Under the pieces are notes generated by a model. It was given only the letters and a program-made list of their open reading frames with translations. It was not told the DNA's origin and did no database searches. Source: Nitrospirae bacterium GWC2_57_13 (GTDB taxonomy: Bacteria; Nitrospirota; UBA9217). From it: a stretch of DNA of 50,288 bases. Positions 1-50,288 of the stretch are shown one piece after another (position 1 is the first letter of the stretch; each line of letters starts with the position of its first letter). Position numbers and translations under genes: made by a program. The DNA lies in NCBI GenBank assembly GCA_001805055.1, contig MHDZ01000070.1, positions 1-50,288 on the forward strand, given 5' to 3'.

Positions 1-370
1 TTTGAAACCCTGTGCCGTACATCTGGTAATTGGAAACCCAGGCATATGTTCCTCCATGGGAAAAAGCCGCTTCCACCGGCGATCCGCGATAGTCTCCCTG
101 ATAGTCCTTGTGACCGAAGGCCGAAAGCGACACCCGGTCCGAAATGGTCTTCACCAGGCCAAAGCTGCGGTCAAAAACGGATATCGTATGGCGATACATC
201 ATGTTCTGCGCGAAGAAGAGCCCGCTTCCCGAGTGCACCACCGACTTGGACGACAGGTCGCCGGTTATGGTCTCTTTCAGCGTCAACGCGCCGGCCTGCC
301 CTGCGGCAAGAACGCCGAAAAAAATACCTCCAACCATAATGCTTCGCTTCACTGCACAAATGAATGACAT
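1..370 (-). CDS. YncE/YVTN-type beta-propeller protein, exported (3' end outside window)
   Basis: The minus strand is open from an ATG at 370 to the window edge, giving 123 residues of an incomplete gene. An SD-like GGAGG lies about 7 bases upstream of the ATG. Residues 1-28 look like a signal peptide: basic start, hydrophobic core and a small-residue end near AGQAGA. The mature start contains SVVHSGSGLFFAQNMMYRHT and later the motif AAFSHGGTYAWVSNYQMYGT. I associate these with YncE-like (40-residue YVTN repeat) beta-propeller proteins of delta-proteobacteria and relatives. Function is not known from sequence; such proteins are periplasmic or cell-surface repeat proteins. It is divergent from mfd, with 125 bases between the two starts. 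The family call is fairly good, but the rest of the gene lies outside the window. Confidence 0.7.
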   Translation of the reverse strand, partial: MSFICAVKRSIMVGGIFFGVLAAGQAGALTLKETITGDLSSKSVVHSGSGLFFAQNMMYRHTISVFDRSFGLVKTISDRVSLSAFGHKDYQGDYRGSPVEAAFSHGGTYAWVSNYQMYGTGFQ

Positions 371-457
371 TGTCTGCCTCCGATAACGCGCGATGTTGCC
401 GTACTGTAAACGCGCAGCCCGCTGTTGTCAATACAAAGATGATGACAGCGGCCCGTG

Positions 458-486
458 TTGATTGTCTTGCGGCGCCATGGTATAGT
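458..486 (+). promoter_or_regulatory. sigma70-type promoter of mfd
   Basis: TTGATT (458-463), a 17-base spacer, then TATAGT (481-486). The expected start of transcription is near 493, only about 3 bases before the mfd ATG at 496. No Shine-Dalgarno is visible, so the mRNA may be leaderless. Confidence 0.6.
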
Positions 487-495
487 GCTCCCGCC

Positions 496-3400
496 ATGAA
501 GCCCCTTCGTCACATACTCTCTCCGGTTGTCGCCCGTATCCGCGAAGGGAAATCAAGTATACCTGTCGCCCAGCTGCAGGGCGCTTCCAAGGCCCTCTTT
601 TTGAGCGGTCTTCAGCGGGAGGCCGGCCGCCCTGTCCTTGTCATCACTGCACGGGAGGAGTCTGCCGTCGCGCTTGTCGACGACCTCCGGTTCTTTGATG
701 AACAGGGCGCGCTTTTCTTCGAAGCGATCGTGGAACGACCAATCCTGTCACTCCCGCCCTGGGGCGTCCTTCCCTTTGAGGCTGATTCACCCGCCATCAG
801 TACCGTGGGTGAACGTATGCGCTTCCTGTATCACCTGATATCGGGTGCTCCCGGCATCTTTGTTGTACCGGTCACGGGCCTGATGCAGAAGCTTCCTCCC
901 TGGGAGGCCTTTGCCGACGCGGTCATCACGCTGTCGCCGGAAACCGCCATCGATCCCGATCACCTGGCGGTGCGCCTCGTCGCGCTGGGATATGAATCAG
1001 CCTCCCTCGTCAGCCGTGTGGGCGAGTTCAGCCGCCGCGGAGGAATCATAGACATCTTCTCTCCCGCCCATGAAAACCCTCTTCGCTTCGAGCTCTTTGG
1101 CGATGCTGTTGAATCCTTGCGCGAGTTCGATCCTGAATCCCAGCGGTCGCTCCAAAGCCTTGCCACGGCCGTGATCCTGCCGGTGAAGGAACTGCTTCCC
1201 TGGCCAAAGCACAGGGCTGAACCGGAGGGCGTGAAACTGACGGAAGATATTGCTGCCGGAACACCTGCGCCGGGCGCGGAATTTCTTGCGCCTTTTTTGT
1301 ACCGCATGGATACGCTTTTCCGGTATCTGCCCGAAGAAAGCCTGCTGGTTCTGGACGAACCCGATGACCTTCGCGGCCGCTCCCGGACCTTCTGGGAAAA
1401 GATCCTGTCCGGCCGGGAAGAAGAGGCCGCGCAGGGCCGGTCCCTGCCTGAAGCCGAGGATCTCTATCTCGATATGGATCGGATCGACACGCATCTTCGG
1501 TCATTTCCCGTTCTCTCCCTCTCGCTGCTTTCTTCATCGCCGGACGCGCTCGCCATGGACACGCGGTCCTCTGCATCGCTCGGTGTAAGGCTCACGCGTC
1601 TGCCCGGGACCGGCGATGGCGATGACAGGCGTCCCGGCGACGGAGCAATTGCCGGCCTCGTGGAAAAGCTGAAACTGTGGCGTGAAAAAAACGACATCTT
1701 TATCGTCTGCGGGACTGAAGAATCCCGCGACCGCATCAAGACCCTTTTTGGCGAATACGGCCTTGGCGTTGAAACTTCCCGGTCCGGCGTCGCCGGCCCT
1801 GCGGGGCCCCGACCCGTCATGGCCCTGATCGGCAGGATCTCCAATGGCTTTTCCTGGCCGGCCCTGGGAACCCTTGTCATTGCGGAGGATGAGATCTTCG
1901 GCGCCAAGGTCCATCGCCCCCGAACACAGCGGTCAAAAGCATCGCCCTTTCTCTCGACCTTTAAGGAGCTGCGGCCCGGCGATTTCGTGGTGCACCGGGA
2001 CCACGGCGTGGGCGAGTACCAGGGGCTGACCCATATTGCCGTGGACGGCTTCGAGACCGACTACCTTACGTTGCGCTATGAGCCTGACGCGAAACTGCAC
2101 GTCCCGTTGTACAGCCTTGACAAGGTCCAGAAATACGTGGGCGTCGAAGGGAGCGCACCGAAGGTGGACCGCCTGGGCACGCCTGCCTGGAAGCGCACGC
2201 GGGAGCGGGTGAAGAAGGACATACTGGAGATGGCCCGTGAGCTCGCGGCCATCTACGCGGTCCGGGAGTCCATGGAGCGGCCGACCTTCTCGCCGCCCGA
2301 CACGCTCTACCGGGAATTCGCCGCGGCCTTTCCCTTTGATGAGACGCCGGACCAGCAGCGCGCCATCGACGAGGTGCTTGAAGACATGCGCAAACCCCGT
2401 CCCATGGACCGCCTGGTCTGCGGCGACGTGGGTTTCGGCAAGACCGAGGTGGCGCTGCGCGCAGCCTTCAAGGCCGTTGAAGACGGTGTGCAGGCCGCCG
2501 TGCTCGTGCCGACCACGCTCCTGGCGGACCAGCACTTCCGCACCTTCGCCGAGCGGCTCGCCCCCTTCTCGGTCCGCATCGACCTCCTGTCCCGGTTCCG
2601 CACCAAAGCGGAGCAGAAGGAGACCCTGGCAGGGCTCAAAAACGGTACCGTGGACATCGTGATCGGCACGCACCGCTTGCTGCAGCGCGACATCGCCTTC
2701 AAGAGCCTCGGCCTGCTCGTGGTGGACGAGGAGCATCGCTTCGGCGTGCGCCACAAGGAGCGGATCAAGGAGCTGAAAAAGATGGTGGACGTCCTCACCC
2801 TCACGGCCACGCCCATCCCCCGCACGCTCCACCTGTCCCTGGCCGGCATCCGCGACCTCTCGATCATCCAGACCCCTCCCATGGACCGGCAGTCCATCGA
2901 GGTCGTGCTGGCCCGATTCGGCCCCCGGGTCATCCGCGAGGCCATCGAGAAGGAGATCGAGCGGGGCGGACAGGTCTTCTTCGTGCACAACCGCGTGCGG
3001 GACATCGATCGCATTGCCGAATTCCTGCGCTCCCTCGTGCCGGCGGCGCGCGTCGGCGTGGGGCATGGTCAGATGAAGGACGAGGCCATCGAGATGGTCA
3101 TGTCCGACTTCGTTTCCGGCCGCCTGAACGTGCTCGTGACCACGACCATCATCGAATCAGGCATCGATATTCCCGCTGCGAACACGATCATCATCAACCG
3201 CGCCGACCGCTTCGGCCTTGCCGAGCTCTACCAGATCAAGGGTCGCGTGGGCCGCAGCCGCGAAAAGGCCTTTGCCTATCTTCTGACACCGGCTGAAGAG
3301 GTCTTGTCCGATGTGGCGCGCCAGCGGCTTCGGGCCATCCAGGAGCTGTCAGAGCTCGGCGCCGGGTTCCGCATCGCGGCCCAGGACCTGGAAAGCCGCG

Positions 3401-3957
3401 GCGCAGGCAATCTGCTCGGCAAGCAGCAATCAGGCCATATCGCCGCCGTGGGCATCGACCTGTACACCCAGATGATGGAAGAGGCCATGGCCGAATTGCG
3501 GGGCGAAGAGGTGCGGGAAGAGACGGATACGATCATCAACTTCCGGGCCTCGGCCTTCCTGCCCGACGACTACATAGCCGACCCCAGCCTGCGGCTTGCC
3601 GCCTACAAGGAGATCGCGGGCACCGTCAGTGAGCTGGACCTTGCGTCAATCGCCGACGGCCTGCGCGACCGCTACGGCGCCCTGCCGGAACAGGCCGCCA
3701 ACCTGCTGGCAATCATGGAAGTGAAGATCGCTGCAGGCCGGGCCAGGGTCGCCCGCATCGATGCAGGTCCCAAAAGCGCCAGCATCACCTTCAGCGAGGA
3801 CGCGAAGGTGCCGCCGGACCGGGTCATGGCGCTGCTGAAACGAAGCTCCGGGAAGATCAAGTTCGTTCCCGAGTATACCCTCCAGATCGTCCTGCCCGAC
3901 CCGTCGCTGGCAACGGCTGCGGCTGCGGTGAAAAAGTGCTTGCAGGAACTCTTTTAG
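496..3957 (+). CDS. mfd: Transcription-repair coupling factor Mfd
   Basis: This 1153-residue SF2 translocase removes stalled RNA polymerase at DNA lesions and recruits the UvrA/UvrB excision machinery in the cytoplasm. The N-terminal half is UvrB-like. A CarD/RNAP-interaction domain follows near residues 480-580 (LRPGDFVVHRDHGVGEYQGL). The translocase then shows Walker A GDVGFGKTE, the DEEH box (VVDEEHRFG), TATPIPRTL, and IIESGIDIPAANT with GRVGRS in the second RecA domain. The C-terminus is the TRCF domain. The frame is open upstream to 364, but MKPLRHILSP at 496 is the family-like start; the upstream residues have no family resemblance and the promoter lies inside them. Length is normal for Mfd. 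Confidence 0.95.
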   Translation: MKPLRHILSPVVARIREGKSSIPVAQLQGASKALFLSGLQREAGRPVLVITAREESAVALVDDLRFFDEQGALFFEAIVERPILSLPPWGVLPFEADSPAISTVGERMRFLYHLISGAPGIFVVPVTGLMQKLPPWEAFADAVITLSPETAIDPDHLAVRLVALGYESASLVSRVGEFSRRGGIIDIFSPAHENPLRFELFGDAVESLREFDPESQRSLQSLATAVILPVKELLPWPKHRAEPEGVKLTEDIAAGTPAPGAEFLAPFLYRMDTLFRYLPEESLLVLDEPDDLRGRSRTFWEKILSGREEEAAQGRSLPEAEDLYLDMDRIDTHLRSFPVLSLSLLSSSPDALAMDTRSSASLGVRLTRLPGTGDGDDRRPGDGAIAGLVEKLKLWREKNDIFIVCGTEESRDRIKTLFGEYGLGVETSRSGVAGPAGPRPVMALIGRISNGFSWPALGTLVIAEDEIFGAKVHRPRTQRSKASPFLSTFKELRPGDFVVHRDHGVGEYQGLTHIAVDGFETDYLTLRYEPDAKLHVPLYSLDKVQKYVGVEGSAPKVDRLGTPAWKRTRERVKKDILEMARELAAIYAVRESMERPTFSPPDTLYREFAAAFPFDETPDQQRAIDEVLEDMRKPRPMDRLVCGDVGFGKTEVALRAAFKAVEDGVQAAVLVPTTLLADQHFRTFAERLAPFSVRIDLLSRFRTKAEQKETLAGLKNGTVDIVIGTHRLLQRDIAFKSLGLLVVDEEHRFGVRHKERIKELKKMVDVLTLTATPIPRTLHLSLAGIRDLSIIQTPPMDRQSIEVVLARFGPRVIREAIEKEIERGGQVFFVHNRVRDIDRIAEFLRSLVPAARVGVGHGQMKDEAIEMVMSDFVSGRLNVLVTTTIIESGIDIPAANTIIINRADRFGLAELYQIKGRVGRSREKAFAYLLTPAEEVLSDVARQRLRAIQELSELGAGFRIAAQDLESRGAGNLLGKQQSGHIAAVGIDLYTQMMEEAMAELRGEEVREETDTIINFRASAFLPDDYIADPSLRLAAYKEIAGTVSELDLASIADGLRDRYGALPEQAANLLAIMEVKIAAGRARVARIDAGPKSASITFSEDAKVPPDRVMALLKRSSGKIKFVPEYTLQIVLPDPSLATAAAAVKKCLQELF

Positions 3958-3968
3958 TATGTTATAAA
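3940..3968 (+). promoter_or_regulatory. Promoter of the SurA-like operon
   Basis: TTGCAG (3940-3945), a 17-base spacer, then TATAAA (3963-3968). It lies in the last codons of mfd and would give a leader of about 50 bases before the ATG at 4028. Confidence 0.5.
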
Positions 3969-4027
3969 ATCAGGTGTTTTCATCCCTTTCGCAAGCATCT
4001 GCGAACACTCCGGAGGAACCGCATTCC

Positions 4028-4714
4028 ATGAATAAGTTCACGCCTGTCGTTCTCATTGCCGCCGTCCTTTTCGTCGGCGCCTGCAGCAAGGATTCCGACT
4101 CCAAGATCCTGGCCAAGGTCAATGGAGGAAAGATCACCATCGCGGACTTCAAGAAGCAGCTTGATGAACTTCCGCCGCAAATGCGCCAGGTCGTGGCAAC
4201 GGATGCAAAAGCCCGGAAAGACTTCCTCGAAGACCTGGTCGGCATCGAACTGGTGCTTCAGGAGGCACGTCGCCAGGGTCTGCACAAGGACGCGGATTTC
4301 AAGAAGCGTCAGGAACAGCTCAAGAAGGACCTGCAGCGCAAGCTCGAAGAGGACTACAAGAACGAACTCTTTAACACCCTTCTGCGGAAACAGCTTGCTG
4401 ACAAGATCAGCGCCCTCGCGCCTCCCACCGACCAGGCAGTGCGGGATTTCTACAGCAAGAACAAAAAAATGATGCAGACCGCCAACGGCAAAACACTCGG
4501 CCTCAAGGAAGTGGAGCCGCAGATCAAGAGCCGGCTGATGCAGGAAAAACAGCGCGAACTGTATATAGACTTCACCAAGGAGCTCAAGGCAAAGGCGAAG
4601 ATCAAGATGGATGACAAGGCCATGGACGCGCTTGCCGCCACCCTGGCAACGCCCACCGTTCCCGAGGGCATGCAGCTTGATCATCCTGCCCTTAAGAACA
4701 TGGGTGGCAAGTAA
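4028..4714 (+). CDS. SurA N-domain-like lipoprotein (no parvulin domain)
   Basis: A 228-residue exported protein. The N-terminus MNKFTPVVLIAAVLFVGACS carries a lipobox (VGAC), so it is probably a lipoprotein. What follows (KVNGGKITIADFKKQLDELP...) is the start pattern of the SurA/PrsA chaperone N domain, with long charged helices through residues 60-200. I see no parvulin (peptidyl-prolyl isomerase) domain, unlike the two genes after it, so it would act as a chaperone only. The start at 4028 was chosen over the open upstream frame because it has an SD (GGAGGA near 4012) and begins the signal peptide. It is followed after 9 bases by a second SurA-like lipoprotein. Exact substrates are unknown; outer-membrane protein folding is likely. 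Confidence 0.75.
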   Translation: MNKFTPVVLIAAVLFVGACSKDSDSKILAKVNGGKITIADFKKQLDELPPQMRQVVATDAKARKDFLEDLVGIELVLQEARRQGLHKDADFKKRQEQLKKDLQRKLEEDYKNELFNTLLRKQLADKISALAPPTDQAVRDFYSKNKKMMQTANGKTLGLKEVEPQIKSRLMQEKQRELYIDFTKELKAKAKIKMDDKAMDALAATLATPTVPEGMQLDHPALKNMGGK

Positions 4715-4723
4715 CCTCCTATT

Positions 4724-5683
4724 ATGATACGTATCTATTCGTCACGATCTCTGGCCCCGGTGCTGCTGCTGGGGCTTTTGTTTTTTTGCGCCTGCAAACC
4801 CTCGCCGGACGAAGAATTCGATGAAGAAGCGCCGACCGTCTCGGCGGACCTCATCGTCGTCGCCACCATGAACGGCGACCCCATCACGCTGGGGGAATTC
4901 CAGGAGCGGTTCACCCGTTCAGGCTTCAAGCCCGACAAAGAGGCGGAAGAGGAAGTGAAGCGGGAATTCCTGAACCGCCTGATCGAGCGAAAAATGATGC
5001 TGCGCGAGGCCCAGCGGCGGCGCATCTCGGTGACCCTGCAGGAAATCAACAAACGCATCGAGGAGGTCCGCGCCGAACATGGCTTGGAACTGAAGGAGCT
5101 CCTTTCGAGCGCCGGCATCGACTTTGAGAAGCTGAAGTCGGACATCTGGGAGAACGTGATGATCGAAAAACTGCTTGACCGCGAGGTGGACCGGCACGCT
5201 ACCGTTTCATCCGGTGAGATCCGGCAGTATTACCGCGACCATGCCGACCGGTTCAACAAGCCCGAGCAGGTCCGCGCTCGCCAGATCGTCGTGGCAACCG
5301 AGCAGGAGGCCCAGAAGGCCCTTGAACGCCTGGAAAAGAGGGCCGATTTCGCAGCGCTGGCAAAAGACCTCTCGACGGCCCCCGAGGCGGCCCGCGGCGG
5401 CGACCTCGGTTACTTTGCCCTGGGAGACATGCCCAACGAGTTTAATGTCGTATTTCGCCTGCCCAAGGGCGGAACGAGCGGCGTGGTCAAGAGTCCCTAC
5501 GGCTACCACATCTTCAAGCTTGAGGACCGACGGCTGCCGGGAAAGTTCAGCCTCGAAGAGGCCACGCCGGATATTCGTGCAATCCTGTTCCAGGAAAAGC
5601 GGGAGAAGCTTTTTTCCCGATGGATGAAAGAACTGCGATCAAGGACCAAGTTCGAGGTCAATTATCAGGCGCTGCAGCAATGA
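4724..5683 (+). CDS. Parvulin-type peptidyl-prolyl isomerase lipoprotein (PrsA/SurA-like)
   Basis: A 319-residue exported foldase. Residues 1-25 form a signal peptide ending in a probable lipobox (FFCAC). The SurA N-domain follows (VVATMNGDPITLGEFQERF, then MIEKLLDREVD). A parvulin domain spans roughly residues 180-275, with VRARQIVV, AARGGDLGYF and SPYGYHIFKLEDRR, the usual three landmarks. It would catalyse proline isomerisation and chaperone exported proteins in the periplasm. No clear SD precedes the ATG, which lies 9 bases after the previous stop, so translational coupling is likely. It is the middle gene of a three-gene SurA-family operon. Confidence 0.85.
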   Translation: MIRIYSSRSLAPVLLLGLLFFCACKPSPDEEFDEEAPTVSADLIVVATMNGDPITLGEFQERFTRSGFKPDKEAEEEVKREFLNRLIERKMMLREAQRRRISVTLQEINKRIEEVRAEHGLELKELLSSAGIDFEKLKSDIWENVMIEKLLDREVDRHATVSSGEIRQYYRDHADRFNKPEQVRARQIVVATEQEAQKALERLEKRADFAALAKDLSTAPEAARGGDLGYFALGDMPNEFNVVFRLPKGGTSGVVKSPYGYHIFKLEDRRLPGKFSLEEATPDIRAILFQEKREKLFSRWMKELRSRTKFEVNYQALQQ

Positions 5684-5717
5684 CGGACGCCGCGCTTTTG
5701 CCGTAGGAGAGAAGAAC

Positions 5718-6659
5718 ATGAAACAAAACCTTATAACGCTGATCACGCTCCCCCTGCTTCTGCTCGCCCATGCTCTGACCGGAACCGCCGACGGCTCCGT
5801 GGTGATCGACCGGGTCGTGGCCGTGGTGAATGAAGAGATCATCACCATGAGCGACCTGGAACGGGAAGTCCGGGAGGCGCAGCAGAAGGACGCGGCGGTG
5901 AACAACAGCATGATGCTTGAAGAGCTGATCAACCGGAAGCTGCAGCTGTCAGCGGCAAAGCGGGCCGGACTTGACGCAACGGACAAAGAAGTGGCTGATG
6001 CCATCGAGGACATCAAGCGGAGAAATTCCTGGAACACCAAACAGTTCGAGGCCGCACTAGCCGCCGAGGGGCTTACTGTGGAGCAGTATCGCAGCGAGCT
6101 CAAGGAGAACATCACCATCTCGCGGATCAGGGACAAATCTGTCCGCGCAGGCCTCTCCGTTGACGAGGCCGAGGTGCGGCGCTATTATGAGTTGAACAGC
6201 GGCGCCTATGCCCTTCCCCAGGAGATCCGCGTCCGCCAGATCTTTATCCGTCTGCCTGAGAATGCGCCGGCAGCCGAGATCCGCGTCATCGAGGAGAAGG
6301 CGACCCGGATCGCTGCACGGGCAAAGTCGGGCGAGAATTTCGTCGCTCTCGTGAAAGAGCTCTCGGAGGGGCCGTCTGCCCGCCTTGAAGGCGATCTTGG
6401 ATATATCCAGAGAGACCACGCTCTGCCGGAGATCGACCTGGCCACCCGCGCCCTGCAGCCCGGAGGCATTGCCGGCCCGCTTAGGACGAACAGCGGCTTC
6501 CATATCATCAGGCTCGAGGACGTGCGGACGCCCGTGAAGCCCCTCGACCAGGTGCGCGAGGAGATAGCGAATTCCCTCTATCAGCAGAAGATGGAAAATA
6601 ACTACCGCGTATGGCTCCAGACCCTGCGCAATGAATCGCACGTGGAAAACAGGCTGTAA
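5718..6659 (+). CDS. surA: Periplasmic chaperone / peptidyl-prolyl isomerase SurA
   Basis: A 313-residue protein with a hydrophobic signal peptide (residues 1-25) and no lipobox, so it is predicted to be soluble in the periplasm. The N domain begins VVIDRVVAVVNEEIITMSDL, the classic SurA opening. One parvulin domain spans about residues 170-270 (EIRVRQIFIRLPEN, EGDLGYIQRD, NSGFHIIRLED). E. coli SurA has two parvulin domains and about 430 residues; this single-domain form is common outside Proteobacteria. It helps fold outer-membrane proteins. An SD (GGAGAG) lies just before the ATG. It closes the run of three SurA-like genes downstream of mfd. Confidence 0.87.
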   Translation: MKQNLITLITLPLLLLAHALTGTADGSVVIDRVVAVVNEEIITMSDLEREVREAQQKDAAVNNSMMLEELINRKLQLSAAKRAGLDATDKEVADAIEDIKRRNSWNTKQFEAALAAEGLTVEQYRSELKENITISRIRDKSVRAGLSVDEAEVRRYYELNSGAYALPQEIRVRQIFIRLPENAPAAEIRVIEEKATRIAARAKSGENFVALVKELSEGPSARLEGDLGYIQRDHALPEIDLATRALQPGGIAGPLRTNSGFHIIRLEDVRTPVKPLDQVREEIANSLYQQKMENNYRVWLQTLRNESHVENRL

Positions 6660-6733
6660 TGTCCACCTGTACCGGAACGCAGTTCGCTTTTTCCTGATCC
6701 GAGGCTAACGACGCAGGAACCGTTCAGCTCAGT

Positions 6734-7936
6734 ATGTTATCCCCGGCCTCTCCGCGGGGACCCCTATTTCTCTTGAAACCAATCCATCTCAAGAAAAAAG
6801 AAGAGCGCCGCGTTCAACGCGGCCATCCCTGGATCTTCAGCAACGAGATCTCGGATCCCTTGTCGTCCTTTGCTGCCGGGGAGCTTGTCGACGTCCTTGA
6901 TCATGCCAGCAGGTTCATCGGCCGCGGTTACATCAATCCTCACGCGCTCATCGCCATACGGATTATTTCCCGTCATCAGGACCAGATCGATCTGCGCTTT
7001 TTTCGCACACGGATAGCCGCCGCCAGGGAGATCCGCGTACGCCTCGGCTTCGGAGATTCCTTCCGCGCCCTGTTCAGCGAAGGCGACGGCATCCCCGGCC
7101 TGATAGTGGACAAATATGCAGACACCCTTGTCGTGCAGTCATTGACCGCGGGGATCGAAGCCCTTCTCGAGGTCATCGTCACGGCCCTGCGCGAGGAATA
7201 CGCGCCCGCGGTCATCGTGTTCAAGAACGACTCTGCGGCCCGGGAACTTGAGGGGCTTCCGCGGGAGACACGCGTAGCGCTCGGATCGCTCGACGGACCG
7301 GTACACTTTGAAGAATCGGGGATCACCTACCGTATTGACGTTCTTGAGGGACAGAAAACGGGGTTTTTCTTCGATCAACGGGAGAATCGACAGGCCCTGA
7401 AAGGCCTGGTGGGGGGTCGTCGTGTTCTTGACTGCTTCTGTTACGTCGGCGCCTGGTCCCTGACGGCTGCGCGATTTGGAGCTGCGGAAGTGACGGGCCT
7501 GGACTCTTCGCAGCGTGCCGTTGATCTTGCCGTGCAAAACGCAAACCTGAATGGACTCCCTGCCCGATTTATCACGGCTGACGTGTTCGAGGAATTACGG
7601 AAGCGTGACAAGAACAAAGAACGCTTCGGGTGCATTATTCTTGATCCTCCGGCCTTCGTTAAAAGCCGTGCAAAGGTCCGGGAGGCGCTGCGGGGATACA
7701 AGGAGATCAATCTTCGCGCACTGCGGCTCTTGCAGCCGGGCGGCCTGCTCGTCACCTGCTCCTGTTCCCATCATATCGATGCGGATCTGTTCCGGGAAAT
7801 GCTGATCGACGCCGCTCACGACGCCGGCAGGCAGACTTCTTTGCTTGAGATGCGGTCCCAGGCCCGGGACCATCCGTCGCAGATCGCCGCCCGGGAGACG
7901 AACTACCTGAAATGCGCCTACCTGATCGCGCAGTGA
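6734..7936 (+). CDS. rlmI: RlmI-like class I SAM-dependent rRNA (cytosine-5) methyltransferase
   Basis: A 400-residue protein. A PUA-like N-terminus (RRVQRGHPWIFSNEI) is followed by an RlmI-type central region (EGDGIPGLIVDKYAD, GQKTGFFFDQRENR). The Rossmann methyltransferase domain shows LDCFCYVGAWSLTAA as motif I, DPPAFVKS as motif IV and VTCSCSHH, where the family's catalytic cysteine lies. The family methylates C1962 of 23S rRNA (RlmI) or a nearby base; the exact target is inference. The start at 6734 has no good SD. A TTG at 6773 is an alternative that would remove 13 poorly conserved residues. A strong terminator follows at 8108. Confidence 0.85.
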   Translation: MLSPASPRGPLFLLKPIHLKKKEERRVQRGHPWIFSNEISDPLSSFAAGELVDVLDHASRFIGRGYINPHALIAIRIISRHQDQIDLRFFRTRIAAAREIRVRLGFGDSFRALFSEGDGIPGLIVDKYADTLVVQSLTAGIEALLEVIVTALREEYAPAVIVFKNDSAARELEGLPRETRVALGSLDGPVHFEESGITYRIDVLEGQKTGFFFDQRENRQALKGLVGGRRVLDCFCYVGAWSLTAARFGAAEVTGLDSSQRAVDLAVQNANLNGLPARFITADVFEELRKRDKNKERFGCIILDPPAFVKSRAKVREALRGYKEINLRALRLLQPGGLLVTCSCSHHIDADLFREMLIDAAHDAGRQTSLLEMRSQARDHPSQIAARETNYLKCAYLIAQ

Positions 7937-8107
7937 CCCGCACCGGCATCATCAGCGGGCCCTTGCGGCCCATCGCAAAGAGCATCTCGCTTCTTGTTTC
8001 AATGCAACAGCAGTTGCCTGCCGTCCGCCGACGCAGCGTCTTGCAGCTAAATATTACTTCTCGCCTCTGTGAGAAAAAAAGATGCGGGATCGGCTAAAAA
8101 CAGGAGA

Positions 8108-8136
8108 GGGCGCTGCAATCCGCAGCGCCCTTCTTT
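8108..8136 (+). terminator. Rho-independent terminator
   Basis: GGGCGCTGC (8108-8116) pairs with GCAGCGCCC (8122-8130) across a 5-base loop, followed by TTCTTT. It lies 170 bases after the rlmI-like gene and before the tRNA-Val promoter. The stretch 7937-8107 shows no other feature. Confidence 0.8.
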
Positions 8137-8183
8137 CCGGCGAAATTCTGACACGATCCTTTGCGAGGATCTGATATTTTGAC

Positions 8184-8212
8184 TTGACTTGCCCGCGTTC
8201 ACTGTGTTACAA
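8184..8212 (+). promoter_or_regulatory. tRNA-Val promoter
   Basis: TTGACT (8184-8189), a 17-base spacer, then TTACAA (8207-8212), with the tRNA starting 14 bases later. Confidence 0.5.
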
Positions 8213-8225
8213 CTGTCTCTGCTTC

Positions 8226-8300
8226 GGGCGATTAGCTCAGCGGGAGAGCACTGCCTTCACACGGCAGGGGTCGCAGGTTCAAACCCTGCATCGCCCACCA
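8226..8300 (+). tRNA. tRNA-Val (CAC)
   Basis: The acceptor stem GGGCGAT (8226-8232) pairs with ATCGCCC (8290-8296). The D-loop begins TAGCTCAGCGGGAGAGC. The anticodon stem-loop CTGCC-TTCACAC-GGCAG gives anticodon CAC, which reads GTG valine codons. The T arm is GCAGG-TTCAAAC-CCTGC and the CCA end is encoded. It is a single gene facing dksA tail to tail. Confidence 0.97.
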
Positions 8301-8315
8301 TTCCTTCCTTCTTTA

Positions 8316-8687
8316 TCAAGCTTTTCTTTCAAGCAATTTTTCTTCCTCTTCCTGCTGCGTCTTACATTCAATACACAAGGTCGTTACGGGCCGCGCTTCA
8401 AGCCGTTTCACGCCGATCTGTTCTCCGCAGGAATCACAGACCCCGTAGGTTCCTTCATCGATCCGGCCGATCGCTTCCTCGATCTTCTTAAGCAGCTTCT
8501 GCTCTCTGCCGCGAAGACGCAGCGTAAAATTATCATCAAGCTCGGCCACTGCCTGGTCGGTTGGATCAGGGATGCTCTCCTTCTCTTTTCCGATCCGGTC
8601 GTTCAGCGTCTGTTCGGCTTCCTGAAGAAGCGATTCTTTTTGTTTCTCCAGCTTCTTCTTGATCGCCATGAGTTTATTGCTGTTCAT
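8316..8687 (-). CDS. dksA: DksA/TraR-family zinc-finger transcription factor
   Basis: A 123-residue protein of the DksA family, which binds the RNA polymerase secondary channel and, with ppGpp, retunes transcription. A long charged N-terminal coiled coil (residues 1-75) carries the acidic tip. The C-terminus has the four-cysteine zinc finger CDSC(x17)CIEC. The ATG at 8687 has a GAGGTGG SD. A GTG three codons upstream is open but overlaps that SD. A good promoter lies about 60 bases upstream (TTGACG at 8784-8779, TATAGT at 8761-8756). The gene lies beside the origin-like block and converges on tRNA-Val. Confidence 0.9.
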   Translation of the reverse strand: MNSNKLMAIKKKLEKQKESLLQEAEQTLNDRIGKEKESIPDPTDQAVAELDDNFTLRLRGREQKLLKKIEEAIGRIDEGTYGVCDSCGEQIGVKRLEARPVTTLCIECKTQQEEEEKLLERKA

Positions 8688-8739
8688 CCACTCCACCTCT
8701 GCACAGAAAACAGATTCGGTACCCCGGAACGAGCGTAGC

Positions 8740-9146
8740 TGTAAAATAGTATATTACTATATCAAAAAAGAATTGAACCGTCAATTATAAAGTAAACTCA
8801 ACCCCTCTCCTGGGCTCTTCAGAGGGTTATCAAGAGAAGCTCTTCTATTATAAAGAATAAATAAAAATAGTAGTCTTAGTAGTAGGGCCTGTGAATTTGT
8901 GGAAAGAGTGCGTAAGGAATTGAAAGGCATCCCTTTTCTAAAAGGACAAGCCCGTGAGGTTCCGCTCAGGTGTACTGTGCAAGAATGTGAATAACGAGAA
9001 CGATGGCTTTGCGAACAGCCTTGTGAACGGCTTTTCAGATTTATCTGTGGAAAAGAATAATCGCATCGCTGACGCAGTAACTTATTCTATTTCCGCTGTA
9101 GAGAAAACAAGTCTGTCGTTGACGTTGCGAAAGTAACTGTGGTAGA
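8740..9146. other. Candidate replication origin (oriC-like): AT-rich stretch, DnaA-trio-like repeats and DnaA boxes
   Basis: A gene-free block of about 500 bases between dksA and an MFS gene. From left to right it has AT-rich DNA (8740-8867), six trinucleotides TAG TAG TCT TAG TAG TAG (8868-8885), GGGCC (8885-8889), then boxes of the TGTGNATAA type. The boxes are TGTGAATTT 8890, TGTGGAAAG 8898, TGTGCAAGA 8976, the perfect TGTGAATAA 8986-8994, TGTGAACGG 9022, TGTGGAAAA 9046 and a weak TGTGGTAGA 9138, all in one orientation. This order (box, GC-rich, TAG trios, AT-rich) is the basal origin unwinding arrangement described for Bacillus subtilis oriC. No dnaA gene is in the window, so this is a candidate only. 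A 60-codon open frame at 8954-9136 inside it is not convincing. Confidence 0.55.
8756..8784 (-). promoter_or_regulatory. Promoter of dksA
   Basis: On the minus strand, TTGACG (8784-8779), a 17-base spacer and TATAGT (8761-8756). This places the transcription start near 8749, inside the AT-rich arm of the origin-like block. Confidence 0.55.
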
Positions 9147-9216
9147 GTTGCTGCGTTGCCACTCGGCGGCATTTACACTGAAGGCGTGGCTGTTGCTGCG
9201 ATAAGGAGATGAACCG

Positions 9217-10446
9217 TTGGAGCCGGCAGAAAACAATCAGCACAACAAACCAGGGCCGCTCGGTTTTTTGAAGAAAGGGCTGAATCGTAATATCATCATT
9301 CTCGGCTTCGTCAGCTTTCTCAATGATGCCGCGTCAGAGATGATATATCCGTTGCTGCCGATATTTCTCACCGCCGTGCTGGGCGCTGGTCCCGTGGCGA
9401 TTGGCGTGATCGAAGGTTTTGCCGAGTCTACCGTTTCTTTTTTGAAGCTCTATTCAGGCTATCTGTCGGATCGCGTAAAGCGGCGCAAGAACTGGATCGT
9501 TGCCGGCTATGCTATCTCGAATATCATCCGGCCCTTGATCGCCGTGGCAACGTCCTGGACAGCCGTGCTCGGACTCAGGTTCTCCGACCGCGTCGGCAAA
9601 GGCCTCCGAACATCGCCGCGGGACGCGATGATCGCCGATTCAACACCGCCCGAAGCGCGCGGAACAGCCTACGGTTTTCATCGGGCCATGGACCACGGCG
9701 GCGCCATTGTCGGCCCGCTCCTCGCCATGGGACTGTTGTTTTTGCTGCAGGGCGATCTCAAGACCGTATTTCTTCTCTCCTTTATTCCCGGCACCTTGGC
9801 GGTGCTGCTGCTGCTGTTTGGACTGAAGGAACGCAAAGACAGACCGTCACCCGCGCCACCAGGCGCGCGTATCAACGTCCGCAGCGCCCTGGCAGAAGTG
9901 CCGCAGGGATTCAGAAAATATCTGCTCGTCCTTTTTATCTTCACGCTGGGTAATTCCACTGATGCATTTTTGCTGCTCCAGGCGCAGGCTCTCAGCGTTC
10001 CCGTGGTGCTGCTGCCGGCCATCTGGGTTGCCCTGCATATTGTCAAAATGGCCTTCTCCATACCTGGCGGCATTCTGTCCGACCGGTTCGGGCGGAAGCG
10101 CGTGATCATCGCCGGATGGATCGTGTACGCGCTGGTTTACGCCGGCTTTGGAGCAGCCAGCCAGCAGTGGCATGCCTGGGCCCTTTTCGGACTTTATGGG
10201 ATATACTTCGGTTTGACAGAAGGGGTGGAAAAGGCGCTCGTTGCCGACCTGGCGCCGGCTCATCTGCGCGGTTCCGGTTTCGGGCTTTATCATCTTGTGG
10301 TGGGGATCGGCGCGCTGCCGGCATCATTGCTCTTTGGGCTTATCTGGCAGGGGTATGGAGCGGCAGCAGCTTTCGGTTTCGGGTCTGCCTTGGCGCTCCT
10401 GGCAAGCGTGTTGATGATGGCGCTGCGTCTCGACGGGAAGAAGTAA
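9217..10446 (+). CDS. Major facilitator superfamily transporter
   Basis: A 409-residue inner-membrane protein with about 12 hydrophobic segments and a loop of charged residues near 205-225 between the halves. The MFS signature between TM2 and TM3 is SGYLSDRVKRRKNW; its repeat in the second half is GGILSDRFGRKRVI. The region DRVGKGLRTSPRDAMIADS is typical of a bacterial MFS subgroup of unknown substrate. The start is a TTG at 9217 with SD AAGGAG 9 bases upstream; no in-frame ATG precedes the first membrane segment. It stands alone next to the origin-like block. Substrate and direction of transport cannot be read from sequence. Confidence 0.85.
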   Translation: MEPAENNQHNKPGPLGFLKKGLNRNIIILGFVSFLNDAASEMIYPLLPIFLTAVLGAGPVAIGVIEGFAESTVSFLKLYSGYLSDRVKRRKNWIVAGYAISNIIRPLIAVATSWTAVLGLRFSDRVGKGLRTSPRDAMIADSTPPEARGTAYGFHRAMDHGGAIVGPLLAMGLLFLLQGDLKTVFLLSFIPGTLAVLLLLFGLKERKDRPSPAPPGARINVRSALAEVPQGFRKYLLVLFIFTLGNSTDAFLLLQAQALSVPVVLLPAIWVALHIVKMAFSIPGGILSDRFGRKRVIIAGWIVYALVYAGFGAASQQWHAWALFGLYGIYFGLTEGVEKALVADLAPAHLRGSGFGLYHLVVGIGALPASLLFGLIWQGYGAAAAFGFGSALALLASVLMMALRLDGKK

Positions 10447-10519
10447 CGAGTATTCAAAAAAAGTTATTGGACACAGATCATATTTGGAAGGGCTGATAAA
10501 AATTGTTTTTTCAGGCTGA

Positions 10520-10873
10520 TTAACCAGGAGGCCAGGCAAAGACGCGGCCGCCGAGCAGGTGCAGATGGATATGGAACACGGTTTGGCCCGCCTCCCGCCC
10601 GTTGTTGATTACCATTCGGTATCCGCCGCCAATGAGGCCGTTCTCAGAAGCGAGCTTTGCAGCCACCCAGAAGAGATGTCCAACAAGCTCCCGGTCCTTG
10701 TCGGTCATACTCGAGATGTCGGGGATGTGCTTCCTCGGAACGATCAGGACATGCACCGGCGCCTGAGGATTGATGTCCTCAAAGGCAATTGCGAGCTGGT
10801 CTTCGTAAACAGTCTTTGCCGGAATTTGTTGTGCTATGATCTTGCAAAAAAGACATCCCTGATCAGCGCTCAT
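10520..10873 (-). CDS. HIT-family protein (histidine triad nucleotide-binding)
   Basis: A 117-residue protein of the HINT branch, whose members hydrolyse adenosine phosphoramidates and related nucleotides. It opens with CLFCKIIAQQIPAK and ends with the triad motif QTVFHIHLHLLGGR (H-x-H-x-H). Internal landmarks are VYEDQLAIAFEDINPQAPVH and VPRKHI. The ATG at 10873 has an AGGAGG SD. The stretch before it on the plus strand (10447-10519) includes a degenerate repeat-like GGACACAGAT segment. It is in the same orientation as hisI but separated from it by a repeat. Confidence 0.92.
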   Translation of the reverse strand: MSADQGCLFCKIIAQQIPAKTVYEDQLAIAFEDINPQAPVHVLIVPRKHIPDISSMTDKDRELVGHLFWVAAKLASENGLIGGGYRMVINNGREAGQTVFHIHLHLLGGRVFAWPPG

Positions 10874-10921
10874 GACAGCCTCCTGTGGTAAGAATGCGGA
10901 ATTTCGGAAAAAAACCTAAAG

Positions 10922-11012
10922 ATTGCCACGAAGGCACTAAGGCACGAAGTAAAGTCAGAAATAATTTCACGGGCCACGACTCGAAGCGGCGCATTGTTGT
11001 TCTTCGTGGCGG
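10922..11012. repeat. Dispersed intergenic repeat, imperfect inverted copies of a CACGAAG unit
   Basis: GCCACGAAGGCACTAAGGCA starts at 10925 and continues with another CACGAAG. A facing TTCTTCGTGGC lies at 11000-11010. The short direct units and the opposed arm resemble dispersed extragenic repeats common in environmental genomes. It fills the hisI-HIT gap. Confidence 0.5.
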
Positions 11013-11037
11013 ATTTTGGTTTCCGCCTTCAGTCGCG

Positions 11038-11370
11038 CTATGTTTTGTCTGAAAAGCTCCGGAAGAAGCAGGTCCGCTCGCCCGTGTGGCAGGCAGGCCC
11101 TGCAGGCTCCACCTTGACGAGAAGGGTATCCTTGTCGCAGTCGTAAAGAATGTCCTTGACGCGCTGCACGTTGCCGGACGTTTTCCCCTTGACCCAGAAC
11201 TCCTGACGCGACCGGCTCCAGAAGCAGGTCAAGCCTTCCTCGACGGTCTTCTTGAGCGACTCGGCGTTCATGTAGGCCACCATCAGGACCTCGTTCGTTT
11301 TCCAGTCCTGAACGATGGCAGGAATGAGCCCTTTGTCGTCGAACTTCAAGCCTTCAGGAATTCGCAACAT
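11038..11370 (-). CDS. hisI: Phosphoribosyl-AMP cyclohydrolase
   Basis: A 110-residue single-domain HisI, which opens the adenine ring of phosphoribosyl-AMP in histidine biosynthesis. Signature stretches are [40 protein letters not shown] and [13 protein letters not shown]. The aspartates and cysteines of these supply the Mg and Zn sites. There is no fused HisE domain. No SD precedes the ATG; a TACAAA box lies 7 bases upstream, fitting a leaderless start. No other his gene is in the window. Confidence 0.95.
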
Positions 11371-11449
11371 AATGGTTTTTGTACCACAAGTTCAGCAAAA
11401 AGTCCAGCAACAACCACGGACCTCCACCAGCGGTGCCATCCGCGTGCTC

Positions 11450-11478
11450 TTGCCAAACATCGTGATTTCCGGTACACT
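11450..11478 (+). promoter_or_regulatory. Promoter of the Smr-domain gene
   Basis: TTGCCA (11450-11455), a 17-base spacer, then TACACT (11473-11478). The ATG is 18 bases further on and has no visible SD. Confidence 0.5.
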
Positions 11479-11496
11479 GTGTTTCCCGCTAGTGCC

Positions 11497-12180
11497 ATGA
11501 AGAAAAGAAAAAAAACAGAACCCACCCGCCCAGACTTCGACCATCGGCCGTTCAAGGACCTCAGGGGTCTGGTGCGTGAAAAGCCCTCTGCAGAAAAAAA
11601 ACCGCAGAAGGTCGTCCGCCCCTCGTTGCCGGAAGATATCGACGACGACGAGTTATTTCTTCGTTCTGTCGGGGACGTCAAGCGAACAGGCACCCGTCCG
11701 GTGGCAAAGAGAACGGGGAAGCGAACGGCAACCACCAAGCCAGGCGGCGCGGAGAAGGCTGAAGAGAAGGACAGGGATCTCTTCCTGCAGGAGCTCACCA
11801 AGCTCGGCCCGTCATTCCGCGAGCAGGCCCCTGCCGTTGACGAGGAAGAGCTGCATCATGCCTCGGCAGCAGGCCGAATGCGCCAGCTCAAGCGCGGCAC
11901 GATCTCCATCTCCGAGGAGCTGGATCTCCACGGCATGCCGAAGGACGAGGCGCTGCATCGTCTCGGTCATTTCATCTCTTCCGCGTCAATGCGAGGAAGA
12001 AAGGCCGTGCTCGTCATCACCGGCAAGGGGATCAACTCACCTGACGGGCCGGTGCTGCAGGGTGCGGTTGCCGCATGGCTGCGGGAGCAGGGCAAAGGCA
12101 TGGTGGCCGAGTTCCATCCTGCGCCGCGCGAAAAGGGCGGCAGCGGCGCCTATGTGGTTTTTTTGAGAATGCAAAAATGA
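11497..12180 (+). CDS. Smr-domain protein
   Basis: A 227-residue protein with a lysine-rich, probably disordered N-terminal half (residues 1-130) and a C-terminal Smr domain. The domain shows ELDLHGMPKDEALHRL, VLVITGKG and a closing AYVVFLRMQK. Stand-alone Smr proteins are nucleic-acid endonucleases of the MutS2 C-terminal family; some act on DNA and some on stalled ribosomes or mRNA. The role here is therefore only nuclease-like. The open frame extends upstream to 11086 antisense to hisI, but the start MKKRKKTEP at 11497 follows a promoter and removes the antisense part. Confidence 0.85.
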   Translation: MKKRKKTEPTRPDFDHRPFKDLRGLVREKPSAEKKPQKVVRPSLPEDIDDDELFLRSVGDVKRTGTRPVAKRTGKRTATTKPGGAEKAEEKDRDLFLQELTKLGPSFREQAPAVDEEELHHASAAGRMRQLKRGTISISEELDLHGMPKDEALHRLGHFISSASMRGRKAVLVITGKGINSPDGPVLQGAVAAWLREQGKGMVAEFHPAPREKGGSGAYVVFLRMQK

Positions 12181-12251
12181 GAACGAGGCTTCGCCTAAGA
12201 CTGGAAAAAAAGTCAGTGAAGCTCCGTCGCAGACTAATGTAAAGAAAAACT

Positions 12252-12353
12252 AAAGCCGTTGAACCGCCAGGGCGCGAAAAAAGCGAAGGTTTTAACGCTG
12301 TTGAAATTCGAATATAGGATTTCCTTTGCGACCTTGGCGCCATCGCGGTGAAT
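12252..12353. repeat. Dispersed intergenic inverted repeat (GAACCGCCAGGGCGC / GGCGCCATCGCGG)
   Basis: The left arm near 12258-12290 (GAACCGCCAGGGCGCG...) and the right arm near 12322-12352 (TTTGCGACCTTGGCGC...) are imperfect reverse complements around an AT-rich centre. It occupies most of the 292-base Smr-icd gap; the rest of that gap shows nothing else. Confidence 0.5.
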
Positions 12354-12472
12354 GATGCTGTCTTTCGGTTTTCCAGGCACGGGAATGAATGAACAGTTGA
12401 GAAAAGTCACAGTAATTAACCCGCGCCGACCCGCTGCGCTGGCATGAGCGGACAAGGACAGGAGGACATGCA

Positions 12473-13672
12473 GTGACCATTAAAGTAAAAAATCCCATCG
12501 TGGAGATGGACGGCGACGAGATGACCAGGATCATCTGGAAGATGATCAAGGACAAGCTCATCCTGCCCCATCTGACGATCGATCTCAAATATTTCGACCT
12601 CGGGATCAAGCACCGCGATGATACGGACGACAAGGTGACTGTTGAGGCGGCCGAGGCGATCAAGCAGTACGGCGTGGGCGTCAAGTGCGCCACGATCACG
12701 CCGAACGCGGCGCGGCTGAAGGAATACAGCCTCAAGCAGCAATGGAAGAGCCCCAACGGAACGATCCGCTCGATCCTTGACGGCACGGTCTTCCGCAAGC
12801 CCATCATCATCAAGAATATCCCGCCCGTGGTCCGGAGCTGGAAGAAGCCCATCCTCATTGGCCGCCACGCCTATGGCGATATTTACAAAAGCGTGGAGAT
12901 CGAAGTAGCCGGCCCGGGCAAGGCAGAGCTTGTGTTCTCTCCGTCCGGAGGCGGAGCAAAACAGGTTCTGTCGATCCATGACTTCAAGGGCCCCGGCGTG
13001 ATCATGGGTATCCATAATACCGAAAAATCCATCCGGAGCTTTGCGAAGTCCTGCATCAATTACGCCGTCACAGAGAAGGTGGATCTCTGGTTCGGCGCCA
13101 AGGATACCATTTCGAAGCAGTATCACGGGTTCTTCCGCGACGTCTTCGCCGACGAGGCGGAGAAGGCAAAAGGGGAGATGGGGAAGGCGGGCATTCAGTA
13201 CCGCTATCTCCTGATCGACGATGCCGTGGCGCAGATCATGAAGTCCGAGGGCGGCATGCTCTGGGCCTGCATGAACTACGACGGCGACGTCATGTCCGAC
13301 ATGGTGGCCAGCGGCTTCGGCAGCCTGGGCCTCATGACCTCGGTGCTCGTGTCGCCTGACGGCACGTACGAGTTCGAGGCCGCCCATGGTACGGTCATGC
13401 GGCACTATTACGAACACCTCAAAGGAAAGCCGACGTCGACGAACTCCGTGGCATCCATCTTTGCCTGGACCGGCGCCATTGCGAGGCGGGGGGAGCTGGA
13501 CGGCACGAAGGACGTCGTGGACTTCGCGCATCGCCTCGAGTCCGTCGTGATCAGGACCATTGAGGACGGCGTTATGACCAAGGACCTTGCGCTCATCGCA
13601 GATCCAAAACCTAAGAAGCACGCGCTGACCGAGGAGTTCATCGATGAAGTGGCAAAGAGGATGAACGGGTAG
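12473..13672 (+). CDS. icd: NADP-dependent isocitrate dehydrogenase (eukaryotic-type subfamily)
   Basis: A 399-residue enzyme oxidising isocitrate to 2-oxoglutarate in the TCA cycle. It belongs to the type II subfamily, close to mitochondrial/cytosolic IDH rather than E. coli Icd. Evidence is the opening [44 protein letters not shown] (substrate serine loop), GRHAYGDIY and [10 protein letters not shown] for the cofactor site. The start is GTG at 12473 with an SD GGAGGAC just upstream; the next possible starts would cut the conserved opening. Aconitase, the preceding step, is encoded at 34836-36773. Confidence 0.95.
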
Positions 13673-13738
13673 CGCGTCTGTCTTGTCGCTCTGCTGATGC
13701 ACCAGTTAGGTGACTTGTGTATTTAGTTAAAATTTTTG

Positions 13739-13768
13739 AAGATTCGCGTCAATTCGCGGTTAAATGTT
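13739..13768. repeat. Short dispersed repeat (GATTCGCGTCAATTCGCGG)
   Basis: A run of direct TTCGCG units in the icd-methyltransferase gap, recalling a widespread extragenic repeat type. The rest of 13673-13851 is AT-rich without a clear promoter. Confidence 0.4.
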
Positions 13769-13851
13769 TTTTTCAGGATAATATAAATATATACTGCTAA
13801 CATAGATCGTCAACTCCGAGACGACATTCATTGCTTCAGGGGAGGATCAAC

Positions 13852-14535
13852 ATGTTAGGACTTTTTCGGAGCAGGAAGAGTTCCCGGGAACACTGGGACC
13901 AGGCATATGCACGAGGCGGCCCTGCAGGGGTGGGATGGTACCAGACACAGCCTCGCATCTCGCACGAGCTTATAGCCGAGACCGGCATAGGACGTGAGGC
14001 AAGGATCATCGACGTGGGCGGCGGCGCTTCTACGCTTGTCGACAGCCTTCTCGATGCAGGCTATCAGAACGTGACGGTGCTGGACCTCTCGCCGCAGTCC
14101 ATCACCTACGCGAAGGAACGGCTCGGCGAGCGCGCCGGCAAGGTGACGTGGATCGAGGCTGATGCGACTACGTTCCGTTTTCAAGAATCCGTCGACCTCT
14201 GGCACGACCGTGCCGTCTTCCACTTTCTGACCGATGCTGCCGACCGTCAGCGGTATATTGAGGTACTGAAACAGACTCTCCGGCCGGCGGGCCACTTGAT
14301 TATTTCGACCTTTGGACCGAAAGCTCCGCCGAAATGCTGTAATCTGCCGGTGATGCGGTACACGTCTGAATCGCTCAGCCAGGAATTCGGCGAAGGCTTT
14401 CAGCTCCAGTCAGTACGCGAAGAGACACACATGACCCCGACGGGTGTGCCGCAGCAATTCATTTATTGCCGCTTCAGGATGAAAGAGGGATCCGGTAAGA
14501 ACAGCGCTCGTTCAGGCGAATCAGCGGATCGATAA
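13852..14535 (+). CDS. Class I SAM-dependent methyltransferase
   Basis: A 227-residue protein. Motif I is IIDVGGGASTLVDSLL, followed by VTVLDLSPQSITYAKERL (acidic residue binding the SAM ribose), WIEADATTF and LRPAGHLIISTF. The opening HWDQAYARGGPAGVGWYQTQP is typical of small-molecule methyltransferases of the thiopurine/tellurite-resistance type, but the substrate cannot be named. The ATG at 13852 has an SD GGGGAGGA. A strong terminator follows 39 bases after the stop, so it is probably monocistronic. Confidence 0.85.
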   Translation: MLGLFRSRKSSREHWDQAYARGGPAGVGWYQTQPRISHELIAETGIGREARIIDVGGGASTLVDSLLDAGYQNVTVLDLSPQSITYAKERLGERAGKVTWIEADATTFRFQESVDLWHDRAVFHFLTDAADRQRYIEVLKQTLRPAGHLIISTFGPKAPPKCCNLPVMRYTSESLSQEFGEGFQLQSVREETHMTPTGVPQQFIYCRFRMKEGSGKNSARSGESADR

Positions 14536-14574
14536 GGAGCTGAAAGCGTCCTGACAACGTTGCGCGTATGATAC

Positions 14575-14611
14575 GGGGTCCGCATGCAGAAGCATGCGGG
14601 CCCCTTGTTTG
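14575..14611 (+). terminator. Rho-independent terminator
   Basis: GGGGTCCGCATGC (14575-14587) pairs with GCATGCGGGCCCC (14592-14604) around AGAA, 13 pairs with one wobble, then TTGTTT. It terminates the methyltransferase transcript. Confidence 0.85.
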
Positions 14612-14786
14612 TGAGGCTGGCAGAAAAACGCCTTTTTATGCTATACTACCTTTCCAGCAAATCCTGGTGAGGTCGTTCCCCGGCAAGCACGGAGACCCAC
14701 GTCGCGCTAGATCAATGAGGTCCGGGCCGGCGCGCAGCTTATGAGAGCATTGATCCTGCAGGACGTTGTGTCCCATTGGTGAGAGC

Positions 14787-15674
14787 ATGCTGAAGAAGGG
14801 GACCCTCTGGCAAAATATCGTGAGCACTACCGAGCGCGCTCTTCGCACGGGCGCGCTCTTTTCCTATCCGACCCGTGTTGCCTACATCGATGACGGCGGC
14901 ATGCGGTTCGTTGTCCGTGTGCTTGCCGGCCTGAAGCGGAAGCAGGAGGAGCGGCAGAAACAGGATTCCGCTGCAGGCCGGGGCGAGAAGTCCGATCCTT
15001 TCCAGCCGCCGGAGCCGGACCTCGTTGTTGCCGATATCTCGGCGACCCATACGGCGCTCCTGAACAAGTTCAATGTCGTTGATCACCACCTGCTGATCAT
15101 CACGAAGAACTACGAAGACCAGGAAGAGCTCCTGACGGTCGGGGATTTCGAGGCGCTCTGGACCTGCATGGCCGAATTCGAAGGCTTGGGCTTTTACAAC
15201 GGAGGACGGGAGGGAGGCGCCAGCCAGCCGCATAAACACCTCCAGATGGTCCGCCTTCCGCTGGCGCCTCAGGGCCCGGCAATTCCCATCGAGTCCCTGC
15301 TGGCATCGGTTAACGGGAATAGGGTGCCGGGTTTTCCCTTTCTGCACGCCTTTGAGCGGCTCCATCGACCCCTCGCCGTCTCACCGCGCGATGCAGCGCG
15401 CATAACCTTTGAGCTTTACGGGAAGATGCTTCAGCGTGTCGGGATGGAGCCGGCAGCTGACAATATTCTCCAAAGACAGTCCCTGCCATACTGTCTCCTC
15501 ATTGCCCGCGGCTGGATGCTGCTCGCGCCCCGGTCAAAAGAGTTCTTCGAGGACATCTCTTTCAACTCCCTTGCCTATGCCGGTTCCCTCTTTGTCTGGA
15601 ACGAAGAGCAGCTTGAGCGCATCAGATCCTCTGGTCCGATGCGGGCCCTGGCAGAGGTGTCTGTTCATCAATAA
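14787..15674 (+). CDS. ATP adenylyltransferase / Ap4A phosphorylase family protein
   Basis: A 295-residue HIT-superfamily protein of the Apa1/2 type, which phosphorolyses diadenosine tetraphosphate to ATP and ADP. It carries NKFNVVDHHLLIITKNYEDQ and the active-site block GGREGGASQPHKHLQM (H-x-H-x-Q). The C-terminal part has YCLLIARGWMLLAPRSKEFF. The ATG at 14787 has a GGTGAGAG SD; an upstream GTG at 14766 is open but weaker. A -10-like TATACT lies at 14642, leaving a long leader. The substrate is inferred from the family. Confidence 0.82.
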   Translation: MLKKGTLWQNIVSTTERALRTGALFSYPTRVAYIDDGGMRFVVRVLAGLKRKQEERQKQDSAAGRGEKSDPFQPPEPDLVVADISATHTALLNKFNVVDHHLLIITKNYEDQEELLTVGDFEALWTCMAEFEGLGFYNGGREGGASQPHKHLQMVRLPLAPQGPAIPIESLLASVNGNRVPGFPFLHAFERLHRPLAVSPRDAARITFELYGKMLQRVGMEPAADNILQRQSLPYCLLIARGWMLLAPRSKEFFEDISFNSLAYAGSLFVWNEEQLERIRSSGPMRALAEVSVHQ

Positions 15675-15769
15675 GAAACGTGAACGAATATGGCCGTCGA
15701 AACAGAGGGTCGGAAACCGAAAGACGCTCCTTTTGAGCAGTACAGGTGCAAAACAAAAAAAATAAGCAG

Positions 15770-15798
15770 TTGACAAAGACTTTTCGTATAGGTAATAT
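15770..15798 (+). promoter_or_regulatory. Near-consensus sigma70 promoter of the chemosensory operon
   Basis: TTGACA (15770-15775), a 17-base spacer, then TAATAT (15793-15798). It lies 36 bases before the ATG of the first chemosensory gene. Confidence 0.75.
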
Positions 15799-15834
15799 CA
15801 AAATTAGGCATTGATTCCGGAGGTTACAGGCACT

Positions 15835-17151
15835 ATGGCCGGCGAAAAGATTCTGAGCATTGATGACAGCCCGACGGTCCAACGTCTGATCGACATGATC
15901 CTGTCGTCGCAGGGGTTCCAGGTCGTTCTCGCCTCTGACGGCGAAGAAGGCATCGCGAAGGCGAAGGCCGAGAAACCGGCGGTTATTCTCGTCGACTTCG
16001 TCATGCCGAAGATGAACGGTTTTCAGGTCTGCAAGACCCTCAAGGAAGACCCCGAATTTCAGGACACCCCCATCATTCTCGTCACCTCCAAGGGCGACAA
16101 AGTAGGGTCCAAATTTGTCGATGTGCTCGGCATTGCCGAGTATTTCACCAAGCCCTTTCAGCCCGATGAGCTAATCGCCAAGATCCGGGAGGTCATAAGT
16201 AAGCAGGGCGGCGCGGCCGTACCTGCTCCTTCGGCAGCGGCCCCTGCACCGCCCCGGGCCGTCGCGCCTCCGGCAGCGCCCCCTGCTCCGCGCCCTGCTC
16301 CGACCGCACCCAGTGCGCCATCCGCCGGCATCGAGTCGGTAGTGCGGGACGCAGTGGAGCGGGCTCTCGAAGAATTCGTCAAGAACACACTGCCCGAGAT
16401 CGTCCGGCGGGAGATCGCAAAAACGCTGCCGGCCAACAATGCGGGCATCAAAGGCAATCTGGCCACGTTCAGGATCATCGAGCTGCTTCAGATGCTGGGC
16501 CTGCAACGCCAGACCGGCCGGCTCGTGATCACCCGGGGCGGCGACGGCGGCGAGATCTGCTTTAAGGACGGCGAAGTGGTATTCGCCAGCACGTCCTGCG
16601 GGAACGGCAGGTCGGCCCTGGACGGGCTGCTGCGGACCTCCTGCAAACTGAAGGACGATCAGCTCGCCCAGGTGCTCCGCATCGCTGAAAAAACCAAGGA
16701 GCCCATCGATACGGTGCTGGTCAGGGAAAAGCTGATCGACAGCAAATCTTTTGCCGACTGTCTCAAGACCCACACGGAGCGCGAGGTCTATAAGATCATG
16801 TCCTGGCGCGAGGGCGTTTTTTTCTTTGAGAAGGCCACGCCCCCTGCCTTCGCGAACGCAGTTCGCCTGAAGGTGGAAGACCTGCTCCTGGAAGGGGCGC
16901 GCCGTGCCGATGAGTGGGTGCTCATTCAGCAGAAGATCCCCAACTTTACCGTTGTATTTGAGCCGCTTATCGGGAACGCCGAGGAGCTCACGCGCAGGGG
17001 ATTGAGCGAGATGGATACAAATATCTTCTCTCTCGTCGACGGCAGGCGCACTATCCAGGACATTCTCGACGCTTCCTGCCTGGGCGAGTTCGAGGTGGCG
17101 AAAGCGCTCTTCATCCTGCTGTCCGTCAATCTGATCAGAAGGGCGAAATAG
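15835..17151 (+). CDS. Response regulator with PATAN (DUF4388) domain, PatA-like
   Basis: A 438-residue protein. The REC domain spans residues 1-125 with the phosphoacceptor D54 (ILVDFVMPKMNG) and the acidic pair D10-D11. A proline/alanine-rich linker follows (about 130-165), then an amphipathic helix (VRDAVERALEEFVKNTLPE). The PATAN/DUF4388 domain begins with GNLATFRIIELLQMLGLQRQ and recurs in a C-terminal winged-helix-like tail. PATAN proteins act as output partners of two-component and pilus-related chemosensory pathways. An SD (CCGGAGG) and a near-consensus promoter precede the ATG at 15835. An upstream TTG is open but lies on the SD. It is the first gene of the cluster. Confidence 0.85.
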   Translation: MAGEKILSIDDSPTVQRLIDMILSSQGFQVVLASDGEEGIAKAKAEKPAVILVDFVMPKMNGFQVCKTLKEDPEFQDTPIILVTSKGDKVGSKFVDVLGIAEYFTKPFQPDELIAKIREVISKQGGAAVPAPSAAAPAPPRAVAPPAAPPAPRPAPTAPSAPSAGIESVVRDAVERALEEFVKNTLPEIVRREIAKTLPANNAGIKGNLATFRIIELLQMLGLQRQTGRLVITRGGDGGEICFKDGEVVFASTSCGNGRSALDGLLRTSCKLKDDQLAQVLRIAEKTKEPIDTVLVREKLIDSKSFADCLKTHTEREVYKIMSWREGVFFFEKATPPAFANAVRLKVEDLLLEGARRADEWVLIQQKIPNFTVVFEPLIGNAEELTRRGLSEMDTNIFSLVDGRRTIQDILDASCLGEFEVAKALFILLSVNLIRRAK

Positions 17152-17196
17152 CCCGATCCTGCGGAGGCCGAAGGGCGGCGAATCCCTCGGGAAATC

Positions 17197-17225
17197 TTGA
17201 CAAACCCAAAGAAATATGTTATTTT
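17197..17225 (+). promoter_or_regulatory. Internal promoter before cheY
   Basis: TTGACA (17197-17202), a 17-base spacer, then TATTTT (17220-17225). ACCCG and CGGGT (17232-17248) could form a small hairpin in the leader before the SD AAGGAGA. Confidence 0.6.
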
Positions 17226-17263
17226 TTCAGCACCCGTTTTTTCCGGGTCAAAGGAGAGTCAGC

Positions 17264-17623
17264 ATGGCCAAAATTCTTATTGCCGATGACAGTCTGGCGG
17301 AACTTCAGCTTTTTCAGGCGGCCCTGCAGTCAACCGGTCATAGCATCGTGACCGCCATGGACGGCGAAGCGGCGGAAGAGAAGGTGAAGACCGAGAAGAT
17401 CGATCTCATTATCCTCGACGTGGTCATGCCGAAAAAGAACGGCTTTCAGGTCTGCCGGGATATCAAGAACAACGAGAAGTTCAAGAACATCCCTATTATC
17501 ATGGTCACGTCCAAGGACCAGGAGAGCGACAAGTTCTGGGGAATGAAGCAGGGAGCAGATGAATACTTGATCAAGCCTTTCCAGCCCGAGGATCTCCTGA
17601 AGGCCGTGAAAAAGTACATCTGA
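17264..17623 (+). CDS. cheY: CheY-like single-domain response regulator
   Basis: A 119-residue stand-alone REC domain. The phosphoacceptor is D52 in LIILDVVMPKKNG. The acidic pair is D8-D9, and the conserved lysine appears in LIKPFQPEDLL. Single-domain regulators either carry phosphate to a motor or act as phosphate sinks; here it is the likely main target of the CheA kinase encoded downstream. The ATG at 17264 has an SD AAGGAGA. Seven upstream bases can form an open frame but contain the promoter and so are not coding. Confidence 0.9.
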   Translation: MAKILIADDSLAELQLFQAALQSTGHSIVTAMDGEAAEEKVKTEKIDLIILDVVMPKKNGFQVCRDIKNNEKFKNIPIIMVTSKDQESDKFWGMKQGADEYLIKPFQPEDLLKAVKKYI

Positions 17624-17646
17624 CCCCTGGACGGGGAGGCCTCATT

Positions 17647-18123
17647 TTGGCCGAGTTAGGAAATGACGTTAGCGCCGAGGTGGTGGATGTAGTACCGGAA
17701 GAGGAAATACGGCTGTGCCTTTTTTCCATCGGTGAGGAGTTATACGCCCTGCCGATCGAGGTGCTGACGGAGATCATCATCGCGCAGAAAATTTTCCCCG
17801 TCCCCACGACCCCGCCTCACGTGCTCGGGACCATCAACCTTCGCGGTAACATCGTTCCCATAATAGACATCCGCTTCGCGCTCTCGCTGCCGCCGCAGTC
17901 GAAACCCGAACAGATCATTATTATCAGGCATCATGCGATCCTGCTCGGCATCATCGTAGACAACGTGATCGAGGTGGCATCGGTCCCTGAAAGCAGTTTT
18001 CTGCCTTTGCCGTCGGAAAACACGGGCCCGACCCGGTATTTCAAGTCCGTGGTGCAGCGGGAGGGCGAGGCCGCCGGCCTGCTCGATATCGAACGGCTCT
18101 TTTCAGCGGTTAAGCTTGCGTGA
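17647..18123 (+). CDS. cheW: CheW-like scaffold protein
   Basis: A 158-residue CheW domain linking receptors to the CheA kinase. The core is EIRLCLFSIGEELYALPIEVLTEII, then PPHVLGTINLRGNIVPIIDIRFAL and GIIVDNVIEVASVPESSF. The start is a TTG at 17647 with SD GGGAGG 7 bases upstream. It lies between cheY and the MCP gene, and two more CheW-type proteins occur downstream. Confidence 0.9.
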   Translation: MAELGNDVSAEVVDVVPEEEIRLCLFSIGEELYALPIEVLTEIIIAQKIFPVPTTPPHVLGTINLRGNIVPIIDIRFALSLPPQSKPEQIIIIRHHAILLGIIVDNVIEVASVPESSFLPLPSENTGPTRYFKSVVQREGEAAGLLDIERLFSAVKLA

Positions 18124-18211
18124 ACGACCAGACGGCCCAAAACACATCGGGCGGCTCAGCCGCCGTTGTCGTGTATCCAACCCTTCGCGGCAGGCACAAG
18201 GAGTATGACGC

Positions 18212-20104
18212 ATGAAGATTCTGAAGAATCTGTCCCATAAGCTCTTCTACCGGATCAGCATCAGGACCAAGATCGTCGTCGTGATCCTGGGCATGGCCGC
18301 CTTCTTCGGAGCGGCGATCCTTGCGTTCATCTCCTACAAGATCAACCGGACCCTGGTAGACGAGGCGCTGAACAAGACCGTGATCCTTGCCGACGGCCTG
18401 AGCGTCAGGGCGGCCGAGCCGCTCAGGGCCTCCGATGTGAACGGCCTGCAGTTCGTCCTGGGCGAGGCCATCAGCCAGCCCGACGTACTGTATGTCTTCG
18501 TGCGGGACAGCAGGGGCGAGGTGCTCGTATCCTCTTTCGAGACAGGCGCATTTCCCTCCCAGCTCCAGGCAGCCAACACGCTGGCCCCCGGCGCCCCCTT
18601 CGGAACTGAAGAGCTGACGATCCCCTTCCGGGGCGCGGTGCATGAGGTCATTGACGTAGCCTCGCCGGTGGCGCGCGGCACCCTCGGCACGGTCCACGTA
18701 GGGCTGAACATCTCGCTGCTTAAAAAGAAGATCAACAATCTGCTCACGACCATCATGGCCGTGGGCATCGTTTTTCTCGGCATCCTTTCCGTTGTGACGC
18801 TCCTTTTCGCCTACCGGATCGTCTCGCCTGTGCGCGATCTCATGAAAGTGGCTGAAGCGCTGGGCCGTGGCGAATTGACCAAGACGGCCAAGATCGTGAC
18901 GGGCGACGAACTGGGCCAGCTCGGCGAAACATTGAACCAGACCATCCAGCGCCTCCAGGGCCTTGTCCAGAGCGAGTCGGACCGGGACAAGATGCAGAAC
19001 CAGGTCATGGGCCTCCTGTCCGTCGTGAGCTCCGCCGCCGAGGGCGACCTCACCACAAAGGCGGAAGTGACCGCTGACGCCCTGGGCTCCGTGGCTGACG
19101 CCTTCAACCTCATGATCAACGGCCTGGCCCAGCTCGTCACCCATGCGCGGAACGTGGCCGGCGAGATCCGGCATTCCACGTCGGAGATCCTGATGTCCTC
19201 GGACCGGATGCGCGCCGGCGCCGAACAGCAGGCCATGCAGATCCGCAGCGCATCGGAGTCGGTGAATAATCTCTCCCTCACGATCCAGCGGATGGCCGAG
19301 AACGCTGATGCCGCCACGCAGGCGTCCCACCGGGCCACCCAGGCGGCCGTCAAGGGCGGAGCGTCAGTGACCGAGACGATCAAGGGTATGCAGCGCATCC
19401 GGGGTTCCGTGCAGTCAACGGCAAAAAAGATAAAAGGTCTCGGCGAACGGTCTCTTGAGATCGGCGCCATCATTGAAGTGATCAACGAGATCGCCACCCA
19501 AACGAACATGCTGGCGCTGAATGCCGCCATTGAAGCTGCGCGGGCCGGTGAGCAGGGCAAAGGCTTCGCCGTTGTTGCCGACGAAGTGCGAAAGCTGGCG
19601 GAACGCGCGGGCCGGGCGACGAAGGACATTACGGGCCTGATCAAGGGCATCCAGGTCGAGACCAGCGAGGCCGTGACCGTCATGGAAGAAGGGACGCGCG
19701 AGGTGGAGGAAGGTACGCGGCTCGCCGACCAGGCCGGAACAGCGCTCCGCGAGATCGAACAGATCGTTAAGCAATCCGCCGGCCTTGTGACTGAGATCAC
19801 CCGGGCCGCCGGCGACCAGGTAAAGGTCACGGACAGCGTCGTGCAGTCAATGGGCACCATTTCAAAAGTGACGCGGGAAACGACCGTGGGGGTCCAGGAA
19901 ACGGTGACAACCATCGGCAAATTGGCCGAGCTGTCAAAGCAGCTTACCGACGCGATCGGCCGGTTCAAGATCGTCGCCGACAGCCGCAGCACAGCACCGA
20001 CTCGCGCGTCGGCCCCGGCAACCGTCGATTTCGAGAGCCTTCCGCCCCTTGCGGAAAACGTCACCACCAGCGAAGAAGAAATCAAGCTCGGGTTTCTTGA
20101 ATAG
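18212..20104 (+). CDS. Methyl-accepting chemotaxis protein, PilJ-like
   Basis: A 630-residue membrane receptor. TM1 lies at about residues 20-42 and TM2 at about 175-200. The roughly 130-residue periplasmic domain between them resembles a small Cache-like sensor ([17 protein letters not shown]). HAMP follows TM2 ([19 protein letters not shown]), then a second HAMP-like stretch around residues 270-310, as in PilJ. The signalling hairpin tip is [41 protein letters not shown]. No CheR-binding pentapeptide is visible at the C-terminus. The ATG has an SD AAGGAG. It sits 5 bases before cheA, and its ligand is unknown. Confidence 0.92.
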
Positions 20105-20109
20105 GTGAC

Positions 20110-22896
20110 ATGGCCGCATCGTACGATAAATCAGAAATCATCGAATTCTTTCTCATGGAGGCGAACGAGCATCTCCAGAACCTGAATGCAGGTCTGCTCT
20201 CCCTCGAGAAGAATCCCGCGGACAAGTCGCTCATTGACGAGCTGTTCCGCGCCGCCCATACGCTCAAAGGCTCCGCCGCCATGATGGGCTACCAGGGCAT
20301 CAGCGAAGTGGGCCACAAGGCAGAGGACATGCTCGGTCAGTTTCGGTCCGGCGCTTTTCCCATCCGCAAGGACACCCTCAATTTCCTCTTCGATGCCGTT
20401 GACGCAATCAAGCTGATGGTCGACGGCATTTCGTCCCAACAGGCCGAAGACCCTCTCGTGATCGAAGGCATTGCCCAATCCTACAAGGACCTTCTCCAGA
20501 ACATTCCAGGGGCCGCTGAGCGTCCGCAGTCCCAGCAAGCGGTCAATGCGCCACTGGCCCCTGCGCAGTCCAAGCAGGCGCCGCTTCCGGCGGCCCGAGA
20601 GCCTTCTGCGTCTTCCGATGACATCGATCTTGCCTGGGATAAGACCTTTTCCGAGGGTTTCGGTGAAAAGCCGGACACGCGCTCAAAGGAGCCTGACCCG
20701 GTAGAACCCCCGAAGGATGAGCTTGACCTGGCCTGGGAAAAGACCTTCGGCGCTGATGATGAGCCTATCGTGGTGGAGCCGTTGGAGGAAGCGGCTGCCG
20801 CGGTCCCGGCGAAAGACGATGCCATATCAGTGGAGCCGTTGGAAGAGGCAGCGGCGGCACACTCATCGGCGGAAGACGACGCCATATCAGTGGAGCCATT
20901 GGAAGAGGCGCCGGACACGGCGCCCGATGCGGAGTCGCTCAAAATCGAGATCGAAGCGGCAAAGCGCACCGGCGTGCTTGAGAAGCGGGGGCTCGGCCGC
21001 CGCGCCATGGACGCGCCGGAAGTGGAGAAGCAGTTCATCCGCGTGAACATCGAGCGCCTCGACAACCTCATGAACCTCGTAGGCGAAATGGTGGTGAACC
21101 GCAATCGGCTGGAGCGCCAGATCGAGTTCGTCAAGTCGCTCCGGGAGGAGATCACCTTCAATCAAAAGCGCCTCTTGACGACCGTCAAGACCTTCGAGGA
21201 AAAGTACGAGTATACGCTTAATTATCAGACCCCGGGGCAGCAGGCGCCTGCCCAGCAGACGCATGACTTTTTTGACCTCGAGTTCGACCGTTACGATGAC
21301 TTCAATCTCCTGTCGCGCAAGCTCACGGAGATCACGAACGACACGAACGAGATCATGACCGAGCTTTCCGCGTTTTTCGACGCCTTTGAACTTGACACGG
21401 CGAAGATCTCCACGATCACCACGAACCTCCAGGACGAGATCACGATGGCGCGCATGGTGGAGATGGACAAGCTGTTCCAGCTCTATCAGCGGCCAGTGCG
21501 GGACCTGTCCCAGGCCGAGGGCAAGGAGGTGGAGATGGTCGTGACAGGCGGAGAAACCAAGATCGACAAAACGATCTTCGAGATCATCTCCGATCCGATC
21601 ATGCACATGGTCCGCAATGCCGTCTCTCACGGCATTGAGACCCCGGATGCGCGGCGGAAGGCGGGCAAGGACCCGAAGGGCCTGCTCATTCTGAACGCGC
21701 GCCACGAGGGCAACAACATCGTGCTCGAGATCCAGGACGACGGCAGCGGTATGGACCCTGCCAGGCTCCGCACGGCGGCAGTCGAGAAGGGTTTTCTTAC
21801 CCGGGCCGAGGCCGACGGGCTGACCGAGGCGGAGGCTTTGAACCTGATCTTCCGCGCCGGCTTCTCCACGGCAGCAGCGGTGAGCAAGGTCTCGGGCCGC
21901 GGAGTCGGCATGGACGTCGTCTCGAATCAGCTTTTGAAGATCAACGGCCGAATCGAGATCAAGACCGAGCCGGGAGTAGGCACGAAATTCGTGATCCGCC
22001 TGCCGCTCACGCTGGCTATCGCCCAGGCGCTGATCGTAAAGTTCAAGGACCAGGAAATGGCTATTCCCATGACCCTCGTTGAGGAGACGACCCGCTTCTC
22101 CTTCAAGGACATCCAGCGGATCGCCGGCGAGGAAATGGTGAACCTCCGTGATTCACTCATCCGGCTCGTGAAGCTGAATGAGCTGCTGGGGCTCGGAAAG
22201 TTCCCGCGTAAGGACGAATCGTACCGCTACCCCACGCTCATCCTCGGCATGGCCGAAAAACGCATTGCCCTGATGGTGGAAGACATCGCCGGCCGCGAAG
22301 AGATCGTCGTGAAGTCACTGGGTGAATATCTCAAGGGCGTGAACGCTTTCTCCGGCGCAACCATATCCGGTGAAGGCAACGTGCGGTTGATCCTGAACAT
22401 ATCAACGCTCTTCGGCGAGGAGCCGGTGGGCGCCAAGGCCAGCGTCATCTCGGTGCGCCAGGCGGTCCAGCCTGTAGAGGCCGCTCCGGCCGCTCCTGCG
22501 CCGAAGGGCAAGACCCAGGTGCTGGTGGTGGATGATTCGATCAGCATCCGCAAGTTCGTGCAGCGCTTCCTGAACCGCGCCGGCTACGAGGTCGAGGTGG
22601 CCTCAGACGGCATGGCGGCCCTCGAAACGATGGGCAAGGCGAAATTCGACGTGGTGATAACGGACCTCGAAATGCCGGTGATGCACGGTTATGACCTGAT
22701 AGCGGAGATGAAGCGGAACACCGCCCTTGCCAAGACCCCTGTTATTGTTCTGACCTCGCGGGCAGGAGACAAGCACAAACAGAAGGCAATGGAAATGGGC
22801 GCCCAGGACTACCTGGTCAAGCCCTTCGACGAACAGGAAATGCTCACCGCGCTCAAGCGGGTCCTGAGCGCTGCCGCCCTCGCAGCCAGGGCCTGA
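20110..22896 (+). CDS. cheA: Hybrid CheA histidine kinase with C-terminal receiver
   Basis: A 928-residue kinase at the centre of the cluster. The N-terminal HPT domain has H50 in RAAHTLKGSA. An acidic, proline/alanine-rich linker (about 120-300) holds the motif D(I/E)LDLAW(D/E)KTF twice and a VEPLEEA motif three times. The dimerisation segment begins near residue 304 (NIERLDNLMNLVGEMVVNRN). ATPase boxes are NAVSHGIE, DDGSGMD and GRGVGMD. A CheW-like P5 and a REC domain (phosphoacceptor near D852, VVITDLEMPVMHG) follow. CheA-REC hybrids of this order occur in Pil-Chp and Frz-type pathways. The gene starts 5 bases after the MCP stop. Confidence 0.93.
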   Translation: MAASYDKSEIIEFFLMEANEHLQNLNAGLLSLEKNPADKSLIDELFRAAHTLKGSAAMMGYQGISEVGHKAEDMLGQFRSGAFPIRKDTLNFLFDAVDAIKLMVDGISSQQAEDPLVIEGIAQSYKDLLQNIPGAAERPQSQQAVNAPLAPAQSKQAPLPAAREPSASSDDIDLAWDKTFSEGFGEKPDTRSKEPDPVEPPKDELDLAWEKTFGADDEPIVVEPLEEAAAAVPAKDDAISVEPLEEAAAAHSSAEDDAISVEPLEEAPDTAPDAESLKIEIEAAKRTGVLEKRGLGRRAMDAPEVEKQFIRVNIERLDNLMNLVGEMVVNRNRLERQIEFVKSLREEITFNQKRLLTTVKTFEEKYEYTLNYQTPGQQAPAQQTHDFFDLEFDRYDDFNLLSRKLTEITNDTNEIMTELSAFFDAFELDTAKISTITTNLQDEITMARMVEMDKLFQLYQRPVRDLSQAEGKEVEMVVTGGETKIDKTIFEIISDPIMHMVRNAVSHGIETPDARRKAGKDPKGLLILNARHEGNNIVLEIQDDGSGMDPARLRTAAVEKGFLTRAEADGLTEAEALNLIFRAGFSTAAAVSKVSGRGVGMDVVSNQLLKINGRIEIKTEPGVGTKFVIRLPLTLAIAQALIVKFKDQEMAIPMTLVEETTRFSFKDIQRIAGEEMVNLRDSLIRLVKLNELLGLGKFPRKDESYRYPTLILGMAEKRIALMVEDIAGREEIVVKSLGEYLKGVNAFSGATISGEGNVRLILNISTLFGEEPVGAKASVISVRQAVQPVEAAPAAPAPKGKTQVLVVDDSISIRKFVQRFLNRAGYEVEVASDGMAALETMGKAKFDVVITDLEMPVMHGYDLIAEMKRNTALAKTPVIVLTSRAGDKHKQKAMEMGAQDYLVKPFDEQEMLTALKRVLSAAALAARA

Positions 22897-22908
22897 TGGC
22901 ATAACATT

Positions 22909-23316
22909 ATGGCAGAGAGCACCCGTTTTGTGATATTATCCCTGGAGGGCGACAAGTACGCGATCCCGCTCTCCAGCGTCGTGGAGATCACGGCCCCGCA
23001 CGGACTTGAGCGGGACAAGAACCTGACCGAGATCTTTGAAGGAAAGACGGAATTCCGGGGCAAATGGCTGCCCGTGGTGAACGTCAAAAAACTTCTTCGG
23101 ATGCAGGGGCTGCCGGGCAAGGTCCTGCTGGTCCTGAAAGGCATCAAGGGCATGGTTGGCCTGCTCGTTGATACGGTCGCCGAGATCCTCGAGACGGACA
23201 AGAAGGCTGCGCCCTTTCCGCCCGGCGTGATGAACCCCTCGACCACCTGTTTCCGGGGCATCCTTCGGCATGAAGGCGCCCTGGTGCTGCTTCTGAACGA
23301 GGACGGGCTGCTATGA
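22909..23316 (+). CDS. CheW-like protein
   Basis: A 135-residue CheW domain: FVILSLEGDKYAIPLSSVVEI, then FRGKWLPVVNVKKLL and VGLLVDTVAEILETDK. It starts 12 bases after the cheA stop. Its stop overlaps the next start as ATGA. This is the second of three CheW-type proteins and may couple a different receptor or modulate array size. Confidence 0.85.
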   Translation: MAESTRFVILSLEGDKYAIPLSSVVEITAPHGLERDKNLTEIFEGKTEFRGKWLPVVNVKKLLRMQGLPGKVLLVLKGIKGMVGLLVDTVAEILETDKKAAPFPPGVMNPSTTCFRGILRHEGALVLLLNEDGLL

Positions 23317-23753
23317 CCGGCAGCTATTTGCTCTTTCTCCTGTCCGGGCAGCTGTTCGGCGCGCGGCTTGAGGGCGCCCTGGAGATTCTGCCCTGGCGAG
23401 TCGCCAGGAAAGTGCCTCTAGCCTATTCCTATGTGGAGGGTCTGATCGACTACCGGGGCGTCATTTACCCTGTATTTAACCTCGCGCAGAAGCTCGGGCT
23501 GAAGCCTCAGAGCCCCATCGGGTTCACGGCCCAGGGGGAGACGACTCCGGCAGGCCTGCAGAGCATCATTCTGCTTGAGGAAAAAAAAGCCCCCCTCGGC
23601 ATCACGGTCGACAGCATCGTAAAGATGATAAAGGCCAACGAGGTGGCGCCGGACGCGAGCAAGGGCGACGGATTCATCAGGGGGCTTCTGTACGACGACA
23701 ACAAGGAGATCCTTCTCCTCGATTTCGAAAGGTTGTTCTTCCATGGCGGTTAA
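23313..23753 (+). CDS. CheW-like protein
   Basis: A 146-residue CheW-type protein, more divergent than the previous two: SYLLFLLSGQLFGARLEGALEIL, VEGLIDYRGVIYPVFNLAQKLG and LGITVDSIVKMIK. It starts inside the previous stop codon (4-base ATGA overlap), and its end overlaps the following gene by 11 bases, so translation is coupled through the three-gene stretch. Confidence 0.8.
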   Translation: MTGSYLLFLLSGQLFGARLEGALEILPWRVARKVPLAYSYVEGLIDYRGVIYPVFNLAQKLGLKPQSPIGFTAQGETTPAGLQSIILLEEKKAPLGITVDSIVKMIKANEVAPDASKGDGFIRGLLYDDNKEILLLDFERLFFHGG

Positions 23754-24735
23754 GCTATTACTGGCAGACAAGAGTATCACGATCCAGAAGGTCGTGGAGA
23801 TGTTGTTCTCGGGCAGGGAGTATGAGGTTGCCTGCGTGAGCGACGGCGAGGCAGCGCTGAACGAAGCTGCGCGCTTTATTCCCGACGTCATTCTGGCCGA
23901 CGTGGGCCTGCCGCGGCTGGACGGTTACAGTTTTTCTGCGCGACTGAAAGAGAATGCCTCTCTCGCCCAGACGCCCGTCATTCTCATGCTGGGCCGCGAT
24001 GATTCGTTCGACGAGACGCGGGCCCGTTCGGCCGGCATTCTTGATCATATTGAAAAGCCTTTTGAATCCCAGGAGCTTATCGGCAAGGTGAAGAAGGCGC
24101 TCACCACGGCTCCGCCCCGGCTCGCCGAGCCCGCGCCGCCGCCTCAGCGCGCCGCCGCCTCAGCGCCCCGCCCTGCAGCGGCGGCGCCGAAGCAGTCTGT
24201 TCCGTCGGATATTTTTGATATCATCAGCGAGGCGCCAGCACCTGCAGACCTCCGCCGGTCACCCGCCGCGCTCCAGGAGGAGTCTGTATTCGAGGTCGAG
24301 CCCGAGATCGAAATCGAAGGCCCTTTCGGGCAGAGCGAGGAGCGGGTCCTGCCCACAGGCCCCCGGGCCGTGCAGGAGATCCGGGAAGGGCTGGGACTCG
24401 GCGGCCGCGAACGGCAGGAACCGACGCCCGAGATAACTACGTTCGATAACCTCGACATGGCAGTTGGCGCGGCAAATGAGTATATGCCGCCTTCCCGCGA
24501 ACCGGCACGGCCGGTCGCCGCTGCTCCGTCTGGGCAGGGATCCTGGCAGGCCGCGCGCCCCGGTCAGCAGCCGGCTGCAGCAGGGGTGTCCGAGGACATG
24601 GTCCGCGGCATTGCCGAGGAAGCGGTAGTCCGGGTCGTCCGCGAAGTGCTCGAGAAGGTGGCTTGGGAGGTCATCCCCGATCTCGCGGAGCGGCTCATCA
24701 GGGAAGAGATCGAGCGGCTGAAGGCGGGCAGGTAA
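23743..24735 (+). CDS. REC protein with conserved C-terminal amphipathic helix
   Basis: A 330-residue protein. The REC domain covers residues 1-120 with phosphoacceptor D53 (ILADVGLPRLDG) and the lysine motif IEKPFESQEL; the usual acidic pair is A8-D9. A long Ala/Pro/Arg/Glu-rich disordered linker (about 125-285) follows. The end (EEAVVRVVREVLEKVAWEVI then PDLAERLIREEIERLK) is a conserved helical block resembling the one in the PATAN regulator upstream and, loosely, the C-terminal helix of PopZ-type polar organisers. Role unknown; a scaffold or localisation output is a guess. The start overlaps the previous gene by 11 bases. An intrinsic terminator follows. Confidence 0.8.
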   Translation: MAVKLLLADKSITIQKVVEMLFSGREYEVACVSDGEAALNEAARFIPDVILADVGLPRLDGYSFSARLKENASLAQTPVILMLGRDDSFDETRARSAGILDHIEKPFESQELIGKVKKALTTAPPRLAEPAPPPQRAAASAPRPAAAAPKQSVPSDIFDIISEAPAPADLRRSPAALQEESVFEVEPEIEIEGPFGQSEERVLPTGPRAVQEIREGLGLGGRERQEPTPEITTFDNLDMAVGAANEYMPPSREPARPVAAAPSGQGSWQAARPGQQPAAAGVSEDMVRGIAEEAVVRVVREVLEKVAWEVIPDLAERLIREEIERLKAGR

Positions 24736-24770
24736 GCAGCGGGCCGCGATCAACGAAGCCACGCGTACGG

Positions 24771-24796
24771 GAGGGGACCAGGTCCCCTCTTTTTGC
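24771..24796 (+). terminator. Rho-independent terminator of the chemosensory operon
   Basis: GAGGGGACC (24771-24779) is the exact complement of GGTCCCCTC (24781-24789), followed by TTTTTG. It marks the end of the cluster. The remaining gap to valS (24797-25148) shows no confident feature; a TTGACA at 25030 has only a weak -10 partner. Confidence 0.85.
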
Positions 24797-25148
24797 TTTT
24801 CCGCAATAAGTATTTGAGCTCATAGCGGATTTTGGTGAACGAGCCTGTATCCCTCTCGCTCGGACGCGCAATCGCGCTGAAAGAGCGGCGCAGCCGCGCG
24901 GTCCGTCGAAGGCATTCAACGTAATCCTCTTGTTTGCCAAGGTAGTGTTCAGGCGCTCCCGGGCGCGTCGATCGCTCAAGGGACGCAGGCTCTATCTTTG
25001 CACCTTAATTAATCTGTGAAGAACGAATTTTGACAAAAAGCGGTTAGCCGCGGATCATGCAAGCCGCAGGTCGCATAGGGCGGCGGGATCAGGGAGTATC
25101 CTCTTTTTCCGTGTCCCAACCACTGTTTTCAGATTGAAAGGGGTTTTC

Positions 25149-27953
25149 ATGTCCGACAGGGAGTTGAGCAAAACCTACGAACCAGGCGTAGTTGAGGACG
25201 CCTGGTACAGCGAATGGGAAAAGAGGCGCTACTTTCATGCCCCCCCAGAAGCCGGAGGCAGGGCCTATTCCATAGTCATTCCCCCGCCGAACGTGACAGG
25301 CTCGCTCCACATGGGCCACGCGCTGAATGCCACGCTTCAGGACATCCTGGTCCGCTGGCGCAGGATGAGCGGCGACAGCGCGCTGTGGCTTCCCGGAACG
25401 GATCATGCGGGCATAGCCACGCAGAACGTGGTGGAGCGTCAGCTCGCGACGGAGAAGGTCGACCGCCACGCGCTCGGCAGGGAAAAATTTGTCGAGAAGG
25501 TCTGGGAGTGGAAGAAGGAGTACGGCGGACGCATCATCGGCCAGCTAAAAAAACTCGGCGCCTCCTGCGACTGGGATCGCGAGCGCTTCACGATGGATGA
25601 GGGTCTGTCAAAAGCCGTGCGCGAGGTCTTTGTCCGGCTCTACGAAGACGGACTCATCTATCGCGGCGAGCGGCTGATCAACTGGTGCCCGCGCTGCCAC
25701 ACGGCCCTTTCGGACATCGAGGTGGAGCACGAGGACGAAAAGGGCAAGCTCTATCATATCGCCTATCCCTTGAGCGACGACAACAACGTTCGGCTCACCG
25801 TGGCAACGACGAGGCCCGAGACCATGCTGGGCGACACGGCCGTGGCTGTTCATCCCCTTGACCCCCGGTACAAGGACCTCATCGGCAGGACTGTTGCGCT
25901 GCCGCTCACGAGCCGCACGATCCCCATCGTGGGCGACGCGGTACTGGTGGACCTGGAGTTCGGCACCGGCGCGGTGAAGGTCACGCCGGCCCATGACTTC
26001 AACGATTATGAAGCCGGACTGCGCCAGACGCCGAACCTGCCGCGCATCCGGATCCTCGACGACAAAGCCGACATTCTCCAGGAGATCCCCGACGTCTCCG
26101 CCGGGGTGCTGAAGATGCTCGCCGGCAAGCCGGCCAAGAAAGCGCGCGGCATCGTTGTCCAGCTGCTGCAGGAGCAGGGATTGCTGGTGACCACCGAGGA
26201 CCACGGCCACGCCGTGGGCAAGTGCTACCGATGCAAGTCCGTGGTGGAGCCCTACCTTTCGCCTCAGTGGTTCGTCACCATGCAACCGCTGGCCGCACCC
26301 GCCATCGAGGCCGTTGAGAAGGGCAGGATCACCTTTGTGCCGAAAGGGTGGGAGAATACCTATTTCGACTGGCTCAGAAACATCAAGGACTGGTGCATAT
26401 CGCGCCAGATCTGGTGGGGCCACCGGATCCCGGCCTGGTACTGCGACGACTGCGGCGCGATTACCGTGGGCCGGGATGATGCGATCTCCTGCTCGACGTG
26501 CAAAAGTGCGAAGCTCCGGCAGGAGACGGACGTGCTCGATACCTGGTTCTCCTCGGCCCTCTGGCCGTTCTCTACCCTTGGCTGGCCTGAGAAGACGAAG
26601 GAACTGGCGTCCTACTACCCCACATCGGTCCTGGTCACGGGATTCGACATCATCTTCTTCTGGGTTGCGCGCATGATCATGATGGGCCTGCACGTCATGA
26701 AGGAAGTCCCTTTCCGGCACGTCTATATCCATGCCCTGGTGCGTGACGCTGAAGGCCAGAAGATGAGCAAGTCCAAGGGAAACGTGATCGACCCGCTCAC
26801 CATGATCGAACAGTACGGCGCCGACGCCTTCCGGCTCACACTCACGGCCATGGCGGCCCAGGGCCGCGACATCAAACTCGCGCCGGAGCGCATCGAGGGA
26901 TACCGCAATTTTGCCAACAAGCTCTGGAATGCCAGTCGCTTTGTGTTCATGAACCTGGAAGAGGATTTTTCTCCGTACTCTTCACCCCTCACTCCCCATT
27001 CGTCACTTGCCGACCGATGGATCCTCTCGCGCCTCCAGGTTGCCATCAAGGACACGCAGAAGGCCATCGCGGACTATCGCTTCAACGACGCAGCCTCAAG
27101 CCTCTATCATTTCATCTGGCATGAGTACTGTGACTGGTATCTGGAGCTCTCGAAGCCCGGACTGAACCAGGAGAAGGGCTCGCCGGCCCGGAAAGCCGCC
27201 CAGACCGCGCTGGTGACGACGCTCGAAGCAACGCTCCGACTGCTGCACCCCATCATGCCGTTCATCACCGAGGAAATATGGCAGAAACTTCCGAAGGCAG
27301 TGCGGAGTGCGGAGTGCGGAGCGCGGAATTCCCCCTCACCCCCCGAAAGAGGCTGCGCCTCTAACGGGGCAGGCCGGCCCTCTCCCCCGGGGGGAGAGGA
27401 AAAAGGAGAAGGGGCGGCTTGCGACTCGATCATGATATCAGCGTATCCGCAGGCTGATGAGAAGCTGCTGAATGCCGGGGCGGAACAGGACATGCAGATG
27501 GTGATGGACGCGATCTCGGCGATCCGTAACATCCGGGGCGAGATGAACATTCCGCCGTCGTCCCAGATCTCGGCCATCATCAAAGTCGAAGACCGGGAGC
27601 TCGGCGAGCATCTTGAGAAGAACGCGGGCTATGTGAGGACCCTTGCGCGGCTCGCGGAACTCCGCATCGGTGAGAAGGAAGCAAAGCCGCAGGGCGCGGC
27701 AGCCGGCGTCATCAAGGGTGCCGAGGTGTACGTGCCGCTCGAGGGAGTGCTGGACCTCGGACAGGAACGCGACCGGCTCGGCAAGGAGCTGGAGCGGATT
27801 GAGAAGGACCTTGCGCTGTTCACCAAGAAACTGTCGAACAGGGATTTCGTGGAGCGGGCGCCCAAGGCAGTTGTGGAAAAGGACACGGCAAAGCTCGAGG
27901 AGCTGAAGGCAAAGCGGGAGAAGCTTGAGCAGAATGTGAAGATGCTGAAATAG
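25149..27953 (+). CDS. valS: Valyl-tRNA synthetase
   Basis: A 934-residue class I synthetase charging tRNA-Val. HIGH is at VTGSLHMGHALN and KMSKS at GQKMSKSKGN. The editing domain includes TTRPETMLGDTAVAVHP. Two zinc-finger pairs, CPRCH and CDDC/CSTC, are seen. The C-terminal coiled coil is DLGQERDRLGKELERIEKDL. The ATG at 25149 has an SD GAAAGGGG. Two unusual low-complexity stretches lie in the anticodon-binding region, at residues 607-620 and 716-757, the second encoded by an extragenic-type palindrome. The gene heads a run with nadC, birA and coaX. Confidence 0.95.
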   Translation: MSDRELSKTYEPGVVEDAWYSEWEKRRYFHAPPEAGGRAYSIVIPPPNVTGSLHMGHALNATLQDILVRWRRMSGDSALWLPGTDHAGIATQNVVERQLATEKVDRHALGREKFVEKVWEWKKEYGGRIIGQLKKLGASCDWDRERFTMDEGLSKAVREVFVRLYEDGLIYRGERLINWCPRCHTALSDIEVEHEDEKGKLYHIAYPLSDDNNVRLTVATTRPETMLGDTAVAVHPLDPRYKDLIGRTVALPLTSRTIPIVGDAVLVDLEFGTGAVKVTPAHDFNDYEAGLRQTPNLPRIRILDDKADILQEIPDVSAGVLKMLAGKPAKKARGIVVQLLQEQGLLVTTEDHGHAVGKCYRCKSVVEPYLSPQWFVTMQPLAAPAIEAVEKGRITFVPKGWENTYFDWLRNIKDWCISRQIWWGHRIPAWYCDDCGAITVGRDDAISCSTCKSAKLRQETDVLDTWFSSALWPFSTLGWPEKTKELASYYPTSVLVTGFDIIFFWVARMIMMGLHVMKEVPFRHVYIHALVRDAEGQKMSKSKGNVIDPLTMIEQYGADAFRLTLTAMAAQGRDIKLAPERIEGYRNFANKLWNASRFVFMNLEEDFSPYSSPLTPHSSLADRWILSRLQVAIKDTQKAIADYRFNDAASSLYHFIWHEYCDWYLELSKPGLNQEKGSPARKAAQTALVTTLEATLRLLHPIMPFITEEIWQKLPKAVRSAECGARNSPSPPERGCASNGAGRPSPPGGEEKGEGAACDSIMISAYPQADEKLLNAGAEQDMQMVMDAISAIRNIRGEMNIPPSSQISAIIKVEDRELGEHLEKNAGYVRTLARLAELRIGEKEAKPQGAAAGVIKGAEVYVPLEGVLDLGQERDRLGKELERIEKDLALFTKKLSNRDFVERAPKAVVEKDTAKLEELKAKREKLEQNVKMLK
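27296..27420. repeat. Extragenic-type repeat embedded in the valS frame
   Basis: Direct GCGGAGTGCGGAG units at 27302-27326 are followed by a palindrome, CCCTCTCCCCC against GGGGGGAGAGG (27379-27401). These are typical of intergenic repeats rather than coding DNA. The stretch is in frame and encodes about 40 Ser/Pro/Gly/Glu-rich residues between LPFITEEIWQKLP and the conserved MISAYPQ. Confidence 0.6.
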
Positions 27954-27981
27954 GGCCAGTGTCGGCCGCAGACAATCACGG

Positions 27982-28845
27982 ATGCAAGCAGATCATATAG
28001 AAGCACCGGGACAGACAGTGGATCTCGATCTTACACAATTCATTTTACAGGTCCTTGCCGAAGACATCGGAAGCGGAGATGTGACCTCCGAGGCGATCGT
28101 CCCCTCCGATGCTGTTGCCATTGCGGAGATCAAGGCGAAAGAGGGCCTTGTTCTGGCAGGGATCGATATTGTTCGTGAGGTGTTCCATTCTCTCGATCCC
28201 GCCATCAAATACGAGCCGCTTGCCAAAGAAGGTGATACAATAAAGGCGGGCGCCGTGCTTGCGAGGGTGTCGGGAAAGACCCGGGTGCTTCTTGCCGGCG
28301 AGCGGGTGGCGCTGAACATCCTTCAGCATCTTTCCGGCATCGCCACCCTGACAGCGCAGTATGTTGAGCGCATACAGGGCACGAAGGCGCAAATCCTGGA
28401 TACGCGGAAAACGCTTCCTGGTCTTCGTGCGCTCGAGAAACACGCGGTCCGTATCGGCGGCGGCAGGAACCACCGGTTCGGGCTCTATGACGGAATCCTG
28501 ATCAAGGACAATCATATAACGGCCGCCGGAGGCATAACCGGGGCTGTAGAGCTGGCACGGAACAAGGCCCATCATCTTCTCAAAATCGAGGTCGAGACAA
28601 AGACGCTCGATGAGGTTAAAGAGGCCCTGGAAGCACGGGCTGATGTGATCATGCTCGACAACATGCCGCTTGACATGATGCGGCAGGCGGTCAGGATCAT
28701 CAGCGGCCGCGCTTTTGCTGAGGCGTCAGGCAATGTATCGCTTGCAAGGGTCCGGCAGATAGCAGAGACGGGCGTGGACCTCATATCCGCCGGCGCCCTG
28801 ACTCATTCAGCGCCTGCAGCGGATATCAGCATGAAGATAATTTGA
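27982..28845 (+). CDS. nadC: Nicotinate-nucleotide pyrophosphorylase (quinolinate phosphoribosyltransferase)
   Basis: A 287-residue enzyme making nicotinate mononucleotide from quinolinate in NAD synthesis. Landmarks are LAEDIGSGDVTSEAIV, NILQHLSGIATLT, LDTRKTLPGLRALEKHAV, GGGRNHRFGLYDGILIKDNH, EVETKTLDE and VDLISAGALTHS. The ATG at 27982 has no good SD and lies 28 bases after valS; a GTG at 28018 is a possible alternative that would keep every conserved part. Length is normal. Confidence 0.95.
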   Translation: MQADHIEAPGQTVDLDLTQFILQVLAEDIGSGDVTSEAIVPSDAVAIAEIKAKEGLVLAGIDIVREVFHSLDPAIKYEPLAKEGDTIKAGAVLARVSGKTRVLLAGERVALNILQHLSGIATLTAQYVERIQGTKAQILDTRKTLPGLRALEKHAVRIGGGRNHRFGLYDGILIKDNHITAAGGITGAVELARNKAHHLLKIEVETKTLDEVKEALEARADVIMLDNMPLDMMRQAVRIISGRAFAEASGNVSLARVRQIAETGVDLISAGALTHSAPAADISMKII

Positions 28846-28938
28846 ATCCGTGAGAGGTAAGGCGTAAGGGGAGTGGCCGTGTCCGTCTAGGGCGCGCTCC
28901 GGAGGCAGGCGGAAGCCTGCAGCCGCCATGTGCAGCAT

Positions 28939-29931
28939 ATGACCAAAGACGACATACTTCGCCTGCTGACAATTTCGAAGTCAGCGTTCGTTTCAGGCGA
29001 GAAGCTTGCGCTAAAATTGAATATCACCCGCGCGGCTGTCTGGAAGCACATCAAGGCGCTCGAACAGGAAGGATATGAGATCGAGGCCGTACCATCGAAA
29101 GGATACAGGCTCATGAGCATTCCCGACGCGATCAATCTCAGGGATATCGAGGCTGCAGTCAAGACAAAGATGATCGGCAGGAAGGTGCACCTGCTGGCTG
29201 AGGTGGAGTCAACGAACAGCGCCGCCGTCGAAATGGCCGCGGCAGGCGCGCCCGAGGGGACGATCGTTGCGGCAGAGGTCCAGACGGGCGGCAAAGGAAG
29301 GCTCGGCAGGACCTGGATCTCACCGAAAGGGAATCTGTATCTGAGCGTTATTCTTCGTCCAAAGATCGCGCCGAACAAGGCGCCCCTTGTGACCCTTATG
29401 GGCGCCGTGGCCGTTGTTTCGGCCATACGGAAGCAGACCGAGGTTCATGCCCAGATCAAATGGCCCAATGACATTTTTTCAGGAGAACGGAAGATCGGCG
29501 GGCTGCTGACCGAGATGAGAGCAGAACCGGACCAGGTGCGGCATATTGTGCTCGGCATCGGGCTGAACGTGAACATGAATGCCGCAAGCCTGCCGCCCGC
29601 CGTTGCAAGCCTCGCCACGACGCTCTCGGCCGAAACGGGTTCGCCGGTGAACCGGACCGGTCTGCTTGTGGAGATCGCGTCCGAGCTCGACCGCTGGTAT
29701 CAGACGTTTTTGAAGAACGATGCCGAGATCCTGCGCGCCTGGGAAGCGATGAATATGACCATTGGACGGCAGGTGACGGTGAGCAGCGCCAACGAGACGA
29801 TCCAGGGCACGGCCGAAGCGATCGATCATGATGGACGCCTGGTGATCCGGACGATCGACGGAGCGCTCCAGGCGGTCGCGGCAGGGGATGTGACGCTCGT
29901 GAAAAGAGGAACAGACACGGAGACCCTGTGA
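28939..29931 (+). CDS. birA: Biotin operon repressor / biotin-protein ligase
   Basis: A 330-residue bifunctional BirA. An N-terminal winged helix (residues 1-65, KLNITRAAVWKHIKALEQEG) gives DNA binding. The ligase domain has the biotin-adenylate loop GGKGRLGRTWISPKG, KWPNDIF and the lysine-containing SGERKIGGLL. The C-terminal SH3-like cap follows (GTAEAIDHDGRLVIRTIDG). It attaches biotin to carrier proteins and may repress biotin genes. A GTG at 28930 is a second start candidate; neither has a strong SD. It lies between nadC and coaX, a cofactor-gene neighbourhood. Confidence 0.93.
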   Translation: MTKDDILRLLTISKSAFVSGEKLALKLNITRAAVWKHIKALEQEGYEIEAVPSKGYRLMSIPDAINLRDIEAAVKTKMIGRKVHLLAEVESTNSAAVEMAAAGAPEGTIVAAEVQTGGKGRLGRTWISPKGNLYLSVILRPKIAPNKAPLVTLMGAVAVVSAIRKQTEVHAQIKWPNDIFSGERKIGGLLTEMRAEPDQVRHIVLGIGLNVNMNAASLPPAVASLATTLSAETGSPVNRTGLLVEIASELDRWYQTFLKNDAEILRAWEAMNMTIGRQVTVSSANETIQGTAEAIDHDGRLVIRTIDGALQAVAAGDVTLVKRGTDTETL

Positions 29932-29932
29932 C

Positions 29933-29997
29933 GCGGGGAGAGGGTTGGTGATGTTGTTTTTCCCCGTCTCCGCGTCCCCCTGTCTTCCCGTCGGATT
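29933..29997. repeat. Dispersed repeat of the CCCCGTCTCCGCGTCCCC type
   Basis: GCGGGGAGAGGG is followed by CCCCGTCTCCGCGTCCCC and CTTCCCGTCGG. The reverse complement matches the type of units at 46557-46630 (GACGCGGGGACACGGGG). It fills the birA-coaX gap apart from the coaX SD. Confidence 0.5.
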
Positions 29998-30011
29998 TTT
30001 CCGGAGGAAAA

Positions 30012-30776
30012 ATGCTTTTAGCCATCGACATCGGGAACACCAACGTCGTACTCGGCGTATTTGGCGGCACGAAGCTCGTTGAGAACTGGCGAGTAAGCAC
30101 CAAGACCCAGATCACGCCGGACGAGTACGCCATGATCTTCAAGGACCTGTTCAACTTCGCGGGGCTGGAGTTCGGCCAGGTGGAGGGCGTCATCATTTCA
30201 ACGGTGGTGCCGCCCCTGCTGCCGGTCATGACCGAGATGTGCCGCAAGTATTTCCGACTTGAGCCCCTTGTGGTGACCTATGGGCTCAGGACCGGCATCA
30301 CGATCCGCTATGACAATCCCAAGGAGATCGGGGCCGACCGGATCGTGAATGCCGCGGCGGCTTATTCTCTCTACGGAGGGCCGCTCATCATCATTGATTT
30401 TGGAACAGCGACTACCTTCTGCGCCCTCACCGGGAAGGGCGAGTATCTGGGCGGCGCCATATCGCCGGGCATCAAGATATCTGCTGAGGCGCTCTTTCAG
30501 CGGGCCTCAAAACTGCCCCGCGTGGAGCTGGCAAAACCGCCGGCGGTCATCGGCAGCGACACGATCAGCGCTATGCAGGCCGGCGTACTGTTCGGTTACG
30601 CGGGCCTGGTGGACGGCATCGTGGAGCGCATGAAGCGCGAGCTCTCGCCCGACGCCCGGGTCGTGGCCACAGGAGGCCTGGCGGAGCTGGTGGCCCCCGA
30701 GACCCGGAGCATCCAGGAGATCAGGCCGCATTTGACGCTCGAAGGGCTTCGCATGCTCTATGAAATGAACCGCTGA
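30012..30776 (+). CDS. coaX: Type III pantothenate kinase
   Basis: A 254-residue acetate/sugar-kinase-fold enzyme for the first step of coenzyme A synthesis. It has the phosphate loop LLAIDIGNTNVVLG, GADRIVNAAAAY, the catalytic IIDFGTATTFCAL and GGAISPGIKISAEAL. The ATG at 30012 has an SD CCGGAGGAAAA. The BirA-CoaX pairing is widespread in bacteria. A new promoter follows 37 bases after the stop. Confidence 0.95.
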   Translation: MLLAIDIGNTNVVLGVFGGTKLVENWRVSTKTQITPDEYAMIFKDLFNFAGLEFGQVEGVIISTVVPPLLPVMTEMCRKYFRLEPLVVTYGLRTGITIRYDNPKEIGADRIVNAAAAYSLYGGPLIIIDFGTATTFCALTGKGEYLGGAISPGIKISAEALFQRASKLPRVELAKPPAVIGSDTISAMQAGVLFGYAGLVDGIVERMKRELSPDARVVATGGLAELVAPETRSIQEIRPHLTLEGLRMLYEMNR

Positions 30777-30812
30777 GGCGCTGTCTTCGGCAGGGAACAG
30801 AGCCGCCCTGCC

Positions 30813-30841
30813 TTGACGCACGCGGGTTTTTATGATATTTT
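30813..30841 (+). promoter_or_regulatory. Promoter of the response regulator-galT pair
   Basis: TTGACG (30813-30818), a 17-base spacer, then TATTTT (30836-30841). The ATG is 31 bases downstream and has an SD TTTGGAGA. Confidence 0.5.
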
Positions 30842-30871
30842 TGGCCTAGACGTGATTTTTTTGGAGACCAC

Positions 30872-31249
30872 ATGAAGATTCTTGTAGTCGACGATGAAGC
30901 AGGAGCGCGGGAGCTTTTTCAATCCATTCTTACCGATGAAGGGTATGAAGTCGCCCTGGCGGTGAACGGCGAGGAGGCGCTTGCGCTGTTCAAGAACGGG
31001 GCCTTTGATCTTGTGGTCACAGACATCAAGATGCCGGTCATGGACGGGCTGCAGCTCCTGCAGGAGATCCGGAACACGGGCTCCAAGATCGACGTGATCA
31101 TGGTGACCGCCTATGGCGAGGTGGAATCCTACCTCAAGGCCATGAGCCTGGGCGCCGCCGAATATATCAACAAGCCCATCCGTATCAAGGAATTGAAACG
31201 GATCGTGACCAAGGTCCTTGCCGAAAGAAAGACGAGGTCAAGCAGCTGA
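30872..31249 (+). CDS. Single-domain response regulator
   Basis: A 125-residue REC-only protein: acidic pair in VVDDEAGARE, phosphoacceptor in LVVTDIKMPVMDG, then VMVTAYGEVESYLKAMSLGAAEY and the lysine in INKPIRIKEL. It has no output domain. The stop overlaps the galT start (TGATG), so the two proteins are translated together. The cognate kinase is not evident nearby. The sequence is of the NtrC-receiver type rather than CheY type. Confidence 0.88.
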   Translation: MKILVVDDEAGARELFQSILTDEGYEVALAVNGEEALALFKNGAFDLVVTDIKMPVMDGLQLLQEIRNTGSKIDVIMVTAYGEVESYLKAMSLGAAEYINKPIRIKELKRIVTKVLAERKTRSSS

Positions 31250-32274
31250 TGTCATGGTTGCGGAAGGACCCCGTGGTCGGGCGCTGGATCATCGTTTCCA
31301 GGGACCGGCCCCGGAGGCCCGAGGATTACGTTTTCGAAGAGCCGCCGGACGACGTCACTCCCGCCGAGTGTCCTCTCTGCGCGGGCAATGAGTCTAAAAC
31401 CCCCCCTGAGATCTCCGCCTTTCGTCCCGAGGGCTCCCCGCCCAACTCAAAAGGGTGGTGGACCCGTACGATCCCGAGCAAATTCCCCGTTCTGAGCGTC
31501 GAAGGCAGCCTGGAGCGGGAAGGCAAGGGCATCTATGACTGGATGAACGGAACAGGCGCCCACGAGCTCATCATCGAGAGTCCCGATCACGCGGTCCGGC
31601 TTGAAGAGCTTCCTGAAAGCCAGGTCGAGAAGGTCCTCTGGGCCTATCGCGACCGGATCCTCGACCTTGAGCGGGATCAGCGGCTCCGCTCCGTCCTGAT
31701 CTTCAAGAACCAGGGATGGATGGCCGGATCCACGGTCAATCATCCCCACTCCCAGATCATCGCCACGCCCGTCATTCCCCGCCTTGCAAAGGAGAAGCTC
31801 GACGGAGCGAAGTCCTACTATGATTATAAAGAACGCTGCATATTCTGCGACATTATCAGGCAGGAGATCTCGGACCCCGAGCGGGTAATCGAGGAGACGA
31901 AGCATTTTCTCGTGATCGTCCCTTTTGCTCCGCGTTTTCCCTTCGAGATACAGATATTTCCCAAGCATCATCACTGTTCCTACGTTGACATTTCGAAGGA
32001 AGAGATCATGGACTTCGCGCGCACCCTCCGGAGCACGCTCCGCAGGCTCGGCACGACACTGCGGAATCCTCCTTATAACTACATGCTCTACACGGCGCCG
32101 AACCGGCTGCCGCGCCGGGGACACTGGCACACGCTGAACGAGGATTATCACTGGCATCTGGAGATCATCCCGCGGATCACGCGGATCGCAGGGTTCGAGT
32201 GGGGCTCGGGTTTCTATATTAATCCCACGCCGCCGGAGCTGGCGGCCAAGTACCTGCGCGAGGCGAGGCCGTAG
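31249..32274 (+). CDS. galT: Galactose-1-phosphate uridylyltransferase family protein
   Basis: A 341-residue HIT-superfamily nucleotidyltransferase. Two zinc-like pairs occur at ECPLCAGN and CIFCD. The active-site motif is NHPHSQIIATP (H-P-H-S-Q), and FAPRFPFEIQIFPKHHHCS marks the second half. It would exchange UMP between UDP-glucose and galactose-1-phosphate; related bacterial proteins can prefer other sugar phosphates or ADP-glucose, so the substrate is inference. Its start overlaps a response regulator stop. No galK or galE is in the window. Confidence 0.85.
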   Translation: MSWLRKDPVVGRWIIVSRDRPRRPEDYVFEEPPDDVTPAECPLCAGNESKTPPEISAFRPEGSPPNSKGWWTRTIPSKFPVLSVEGSLEREGKGIYDWMNGTGAHELIIESPDHAVRLEELPESQVEKVLWAYRDRILDLERDQRLRSVLIFKNQGWMAGSTVNHPHSQIIATPVIPRLAKEKLDGAKSYYDYKERCIFCDIIRQEISDPERVIEETKHFLVIVPFAPRFPFEIQIFPKHHHCSYVDISKEEIMDFARTLRSTLRRLGTTLRNPPYNYMLYTAPNRLPRRGHWHTLNEDYHWHLEIIPRITRIAGFEWGSGFYINPTPPELAAKYLREARP

Positions 32275-32343
32275 CGCTCGCAAAGACAGTAGTAAACCTG
32301 GAAAAAGCGTTTGGACACGGACTAACATGGATATAATGTGAAT

Positions 32344-32410
32344 GCGCAGAGGGCATGGCGCATGGAGCAGAGGGTTATAAACGCTATGCGCTTTGCTCTA
32401 TGCTCTAAGC
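32344..32410. repeat. Degenerate inverted repeat with GCATAGAGCA / GCTCTATGC units
   Basis: GGCATGGCGCATGGAGCA at about 32352 faces CTATGCGCTTTGCTCTATGC at about 32383, separated by TTATAAA. It lies in the galT-GGDEF gap (32275-32520). The rest of that gap shows only a repeat-like GGACACGGAC at 32313 and no promoter I trust. Confidence 0.45.
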
Positions 32411-32520
32411 TTCTTCGCGTGTTCATCAGTGGTTACAACGGCGGTTTGCCGGATAAAGATTTTTTCAGAGGCCTGCTGGCGCAGCGAGAGCATTGTTGAT
32501 CTTCGCGAACGGGTGAGGCC

Positions 32521-34644
32521 ATGGACCTGGCAAAAGCAGTAGCCGTTACGCTGGTGCTGATCGGCGCGGCCTTTATATTCGCCTCCTTCTCTCCGGCGCG
32601 GGCTTCCCGGCCGCTGGTGCCGAATGAGCTGCGCAGGAAATGGCGCGTCATCCTGTACCTGATGTATTTCTTTTTTGCGGGATACCTGTTCTTCGACACC
32701 GTTCTGCTCCTGAATTTTCACCTTCCTTTCACTGAATTCCATGTTCCCCTCGAACTGGTCACGGGCGGCGTCTTCCTGGGAGGCGCCGTGTTCGTCTTCA
32801 TCGTCATTAATCTTTCCGGCGTGACCATCGGGAAGATGCGGGAAGCGGAGCAGGAGCTGCAGACGCTGAATACTACTTTGGAGCAGCGTGTCGAGGAGCG
32901 GGCCGGCGAACTGAAGCAGTCCTATGAGTTCATCAAGACCGTGATGAACAGCATGCAGGACCCCATCTCGGTCATAAATGTCAAGACCCTCCGGATCGTT
33001 GACGTAAATACGGCATTTCTGAGCCAATTCGCATGCACGGAACGTGATGTGATCGGCAAGACCTGTCACGAGGTGACCCATAATCAGAACAGTCCCTGCA
33101 GGCCGCCGAACGACCTCTGTCCGCTCACGGAAATGGTGAGCTCAAAAGGCCACTCCGTGGCCGAACACCTGCACGTGGACGGACGCGGAGAGAAAAGATA
33201 TGTTGAGGTGACAACGTCACCGATCCTGGATGCCCAGGGAAACGTCACCCAGGCCCTGCATATCGTCCGCGACATCACGGACCGCAAGAAAGCTGCCGAG
33301 CAGATCCAGTTCCTCGCCTATTATGACGGACTGACCGGCCTGCCGAACCGTCGGTTCTATAAGGAGCTGCTGGTCCGAGCCATCCAGTACGCCGATCGGC
33401 AAAAGAAGATCCTGGCCGTGCTGTTCATAGACCTTGACGGGTTCAAGCGGGTGAACGATACGCTGGGCCATGATGCAGGAGACCAGCTGTTGAAGGAGGT
33501 AGCGAATCGGCTGGAGCAGTGCGTCAGGAAGAGCGATTACGTGGCCCGCCAGTGGGAGGACAGTACTGTCCCCGACATGGTCTCGCGCATCGGCGGCGAT
33601 GAGTTCATCGTGCTGTTGAATGACGTTGCCCAGGGGCGCGACGCAGCGCGCGTGGCGCAGCGCATGCTGAAATCCGTGGCCGCGCCCTGCACATTGAATG
33701 GGCAGGAGGTGCGAATTTCAGCCAGCATCGGGATCGCCCTGTTTCCGGCTGACGGTAAGGACGCCGAAATGCTGCTCAAGGGCTCCGATATCGCCATGTA
33801 CCATGCCAAAGAGCAGGGCAAGGACAACTATAAGTTCTATTCATCCAGCTTGAACAAGTCGGCCCTTGAACGCCTTGCCATGGAAGGCGAGCTGCGGCAG
33901 GCTGTGGAACATGAAGAGTTCGTCCTGCACTATCAGCCGCGCATCGCGATCCGGGGAGGCGGCGTGACCGGGGTGGAGGCGCTGGTGCGCTGGAACCATC
34001 CCGGCCGCGGCCTTATCGCCCCGGGAGCTTTCATCCCCCTGGCCGAGGAAACAGGACTGATCTCGCAGATCGGGCAATGGGTCCTCAGCACGGCATGCGC
34101 GCAGCATCGGGAGTGGACAACAGCGGGCCTGCCTGCGGTTCCCCTAGCCGTGAACGTATCGCGCCGGCAGTTCGAGCGGCAGAAACTGAACGAGGTTGTC
34201 GCAAAGGTCCTGCGCGAGAGCGGATGCGATCCCCGCTATCTTGAACTGGAGATCACCGAAAGCATGATCATGCAGGACCCAGTCAAGGCAGGCGAAATGC
34301 TCAGCAAGCTCAGGGCCATCGGGATCAGGATCGCCGTGGACGATTTCGGAACGGGATATTCCTCGCTCGACACGCTGAAGAAGCTTCCCCTGGACTATCT
34401 GAAGATCGACCGCTCCTTTGTGGCGCATATCACCGCTGCAGACGGGGACCGGGCCATCGCTTCGGCCATCATTGCCATGGCACACAGCCTGAAGCTCAAG
34501 GTGATCGCCGAGGGCGTGGAGACGGAAGAGCAGCTTGCCGTTCTGCGCGAGCTGGGCTGCGACGAGGCGCAGGGTTATCTGTTCAGCAAGCCGGTCCCGG
34601 CCGAGGAGTGCGAGCGGTTCCTGCGGGAGCGGATGAAAGCGTAA
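32521..34644 (+). CDS. Membrane PAS-GGDEF-EAL cyclic-di-GMP enzyme
   Basis: A 707-residue inner-membrane protein with three hydrophobic segments (about residues 5-25, 44-64, 80-100), a coiled coil (105-135), a PAS domain (140-260), a GGDEF domain (FIDLDGFKRVNDTLGHDAGD; signature RIGGDEF) and an EAL domain (GVEALVRWNHP, ITESMIMQD, VDDFGTGYSSL). Both catalytic signatures are intact, so it could make or break c-di-GMP. The PAS carries cysteines/histidines in GKTCHEVTHNQNSPC...CPL, a recurring PAS variant possibly binding metal. It stands alone, and the ATG at 32521 has a weak SD. Confidence 0.92.
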   Translation: MDLAKAVAVTLVLIGAAFIFASFSPARASRPLVPNELRRKWRVILYLMYFFFAGYLFFDTVLLLNFHLPFTEFHVPLELVTGGVFLGGAVFVFIVINLSGVTIGKMREAEQELQTLNTTLEQRVEERAGELKQSYEFIKTVMNSMQDPISVINVKTLRIVDVNTAFLSQFACTERDVIGKTCHEVTHNQNSPCRPPNDLCPLTEMVSSKGHSVAEHLHVDGRGEKRYVEVTTSPILDAQGNVTQALHIVRDITDRKKAAEQIQFLAYYDGLTGLPNRRFYKELLVRAIQYADRQKKILAVLFIDLDGFKRVNDTLGHDAGDQLLKEVANRLEQCVRKSDYVARQWEDSTVPDMVSRIGGDEFIVLLNDVAQGRDAARVAQRMLKSVAAPCTLNGQEVRISASIGIALFPADGKDAEMLLKGSDIAMYHAKEQGKDNYKFYSSSLNKSALERLAMEGELRQAVEHEEFVLHYQPRIAIRGGGVTGVEALVRWNHPGRGLIAPGAFIPLAEETGLISQIGQWVLSTACAQHREWTTAGLPAVPLAVNVSRRQFERQKLNEVVAKVLRESGCDPRYLELEITESMIMQDPVKAGEMLSKLRAIGIRIAVDDFGTGYSSLDTLKKLPLDYLKIDRSFVAHITAADGDRAIASAIIAMAHSLKLKVIAEGVETEEQLAVLRELGCDEAQGYLFSKPVPAEECERFLRERMKA

Positions 34645-34741
34645 AATGAGACGGTGAAGGACGGGGAAAGAAGCCGGGAGGAGAGCTGTTCGAGCGCCAG
34701 CCCGCCATTTTGCTATGTACGTCAGGCGACACGGTGGCAGA

Positions 34742-34793
34742 GTAGGGGCGACCATGGTCGCCCAACCCGCAGGGCGGGCATGCCCGCCCCTAC
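34742..34793. repeat. Double-palindrome dispersed repeat within outer inverted arms
   Basis: Perfect palindromes GGGCGACCATGGTCGCCC (34746-34763) and GGGCGGGCATGCCCGCCC (34772-34789) lie inside outer arms GTAGGGG (34742-34748) and CCCCTAC (34787-34793). The RNA or single-stranded DNA could fold as a three-way junction. It resembles widespread extragenic palindromes. It lies in the gap between the converging GGDEF-EAL gene and aconitase. Confidence 0.65.
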
Positions 34794-34835
34794 GTTTCGT
34801 CCGTGCCGCATCAGATACCTTGAACAACCAGTAAT

Positions 34836-36773
34836 TTAGCCCGACCGGCTGCGCGTATAGTTCAGCATGCCGCCTGCCAGCAGGATGTCCTTCTGCCGGA
34901 GTGAAAGTGAGTATGTAACCGCAATGGCCTTCCCGCCTGCGGTCCTGAGCGTAAGGTCCGTGCCCTTCTGCAAGGCCGCGCGGATACTGCTTATCTCAAT
35001 CTGTTCCTTCGCATTCAGAGAATCATAATCAGCTTCATTCGCGAATATCAGCGGCAGGATGCCGAAGTTGATGAGGTTCGCTGCGTGAATGCGTTCAAAG
35101 GACTTCGCGACCACTGCCTTGATGCCAAGATACATGGGACAGATCGCCGCGTGCTCGCGGCTGGAGCCCTGGCCGTAGCTCAGACCCGCGATGATGACAT
35201 TGTGAATGCCCGCCTTCTTGTTCTCCAGCGCCTGTTTCGAAAAATCCGGGTCAAGTGCCTCGAAAACGAACTCAGCGTACCTCGGGATGTTCGACCGGTA
35301 CTTGAGCCGCGAGCCTGCAGGCATGATATGGTCCGTGGTGATCTTGTCGCCCACCTTGATGGCAACGATGCCTTTGATCGTGTCGGGCAACGGCTCGCCC
35401 TTGGGCGGATCGCCGATGTTTGGACCGCGGTATATCGTGATCGACTCGGGCCTCTCCGACGGCGGCAGGACAAGGGAGTCATCGATCCAGAACTCGGCGG
35501 GCATGGCGATCTCCGGATAGGCGATGCCAAGGTCGCGGGGATCGGTGATCTTGCCCGTGAGGGCCGAGGCCACTGCAGTTTCAGGGCTCGTGAGATAAAT
35601 GCCGGCGCTCTTGGTGCCGGACCGGCCTTCGAAGTTGCGGTTGCTTGTCCGGACCGACACGGCATCGGTCCTGGGCGCCTGTCCCGCCCCGATGCAGAAC
35701 CCGCAGGTGGATTCAAGGACCCTCGCGCCGCTCGCTATGATGTCGGCAAGGCCGCCATTCCGCGCGATCATCTCGAGCACCTGGCGCGATCCGGGTGCAA
35801 TGCCGAAGCTTACGTCGGGATGGACCTTCTTCCCTTTCAGCAGGGATGCCACTATCATCAGGTCACGGAACGACGAGTTGGTGCAGGAGCCTACCATCAC
35901 CTGGTCGACCTTCGTGCCTGCCACGTCCTTCACGGTCGCGATATTATCAGGCGAATGAGGCCTGGCCACGCGCGGCACGAGCGAACCAAGATCGATATCG
36001 ATCACGCGGTCGTAGGTCGCGTCGGTATCCGCTTCAAGGACGATCCAGTCCTGCTCGCGTTTCTGGGCCTTCAGGAAGGCCTTGGCGACCGCGTCGCTCG
36101 GAAAGACCGAAGTGGTCACCCCGAGCTCGGCGCCCATGTTCGTGATCGTGGCACGCTCCGGCACCGAGAGCGTTGCGACGCCCTCGCCGCCGTACTCGAG
36201 CACGGTTCCCACGTTCCCCTTGGTGGTGAGCATCTCGAGGACCGCCAGGATCACGTCCTTGGCAGCCACCCAGGGCTTGAGCTTTCCGCTCAGGTTGACC
36301 TTCACCACCTTCGGGCAGGTAAGGTAAAAGGGCCCGCCGCCCATGGCTACAGCCACATCCAGACCGCCTGCGCCAACAGCAAACATACCGATGCCGCCTC
36401 CCGTGGGGGTGTGCGAATCGGAGCCGAGCAGGGTCTTTCCCGGCCGGCCGAAGCGCTCAAGATGGACCTGGTGGCAAATGCCGTTTCCGGCCTTGGAGTA
36501 ATGGATGCCGTGTTTTGCCGCCACGGTCTGGAGATAGCGGTGGTCGTCGGCGTTCTCGAACCCGTCCTGCAGGGTGTTATGGTCCACATAGCTTACGGAA
36601 AGCTCGGTTGCGACCCGGTCCACACCCATGGCCTCGAACTGGAGGTAGGCCATGGTGCCTGTGGCGTCCTGCGTCAGGGTCTGGTCGATCCTGATGGCGA
36701 TCTCGTTCCCCGGCTCCAGGGTCCCTTCCACGAGGTGGGCTTTCAGGATCTTTTCAACAAGGTTCTTTCCCAT
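34836..36773 (-). CDS. acn: Aconitate hydratase, Aquifex-type
   Basis: A 645-residue [4Fe-4S] enzyme interconverting citrate and isocitrate. Cluster cysteines are in GSCTNSSFRD and CGFCIGAGQAP. The N-terminal half has IDQTLTQDATGTMAYLQF, GSDSHTPTGGGIGMFAVG; the swivel domain has LSYGQGSSREHAAICPMYLG. The short length and order match the aconitase group found in Aquifex, delta-proteobacteria and Nitrospirota rather than the 890-residue AcnA. The ATG at 36773 has an AAGGAG SD; the open frame reaches further upstream but crosses the promoter. It supplies isocitrate to Icd. Confidence 0.93.
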   Translation of the reverse strand: MGKNLVEKILKAHLVEGTLEPGNEIAIRIDQTLTQDATGTMAYLQFEAMGVDRVATELSVSYVDHNTLQDGFENADDHRYLQTVAAKHGIHYSKAGNGICHQVHLERFGRPGKTLLGSDSHTPTGGGIGMFAVGAGGLDVAVAMGGGPFYLTCPKVVKVNLSGKLKPWVAAKDVILAVLEMLTTKGNVGTVLEYGGEGVATLSVPERATITNMGAELGVTTSVFPSDAVAKAFLKAQKREQDWIVLEADTDATYDRVIDIDLGSLVPRVARPHSPDNIATVKDVAGTKVDQVMVGSCTNSSFRDLMIVASLLKGKKVHPDVSFGIAPGSRQVLEMIARNGGLADIIASGARVLESTCGFCIGAGQAPRTDAVSVRTSNRNFEGRSGTKSAGIYLTSPETAVASALTGKITDPRDLGIAYPEIAMPAEFWIDDSLVLPPSERPESITIYRGPNIGDPPKGEPLPDTIKGIVAIKVGDKITTDHIMPAGSRLKYRSNIPRYAEFVFEALDPDFSKQALENKKAGIHNVIIAGLSYGQGSSREHAAICPMYLGIKAVVAKSFERIHAANLINFGILPLIFANEADYDSLNAKEQIEISSIRAALQKGTDLTLRTAGGKAIAVTYSLSLRQKDILLAGGMLNYTRSRSG

Positions 36774-36816
36774 AACACAGACTCCTTCCCAATTGTTGGT
36801 GTGGCCGTGAACGCGC

Positions 36817-36846
36817 ATTATAGTGCATCGGTGCGAGCCATGGCAA
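36817..36846 (-). promoter_or_regulatory. Promoter of aconitase
   Basis: Minus-strand TTGCCA (36846-36841), an 18-base spacer and a perfect TATAAT (36822-36817), giving a leader of roughly 37 bases. Confidence 0.65.
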
Positions 36847-36876
36847 CTGGAAATTTGGTCACAAGCGCCGCAATTC

Positions 36877-36905
36877 TTGACAATACCAGACGGTTCAGGT
36901 AGAGT
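36877..36905 (+). promoter_or_regulatory. Promoter of the PhnD-like/histidine kinase pair
   Basis: TTGACA (36877-36882), a 17-base spacer, then TAGAGT (36900-36905). It is divergent from the aconitase promoter. The predicted start coincides with the GTG at 36912. Confidence 0.6.
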
Positions 36906-36911
36906 TTCCTT

Positions 36912-37799
36912 GTGAAACCGAAGAGAGCAATGCTGGCGCTCTTTCTGGGCCTCGTCATTCATGCCGGGCCTGCTGTGGCTGAAGGTACGGTGCGGCCCCC
37001 CGATGCACCCCCTGCAGCCTCCTATTCCCTCGGGGTCATTCCTTTCTACGGCCCGGAAAAGATCTGGGCACTCTACTCCCCCTTTGTTGATTACCTGAAC
37101 CGCACCTCAGGCGTTTCCTGGGAGCTGAAGCTCTATCATAATCACGAATCCCTCATCGAGGACCTCTGTTCCGGCAGACTGTCCATTGCCCTCCTCGGGC
37201 CGGCTCCGCTCGGCCGGGCGAAAAAGAAGTGCAGCGTAGATCCGCTCATTGTCGCGCTGGGGCCTGACCGCAAGCCCTTCTACCGGTCTATTCTGCTCAC
37301 CGGTGATTTCTCTGTCCGCTCCCTTTCCGATCTCAAGGGCAAGCCTGTGGCCTTCTTCAAAAACTCCACGGCGTCCCATGTACTGCCCGCAAAAATGCTG
37401 AGGGACGCGGGGCTCAGGCCTGACCAGGTCCGGCCGGTCTTTTTTGAGAGCCAGGGGAGCATCATGGATGCACTCCAGCGGGGCGAGGTGTCTGCCGGAG
37501 GGGTGAAGGAGGCGCTTTATAAGCGGTTCAAAAAATCCCGGCTTCGCGTGCTCAAGAGCTCGGACCCGCTCCCGAACTTCGCCTTCTGCGCGCTGCCGTC
37601 GCTCGATGCACGAGCAAAAAAAACTTTTTCCGGCCTGCTCCTGGCGCTCTCGCCGCACGCTAACAAGAAGGACCGGGAACTGATGCGCCACTGGGACGAC
37701 GAGATAAGGAACGGTTTCATAAAGCCGCCGGGCACGTACCTGCGCGACGTGGAGCAGGTGAACCGATACTACGAAGAGATGGCCCATGAGAATAAATAA
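36912..37799 (+). CDS. PhnD-like periplasmic phosphate/phosphonate-type binding protein
   Basis: A 295-residue exported protein with a signal peptide (residues 1-24, ending PAVAE). It has the fold of PhnD/ABC-type binding proteins: SLGVIPFYGPEKIW, LYHNHESLIEDLCSGRLSIA, LKGKPVAFFKNSTASHVLPA and FFESQGSIMDALQRGEVSAG. There is no permease or ATPase gene nearby; instead it overlaps the next gene, a membrane histidine kinase, by 14 bases. It is therefore more likely to serve as the ligand-sensing partner of that kinase. The start is GTG at 36912, or ATG at 36930, which has a better SD and keeps a shorter signal peptide. The ligand is unknown. Confidence 0.85.
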   Translation: MKPKRAMLALFLGLVIHAGPAVAEGTVRPPDAPPAASYSLGVIPFYGPEKIWALYSPFVDYLNRTSGVSWELKLYHNHESLIEDLCSGRLSIALLGPAPLGRAKKKCSVDPLIVALGPDRKPFYRSILLTGDFSVRSLSDLKGKPVAFFKNSTASHVLPAKMLRDAGLRPDQVRPVFFESQGSIMDALQRGEVSAGGVKEALYKRFKKSRLRVLKSSDPLPNFAFCALPSLDARAKKTFSGLLLALSPHANKKDRELMRHWDDEIRNGFIKPPGTYLRDVEQVNRYYEEMAHENK

Positions 37800-40494
37800 G
37801 AACAGCCTGGCCTTCCGCCTACTCGTCCCGACGTTCCTGCTTATCGGCGTCGTGGCCCTGGTGATGCTTTTGCTTGTGCACCGCATCTCCGAAACCATCT
37901 CCGAGGATTATCACCGGTTCACGATCACGCAGTATTCGAATGAAGTAAAGCACATCCTGGATTCTGCCATCATCGCCCTTACCACGGCGAATATCCTCGA
38001 CAAGCCCCCGGTTGTGGAGGCGAAAAAGCGGTCCGTCATCGAGGCCATCAGTCTTTACTGGCGGAACAACGACCTGGACGGTTGCATTTTCGACGCCCGC
38101 GGCGAGTCCCTCTTTTCCTCTCTTGATGAGCATCTTGGTAGAAAGGTCATGGCGCTGTGCGAACACCAGCCCGGCCATTTCCATTTTGATGAGGCCGGGT
38201 ATCATATCCACGGCCATGCGATCGATTTTCCGGCCTGGGAATGGGGCGTGGTCACCCTCACCAGGCCGATAACACCGGTGCTCTACCGGAGGGAAACGGC
38301 CTTTCTGCTCCCGCTGATCGCGCTGGGTTCGGCCCTGACCGCGGCAGGGGTCTTCTTCATTTTCTGTCGCAATTTCCGCAGGCCTGTCCGGGCGATCATT
38401 GCCGAGATCCGCAGCGGCGGGCCTGTACGGCCCGTTGGCATCTCCGAGCTGGATACCATCGGCGTCGCCGTGAACGACTCCGTGGACCGGCTGCTCAAAA
38501 AGACGAACCAGTGCCAGCTTCTGCATAATCTTGCCATCTCCATCCATGAGAATTTGTCAACAGATGAGGTCCTCCGAACGATCCTTGAGCGCGCGGCCGG
38601 CCTGATCGAAGCTGAACTCGCCGGCATCGCGCTGTATAATGACCAGGGCGGGTTCAAGAAGTTGATCACCCTCGGCACGCCGAAGGAAATGGAGGGCCGC
38701 GTGCCGCAAGGCAGGGGCCTTTTGAGCGCCATGCGGCTGTCGCTCGTTCCGCTCCGGATCGACGATGTGGCAGCCCACCCGGGATTCAGCGGAGCTTTTC
38801 CCGCGGAACATCCGGTGGTCAGGAACCTTCTGGGGTATCCCATCTACGACGACGGCCGGCCAGTTGGCGCACTGTACTTCGGCAACAAGCCCGGCGGGTT
38901 TACGGCAGAGGATGAGGAACTGCTCAAGGCGATCTCGGCCGACGCAGCCATCGCTGTTACCCGGGCAGAACAGGTGAGCGAGCTTGCCCGGTTCAAGCAG
39001 GTGATCGATTCGGCCTTTGATGTAGTGATCATTACCGACACAACAGGCCGCATCCGGTACGTGAACCCCGCCTTCGAGAGCATTACGGGTTACAGCCGTG
39101 AAGAAGCGATCGGGAAGAACCCGAATATCCTGAAGAGCGGTCATCATGACGAAGAGTTTCATAAACATGTCTGGGACACTATCAACGCGGGCACTATGTG
39201 GAAGGGCGAGTTCATCAACCGGAAGCAGGACGGCAGCATATATTACGCTTCGGCCATCATCTTCCCCATCAGCACAGAAGAAGGAGTCAACTTCGTCTCC
39301 ATCCAACGGGATGTGACCCATGAAAAGAGGCTGTACGAGCAGCTCCTGCGCGCCCAGAAGATGGAGGCTATCGGAACACTCGCCGGCGGCATAGCCCACG
39401 ATTTCAACAATCTCCTCGCAGCCATCCTGGGTTATTCCGAGATCATCCTTACCCAGACCGTCGAGGGCGATGCGTTCCATAAGCCGGCCTCCGTCATCAA
39501 GCACGCGGCGGAGCGGGGCGCGGACCTGGCCAGGAAGATATTGATGATCACGCGGAAGGAGAAGATGGAGACCCGGCCCGTGAGCCTGAACAAGATCATC
39601 AGCAGCGCCGAAGAGCTGTTCCAGCGGAGCATGCCCAAGAACATCGAGATCGTCCTGAACCTCAAGCAGGATCTGCCTCTCATCAAGGCAGACCCCACGC
39701 AGATCCAGCAGGTCGTCATGAATCTGGCGGTGAACGCGCGGGACGCCATGCCCGACGGCGGCAGGCTCTTGATCGAGACCACGGTGGTGGGCACGGAGAA
39801 CGGCGCTGCCAACGGCCTTCCGCATACGATAAGCAAAAGCGGATTCGTAAAGCTTTCTGTGTCCGATACGGGCATGGGCATGGACGTGGAAACGCAGCGG
39901 AAGATCTTCGACCCTTTCTTCACCACGAAGGAAACGGGCAAGGGCACGGGCCTCGGCCTTTATATCGTCCATTCCGTAGTGAGCAATCACAACGGCTACA
40001 TCAACCTCTACAGCGAGCCGCGCAAGGGCACCCGGTTCGCAATCTATTTTCCCGTCACGAAAGACGCGAACCAAGACGCGGCAGAGGAACCCCAGGACCT
40101 CCGGGGATCGGGAACCATACTCGTTATCGACGACGAGTCGCCGATCCGCGAACTCTGCCGGGACATGCTCGAACCGCTGGGCTACGCCGTCATCACCGCC
40201 GAGAATGGCGAAGAGGGAATCAGGGCTTTCCGCGAGCAGAAGGATTCCATAGCGCTCGTCATCCTCGACATGGTTATGCCGAAGATGGGCGGGAGCGAGG
40301 TGTTCCAGGCGCTGATGACGATCGATCCCGGGGTCAAGGTGCTGATCTGCTCGGGATACACCCATGACGGGTTCGCCGGCATCGGTGCGCTGATGAAGAA
40401 CGGCGCCGCAGGCTTCATACAAAAGCCTTTTACGCGCCAGACCATAGGAACGACCATAAAAAAAGTCCTCTCCGGCCATCAGCCGATGGTATAA
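37786..40494 (+). CDS. Hybrid sensor histidine kinase (sensor, HAMP, GAF, PAS, kinase, REC)
   Basis: A 902-residue membrane kinase. TM segments lie at about residues 10-32 and 170-193, enclosing a periplasmic region; a short HAMP-like segment follows. GAF covers about 245-405. PAS covers about 405-525 ([27 protein letters not shown]). The H-box is [19 protein letters not shown]. The ATPase has [13 protein letters not shown]-type N box, VSDTGMGMD and [11 protein letters not shown]. The C-terminal REC has [12 protein letters not shown] and [14 protein letters not shown] 14-base overlap with the PhnD-like gene argues for a joint periplasmic sensor. The output partner is unknown. Confidence 0.92.
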
Positions 40495-40512
40495 TACATC
40501 GTACAGTTTAAA

Positions 40513-40547
40513 GGGACAGTCCCCCTGAAAGAAAAGGGGACAGTCCC
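40513..40547. repeat. GGGACAGTCCC palindrome pair upstream of the oxidoreductase
   Basis: GGGACAGTCCC at 40513-40523 and again at 40537-40547. The pair forms a near-perfect inverted repeat. It lies just before the SD of the old yellow enzyme gene. Confidence 0.7.
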
Positions 40548-40567
40548 TTTCTCAAAGGAGCACGAGC

Positions 40568-41692
40568 ATGAGTGGACTTTTCGATTCGACGTCGATCAAC
40601 GGCATGCAGCTCAGGAACCGTTTTGTCCGGTCCGCTACCTGGGAAGGCATGTGCGACAACGACGGCAGGCCCACGGAAAAGCTGGTGCAATGCTATCGCA
40701 ATCTTGCCATAGGCGGCGCGGGGTTGATCATCACTGGGTATTCGTTCGTGCGGCTTGACGGCAAACAGCTTCCCAGTAAAATGGGCATCCACCGCGACGA
40801 TTTCGCGCCGGAGATGAAAGCCCTGACCAAGGCGGTGCATGACAAGCAGGGCAGGATCTGCGTCCAGCTCGTTCATGCCGGAGCGCTGTCGGCATCCAAG
40901 CCGGAACAGGCCCGTCTCCTCGCGCCCTCGGCGGTGGAAGCCCCGACCTACAGCACGGTTCCCTCGGAAATGACGGCGAAGGACATCGGTGAGCTCGTCG
41001 CCGCCTTCGGCGATGGGGCGCGGCGGGCACGGGAGTGGGGCTTCGATGCCGTTCAGCTTCATGCCGCCCACGGATACCTTATCAATCAATTTTTGTCACC
41101 CCTCACCAATCAGAGGACCGACGCCTACGGAGGCAGCATTGAGAACCGCAGCCGCTTCCTGCTCGAGGTCTATGGTGCGGCGCGGAGCGCAGTCGGCAAG
41201 GACTTCCCCGTCACGGTCAAGCTGAACGGGTCGGACTTCCTTGCCGGAGGCCTTACGAGCGATGACGCGCTTTTTGCGGCCATGGCCCTTGCCGCGGAGG
41301 ACGTCGATGCCATTGAGGTGAGTGGCGGAACGGCGGCCTCAGGCGATATGACGCCGGTGCGAACCAAGATCGAACGGCGGGAGCAGGAGGCCTATAATCT
41401 TCCGCTGGCCGGGCGCATCAAGCAGGCCGTCACCTGCCCGGTGATGGTCGTGGGCGGCGTACGAAGCTACGAAACAGCGCAGGAGATCATTGAAGAGGAA
41501 AAGGCGGACTATGTGGCCCTTGCTCGGCCGCTGATCCGGGAGCCGGGCCTGGTCCGGCGATGGCAGGAAGGTGATCATGCGCGTGCCCGGTGCATATCCT
41601 GCAACGGCTGTTTCAAACCGGGGCTCAAAGGGAGCGGCATCTACTGCGTGGTGGACAAACTCGAGCGCGAGGGTAAAGGGCAGTCGCTGTAA
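40568..41692 (+). CDS. Old-yellow-enzyme-family NAD(P)H:flavin oxidoreductase
   Basis: A 374-residue TIM-barrel flavoprotein. FMN-site and substrate landmarks are FVRSATWEGMCD, RICVQLVHAGA and the hallmark HAAHGYLINQFLSPLTNQRT followed by DAYGGSIENRSRF. The end VGGVRSYETAQEII, YVALARPLIREPGLV and CISCNGCF fits the single-domain xenobiotic/enoate-reductase branch. The usual Fe-S cluster cysteines and second flavin domain of NADH oxidase-type relatives are absent. The ATG at 40568 has SD AAAGGAG. It is framed by GGGACAGTCCC palindromes on both sides and may be a mobile cassette; the substrate is unknown. Confidence 0.87.
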   Translation: MSGLFDSTSINGMQLRNRFVRSATWEGMCDNDGRPTEKLVQCYRNLAIGGAGLIITGYSFVRLDGKQLPSKMGIHRDDFAPEMKALTKAVHDKQGRICVQLVHAGALSASKPEQARLLAPSAVEAPTYSTVPSEMTAKDIGELVAAFGDGARRAREWGFDAVQLHAAHGYLINQFLSPLTNQRTDAYGGSIENRSRFLLEVYGAARSAVGKDFPVTVKLNGSDFLAGGLTSDDALFAAMALAAEDVDAIEVSGGTAASGDMTPVRTKIERREQEAYNLPLAGRIKQAVTCPVMVVGGVRSYETAQEIIEEEKADYVALARPLIREPGLVRRWQEGDHARARCISCNGCFKPGLKGSGIYCVVDKLEREGKGQSL

Positions 41693-41736
41693 GCGAGGCA
41701 CGTCACCGGCCATTGCGCTGCCCCGGACCGAAAAAA

Positions 41737-41771
41737 GGGACAGTCCCCTTTGGTTCCAGGGGGACTGTCCC
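41737..41771. repeat. GGGACAGTCCCC / GGGGACTGTCCC inverted repeat downstream of the oxidoreductase
   Basis: GGGACAGTCCCC (41737-41748) and GGGGACTGTCCC (41760-41771) are exact reverse complements over 12 bases. They could form a hairpin and may terminate or divide transcripts before the ferritin-like gene. It has no T-run, so I class it as a repeat. Confidence 0.7.
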
Positions 41772-41820
41772 GGTGAGAACCACAGGAATTTACATCCCAA
41801 TTTTTTCAGGAGGTAACACC

Positions 41821-42246
41821 ATGGTCCAGAAAGCGAGTCCCAAACTGGCAGAAATGCTGAATCAGGCCATCGCCGGAGAGCTCCAGGCGATCGTCCAGTA
41901 CATGTGGCACCATGTCATGGTGAAGGGGATGAACTCAGCGTCGCTGTCGGATGTGTTCGAGGAGATCTCCGTGGAAGAGATGAAGCATGCCGAGAAGATC
42001 GCCGAACGGCTTTTCTATTTTGACGTCAACCCCACGACCAAGCCCACTCCCATTGCCACGGGCGGCACGCCGGAGCAGATGCTGAAGGCAAACGTGAAGG
42101 CGGAAGAAGAGGCGATCGCGCTGTACAAGGACATCATCAAGCAGGCTGCGGCGGAAGGGGACGAGACCACGCGGCTGCTGTTCGAGGAAATCCTGTCAGA
42201 CGAGGAACGGCACCACGATACGTTTACGACCTTGCTGGGCCAGTAA
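41821..42246 (+). CDS. Bacterioferritin-like ferritin-family protein
   Basis: A 141-residue four-helix ferritin-fold protein with two ExxH-type di-iron half sites: E20 and E53-x-x-H56 in the first helical pair, then E95/E96 and E128-x-x-H131 in the second. This spacing matches a ferroxidase centre. There is no obvious haem-ligand methionine in the bacterioferritin position. It likely oxidises and stores iron or protects from peroxide. The ATG at 41821 has an AGGAGGT SD. It lies downstream of the oxidoreductase but after a palindrome, so co-transcription is uncertain. Confidence 0.85.
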   Translation: MVQKASPKLAEMLNQAIAGELQAIVQYMWHHVMVKGMNSASLSDVFEEISVEEMKHAEKIAERLFYFDVNPTTKPTPIATGGTPEQMLKANVKAEEEAIALYKDIIKQAAAEGDETTRLLFEEILSDEERHHDTFTTLLGQ

Positions 42247-42252
42247 TAAACA

Positions 42253-42273
42253 AGGGCAGGCCCTGGCCTGCCC
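42253..42273 (+). terminator. GC hairpin after the ferritin-like gene
   Basis: GGGCAGGCC (42254-42262) and GGCCTGCCC (42265-42273) pair with a 2-base loop, 7 bases after the stop. No T-run follows, so it is only a possible terminator. Confidence 0.4.
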
Positions 42274-42317
42274 CTGTCAACGTTCAAATCGAAAAATCCA
42301 AGTAACTACTCAGGTCA

Positions 42318-42532
42318 TTTTTTATCCGCAGATTACGCGGATTACGCAGAGAATAGCAAACCCGAATTCTGGTTTTTGAATCTGCGTCCATCTGCGAAAT
42401 CTGCGGATTGAAGGCTTTTTCTCAGATTTGGCTTATCCCATACTGAAAAGAATATGAATAGTTACGATTTTTCATGGGTGGTAATCCGCCGTTATCCGCT
42501 GTTATCGGATTTTATCCGTGTCCACAGGTGAG
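42318..42532. repeat. Dispersed intergenic repeat tract (CGCAGATTACGCGGATTACG type)
   Basis: ATCCGCAGATTACGCGGATT at about 42321 faces AATCTGCGTCC and GCGAAATCTGCGGAT at 42380-42410. A second tract at 42479-42525 has repeated GTTATCCGC / ATTTTATCCGTG units. It occupies the whole converging gap between the ferritin-like and UspA genes, with no gene in it. Confidence 0.5.
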
Positions 42533-42534
42533 AT

Positions 42535-42996
42535 TCAGGGCATTTTGAATTCCTTGCCGGCGATGCGTACGGTCAGCACCGGGCAGGGAGCTTTGCGAAC
42601 AACCTTCTCAGCGGTGCTGCCGAAGAGCATGTGGTCGATGCCGGTCCTGCCGTGGGTGCCGATCACGATCATGTCGGCTTTCTGGTCACTTGCGGTCTTG
42701 ATGATCTCGACGAAGGGAACGCCCCGCAGCACGAGCGACTCCACGTCCTTCACCTGCTTTTGGGCCTCGGCCAGCCACTTTTCCATCTCCTTTGTTGCGC
42801 TCCTTTGCATATCCTCGACCAGGTCAGCGGCCGAGAGCGACGAAGGAATGTACCATTCGGCGATGCTGATGTCCTGAATGACGTAGAGCAGGATGAGCTT
42901 TGCCTGGCAGTCCTTTGCCATGGAGACGGCGTAGTCCATGGCGGCCCGGGCGCCCTGGGAGAAGTCCGTGGGGAACAGGATTGTCTTGATCAGCAT
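42535..42996 (-). CDS. Universal stress protein (UspA family)
   Basis: A 153-residue UspA-fold protein. It opens MLIKTILFPTDFSQGARAAM and ends with the ATP-binding block MIVIGTHGRTG(x9)STAEKVV and APCPVLTV. UspA proteins aid survival under stress by unclear mechanisms; some bind ATP. The start at 42996 has an SD AGGAG; the open frame continues 10 codons upstream without an SD. A perfect-consensus promoter lies about 55 bases upstream. Confidence 0.9.
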   Translation of the reverse strand: MLIKTILFPTDFSQGARAAMDYAVSMAKDCQAKLILLYVIQDISIAEWYIPSSLSAADLVEDMQRSATKEMEKWLAEAQKQVKDVESLVLRGVPFVEIIKTASDQKADMIVIGTHGRTGIDHMLFGSTAEKVVRKAPCPVLTVRIAGKEFKMP

Positions 42997-43049
42997 GGGT
43001 TTCTCCTGCAAAAGGACAGGGTTCACTGCACGTTCGGAAGGATAGTAGA

Positions 43050-43078
43050 ATTATATCGTGAGGCCAGAGGTTTGTCAA
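43050..43078 (-). promoter_or_regulatory. Perfect-consensus sigma70 promoter of the UspA gene
   Basis: Minus strand TTGACA (43078-43073), a 17-base spacer, then TATAAT (43055-43050). It is the only perfect match to both hexamers that I found in the window. Confidence 0.8.
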
Positions 43079-43148
43079 ACCCTTGCAGGGAGTTTGACTT
43101 GAACAGTGCCATATTGACAGAAAATCAATTTTCTGCTACCTTTCCGTC

Positions 43149-43263
43149 ATGCTTCGAAAGTCGAGAATAGAGTTCCATGGAGCCCTCTATCACGTTATCA
43201 TCCGCGGCAACCAGCGGCAGAAGGTCTTCAAAGAACCCGCCGATTATCAGAAAAAAAGATTGG
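43149..43263 (+). pseudogene. N-terminal remnant of a REP-associated (RAYT) transposase
   Basis: MLRKSRIEFHGALYHVIIRG then NQRQKVFKEPADYQ matches the start of IS200/IS605-like REP-associated tyrosine transposases (TnpA_REP, Y1_Tnp family). The homology stops at about residue 36, within a run of A's, and the frame then has no recognisable domain. So it is a 5' stump that has lost the HUH motif and catalytic tyrosine. TTGACA at 43114 and TACCTT at 43137 may be its old promoter, 6 bases before the ATG. It lies just upstream of the CFI-box gene. Confidence 0.6.
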
Positions 43264-43314
43264 GGTGTTCCTTTGGGACGGTAAGCTATGAGAGCAGTAT
43301 AAAAAGAGGGGGCC

Positions 43315-45276
43315 ATGAAAAGATTAATTATCCTTGCGGCAAGCCTGATCAGTTTACTCTGTCTCTTCGGACCGGCATTGGCAGAGGGCAACAAGACCAT
43401 CGGCATTATCTATCAGGAAGAGAATAATAGATTTTTCGCCGTACATTCCGCAATTGATTCCACGGGCAATACCGTCCACGGGCAATACTTGAAATTCGAC
43501 GGAACTCCTGTGGGCGCACCGATAAAAATCTATAGTCAGGATGTTTCCCCGAATCCGGTGGTTGTCGCCGTCATAAACGCGGATCCCATTCTTGTGGTGT
43601 TCGAATATTACACCGGTCCTTCTGATAGGGACATCTACGGGCAATTTATTAAACATGACGGCAGCCTTGGCTCCCAATTTATGATTGCCGGTGGTCCGGG
43701 CAATCAGAGCGCCCCTACGGCACTGTATCTGTATGATCCAAGACGCTCGGGCAGCGGCACGTACCTGGTTGCCTGGTCCGACGAGAGAAATGGTCCGTCC
43801 GATATCTATGGTCAATTTCTAGATTCTCACGGACGGCTGCAGAAAAGGAATGGGCAGCCCGGCAGTGAGAATTTTGTCCTGAGCGGTGCGCCTGGAAACC
43901 AGGAACGTCCTGTGATATCCCCTCTGCCCGAAAGCACTAACCAGGACAGAAAGTATCTGCTTGCCTGGAAGGACTGTCGCAGCGGTGCGGGGTGCGACAT
44001 CTATGGACAATTGATTAATTCCAACGGCTATCCCCAGGGTCAGGAAATAATTATTTCCGATGCGGCGAACAATCAGTCCAATCCCTCAATGTCCTCAATG
44101 TCCCTGAACCCGCAGCGCAAGAAATTATTGATCGTGTGGGAGGATGCACGGAACGGAGCAACGGCAGACATCTACGGACAATTCATGGATCCCGAAGGCC
44201 GGCTTGTCAAGAGAGACGGCGCAGCCGGCAGCGACAGCTTCATGATATCCGGCGCCGCAGATTCCCAGGCCAACCCTTCCGTTTTCTATAATTATAATTA
44301 TTCTGATCCCAAATTCATCGTGGCATGGCAGGATTTTCGAAATGGGTCGCATCATGACATTTATGCCCGGCATGTCAATATGGACGGTGCTCTGAGCGGA
44401 ACTGATTTCGTCATCTCGAATGCTTCAGGAAATCAATTCTCTCCCGTAATGATCCATAACAGGCTCTGTAATAACGTGGTGCTGGCGTATCGGACGCCTG
44501 CTGCTTCTTCGGAAACAATCGGTTCAAACGTTCTGGGAGCAGCCTGCGCCGGTTCGCCTCCCAGAGTCACTAAGACCTCGCCGATTAAAGAGCAACAGGC
44601 GCCCTCCAGTTCGGCATCAGTGACTTTCGACAGGGCAATGATGCCGATTTCCGTTAACGAGACCACTTTTTTGGTAACAGACAGCAAGAATAACCCGATT
44701 AAGGGAAGGGTGAGCGGAGGGGCAAACGGCGACGTTTATACGTTTTACAGTGCTCCCTTTAAAGTCGGCGAAACATATATCGTGAAGATTGCCAGGGATG
44801 TTAAAGAGCGGACCGGCTGGAACGAGATGGCTTCCGACTATGTTTGGTCTTTCAATGTAACGCCCGAGCCTGTTATTAAGGGAAAAGAAATCACGCGCGG
44901 TGTGACCGACGTATTGATCAAAATCGCCCCTAAAGGGGGGGGAAGCGCCCATTGTTTCATCGCAACTGCGGCATATGGATCGTACCTTGATCCGCATGTT
45001 ATGGTGTTTCGGGATTTCAGGGACAGACATCTTTTAAAAAATAAGATAGGCGCTTCGTTTGTAAACTATTATTATCTATACTCACCTCCGATCGCAGCCA
45101 TCATTCAAGAGCACGAAAGCCTGAGAATTATAACAAGGTCAATCCTTACGCCGCTCGTATATATTTTGAAGTATCCGGCATTCTTCATATCGGGGCTTGC
45201 TTTCCTGGCGATATTTGCCGGAAGAAAAATTGCGAAGAAAAAAGGACCACGCCGAGCGCCTGAATTCTTAGCGTAA
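43315..45276 (+). CDS. Exported repeat protein with Ig-like segment and CFI-box C-terminus
   Basis: A 653-residue protein. Residues 1-23 form a signal peptide. Residues 24-400 carry about six copies of a 55-65 residue unit ending in DIYGQF-(x3)-DG, with PGNQSAPT and [11 protein letters not shown] in each; this is a likely beta-propeller. An Ig-like (Big_5-type) segment follows near 425-515 ([20 protein letters not shown]). The end carries [27 protein letters not shown] and YYLYSPPIA, which matches the CFI-box C-terminal domain. A hydrophobic segment with a basic tail ([12 protein letters not shown]) suggests membrane anchoring after sorting. Base use is AT-richer than neighbours. Its function is unknown. 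Confidence 0.75.
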
Positions 45277-45605
45277 TATTTAGGAGAACCCATTCGAGCT
45301 GGTGCCTGCTGTATGAGGGGTTGTCAGAGATCTCGCTATTCTTTCCCCTTTTCATCTTGTACTTTTTTGTGACTGGTCTTGCCGCATGGTATCGTGCGTA
45401 CTGTGGGTAAGACTTGAATATTTCCATCGCCCCATGGCCAGGCCATGGATTCAACATGCTCTTGCCGCCCATTCTGGGCAAGTACACCCATGGCAACATC
45501 CGCCTCGCGGACGGGAGAGAAAAATTCATTTTGGGGCGTAAGCCGCTGTAACCCCTTAGAAAAAAGGATTGACAATTTTCCAGCGGGCTGTTATAAAGAC
45601 CATCT
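45277..45605. other. Gene-free stretch before ilvE
   Basis: No convincing gene. Short open frames exist on both strands (45336-45575 minus; 45457-45551 plus), but none has a family resemblance I trust. Short inverted segments such as CCATGGCCAGGCCATGG (45434-45450) are present. The right end holds the ilvE promoter. Confidence 0.5.
45569..45597 (+). promoter_or_regulatory. Promoter of ilvE
   Basis: TTGACA (45569-45574), a 17-base spacer, then TATAAA (45592-45597). The ATG at 45606 is only 8 bases after the -10 box, with no SD. Confidence 0.7.
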
Positions 45606-46547
45606 ATGCTGCAGGCCACGGAAAAGATATGGATGAATGGCAAGCTCGTCGCCTGGGACGACGCCAGGGTCCATGTTTTGACCCATTCGCTCCATTACGG
45701 GACAGGCGTGTTCGAGGGCATCCGCTGCTACAAGGCTGAGGCCGGGTCTGCCGTGTTCCGGCTGCGGGAGCACGTGGAGCGGCTCTTTGATTCGGCCCAT
45801 ATCTGCCAGCTCGACATTCCCTATACGCCTGAGGCGGTGACCGAGGCGATCCTCGAGACCATCAGGGTGAACAAGATCGAGGCCTGCTATATCCGGCCCA
45901 TCGCCTACATCGGCTACGGCGCCATGGGTATCTTCCCCAAGGAAAACCCCGTGGAGCTGGTCATCGCGGTCTGGCCCTGGGGCAGCTACCTGGGCGACGA
46001 AGGCCTTAAGAACGGGATTCGCGTCAAGATATCCTCCTTTGTGCGGCCCCACGTGAACGCCACCATGGTCCGGTCCAAGACAACGGCCAATTACGCAAAC
46101 TCGCTGCTTGCAAAGCGGGAGGCGCTGCGCGACGGGTACCACGAGGCGGTCCTGCTCGACACGGACGGCTATGTGGCCGAAGGCAGCGGTGAGAACATCT
46201 TCATCGTCCGCAAGGGCTTCATCAAGACGCCGCCGCTCACGGCGATCCTCGAAGGGATCACGCGGGAGACAGTGATGCAGCTCGCTGCAGAGCGCGGCAT
46301 CCGCGTCGTGGAGGAGCGTTTTACCCGCGACGAGCTCTATCTGGCCGACGAGGCCTTTTTTACAGGCACAGCCGCCGAGATAACACCGATACGCGAAGTA
46401 GACAACCGCGCCATCGGCGCCGGCAAGCCGGGTCCTGTAACAACGGAGCTTCAGGCGGCATTTTTCGATATCGTTCACGGCAGGGACAGCCGGCATGAGG
46501 AGTGGCTTACCTATGTGCATGAGAAGCAGCCTGCAGTGAAAAAATGA
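45606..46547 (+). CDS. ilvE: Branched-chain amino acid aminotransferase
   Basis: A 313-residue PLP enzyme of fold type IV that transaminates leucine, isoleucine and valine. Landmarks are [51 protein letters not shown] with the Schiff-base lysine K158, [15 protein letters not shown] and [17 protein letters not shown]. The start at 45606 is the first in-frame ATG and follows a near-perfect promoter by 8 bases, which suggests a leaderless mRNA. A repeat and a tRNA-Leu gene follow. The enzyme is encoded away from other branched-chain genes. Confidence 0.95.
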
Positions 46548-46555
46548 TCCCAGAC

Positions 46556-46632
46556 GCGGGGACACGGGGACGCGGAGAAAAGACAAGAAGTCGTATGTCT
46601 CCCCGTCACCGCGTCGCCTTCTTCTCCGCGTC
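46556..46632. repeat. Dispersed repeat of the GACGCGGGGACACGGGG type
   Basis: GACGCGGGGACACGGGGACG faces CTCCCCGTCACCGCGTCGCC and CTCCGCGTC. It lies between ilvE and tRNA-Leu and resembles the tract before coaX in opposite orientation. Confidence 0.5.
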
Positions 46633-46644
46633 AGTCGTTTTCAT

Positions 46645-46729
46645 GCCGAAGTGGTGGAACTGGTAGACACGCACGTTTGAGGGGCGTGTGGGGCAACCCA
46701 TGGGGGTTCAAATCCCCCCTTCGGCACCA
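46645..46729 (+). tRNA. tRNA-Leu (GAG)
   Basis: The acceptor stem GCCGAAG (46645-46651) pairs with CTTCGGC (46719-46725). The anticodon loop TTGAGGG gives anticodon GAG, reading CTC/CTT leucine codons. A long variable arm (TGGGGCAACCCA) is typical of leucine. The T arm is GGGGG-TTCAAAT-CCCCC, and CCA is encoded (46727-46729). No integrated element is evident at its 3' end within the window. Confidence 0.95.
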
Positions 46730-46837
46730 TTTTTTGCATTACGCGGGCATCAGGACCCGCAGGAGATAAGTCAGGCCTTCAGGCCCGGCTTATTTTTTTC
46801 TCTCGCAATCCACTCCGACGGACGGTATCATATTCCC

Positions 46838-48460
46838 ATGAAATCCACTCCCCTTCAGATATTTCTGCAGATCGCCGCCCTTGCAGCCGCGGCAGTGATC
46901 GCCCCCACTTCCGTCGCGGCGCAGCAGAGCGACAAGAACGTCGTTGCGATCATAGCCTCTCCTCTTGCCAATGTGCACAAGGAGCCGCAGTTCAAATCAG
47001 GCCTGCGCACCCAGGTCCTGCTGGGTGACGAGGTGCGGATCCTGGAGAAGCAGGACTACCGTTACCGCATTGCCATCCCGTCTCAGGGGAATATTGAGGG
47101 TTGGATCCATCGGGAAGCACTCCAGATCCCGAAGGACAACGGCCAGGACTATCTGAACGCCGGCAGAAAGCGTGTCATCATCACGGTCCCGAAGAGCCGG
47201 GCAATGATCCTGGACCGGACCGGCAACCACAAGGTCTCGCTCTACGCGGGGACCCGCCTGCCCGTCGTCGAGGCCACAGGCGACAGCTACAAGGTGCAGT
47301 TTCCTGACCGTACCCTCGCGATCATCAGCACACGTGATGCGCGTCCGGTGCAGGCTGCTGAAATTTTTGCGAACGAACTTTCTCCGCAGGACCTTGCAGC
47401 CACGGCAAAGCAGTTCCTGAATGTAACGTATCTTGACGGCGGCACCACCACCCAGGGCATGGACACCCGGGGACTGATCCATGTGGTCTATCGCATCCAC
47501 GGCATTCCGCTGGCGCCTGACCGCGAAGCCCTGCAGTCCGGTGGCATGCGGGTGCAGAAGAACGAGCTCCAGCCCGGCGATATTCTCGTATTTCACGGCG
47601 AGGGAGAAGGCCTCTACATCGGCAATGGCCGGTTCCTTCAGTCAATTCGGAAACGTTCCGTCCAGATCGGCGGCATCTACGACCGCCGCTATGCAAACGC
47701 GCTGCAATACGGGCTGCGGTTTCTCGGCGCAGATCCAGTGCAAAAAAAGCTCCCCGTGCAGCTGTCGGCTGCCGAGATACTCGTCACCCAGGACCGCGCT
47801 GCCGCGCTGCCCCTGGGCAAACGAATTGCCTACTGGGCGGCGCGCTTCATCGGCACGCCCTATGACCCCGATCCTCTGGGTCTTTACGTCCGGTCCAACC
47901 GCATCATCACCGACGAGAAGGTGGACTGCATGTACCATACCTTCCGCGCCGTGGAGCTTGCCATGACAGACACGCCTGCCGCTGCCGTGGACCGGGCCCT
48001 GGACCTCAGGTTCATCACGAAAGGCAGGCTCGAAGACGGCATCGTCCGGAACTACGACGAGCGGTATCAGTACGGCGAGGACATGGTCTTTGGCGGCAAG
48101 TGGGGCAGGAACATCACGTCCGACCTGGGAACGACCGTGCAGATCCCCGGCTCCCGCGGCAAAGATATCGTGGATATCCTGCCGAAGACATCGCTCCAGA
48201 CCGCGGCCCTGCAGTCGCGGCTGCAGGACGGCGACATCATCTACTGGATCAAGGACCCCACGAAGCGCGTGGTCGGGGAGATCGTCGCCCATCTCTCCAT
48301 CGTCCGCGTCAAGAAGGGAAAAGCATACGTCATTCATGCAGCCGGCGACAAGGACCGGAAGGACCGGCCCGGCGGCGGAGTGGTAAAAGAAGTGCCCTTT
48401 GCCGACTACGTGCGCACGATGAAGCACATCGGCGCCCTGGCCACGCGGTTCGAAGAGTAA
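46838..48460 (+). CDS. Exported SH3 / inactive NlpC-P60 / DUF1460-type cell-wall protein
   Basis: A 540-residue protein with a signal peptide (1-29, SVAAQQ). Two SH3-like segments follow (about 35-95 and 108-165). An NlpC/P60-like domain (about 190-300, GGTTTQGMDTRGLIHVVYRI) has Thr at the Cys position (T210) and lacks the usual HVG at EGEGLYIGNG, so it is probably inactive. A C-terminal papain-like domain (about 330-540) keeps C364 (EKVDCMYHT) and H485 (VAHLSIVRV), fitting DUF1460-type amidases. It probably binds and trims peptidoglycan in the periplasm. TATCAT 6 bases before the ATG and no SD suggest a leaderless mRNA. Confidence 0.8.
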   Translation: MKSTPLQIFLQIAALAAAAVIAPTSVAAQQSDKNVVAIIASPLANVHKEPQFKSGLRTQVLLGDEVRILEKQDYRYRIAIPSQGNIEGWIHREALQIPKDNGQDYLNAGRKRVIITVPKSRAMILDRTGNHKVSLYAGTRLPVVEATGDSYKVQFPDRTLAIISTRDARPVQAAEIFANELSPQDLAATAKQFLNVTYLDGGTTTQGMDTRGLIHVVYRIHGIPLAPDREALQSGGMRVQKNELQPGDILVFHGEGEGLYIGNGRFLQSIRKRSVQIGGIYDRRYANALQYGLRFLGADPVQKKLPVQLSAAEILVTQDRAAALPLGKRIAYWAARFIGTPYDPDPLGLYVRSNRIITDEKVDCMYHTFRAVELAMTDTPAAAVDRALDLRFITKGRLEDGIVRNYDERYQYGEDMVFGGKWGRNITSDLGTTVQIPGSRGKDIVDILPKTSLQTAALQSRLQDGDIIYWIKDPTKRVVGEIVAHLSIVRVKKGKAYVIHAAGDKDRKDRPGGGVVKEVPFADYVRTMKHIGALATRFEE

Positions 48461-48699
48461 GCTGCTGGTTTAAAAACTGGCAACAAATCATGACTATCCA
48501 TATCCATTAGTCCAATTTCTCCTTGCTTTTTCGTTAAATCCGTAATATCTTTTCCGTAAATCAATTGTCCGTGAAAGTTCAGTTAGCTCCGCGCCGCGTA
48601 CATTCTCTCTATATCGCAGTATGCTCAAAATGAGGTTCTGTCAGATATCGCTGCGCTATTAGTGGCGCGAAAGGAGATGTCTGAAGACGGGACGCGGCC
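48461..48699. other. AT-richer gap before the helicase
   Basis: No gene, tRNA or clear promoter. The composition turns AT-richer here and stays so to the window end, which marks a possible boundary of an acquired segment. Confidence 0.4.
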
Positions 48700-50288
48700 A
48701 TGCCCGAATTTCACCATAAAAAGCTCTTCGACAAGTCGCCTTCCCTTCTCAAGGGCAATCTTCAGATTATTGCCTGTGCTGGTGCGGGGAAGACTGAGTT
48801 CGTCTCTGAGAGGATTGCTTATCAGATCTACAAAGAAATAGCAAAACCTGGCCAGATTGTAGCCTTCACGTTCACGGAAAAAGCAGCAGAAGAGCTGAAA
48901 TTCCGCATCCGGTCAAAGATCAAGACGCTCATTGGAAGGCAAACGGATATCGGGGATATTTATACCGGGACAATTCACGCTTTTGCCTTCAGGCTGCTTC
49001 AGGAGTTCATTCCGCGTTACCGAGCTTATGATATGTTAGATGAGGTCGGCAGGCTCGCTTTCCTCTCGTCTATACGAAACGATATTGATCTCGACCACCT
49101 CACGAATTCGCTTCTTAAAAGATTCAGCAAACCTTATAATCGAACGAAGCAGAACTGGGTTTTCAAGACATTCATTCGAGACGTTGACTTCTTCAGGGAA
49201 GAAGGCCTCACGCCGAATAAAGCAGTCACAGACAGTTTTCGAAATGCCTATTCCGTCTATCTCCAAAAGCTGGAAGAAAAACGATTTCTCGATTTTTCCA
49301 GCATTTTGCGAATCGCCGTTGATACACTGAAGAGTGATAAAAAAACAAGAAACAAAGTTCAATCACAGTATAAATTCTTCACTGTTGATGAATATCAGGA
49401 TGTTAATCCCATCCAGGAAGAGCTGATACAGCTTATTTCAAACAAGGAGAACGTATGCATCGTTGGAGATGATGACCAGTCGATTTATCAGTGGCGTGGT
49501 GCAGATGTTCGTAATATCCAATCGTTCCGAAAGCGATACAAGAATGTTACTACTCATGAGTTGCTTGTTAATCGAAGGAGTCACGACGCCATTGTAAAAG
49601 CGTCAAGCGATCTTATTACCGAAAACAGTCCGCGAATTCCAAAGTCAATCAAAGACAAGGGGTTGGTTTCTCAAAGAGGCGATCTATATAAGATTGTCTT
49701 CAATAAGCAAGAAGACGAAGTCCAGTGGATCAAAGATAAAATTCAAGCCCTTGCGGGAACGGAATATAAGGATGGCGACAAGATCCGTAGATTAAAGTAT
49801 TCAGATATGGCGCTGCTCTTCCGATCGATAAGTAATGAAGCCAGCCCGTATATCGATGAGCTGAACGCCAGTGATATTCCGCTTGTGTATTCAGGCACAG
49901 GCGGCCTTTTTGATACTCCGGAGGTCTCGTGCATTATCCGTACGCTTGAATACATTTCAGAATGTGATAAGGACGTTATCTATAATGATCGTTTCTTAAA
50001 GAACGTATTCGACGACCTTCCACGAGTATTTACTCTTACCCTGAAACAATTTATAACCGGGGTCATCAAGATACAAGATTGGGCACGAGGCCAGAGGCGT
50101 CTTTCCCTTCAAGGGCCGTATCAGCAGCTATTAGGTTTGCTCAGCCTTTCTGATTCGGCAATCCATGCGCCGAGCAATGAGGTCATCCTCTATAATCTCG
50201 GAAGACTAAGCCAGGCAATCTCTGATTATGAGAACTCCCGAGAATATCTGACCTTCAGCAGCATTAAAGACTTCATCTGGTTTATCCG
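48700..50288 (+). CDS. UvrD/Rep-family superfamily I helicase (3' end outside window)
   Basis: 529 codons of an ATP-dependent 3'-5' DNA helicase that continues past the edge. Motifs appear in order: Walker A ACAGAGKT (residues 25-32), Ia FTFTEKAAEEL, TGTIHAFAF, motif II VDEYQDVNP (about 229-237), III VGDDDQSIYQWRGAD, IV LLVNRRS and a later ALLFRS-type motif. The start MPEFHHKKLF at 48700 is the only in-frame start after a stop at 48682, but has no SD. Base use is AT-richer than the rest of the window. Repair or mobile/defence-associated roles are both possible; the missing downstream genes would decide. Confidence 0.9.
   Translation, partial: MPEFHHKKLFDKSPSLLKGNLQIIACAGAGKTEFVSERIAYQIYKEIAKPGQIVAFTFTEKAAEELKFRIRSKIKTLIGRQTDIGDIYTGTIHAFAFRLLQEFIPRYRAYDMLDEVGRLAFLSSIRNDIDLDHLTNSLLKRFSKPYNRTKQNWVFKTFIRDVDFFREEGLTPNKAVTDSFRNAYSVYLQKLEEKRFLDFSSILRIAVDTLKSDKKTRNKVQSQYKFFTVDEYQDVNPIQEELIQLISNKENVCIVGDDDQSIYQWRGADVRNIQSFRKRYKNVTTHELLVNRRSHDAIVKASSDLITENSPRIPKSIKDKGLVSQRGDLYKIVFNKQEDEVQWIKDKIQALAGTEYKDGDKIRRLKYSDMALLFRSISNEASPYIDELNASDIPLVYSGTGGLFDTPEVSCIIRTLEYISECDKDVIYNDRFLKNVFDDLPRVFTLTLKQFITGVIKIQDWARGQRRLSLQGPYQQLLGLLSLSDSAIHAPSNEVILYNLGRLSQAISDYENSREYLTFSSIKDFIWFI

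Follow-up and report, generated by a model that had tools for sequence, protein, structure and literature searches.

Where does the chromosome of Nitrospirae bacterium GWC2_57_13 begin to replicate, and can an origin-like block that lies next to dksA rather than dnaA be that place? The window analysed here, the whole stretch of DNA around the block, is positions 1-50,288 of contig C70 (52,010 bp), part of a draft genome of 3.32 Mb and 105 unordered contigs; its GC content is about 59% over most of its length vs 42% at 49,001-50,000. The initial annotation read the block as the chromosome origin, or as an ectopic copy of it. The first of these readings is supported by the block's being the single convincing site of its kind in the genome, by its conservation in relatives and by a local GC skew minimum at 8810. 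We put at roughly 0.9 the probability that the block, as read from its sequence, is the single chromosomal oriC, a Bacillus-type basal unwinding element parted from dnaA-gyrB-gyrA by rearrangement.

The block sits in a 520 bp intergenic region, with a dksA-family gene (- strand) on one side and an MFS gene (+ strand) on the other. On the + strand it reads AT-rich DNA, TAGTAGTCTTAGTAGTAG, GGCC, TGTGAATTT with TGTGGAAAG, and then boxes at 8976, 8986, 9046 and 9097; the opposite strand reads TTATCCACA-like boxes, a GC-rich spacer and CTA repeats. The features are:

364-3957, + strand: mfd-like gene near the left end of C70 (synteny).
8316-8696, - strand: dksA-family gene, left neighbour (Pfam DksA_N, zf-dskA_traR).
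8740-8867, + strand: AT-rich flank that probably belongs to the DNA unwinding element (AT content).
8868-8885, + strand: DnaA-trios TAGTAGTCTTAGTAGTAG, TAG TAG TCT TAG TAG TAG, five TAG trios and one interruption (sequence).
8886-8889, + strand: GC-rich spacer GGCC from the trios to the first box (sequence; a similar short spacer is at the same place in family members).
8890-8906, - strand: tandem DnaA boxes TGTGAATTT (8890-8898) and TGTGGAAAG (8898-8906), sharing one base (sequence, alignment).
8976-8984, - strand: DnaA box-like TGTGCAAGA (mismatch scan).
8986-8994, - strand: perfect DnaA box, TGTGAATAA on the + strand and TTATTCACA on the - strand (mismatch scan).
9046-9054, - strand: DnaA box with one mismatch, TTTTCCACA on the - strand (mismatch scan).
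9097-9105, - strand: weak DnaA box-like TGTAGAGAA (mismatch scan).
9217-10446, + strand: MFS transporter gene, right neighbour (Pfam MFS_1; same place in the relative G002).
10520-10873, - strand: HIT-family gene; in most family relatives it follows the block directly on the right (Pfam HIT).

The initial annotation had described AT-rich DNA, trios at 8868-8885, a GC step, seven boxes in one orientation and a perfect box at 8986-8994, and all of these are present as it had them. Its GGGCC needs trimming: the GC step is there, the spacer itself being GGCC (8886-8889) and the extra G the last base of the trios. Its caution that gene orientation does not flip sharply here was well placed—all six genes of at least 150 aa on the left, and most of those on the right, read on the + strand. 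AT content is 70% over 8740-8885, and the best 60 bp, starting at 8825, reach 75%, in the top 0.1% of 60-mers in 1.01 Mb of the genome. The uninterrupted trio run TAGTAGTAG occupies 8877-8885, and two further trios precede the TCT. Seven + strand matches to TGTGNATAA with at most 2 mismatches start at 8890, 8898, 8907, 8976, 8986, 9046 and 9097, those at 8907 and 9097 being weak.

Published rules for the basal unwinding system ask for three or more trios and for a box, often in tandem, that has no more than 2 mismatches and lies 0-16 bp from them (PMC8287927). Here TAGTAGTAG supplies at least three contiguous trios with a central A and the consensus 5'-TAG-3', and TGTGGAAAG supplies the box, with 2 mismatches and 12 bp from the trios, the weaker TGTGAATTT lying in between. 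The block also has the makings of an oriC in the usual sense: it is an intergenic DnaA box cluster adjoining an AT-rich unwinding element, it lies at a local cumulative GC skew minimum (in the window and in the 92 kb joined piece described below), and it is kept in relatives at the origin position. One usual trait, adjacency to dnaA, is absent, dnaA being on a separate contig; adjacency is not a defining requirement of oriC, because the E. coli oriC also lacks it.

In order and strand the block matches the incC region of the B. subtilis oriC (DnaA boxes 6/7, spacer, DnaA-trios; EMBO J 2019, PMC6669920; NAR 2021, PMC8287927), the shared parts being tandem boxes, a short GC-rich spacer, 3'-GAT-5' trios and AT-rich DNA. 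The likeness to B. subtilis in the order of boxes, GC step, TAG trios and AT-rich DNA had been proposed at the outset; the sequence confirms it, and the arrangement is unique in the genome. By position, the boxes at 8890-8906 correspond to boxes 7 and 6 of B. subtilis, and the better of them, at 12 bp from the trios, is within the 0-16 bp rule and close to the commonest distance of 13 bp. Unlike its B. subtilis counterpart, the block is not beside dnaA, has one interrupted trio (TCT) and carries boxes that deviate from TTATCCACA. In the B. subtilis basal unwinding system, boxes load DnaA-ATP onto the trios and the strands separate (PMC6669920, PMC8287927). Borrowing this mechanism for what is here sequence anatomy alone, we propose that DnaA would bind the double-stranded tandem boxes at 8890-8906, with the boxes further right assisting; that an ATP-dependent DnaA oligomer would then grow past GGCC to cover the TAG trios on one of the strands; and that the AT-rich DNA left of the trios would open for helicase loading. 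By this analogy, strand opening and chromosome replication would start at the block.

The closest named relatives are Nitrospirae/Nitrospirota MAGs, for example GWC2_56_14 and Hainich-H41-bin024 (G002). Sought in related genomes, the block proved to be present, normally just upstream of dnaA, in nine relatives of the same family and in other families. DNA searches matched two family genomes and, in another family, a site immediately upstream of dnaA; when 296 genomes from the phylum were scanned with a pattern, the matches bearing an AT tract lay ~250-300 bp upstream of dnaA and on its strand. Matches to the pattern away from dnaA, which had no AT tract, were taken as chance. Eight loci from other families have the block directly upstream of dnaA, at a distance that in other families is about 0.25-0.5 kb. 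Two profiles were built: R1 contained the window block itself and was replaced in the key test by R2, made from eight blocks that lie upstream of dnaA in other Nitrospirota families, with zero members of the window genome's own family. The best match of R2 in each of nine other family genomes is the orthologous block. In eight of these nine relatives the block shares contig and strand with dnaA: seven have it 2.2-2.9 kb upstream of the gene, and G002 has it 16.7 kb upstream on one contig; in the ninth, G012, the block is present and the contig is too short to reach dnaA. AT tract, trios, spacer and tandem boxes are found throughout the ten family sequences, and an alignment of 11 Nitrospirota blocks has several invariant or near-invariant trio columns and keeps the tandem box pattern TGT..A...GT in 11/11. 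Neither profile gave a convincing block in G011, G013 and G007, which belong to one genus of the family, and in G011 the 10.7 kb upstream of dnaA hold none; these genomes may have an origin that has moved or diverged, or one that falls in a gap of the assembly. Some Nitrospirota genomes (G250, G290, G026 and some others) have 5-11 matches to the DnaA ATPase-domain family, which could be additional proteins of the DnaA type or else related ATPases, IstB for example.

The window genome has one dnaA, intact, at 63.0 kb on contig C10. A better box-GC-trio arrangement was sought beside it, and upstream of dnaA on C10 there are boxes at most and no trios. The block is indeed next to dksA rather than dnaA, as had been noted: dksA (8316-8696) adjoins it, and the remaining ~40 kb of C70 to its right hold no dnaA. 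Counted from contig ends, at least 31 kb separate the block from dnaA, a minimum that rises to about 66 kb if contig C76 adjoins C70 on the left.

Most family relatives have the gene order mnmG-mnmE-X-NUDIX-AK-HD-DsrE-(block)-HIT-...-DsrE2-TusA-dnaA-gyrB-gyrA (REARRANGEMENT). The left side is mfd-ppiC-surA-rlmI-dksA-(block) in this genome and in G002, and surA-rlmI-dksA-(block) in G004; HIT is to the right of the block in all three. Although dksA also adjoins the origin in G002 and G004, it lies elsewhere in most relatives, at a distance from the origin, and was rejected as a conserved origin marker; so was the MFS gene, the MFS loci of other named relatives having no block. A three-gene tree for the ancestral left flank, with support of 69-84 at deep nodes, did not settle what that flank was. 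G002 continues from mfd to X-mnmE-mnmG, and C76 here starts X-mnmE-mnmG-rsmG-parS. Window positions 1-364 and C76 positions 1-217 are open ends of beta-propeller-like genes in compatible orientation, possibly halves of one gene; the C70 fragment, judged by eye, had no Pfam match, a comparison of the beta-propeller-like contig-end fragment with solved structures gave no match, and no sequence overlap between C70 and C76 was found. From the synteny with G002 (one relative) and the beta-propeller-like fragments at both ends, we infer that C70 and C76 are neighbours, with C76 on the left. On C10, DsrE-HD-AK-NUDIX is inverted directly upstream of DsrE2-TusA-dnaA, an order absent from relatives, and it appears that the dnaA cluster left the origin with the inverted NUDIX block.

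Could the block be the origin and its separation from dnaA an artefact of assembly or binning, the real distance being about 2-3 kb as in relatives? We consider this unlikely. With a draft of 105 contigs, one wrong join could create the inverted order peculiar to C10, yet the dksA-rlmI-surA left flank is common to two independent drafts (G002, G004), G002 also shares the run of genes between mfd and HIT, MFS included, and itself has block and dnaA 16.7 kb apart on one contig, and HIT stands right of the block as in relatives with no dnaA in the ~40 kb that follow. A misassembly in C70 or C10 could have exaggerated the separation.

Taken singly, DnaA boxes are no commoner in the window than expected (12 matches vs 13.8), and the seven boxes in 261 bp are one of the top five clusters in 1.01 Mb, not a unique one. 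The loose published trio rule ((.A.)x3 + box), with 509 matches in 1 Mb, gives no discrimination. The ordered trio-GC-box pattern TAGTAGNNNNTGTNNANNNGTNNNA occurs once in the 3.32 Mb genome, and a second pattern, TAGTAGTAGNNNNTGTG, has one exact genome match and one 1-mismatch site. There are three TAG-TAG-TAG tracts in 1.01 Mb, and only that of the block has a box (at most 2 mismatches) within 16 bp. Searching the genome with R2 returned one site only, the window block (E = 1.5e-6), and no second block was found by either profile; by two profile models and two patterns, the window site is the only convincing one in this genome. The ordered arrangement, unlike single boxes or box density, exceeds chance.

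The order of trios, spacer and AT DNA is conserved while the neighbouring genes differ between genera, in most relatives the block is found close to dnaA, where oriC usually lies, and no further such block was found in the genome. These observations make two non-origin readings of the block very unlikely, a box cluster of the datA/DARS kind that titrates DnaA or serves in regulation, and a promoter region between dksA and MFS under DnaA control, even though the block lies between divergently transcribed genes and its box count is equalled at about four other places in 1 Mb.

Cumulative GC skew is consistent with the block as oriC. Within the window it is lowest at 8810, some 50 bp away from the block; with C76 joined on the left the skew forms a V over 92 kb with its minimum at the same base, 48 bp from the block. 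With 20 kb flanks, a test that depends on the inferred C76 join, no position outside the joined piece matches the origin's skew switch (821 tested, ~1 Mb; the null was drawn from 1.01 Mb of genome); with 8 kb flanks the switch in the window is ordinary, 97 of 1849 positions doing as well. Neither box density nor local skew was accepted as proof on its own, because other places in the genome equal the block in each. In nine of ten family genomes the skew passes from negative on the left of the block to positive on its right; the left arm of G006 is not negative. The skew minimum is 0.9 kb from the block on the 100 kb contig of G009, and 6 kb from it in G002. The dnaA contig, C10, has a separate skew V, lowest at 25 kb, a point that lies 38 kb from dnaA and has no origin block; this V is possibly the trace of a rearrangement. 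That the block is a second, inactive or ectopic copy, with the active origin elsewhere, for example near this 25 kb minimum, is scarcely credible, since the genome holds one copy: for all that C10 has a V of its own, neither profile finds another block, the block to be expected upstream of dnaA is missing there, and the skew switch at the window block is the strongest with 20 kb flanks in about 1 Mb.

A parS-like variant, TGTTCCACGTGGAACA, recurs across the family, often paired. It lies about 9-13 kb left of the block as pairs in G001, G008 and G009 and singly in G005. In this genome a pair occupies C76 7145-7160 and 8440-8455, flanking the gene next to rsmG, about 16 kb left of the block if C76 is joined. 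The oriC block is probably still near its other usual partners, mnmE-mnmG-rsmG-parS.

The E. coli oriC is likewise parted from dnaA by rearrangement; it adjoins mnmG (gidA), whereas mnmE-mnmG are predicted to lie about 11-15 kb left of the block here. It is regarded as displaced and diverged from the ancestral box-trio arrangement (PMC6669920), which the displaced Nitrospirota block, by contrast, keeps intact. Synechococcus lividus PCC 6715 is recorded in DoriC 10 with an origin far from dnaA (PMC6323995, which also carries the gidA remark). As in that case, the block is a box cluster far from dnaA in a group with origins usually near replication genes; it differs in belonging to another phylum and in that linked, stretched and broken states occur within one family.

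Displaced origins were known before, as were trios and the basal unwinding system, and the present case joins them. It seems rather likely, at a lower confidence than we give to the origin itself, that dnaA-gyrB-gyrA left the origin within one family, with the box-trio element intact and the mnmEG-rsmG-parS flank probably kept. If so, the family would offer a natural series, at about 2 kb, 17 kb and over 60 kb, in which linkage to dnaA can be given up and the basal unwinding element still kept. A literature search found no experimental origin for the phylum Nitrospirota; the reading of the block as oriC gives an origin position for an uncultured family of that phylum, and the DnaA box-spacer-trio unit is conserved in several Nitrospirota families. 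With linked, stretched and broken states in close relatives, it can be asked whether a displaced origin must lose its ancestral unwinding element, a loss that has been proposed for the displaced E. coli origin and that did not occur here.
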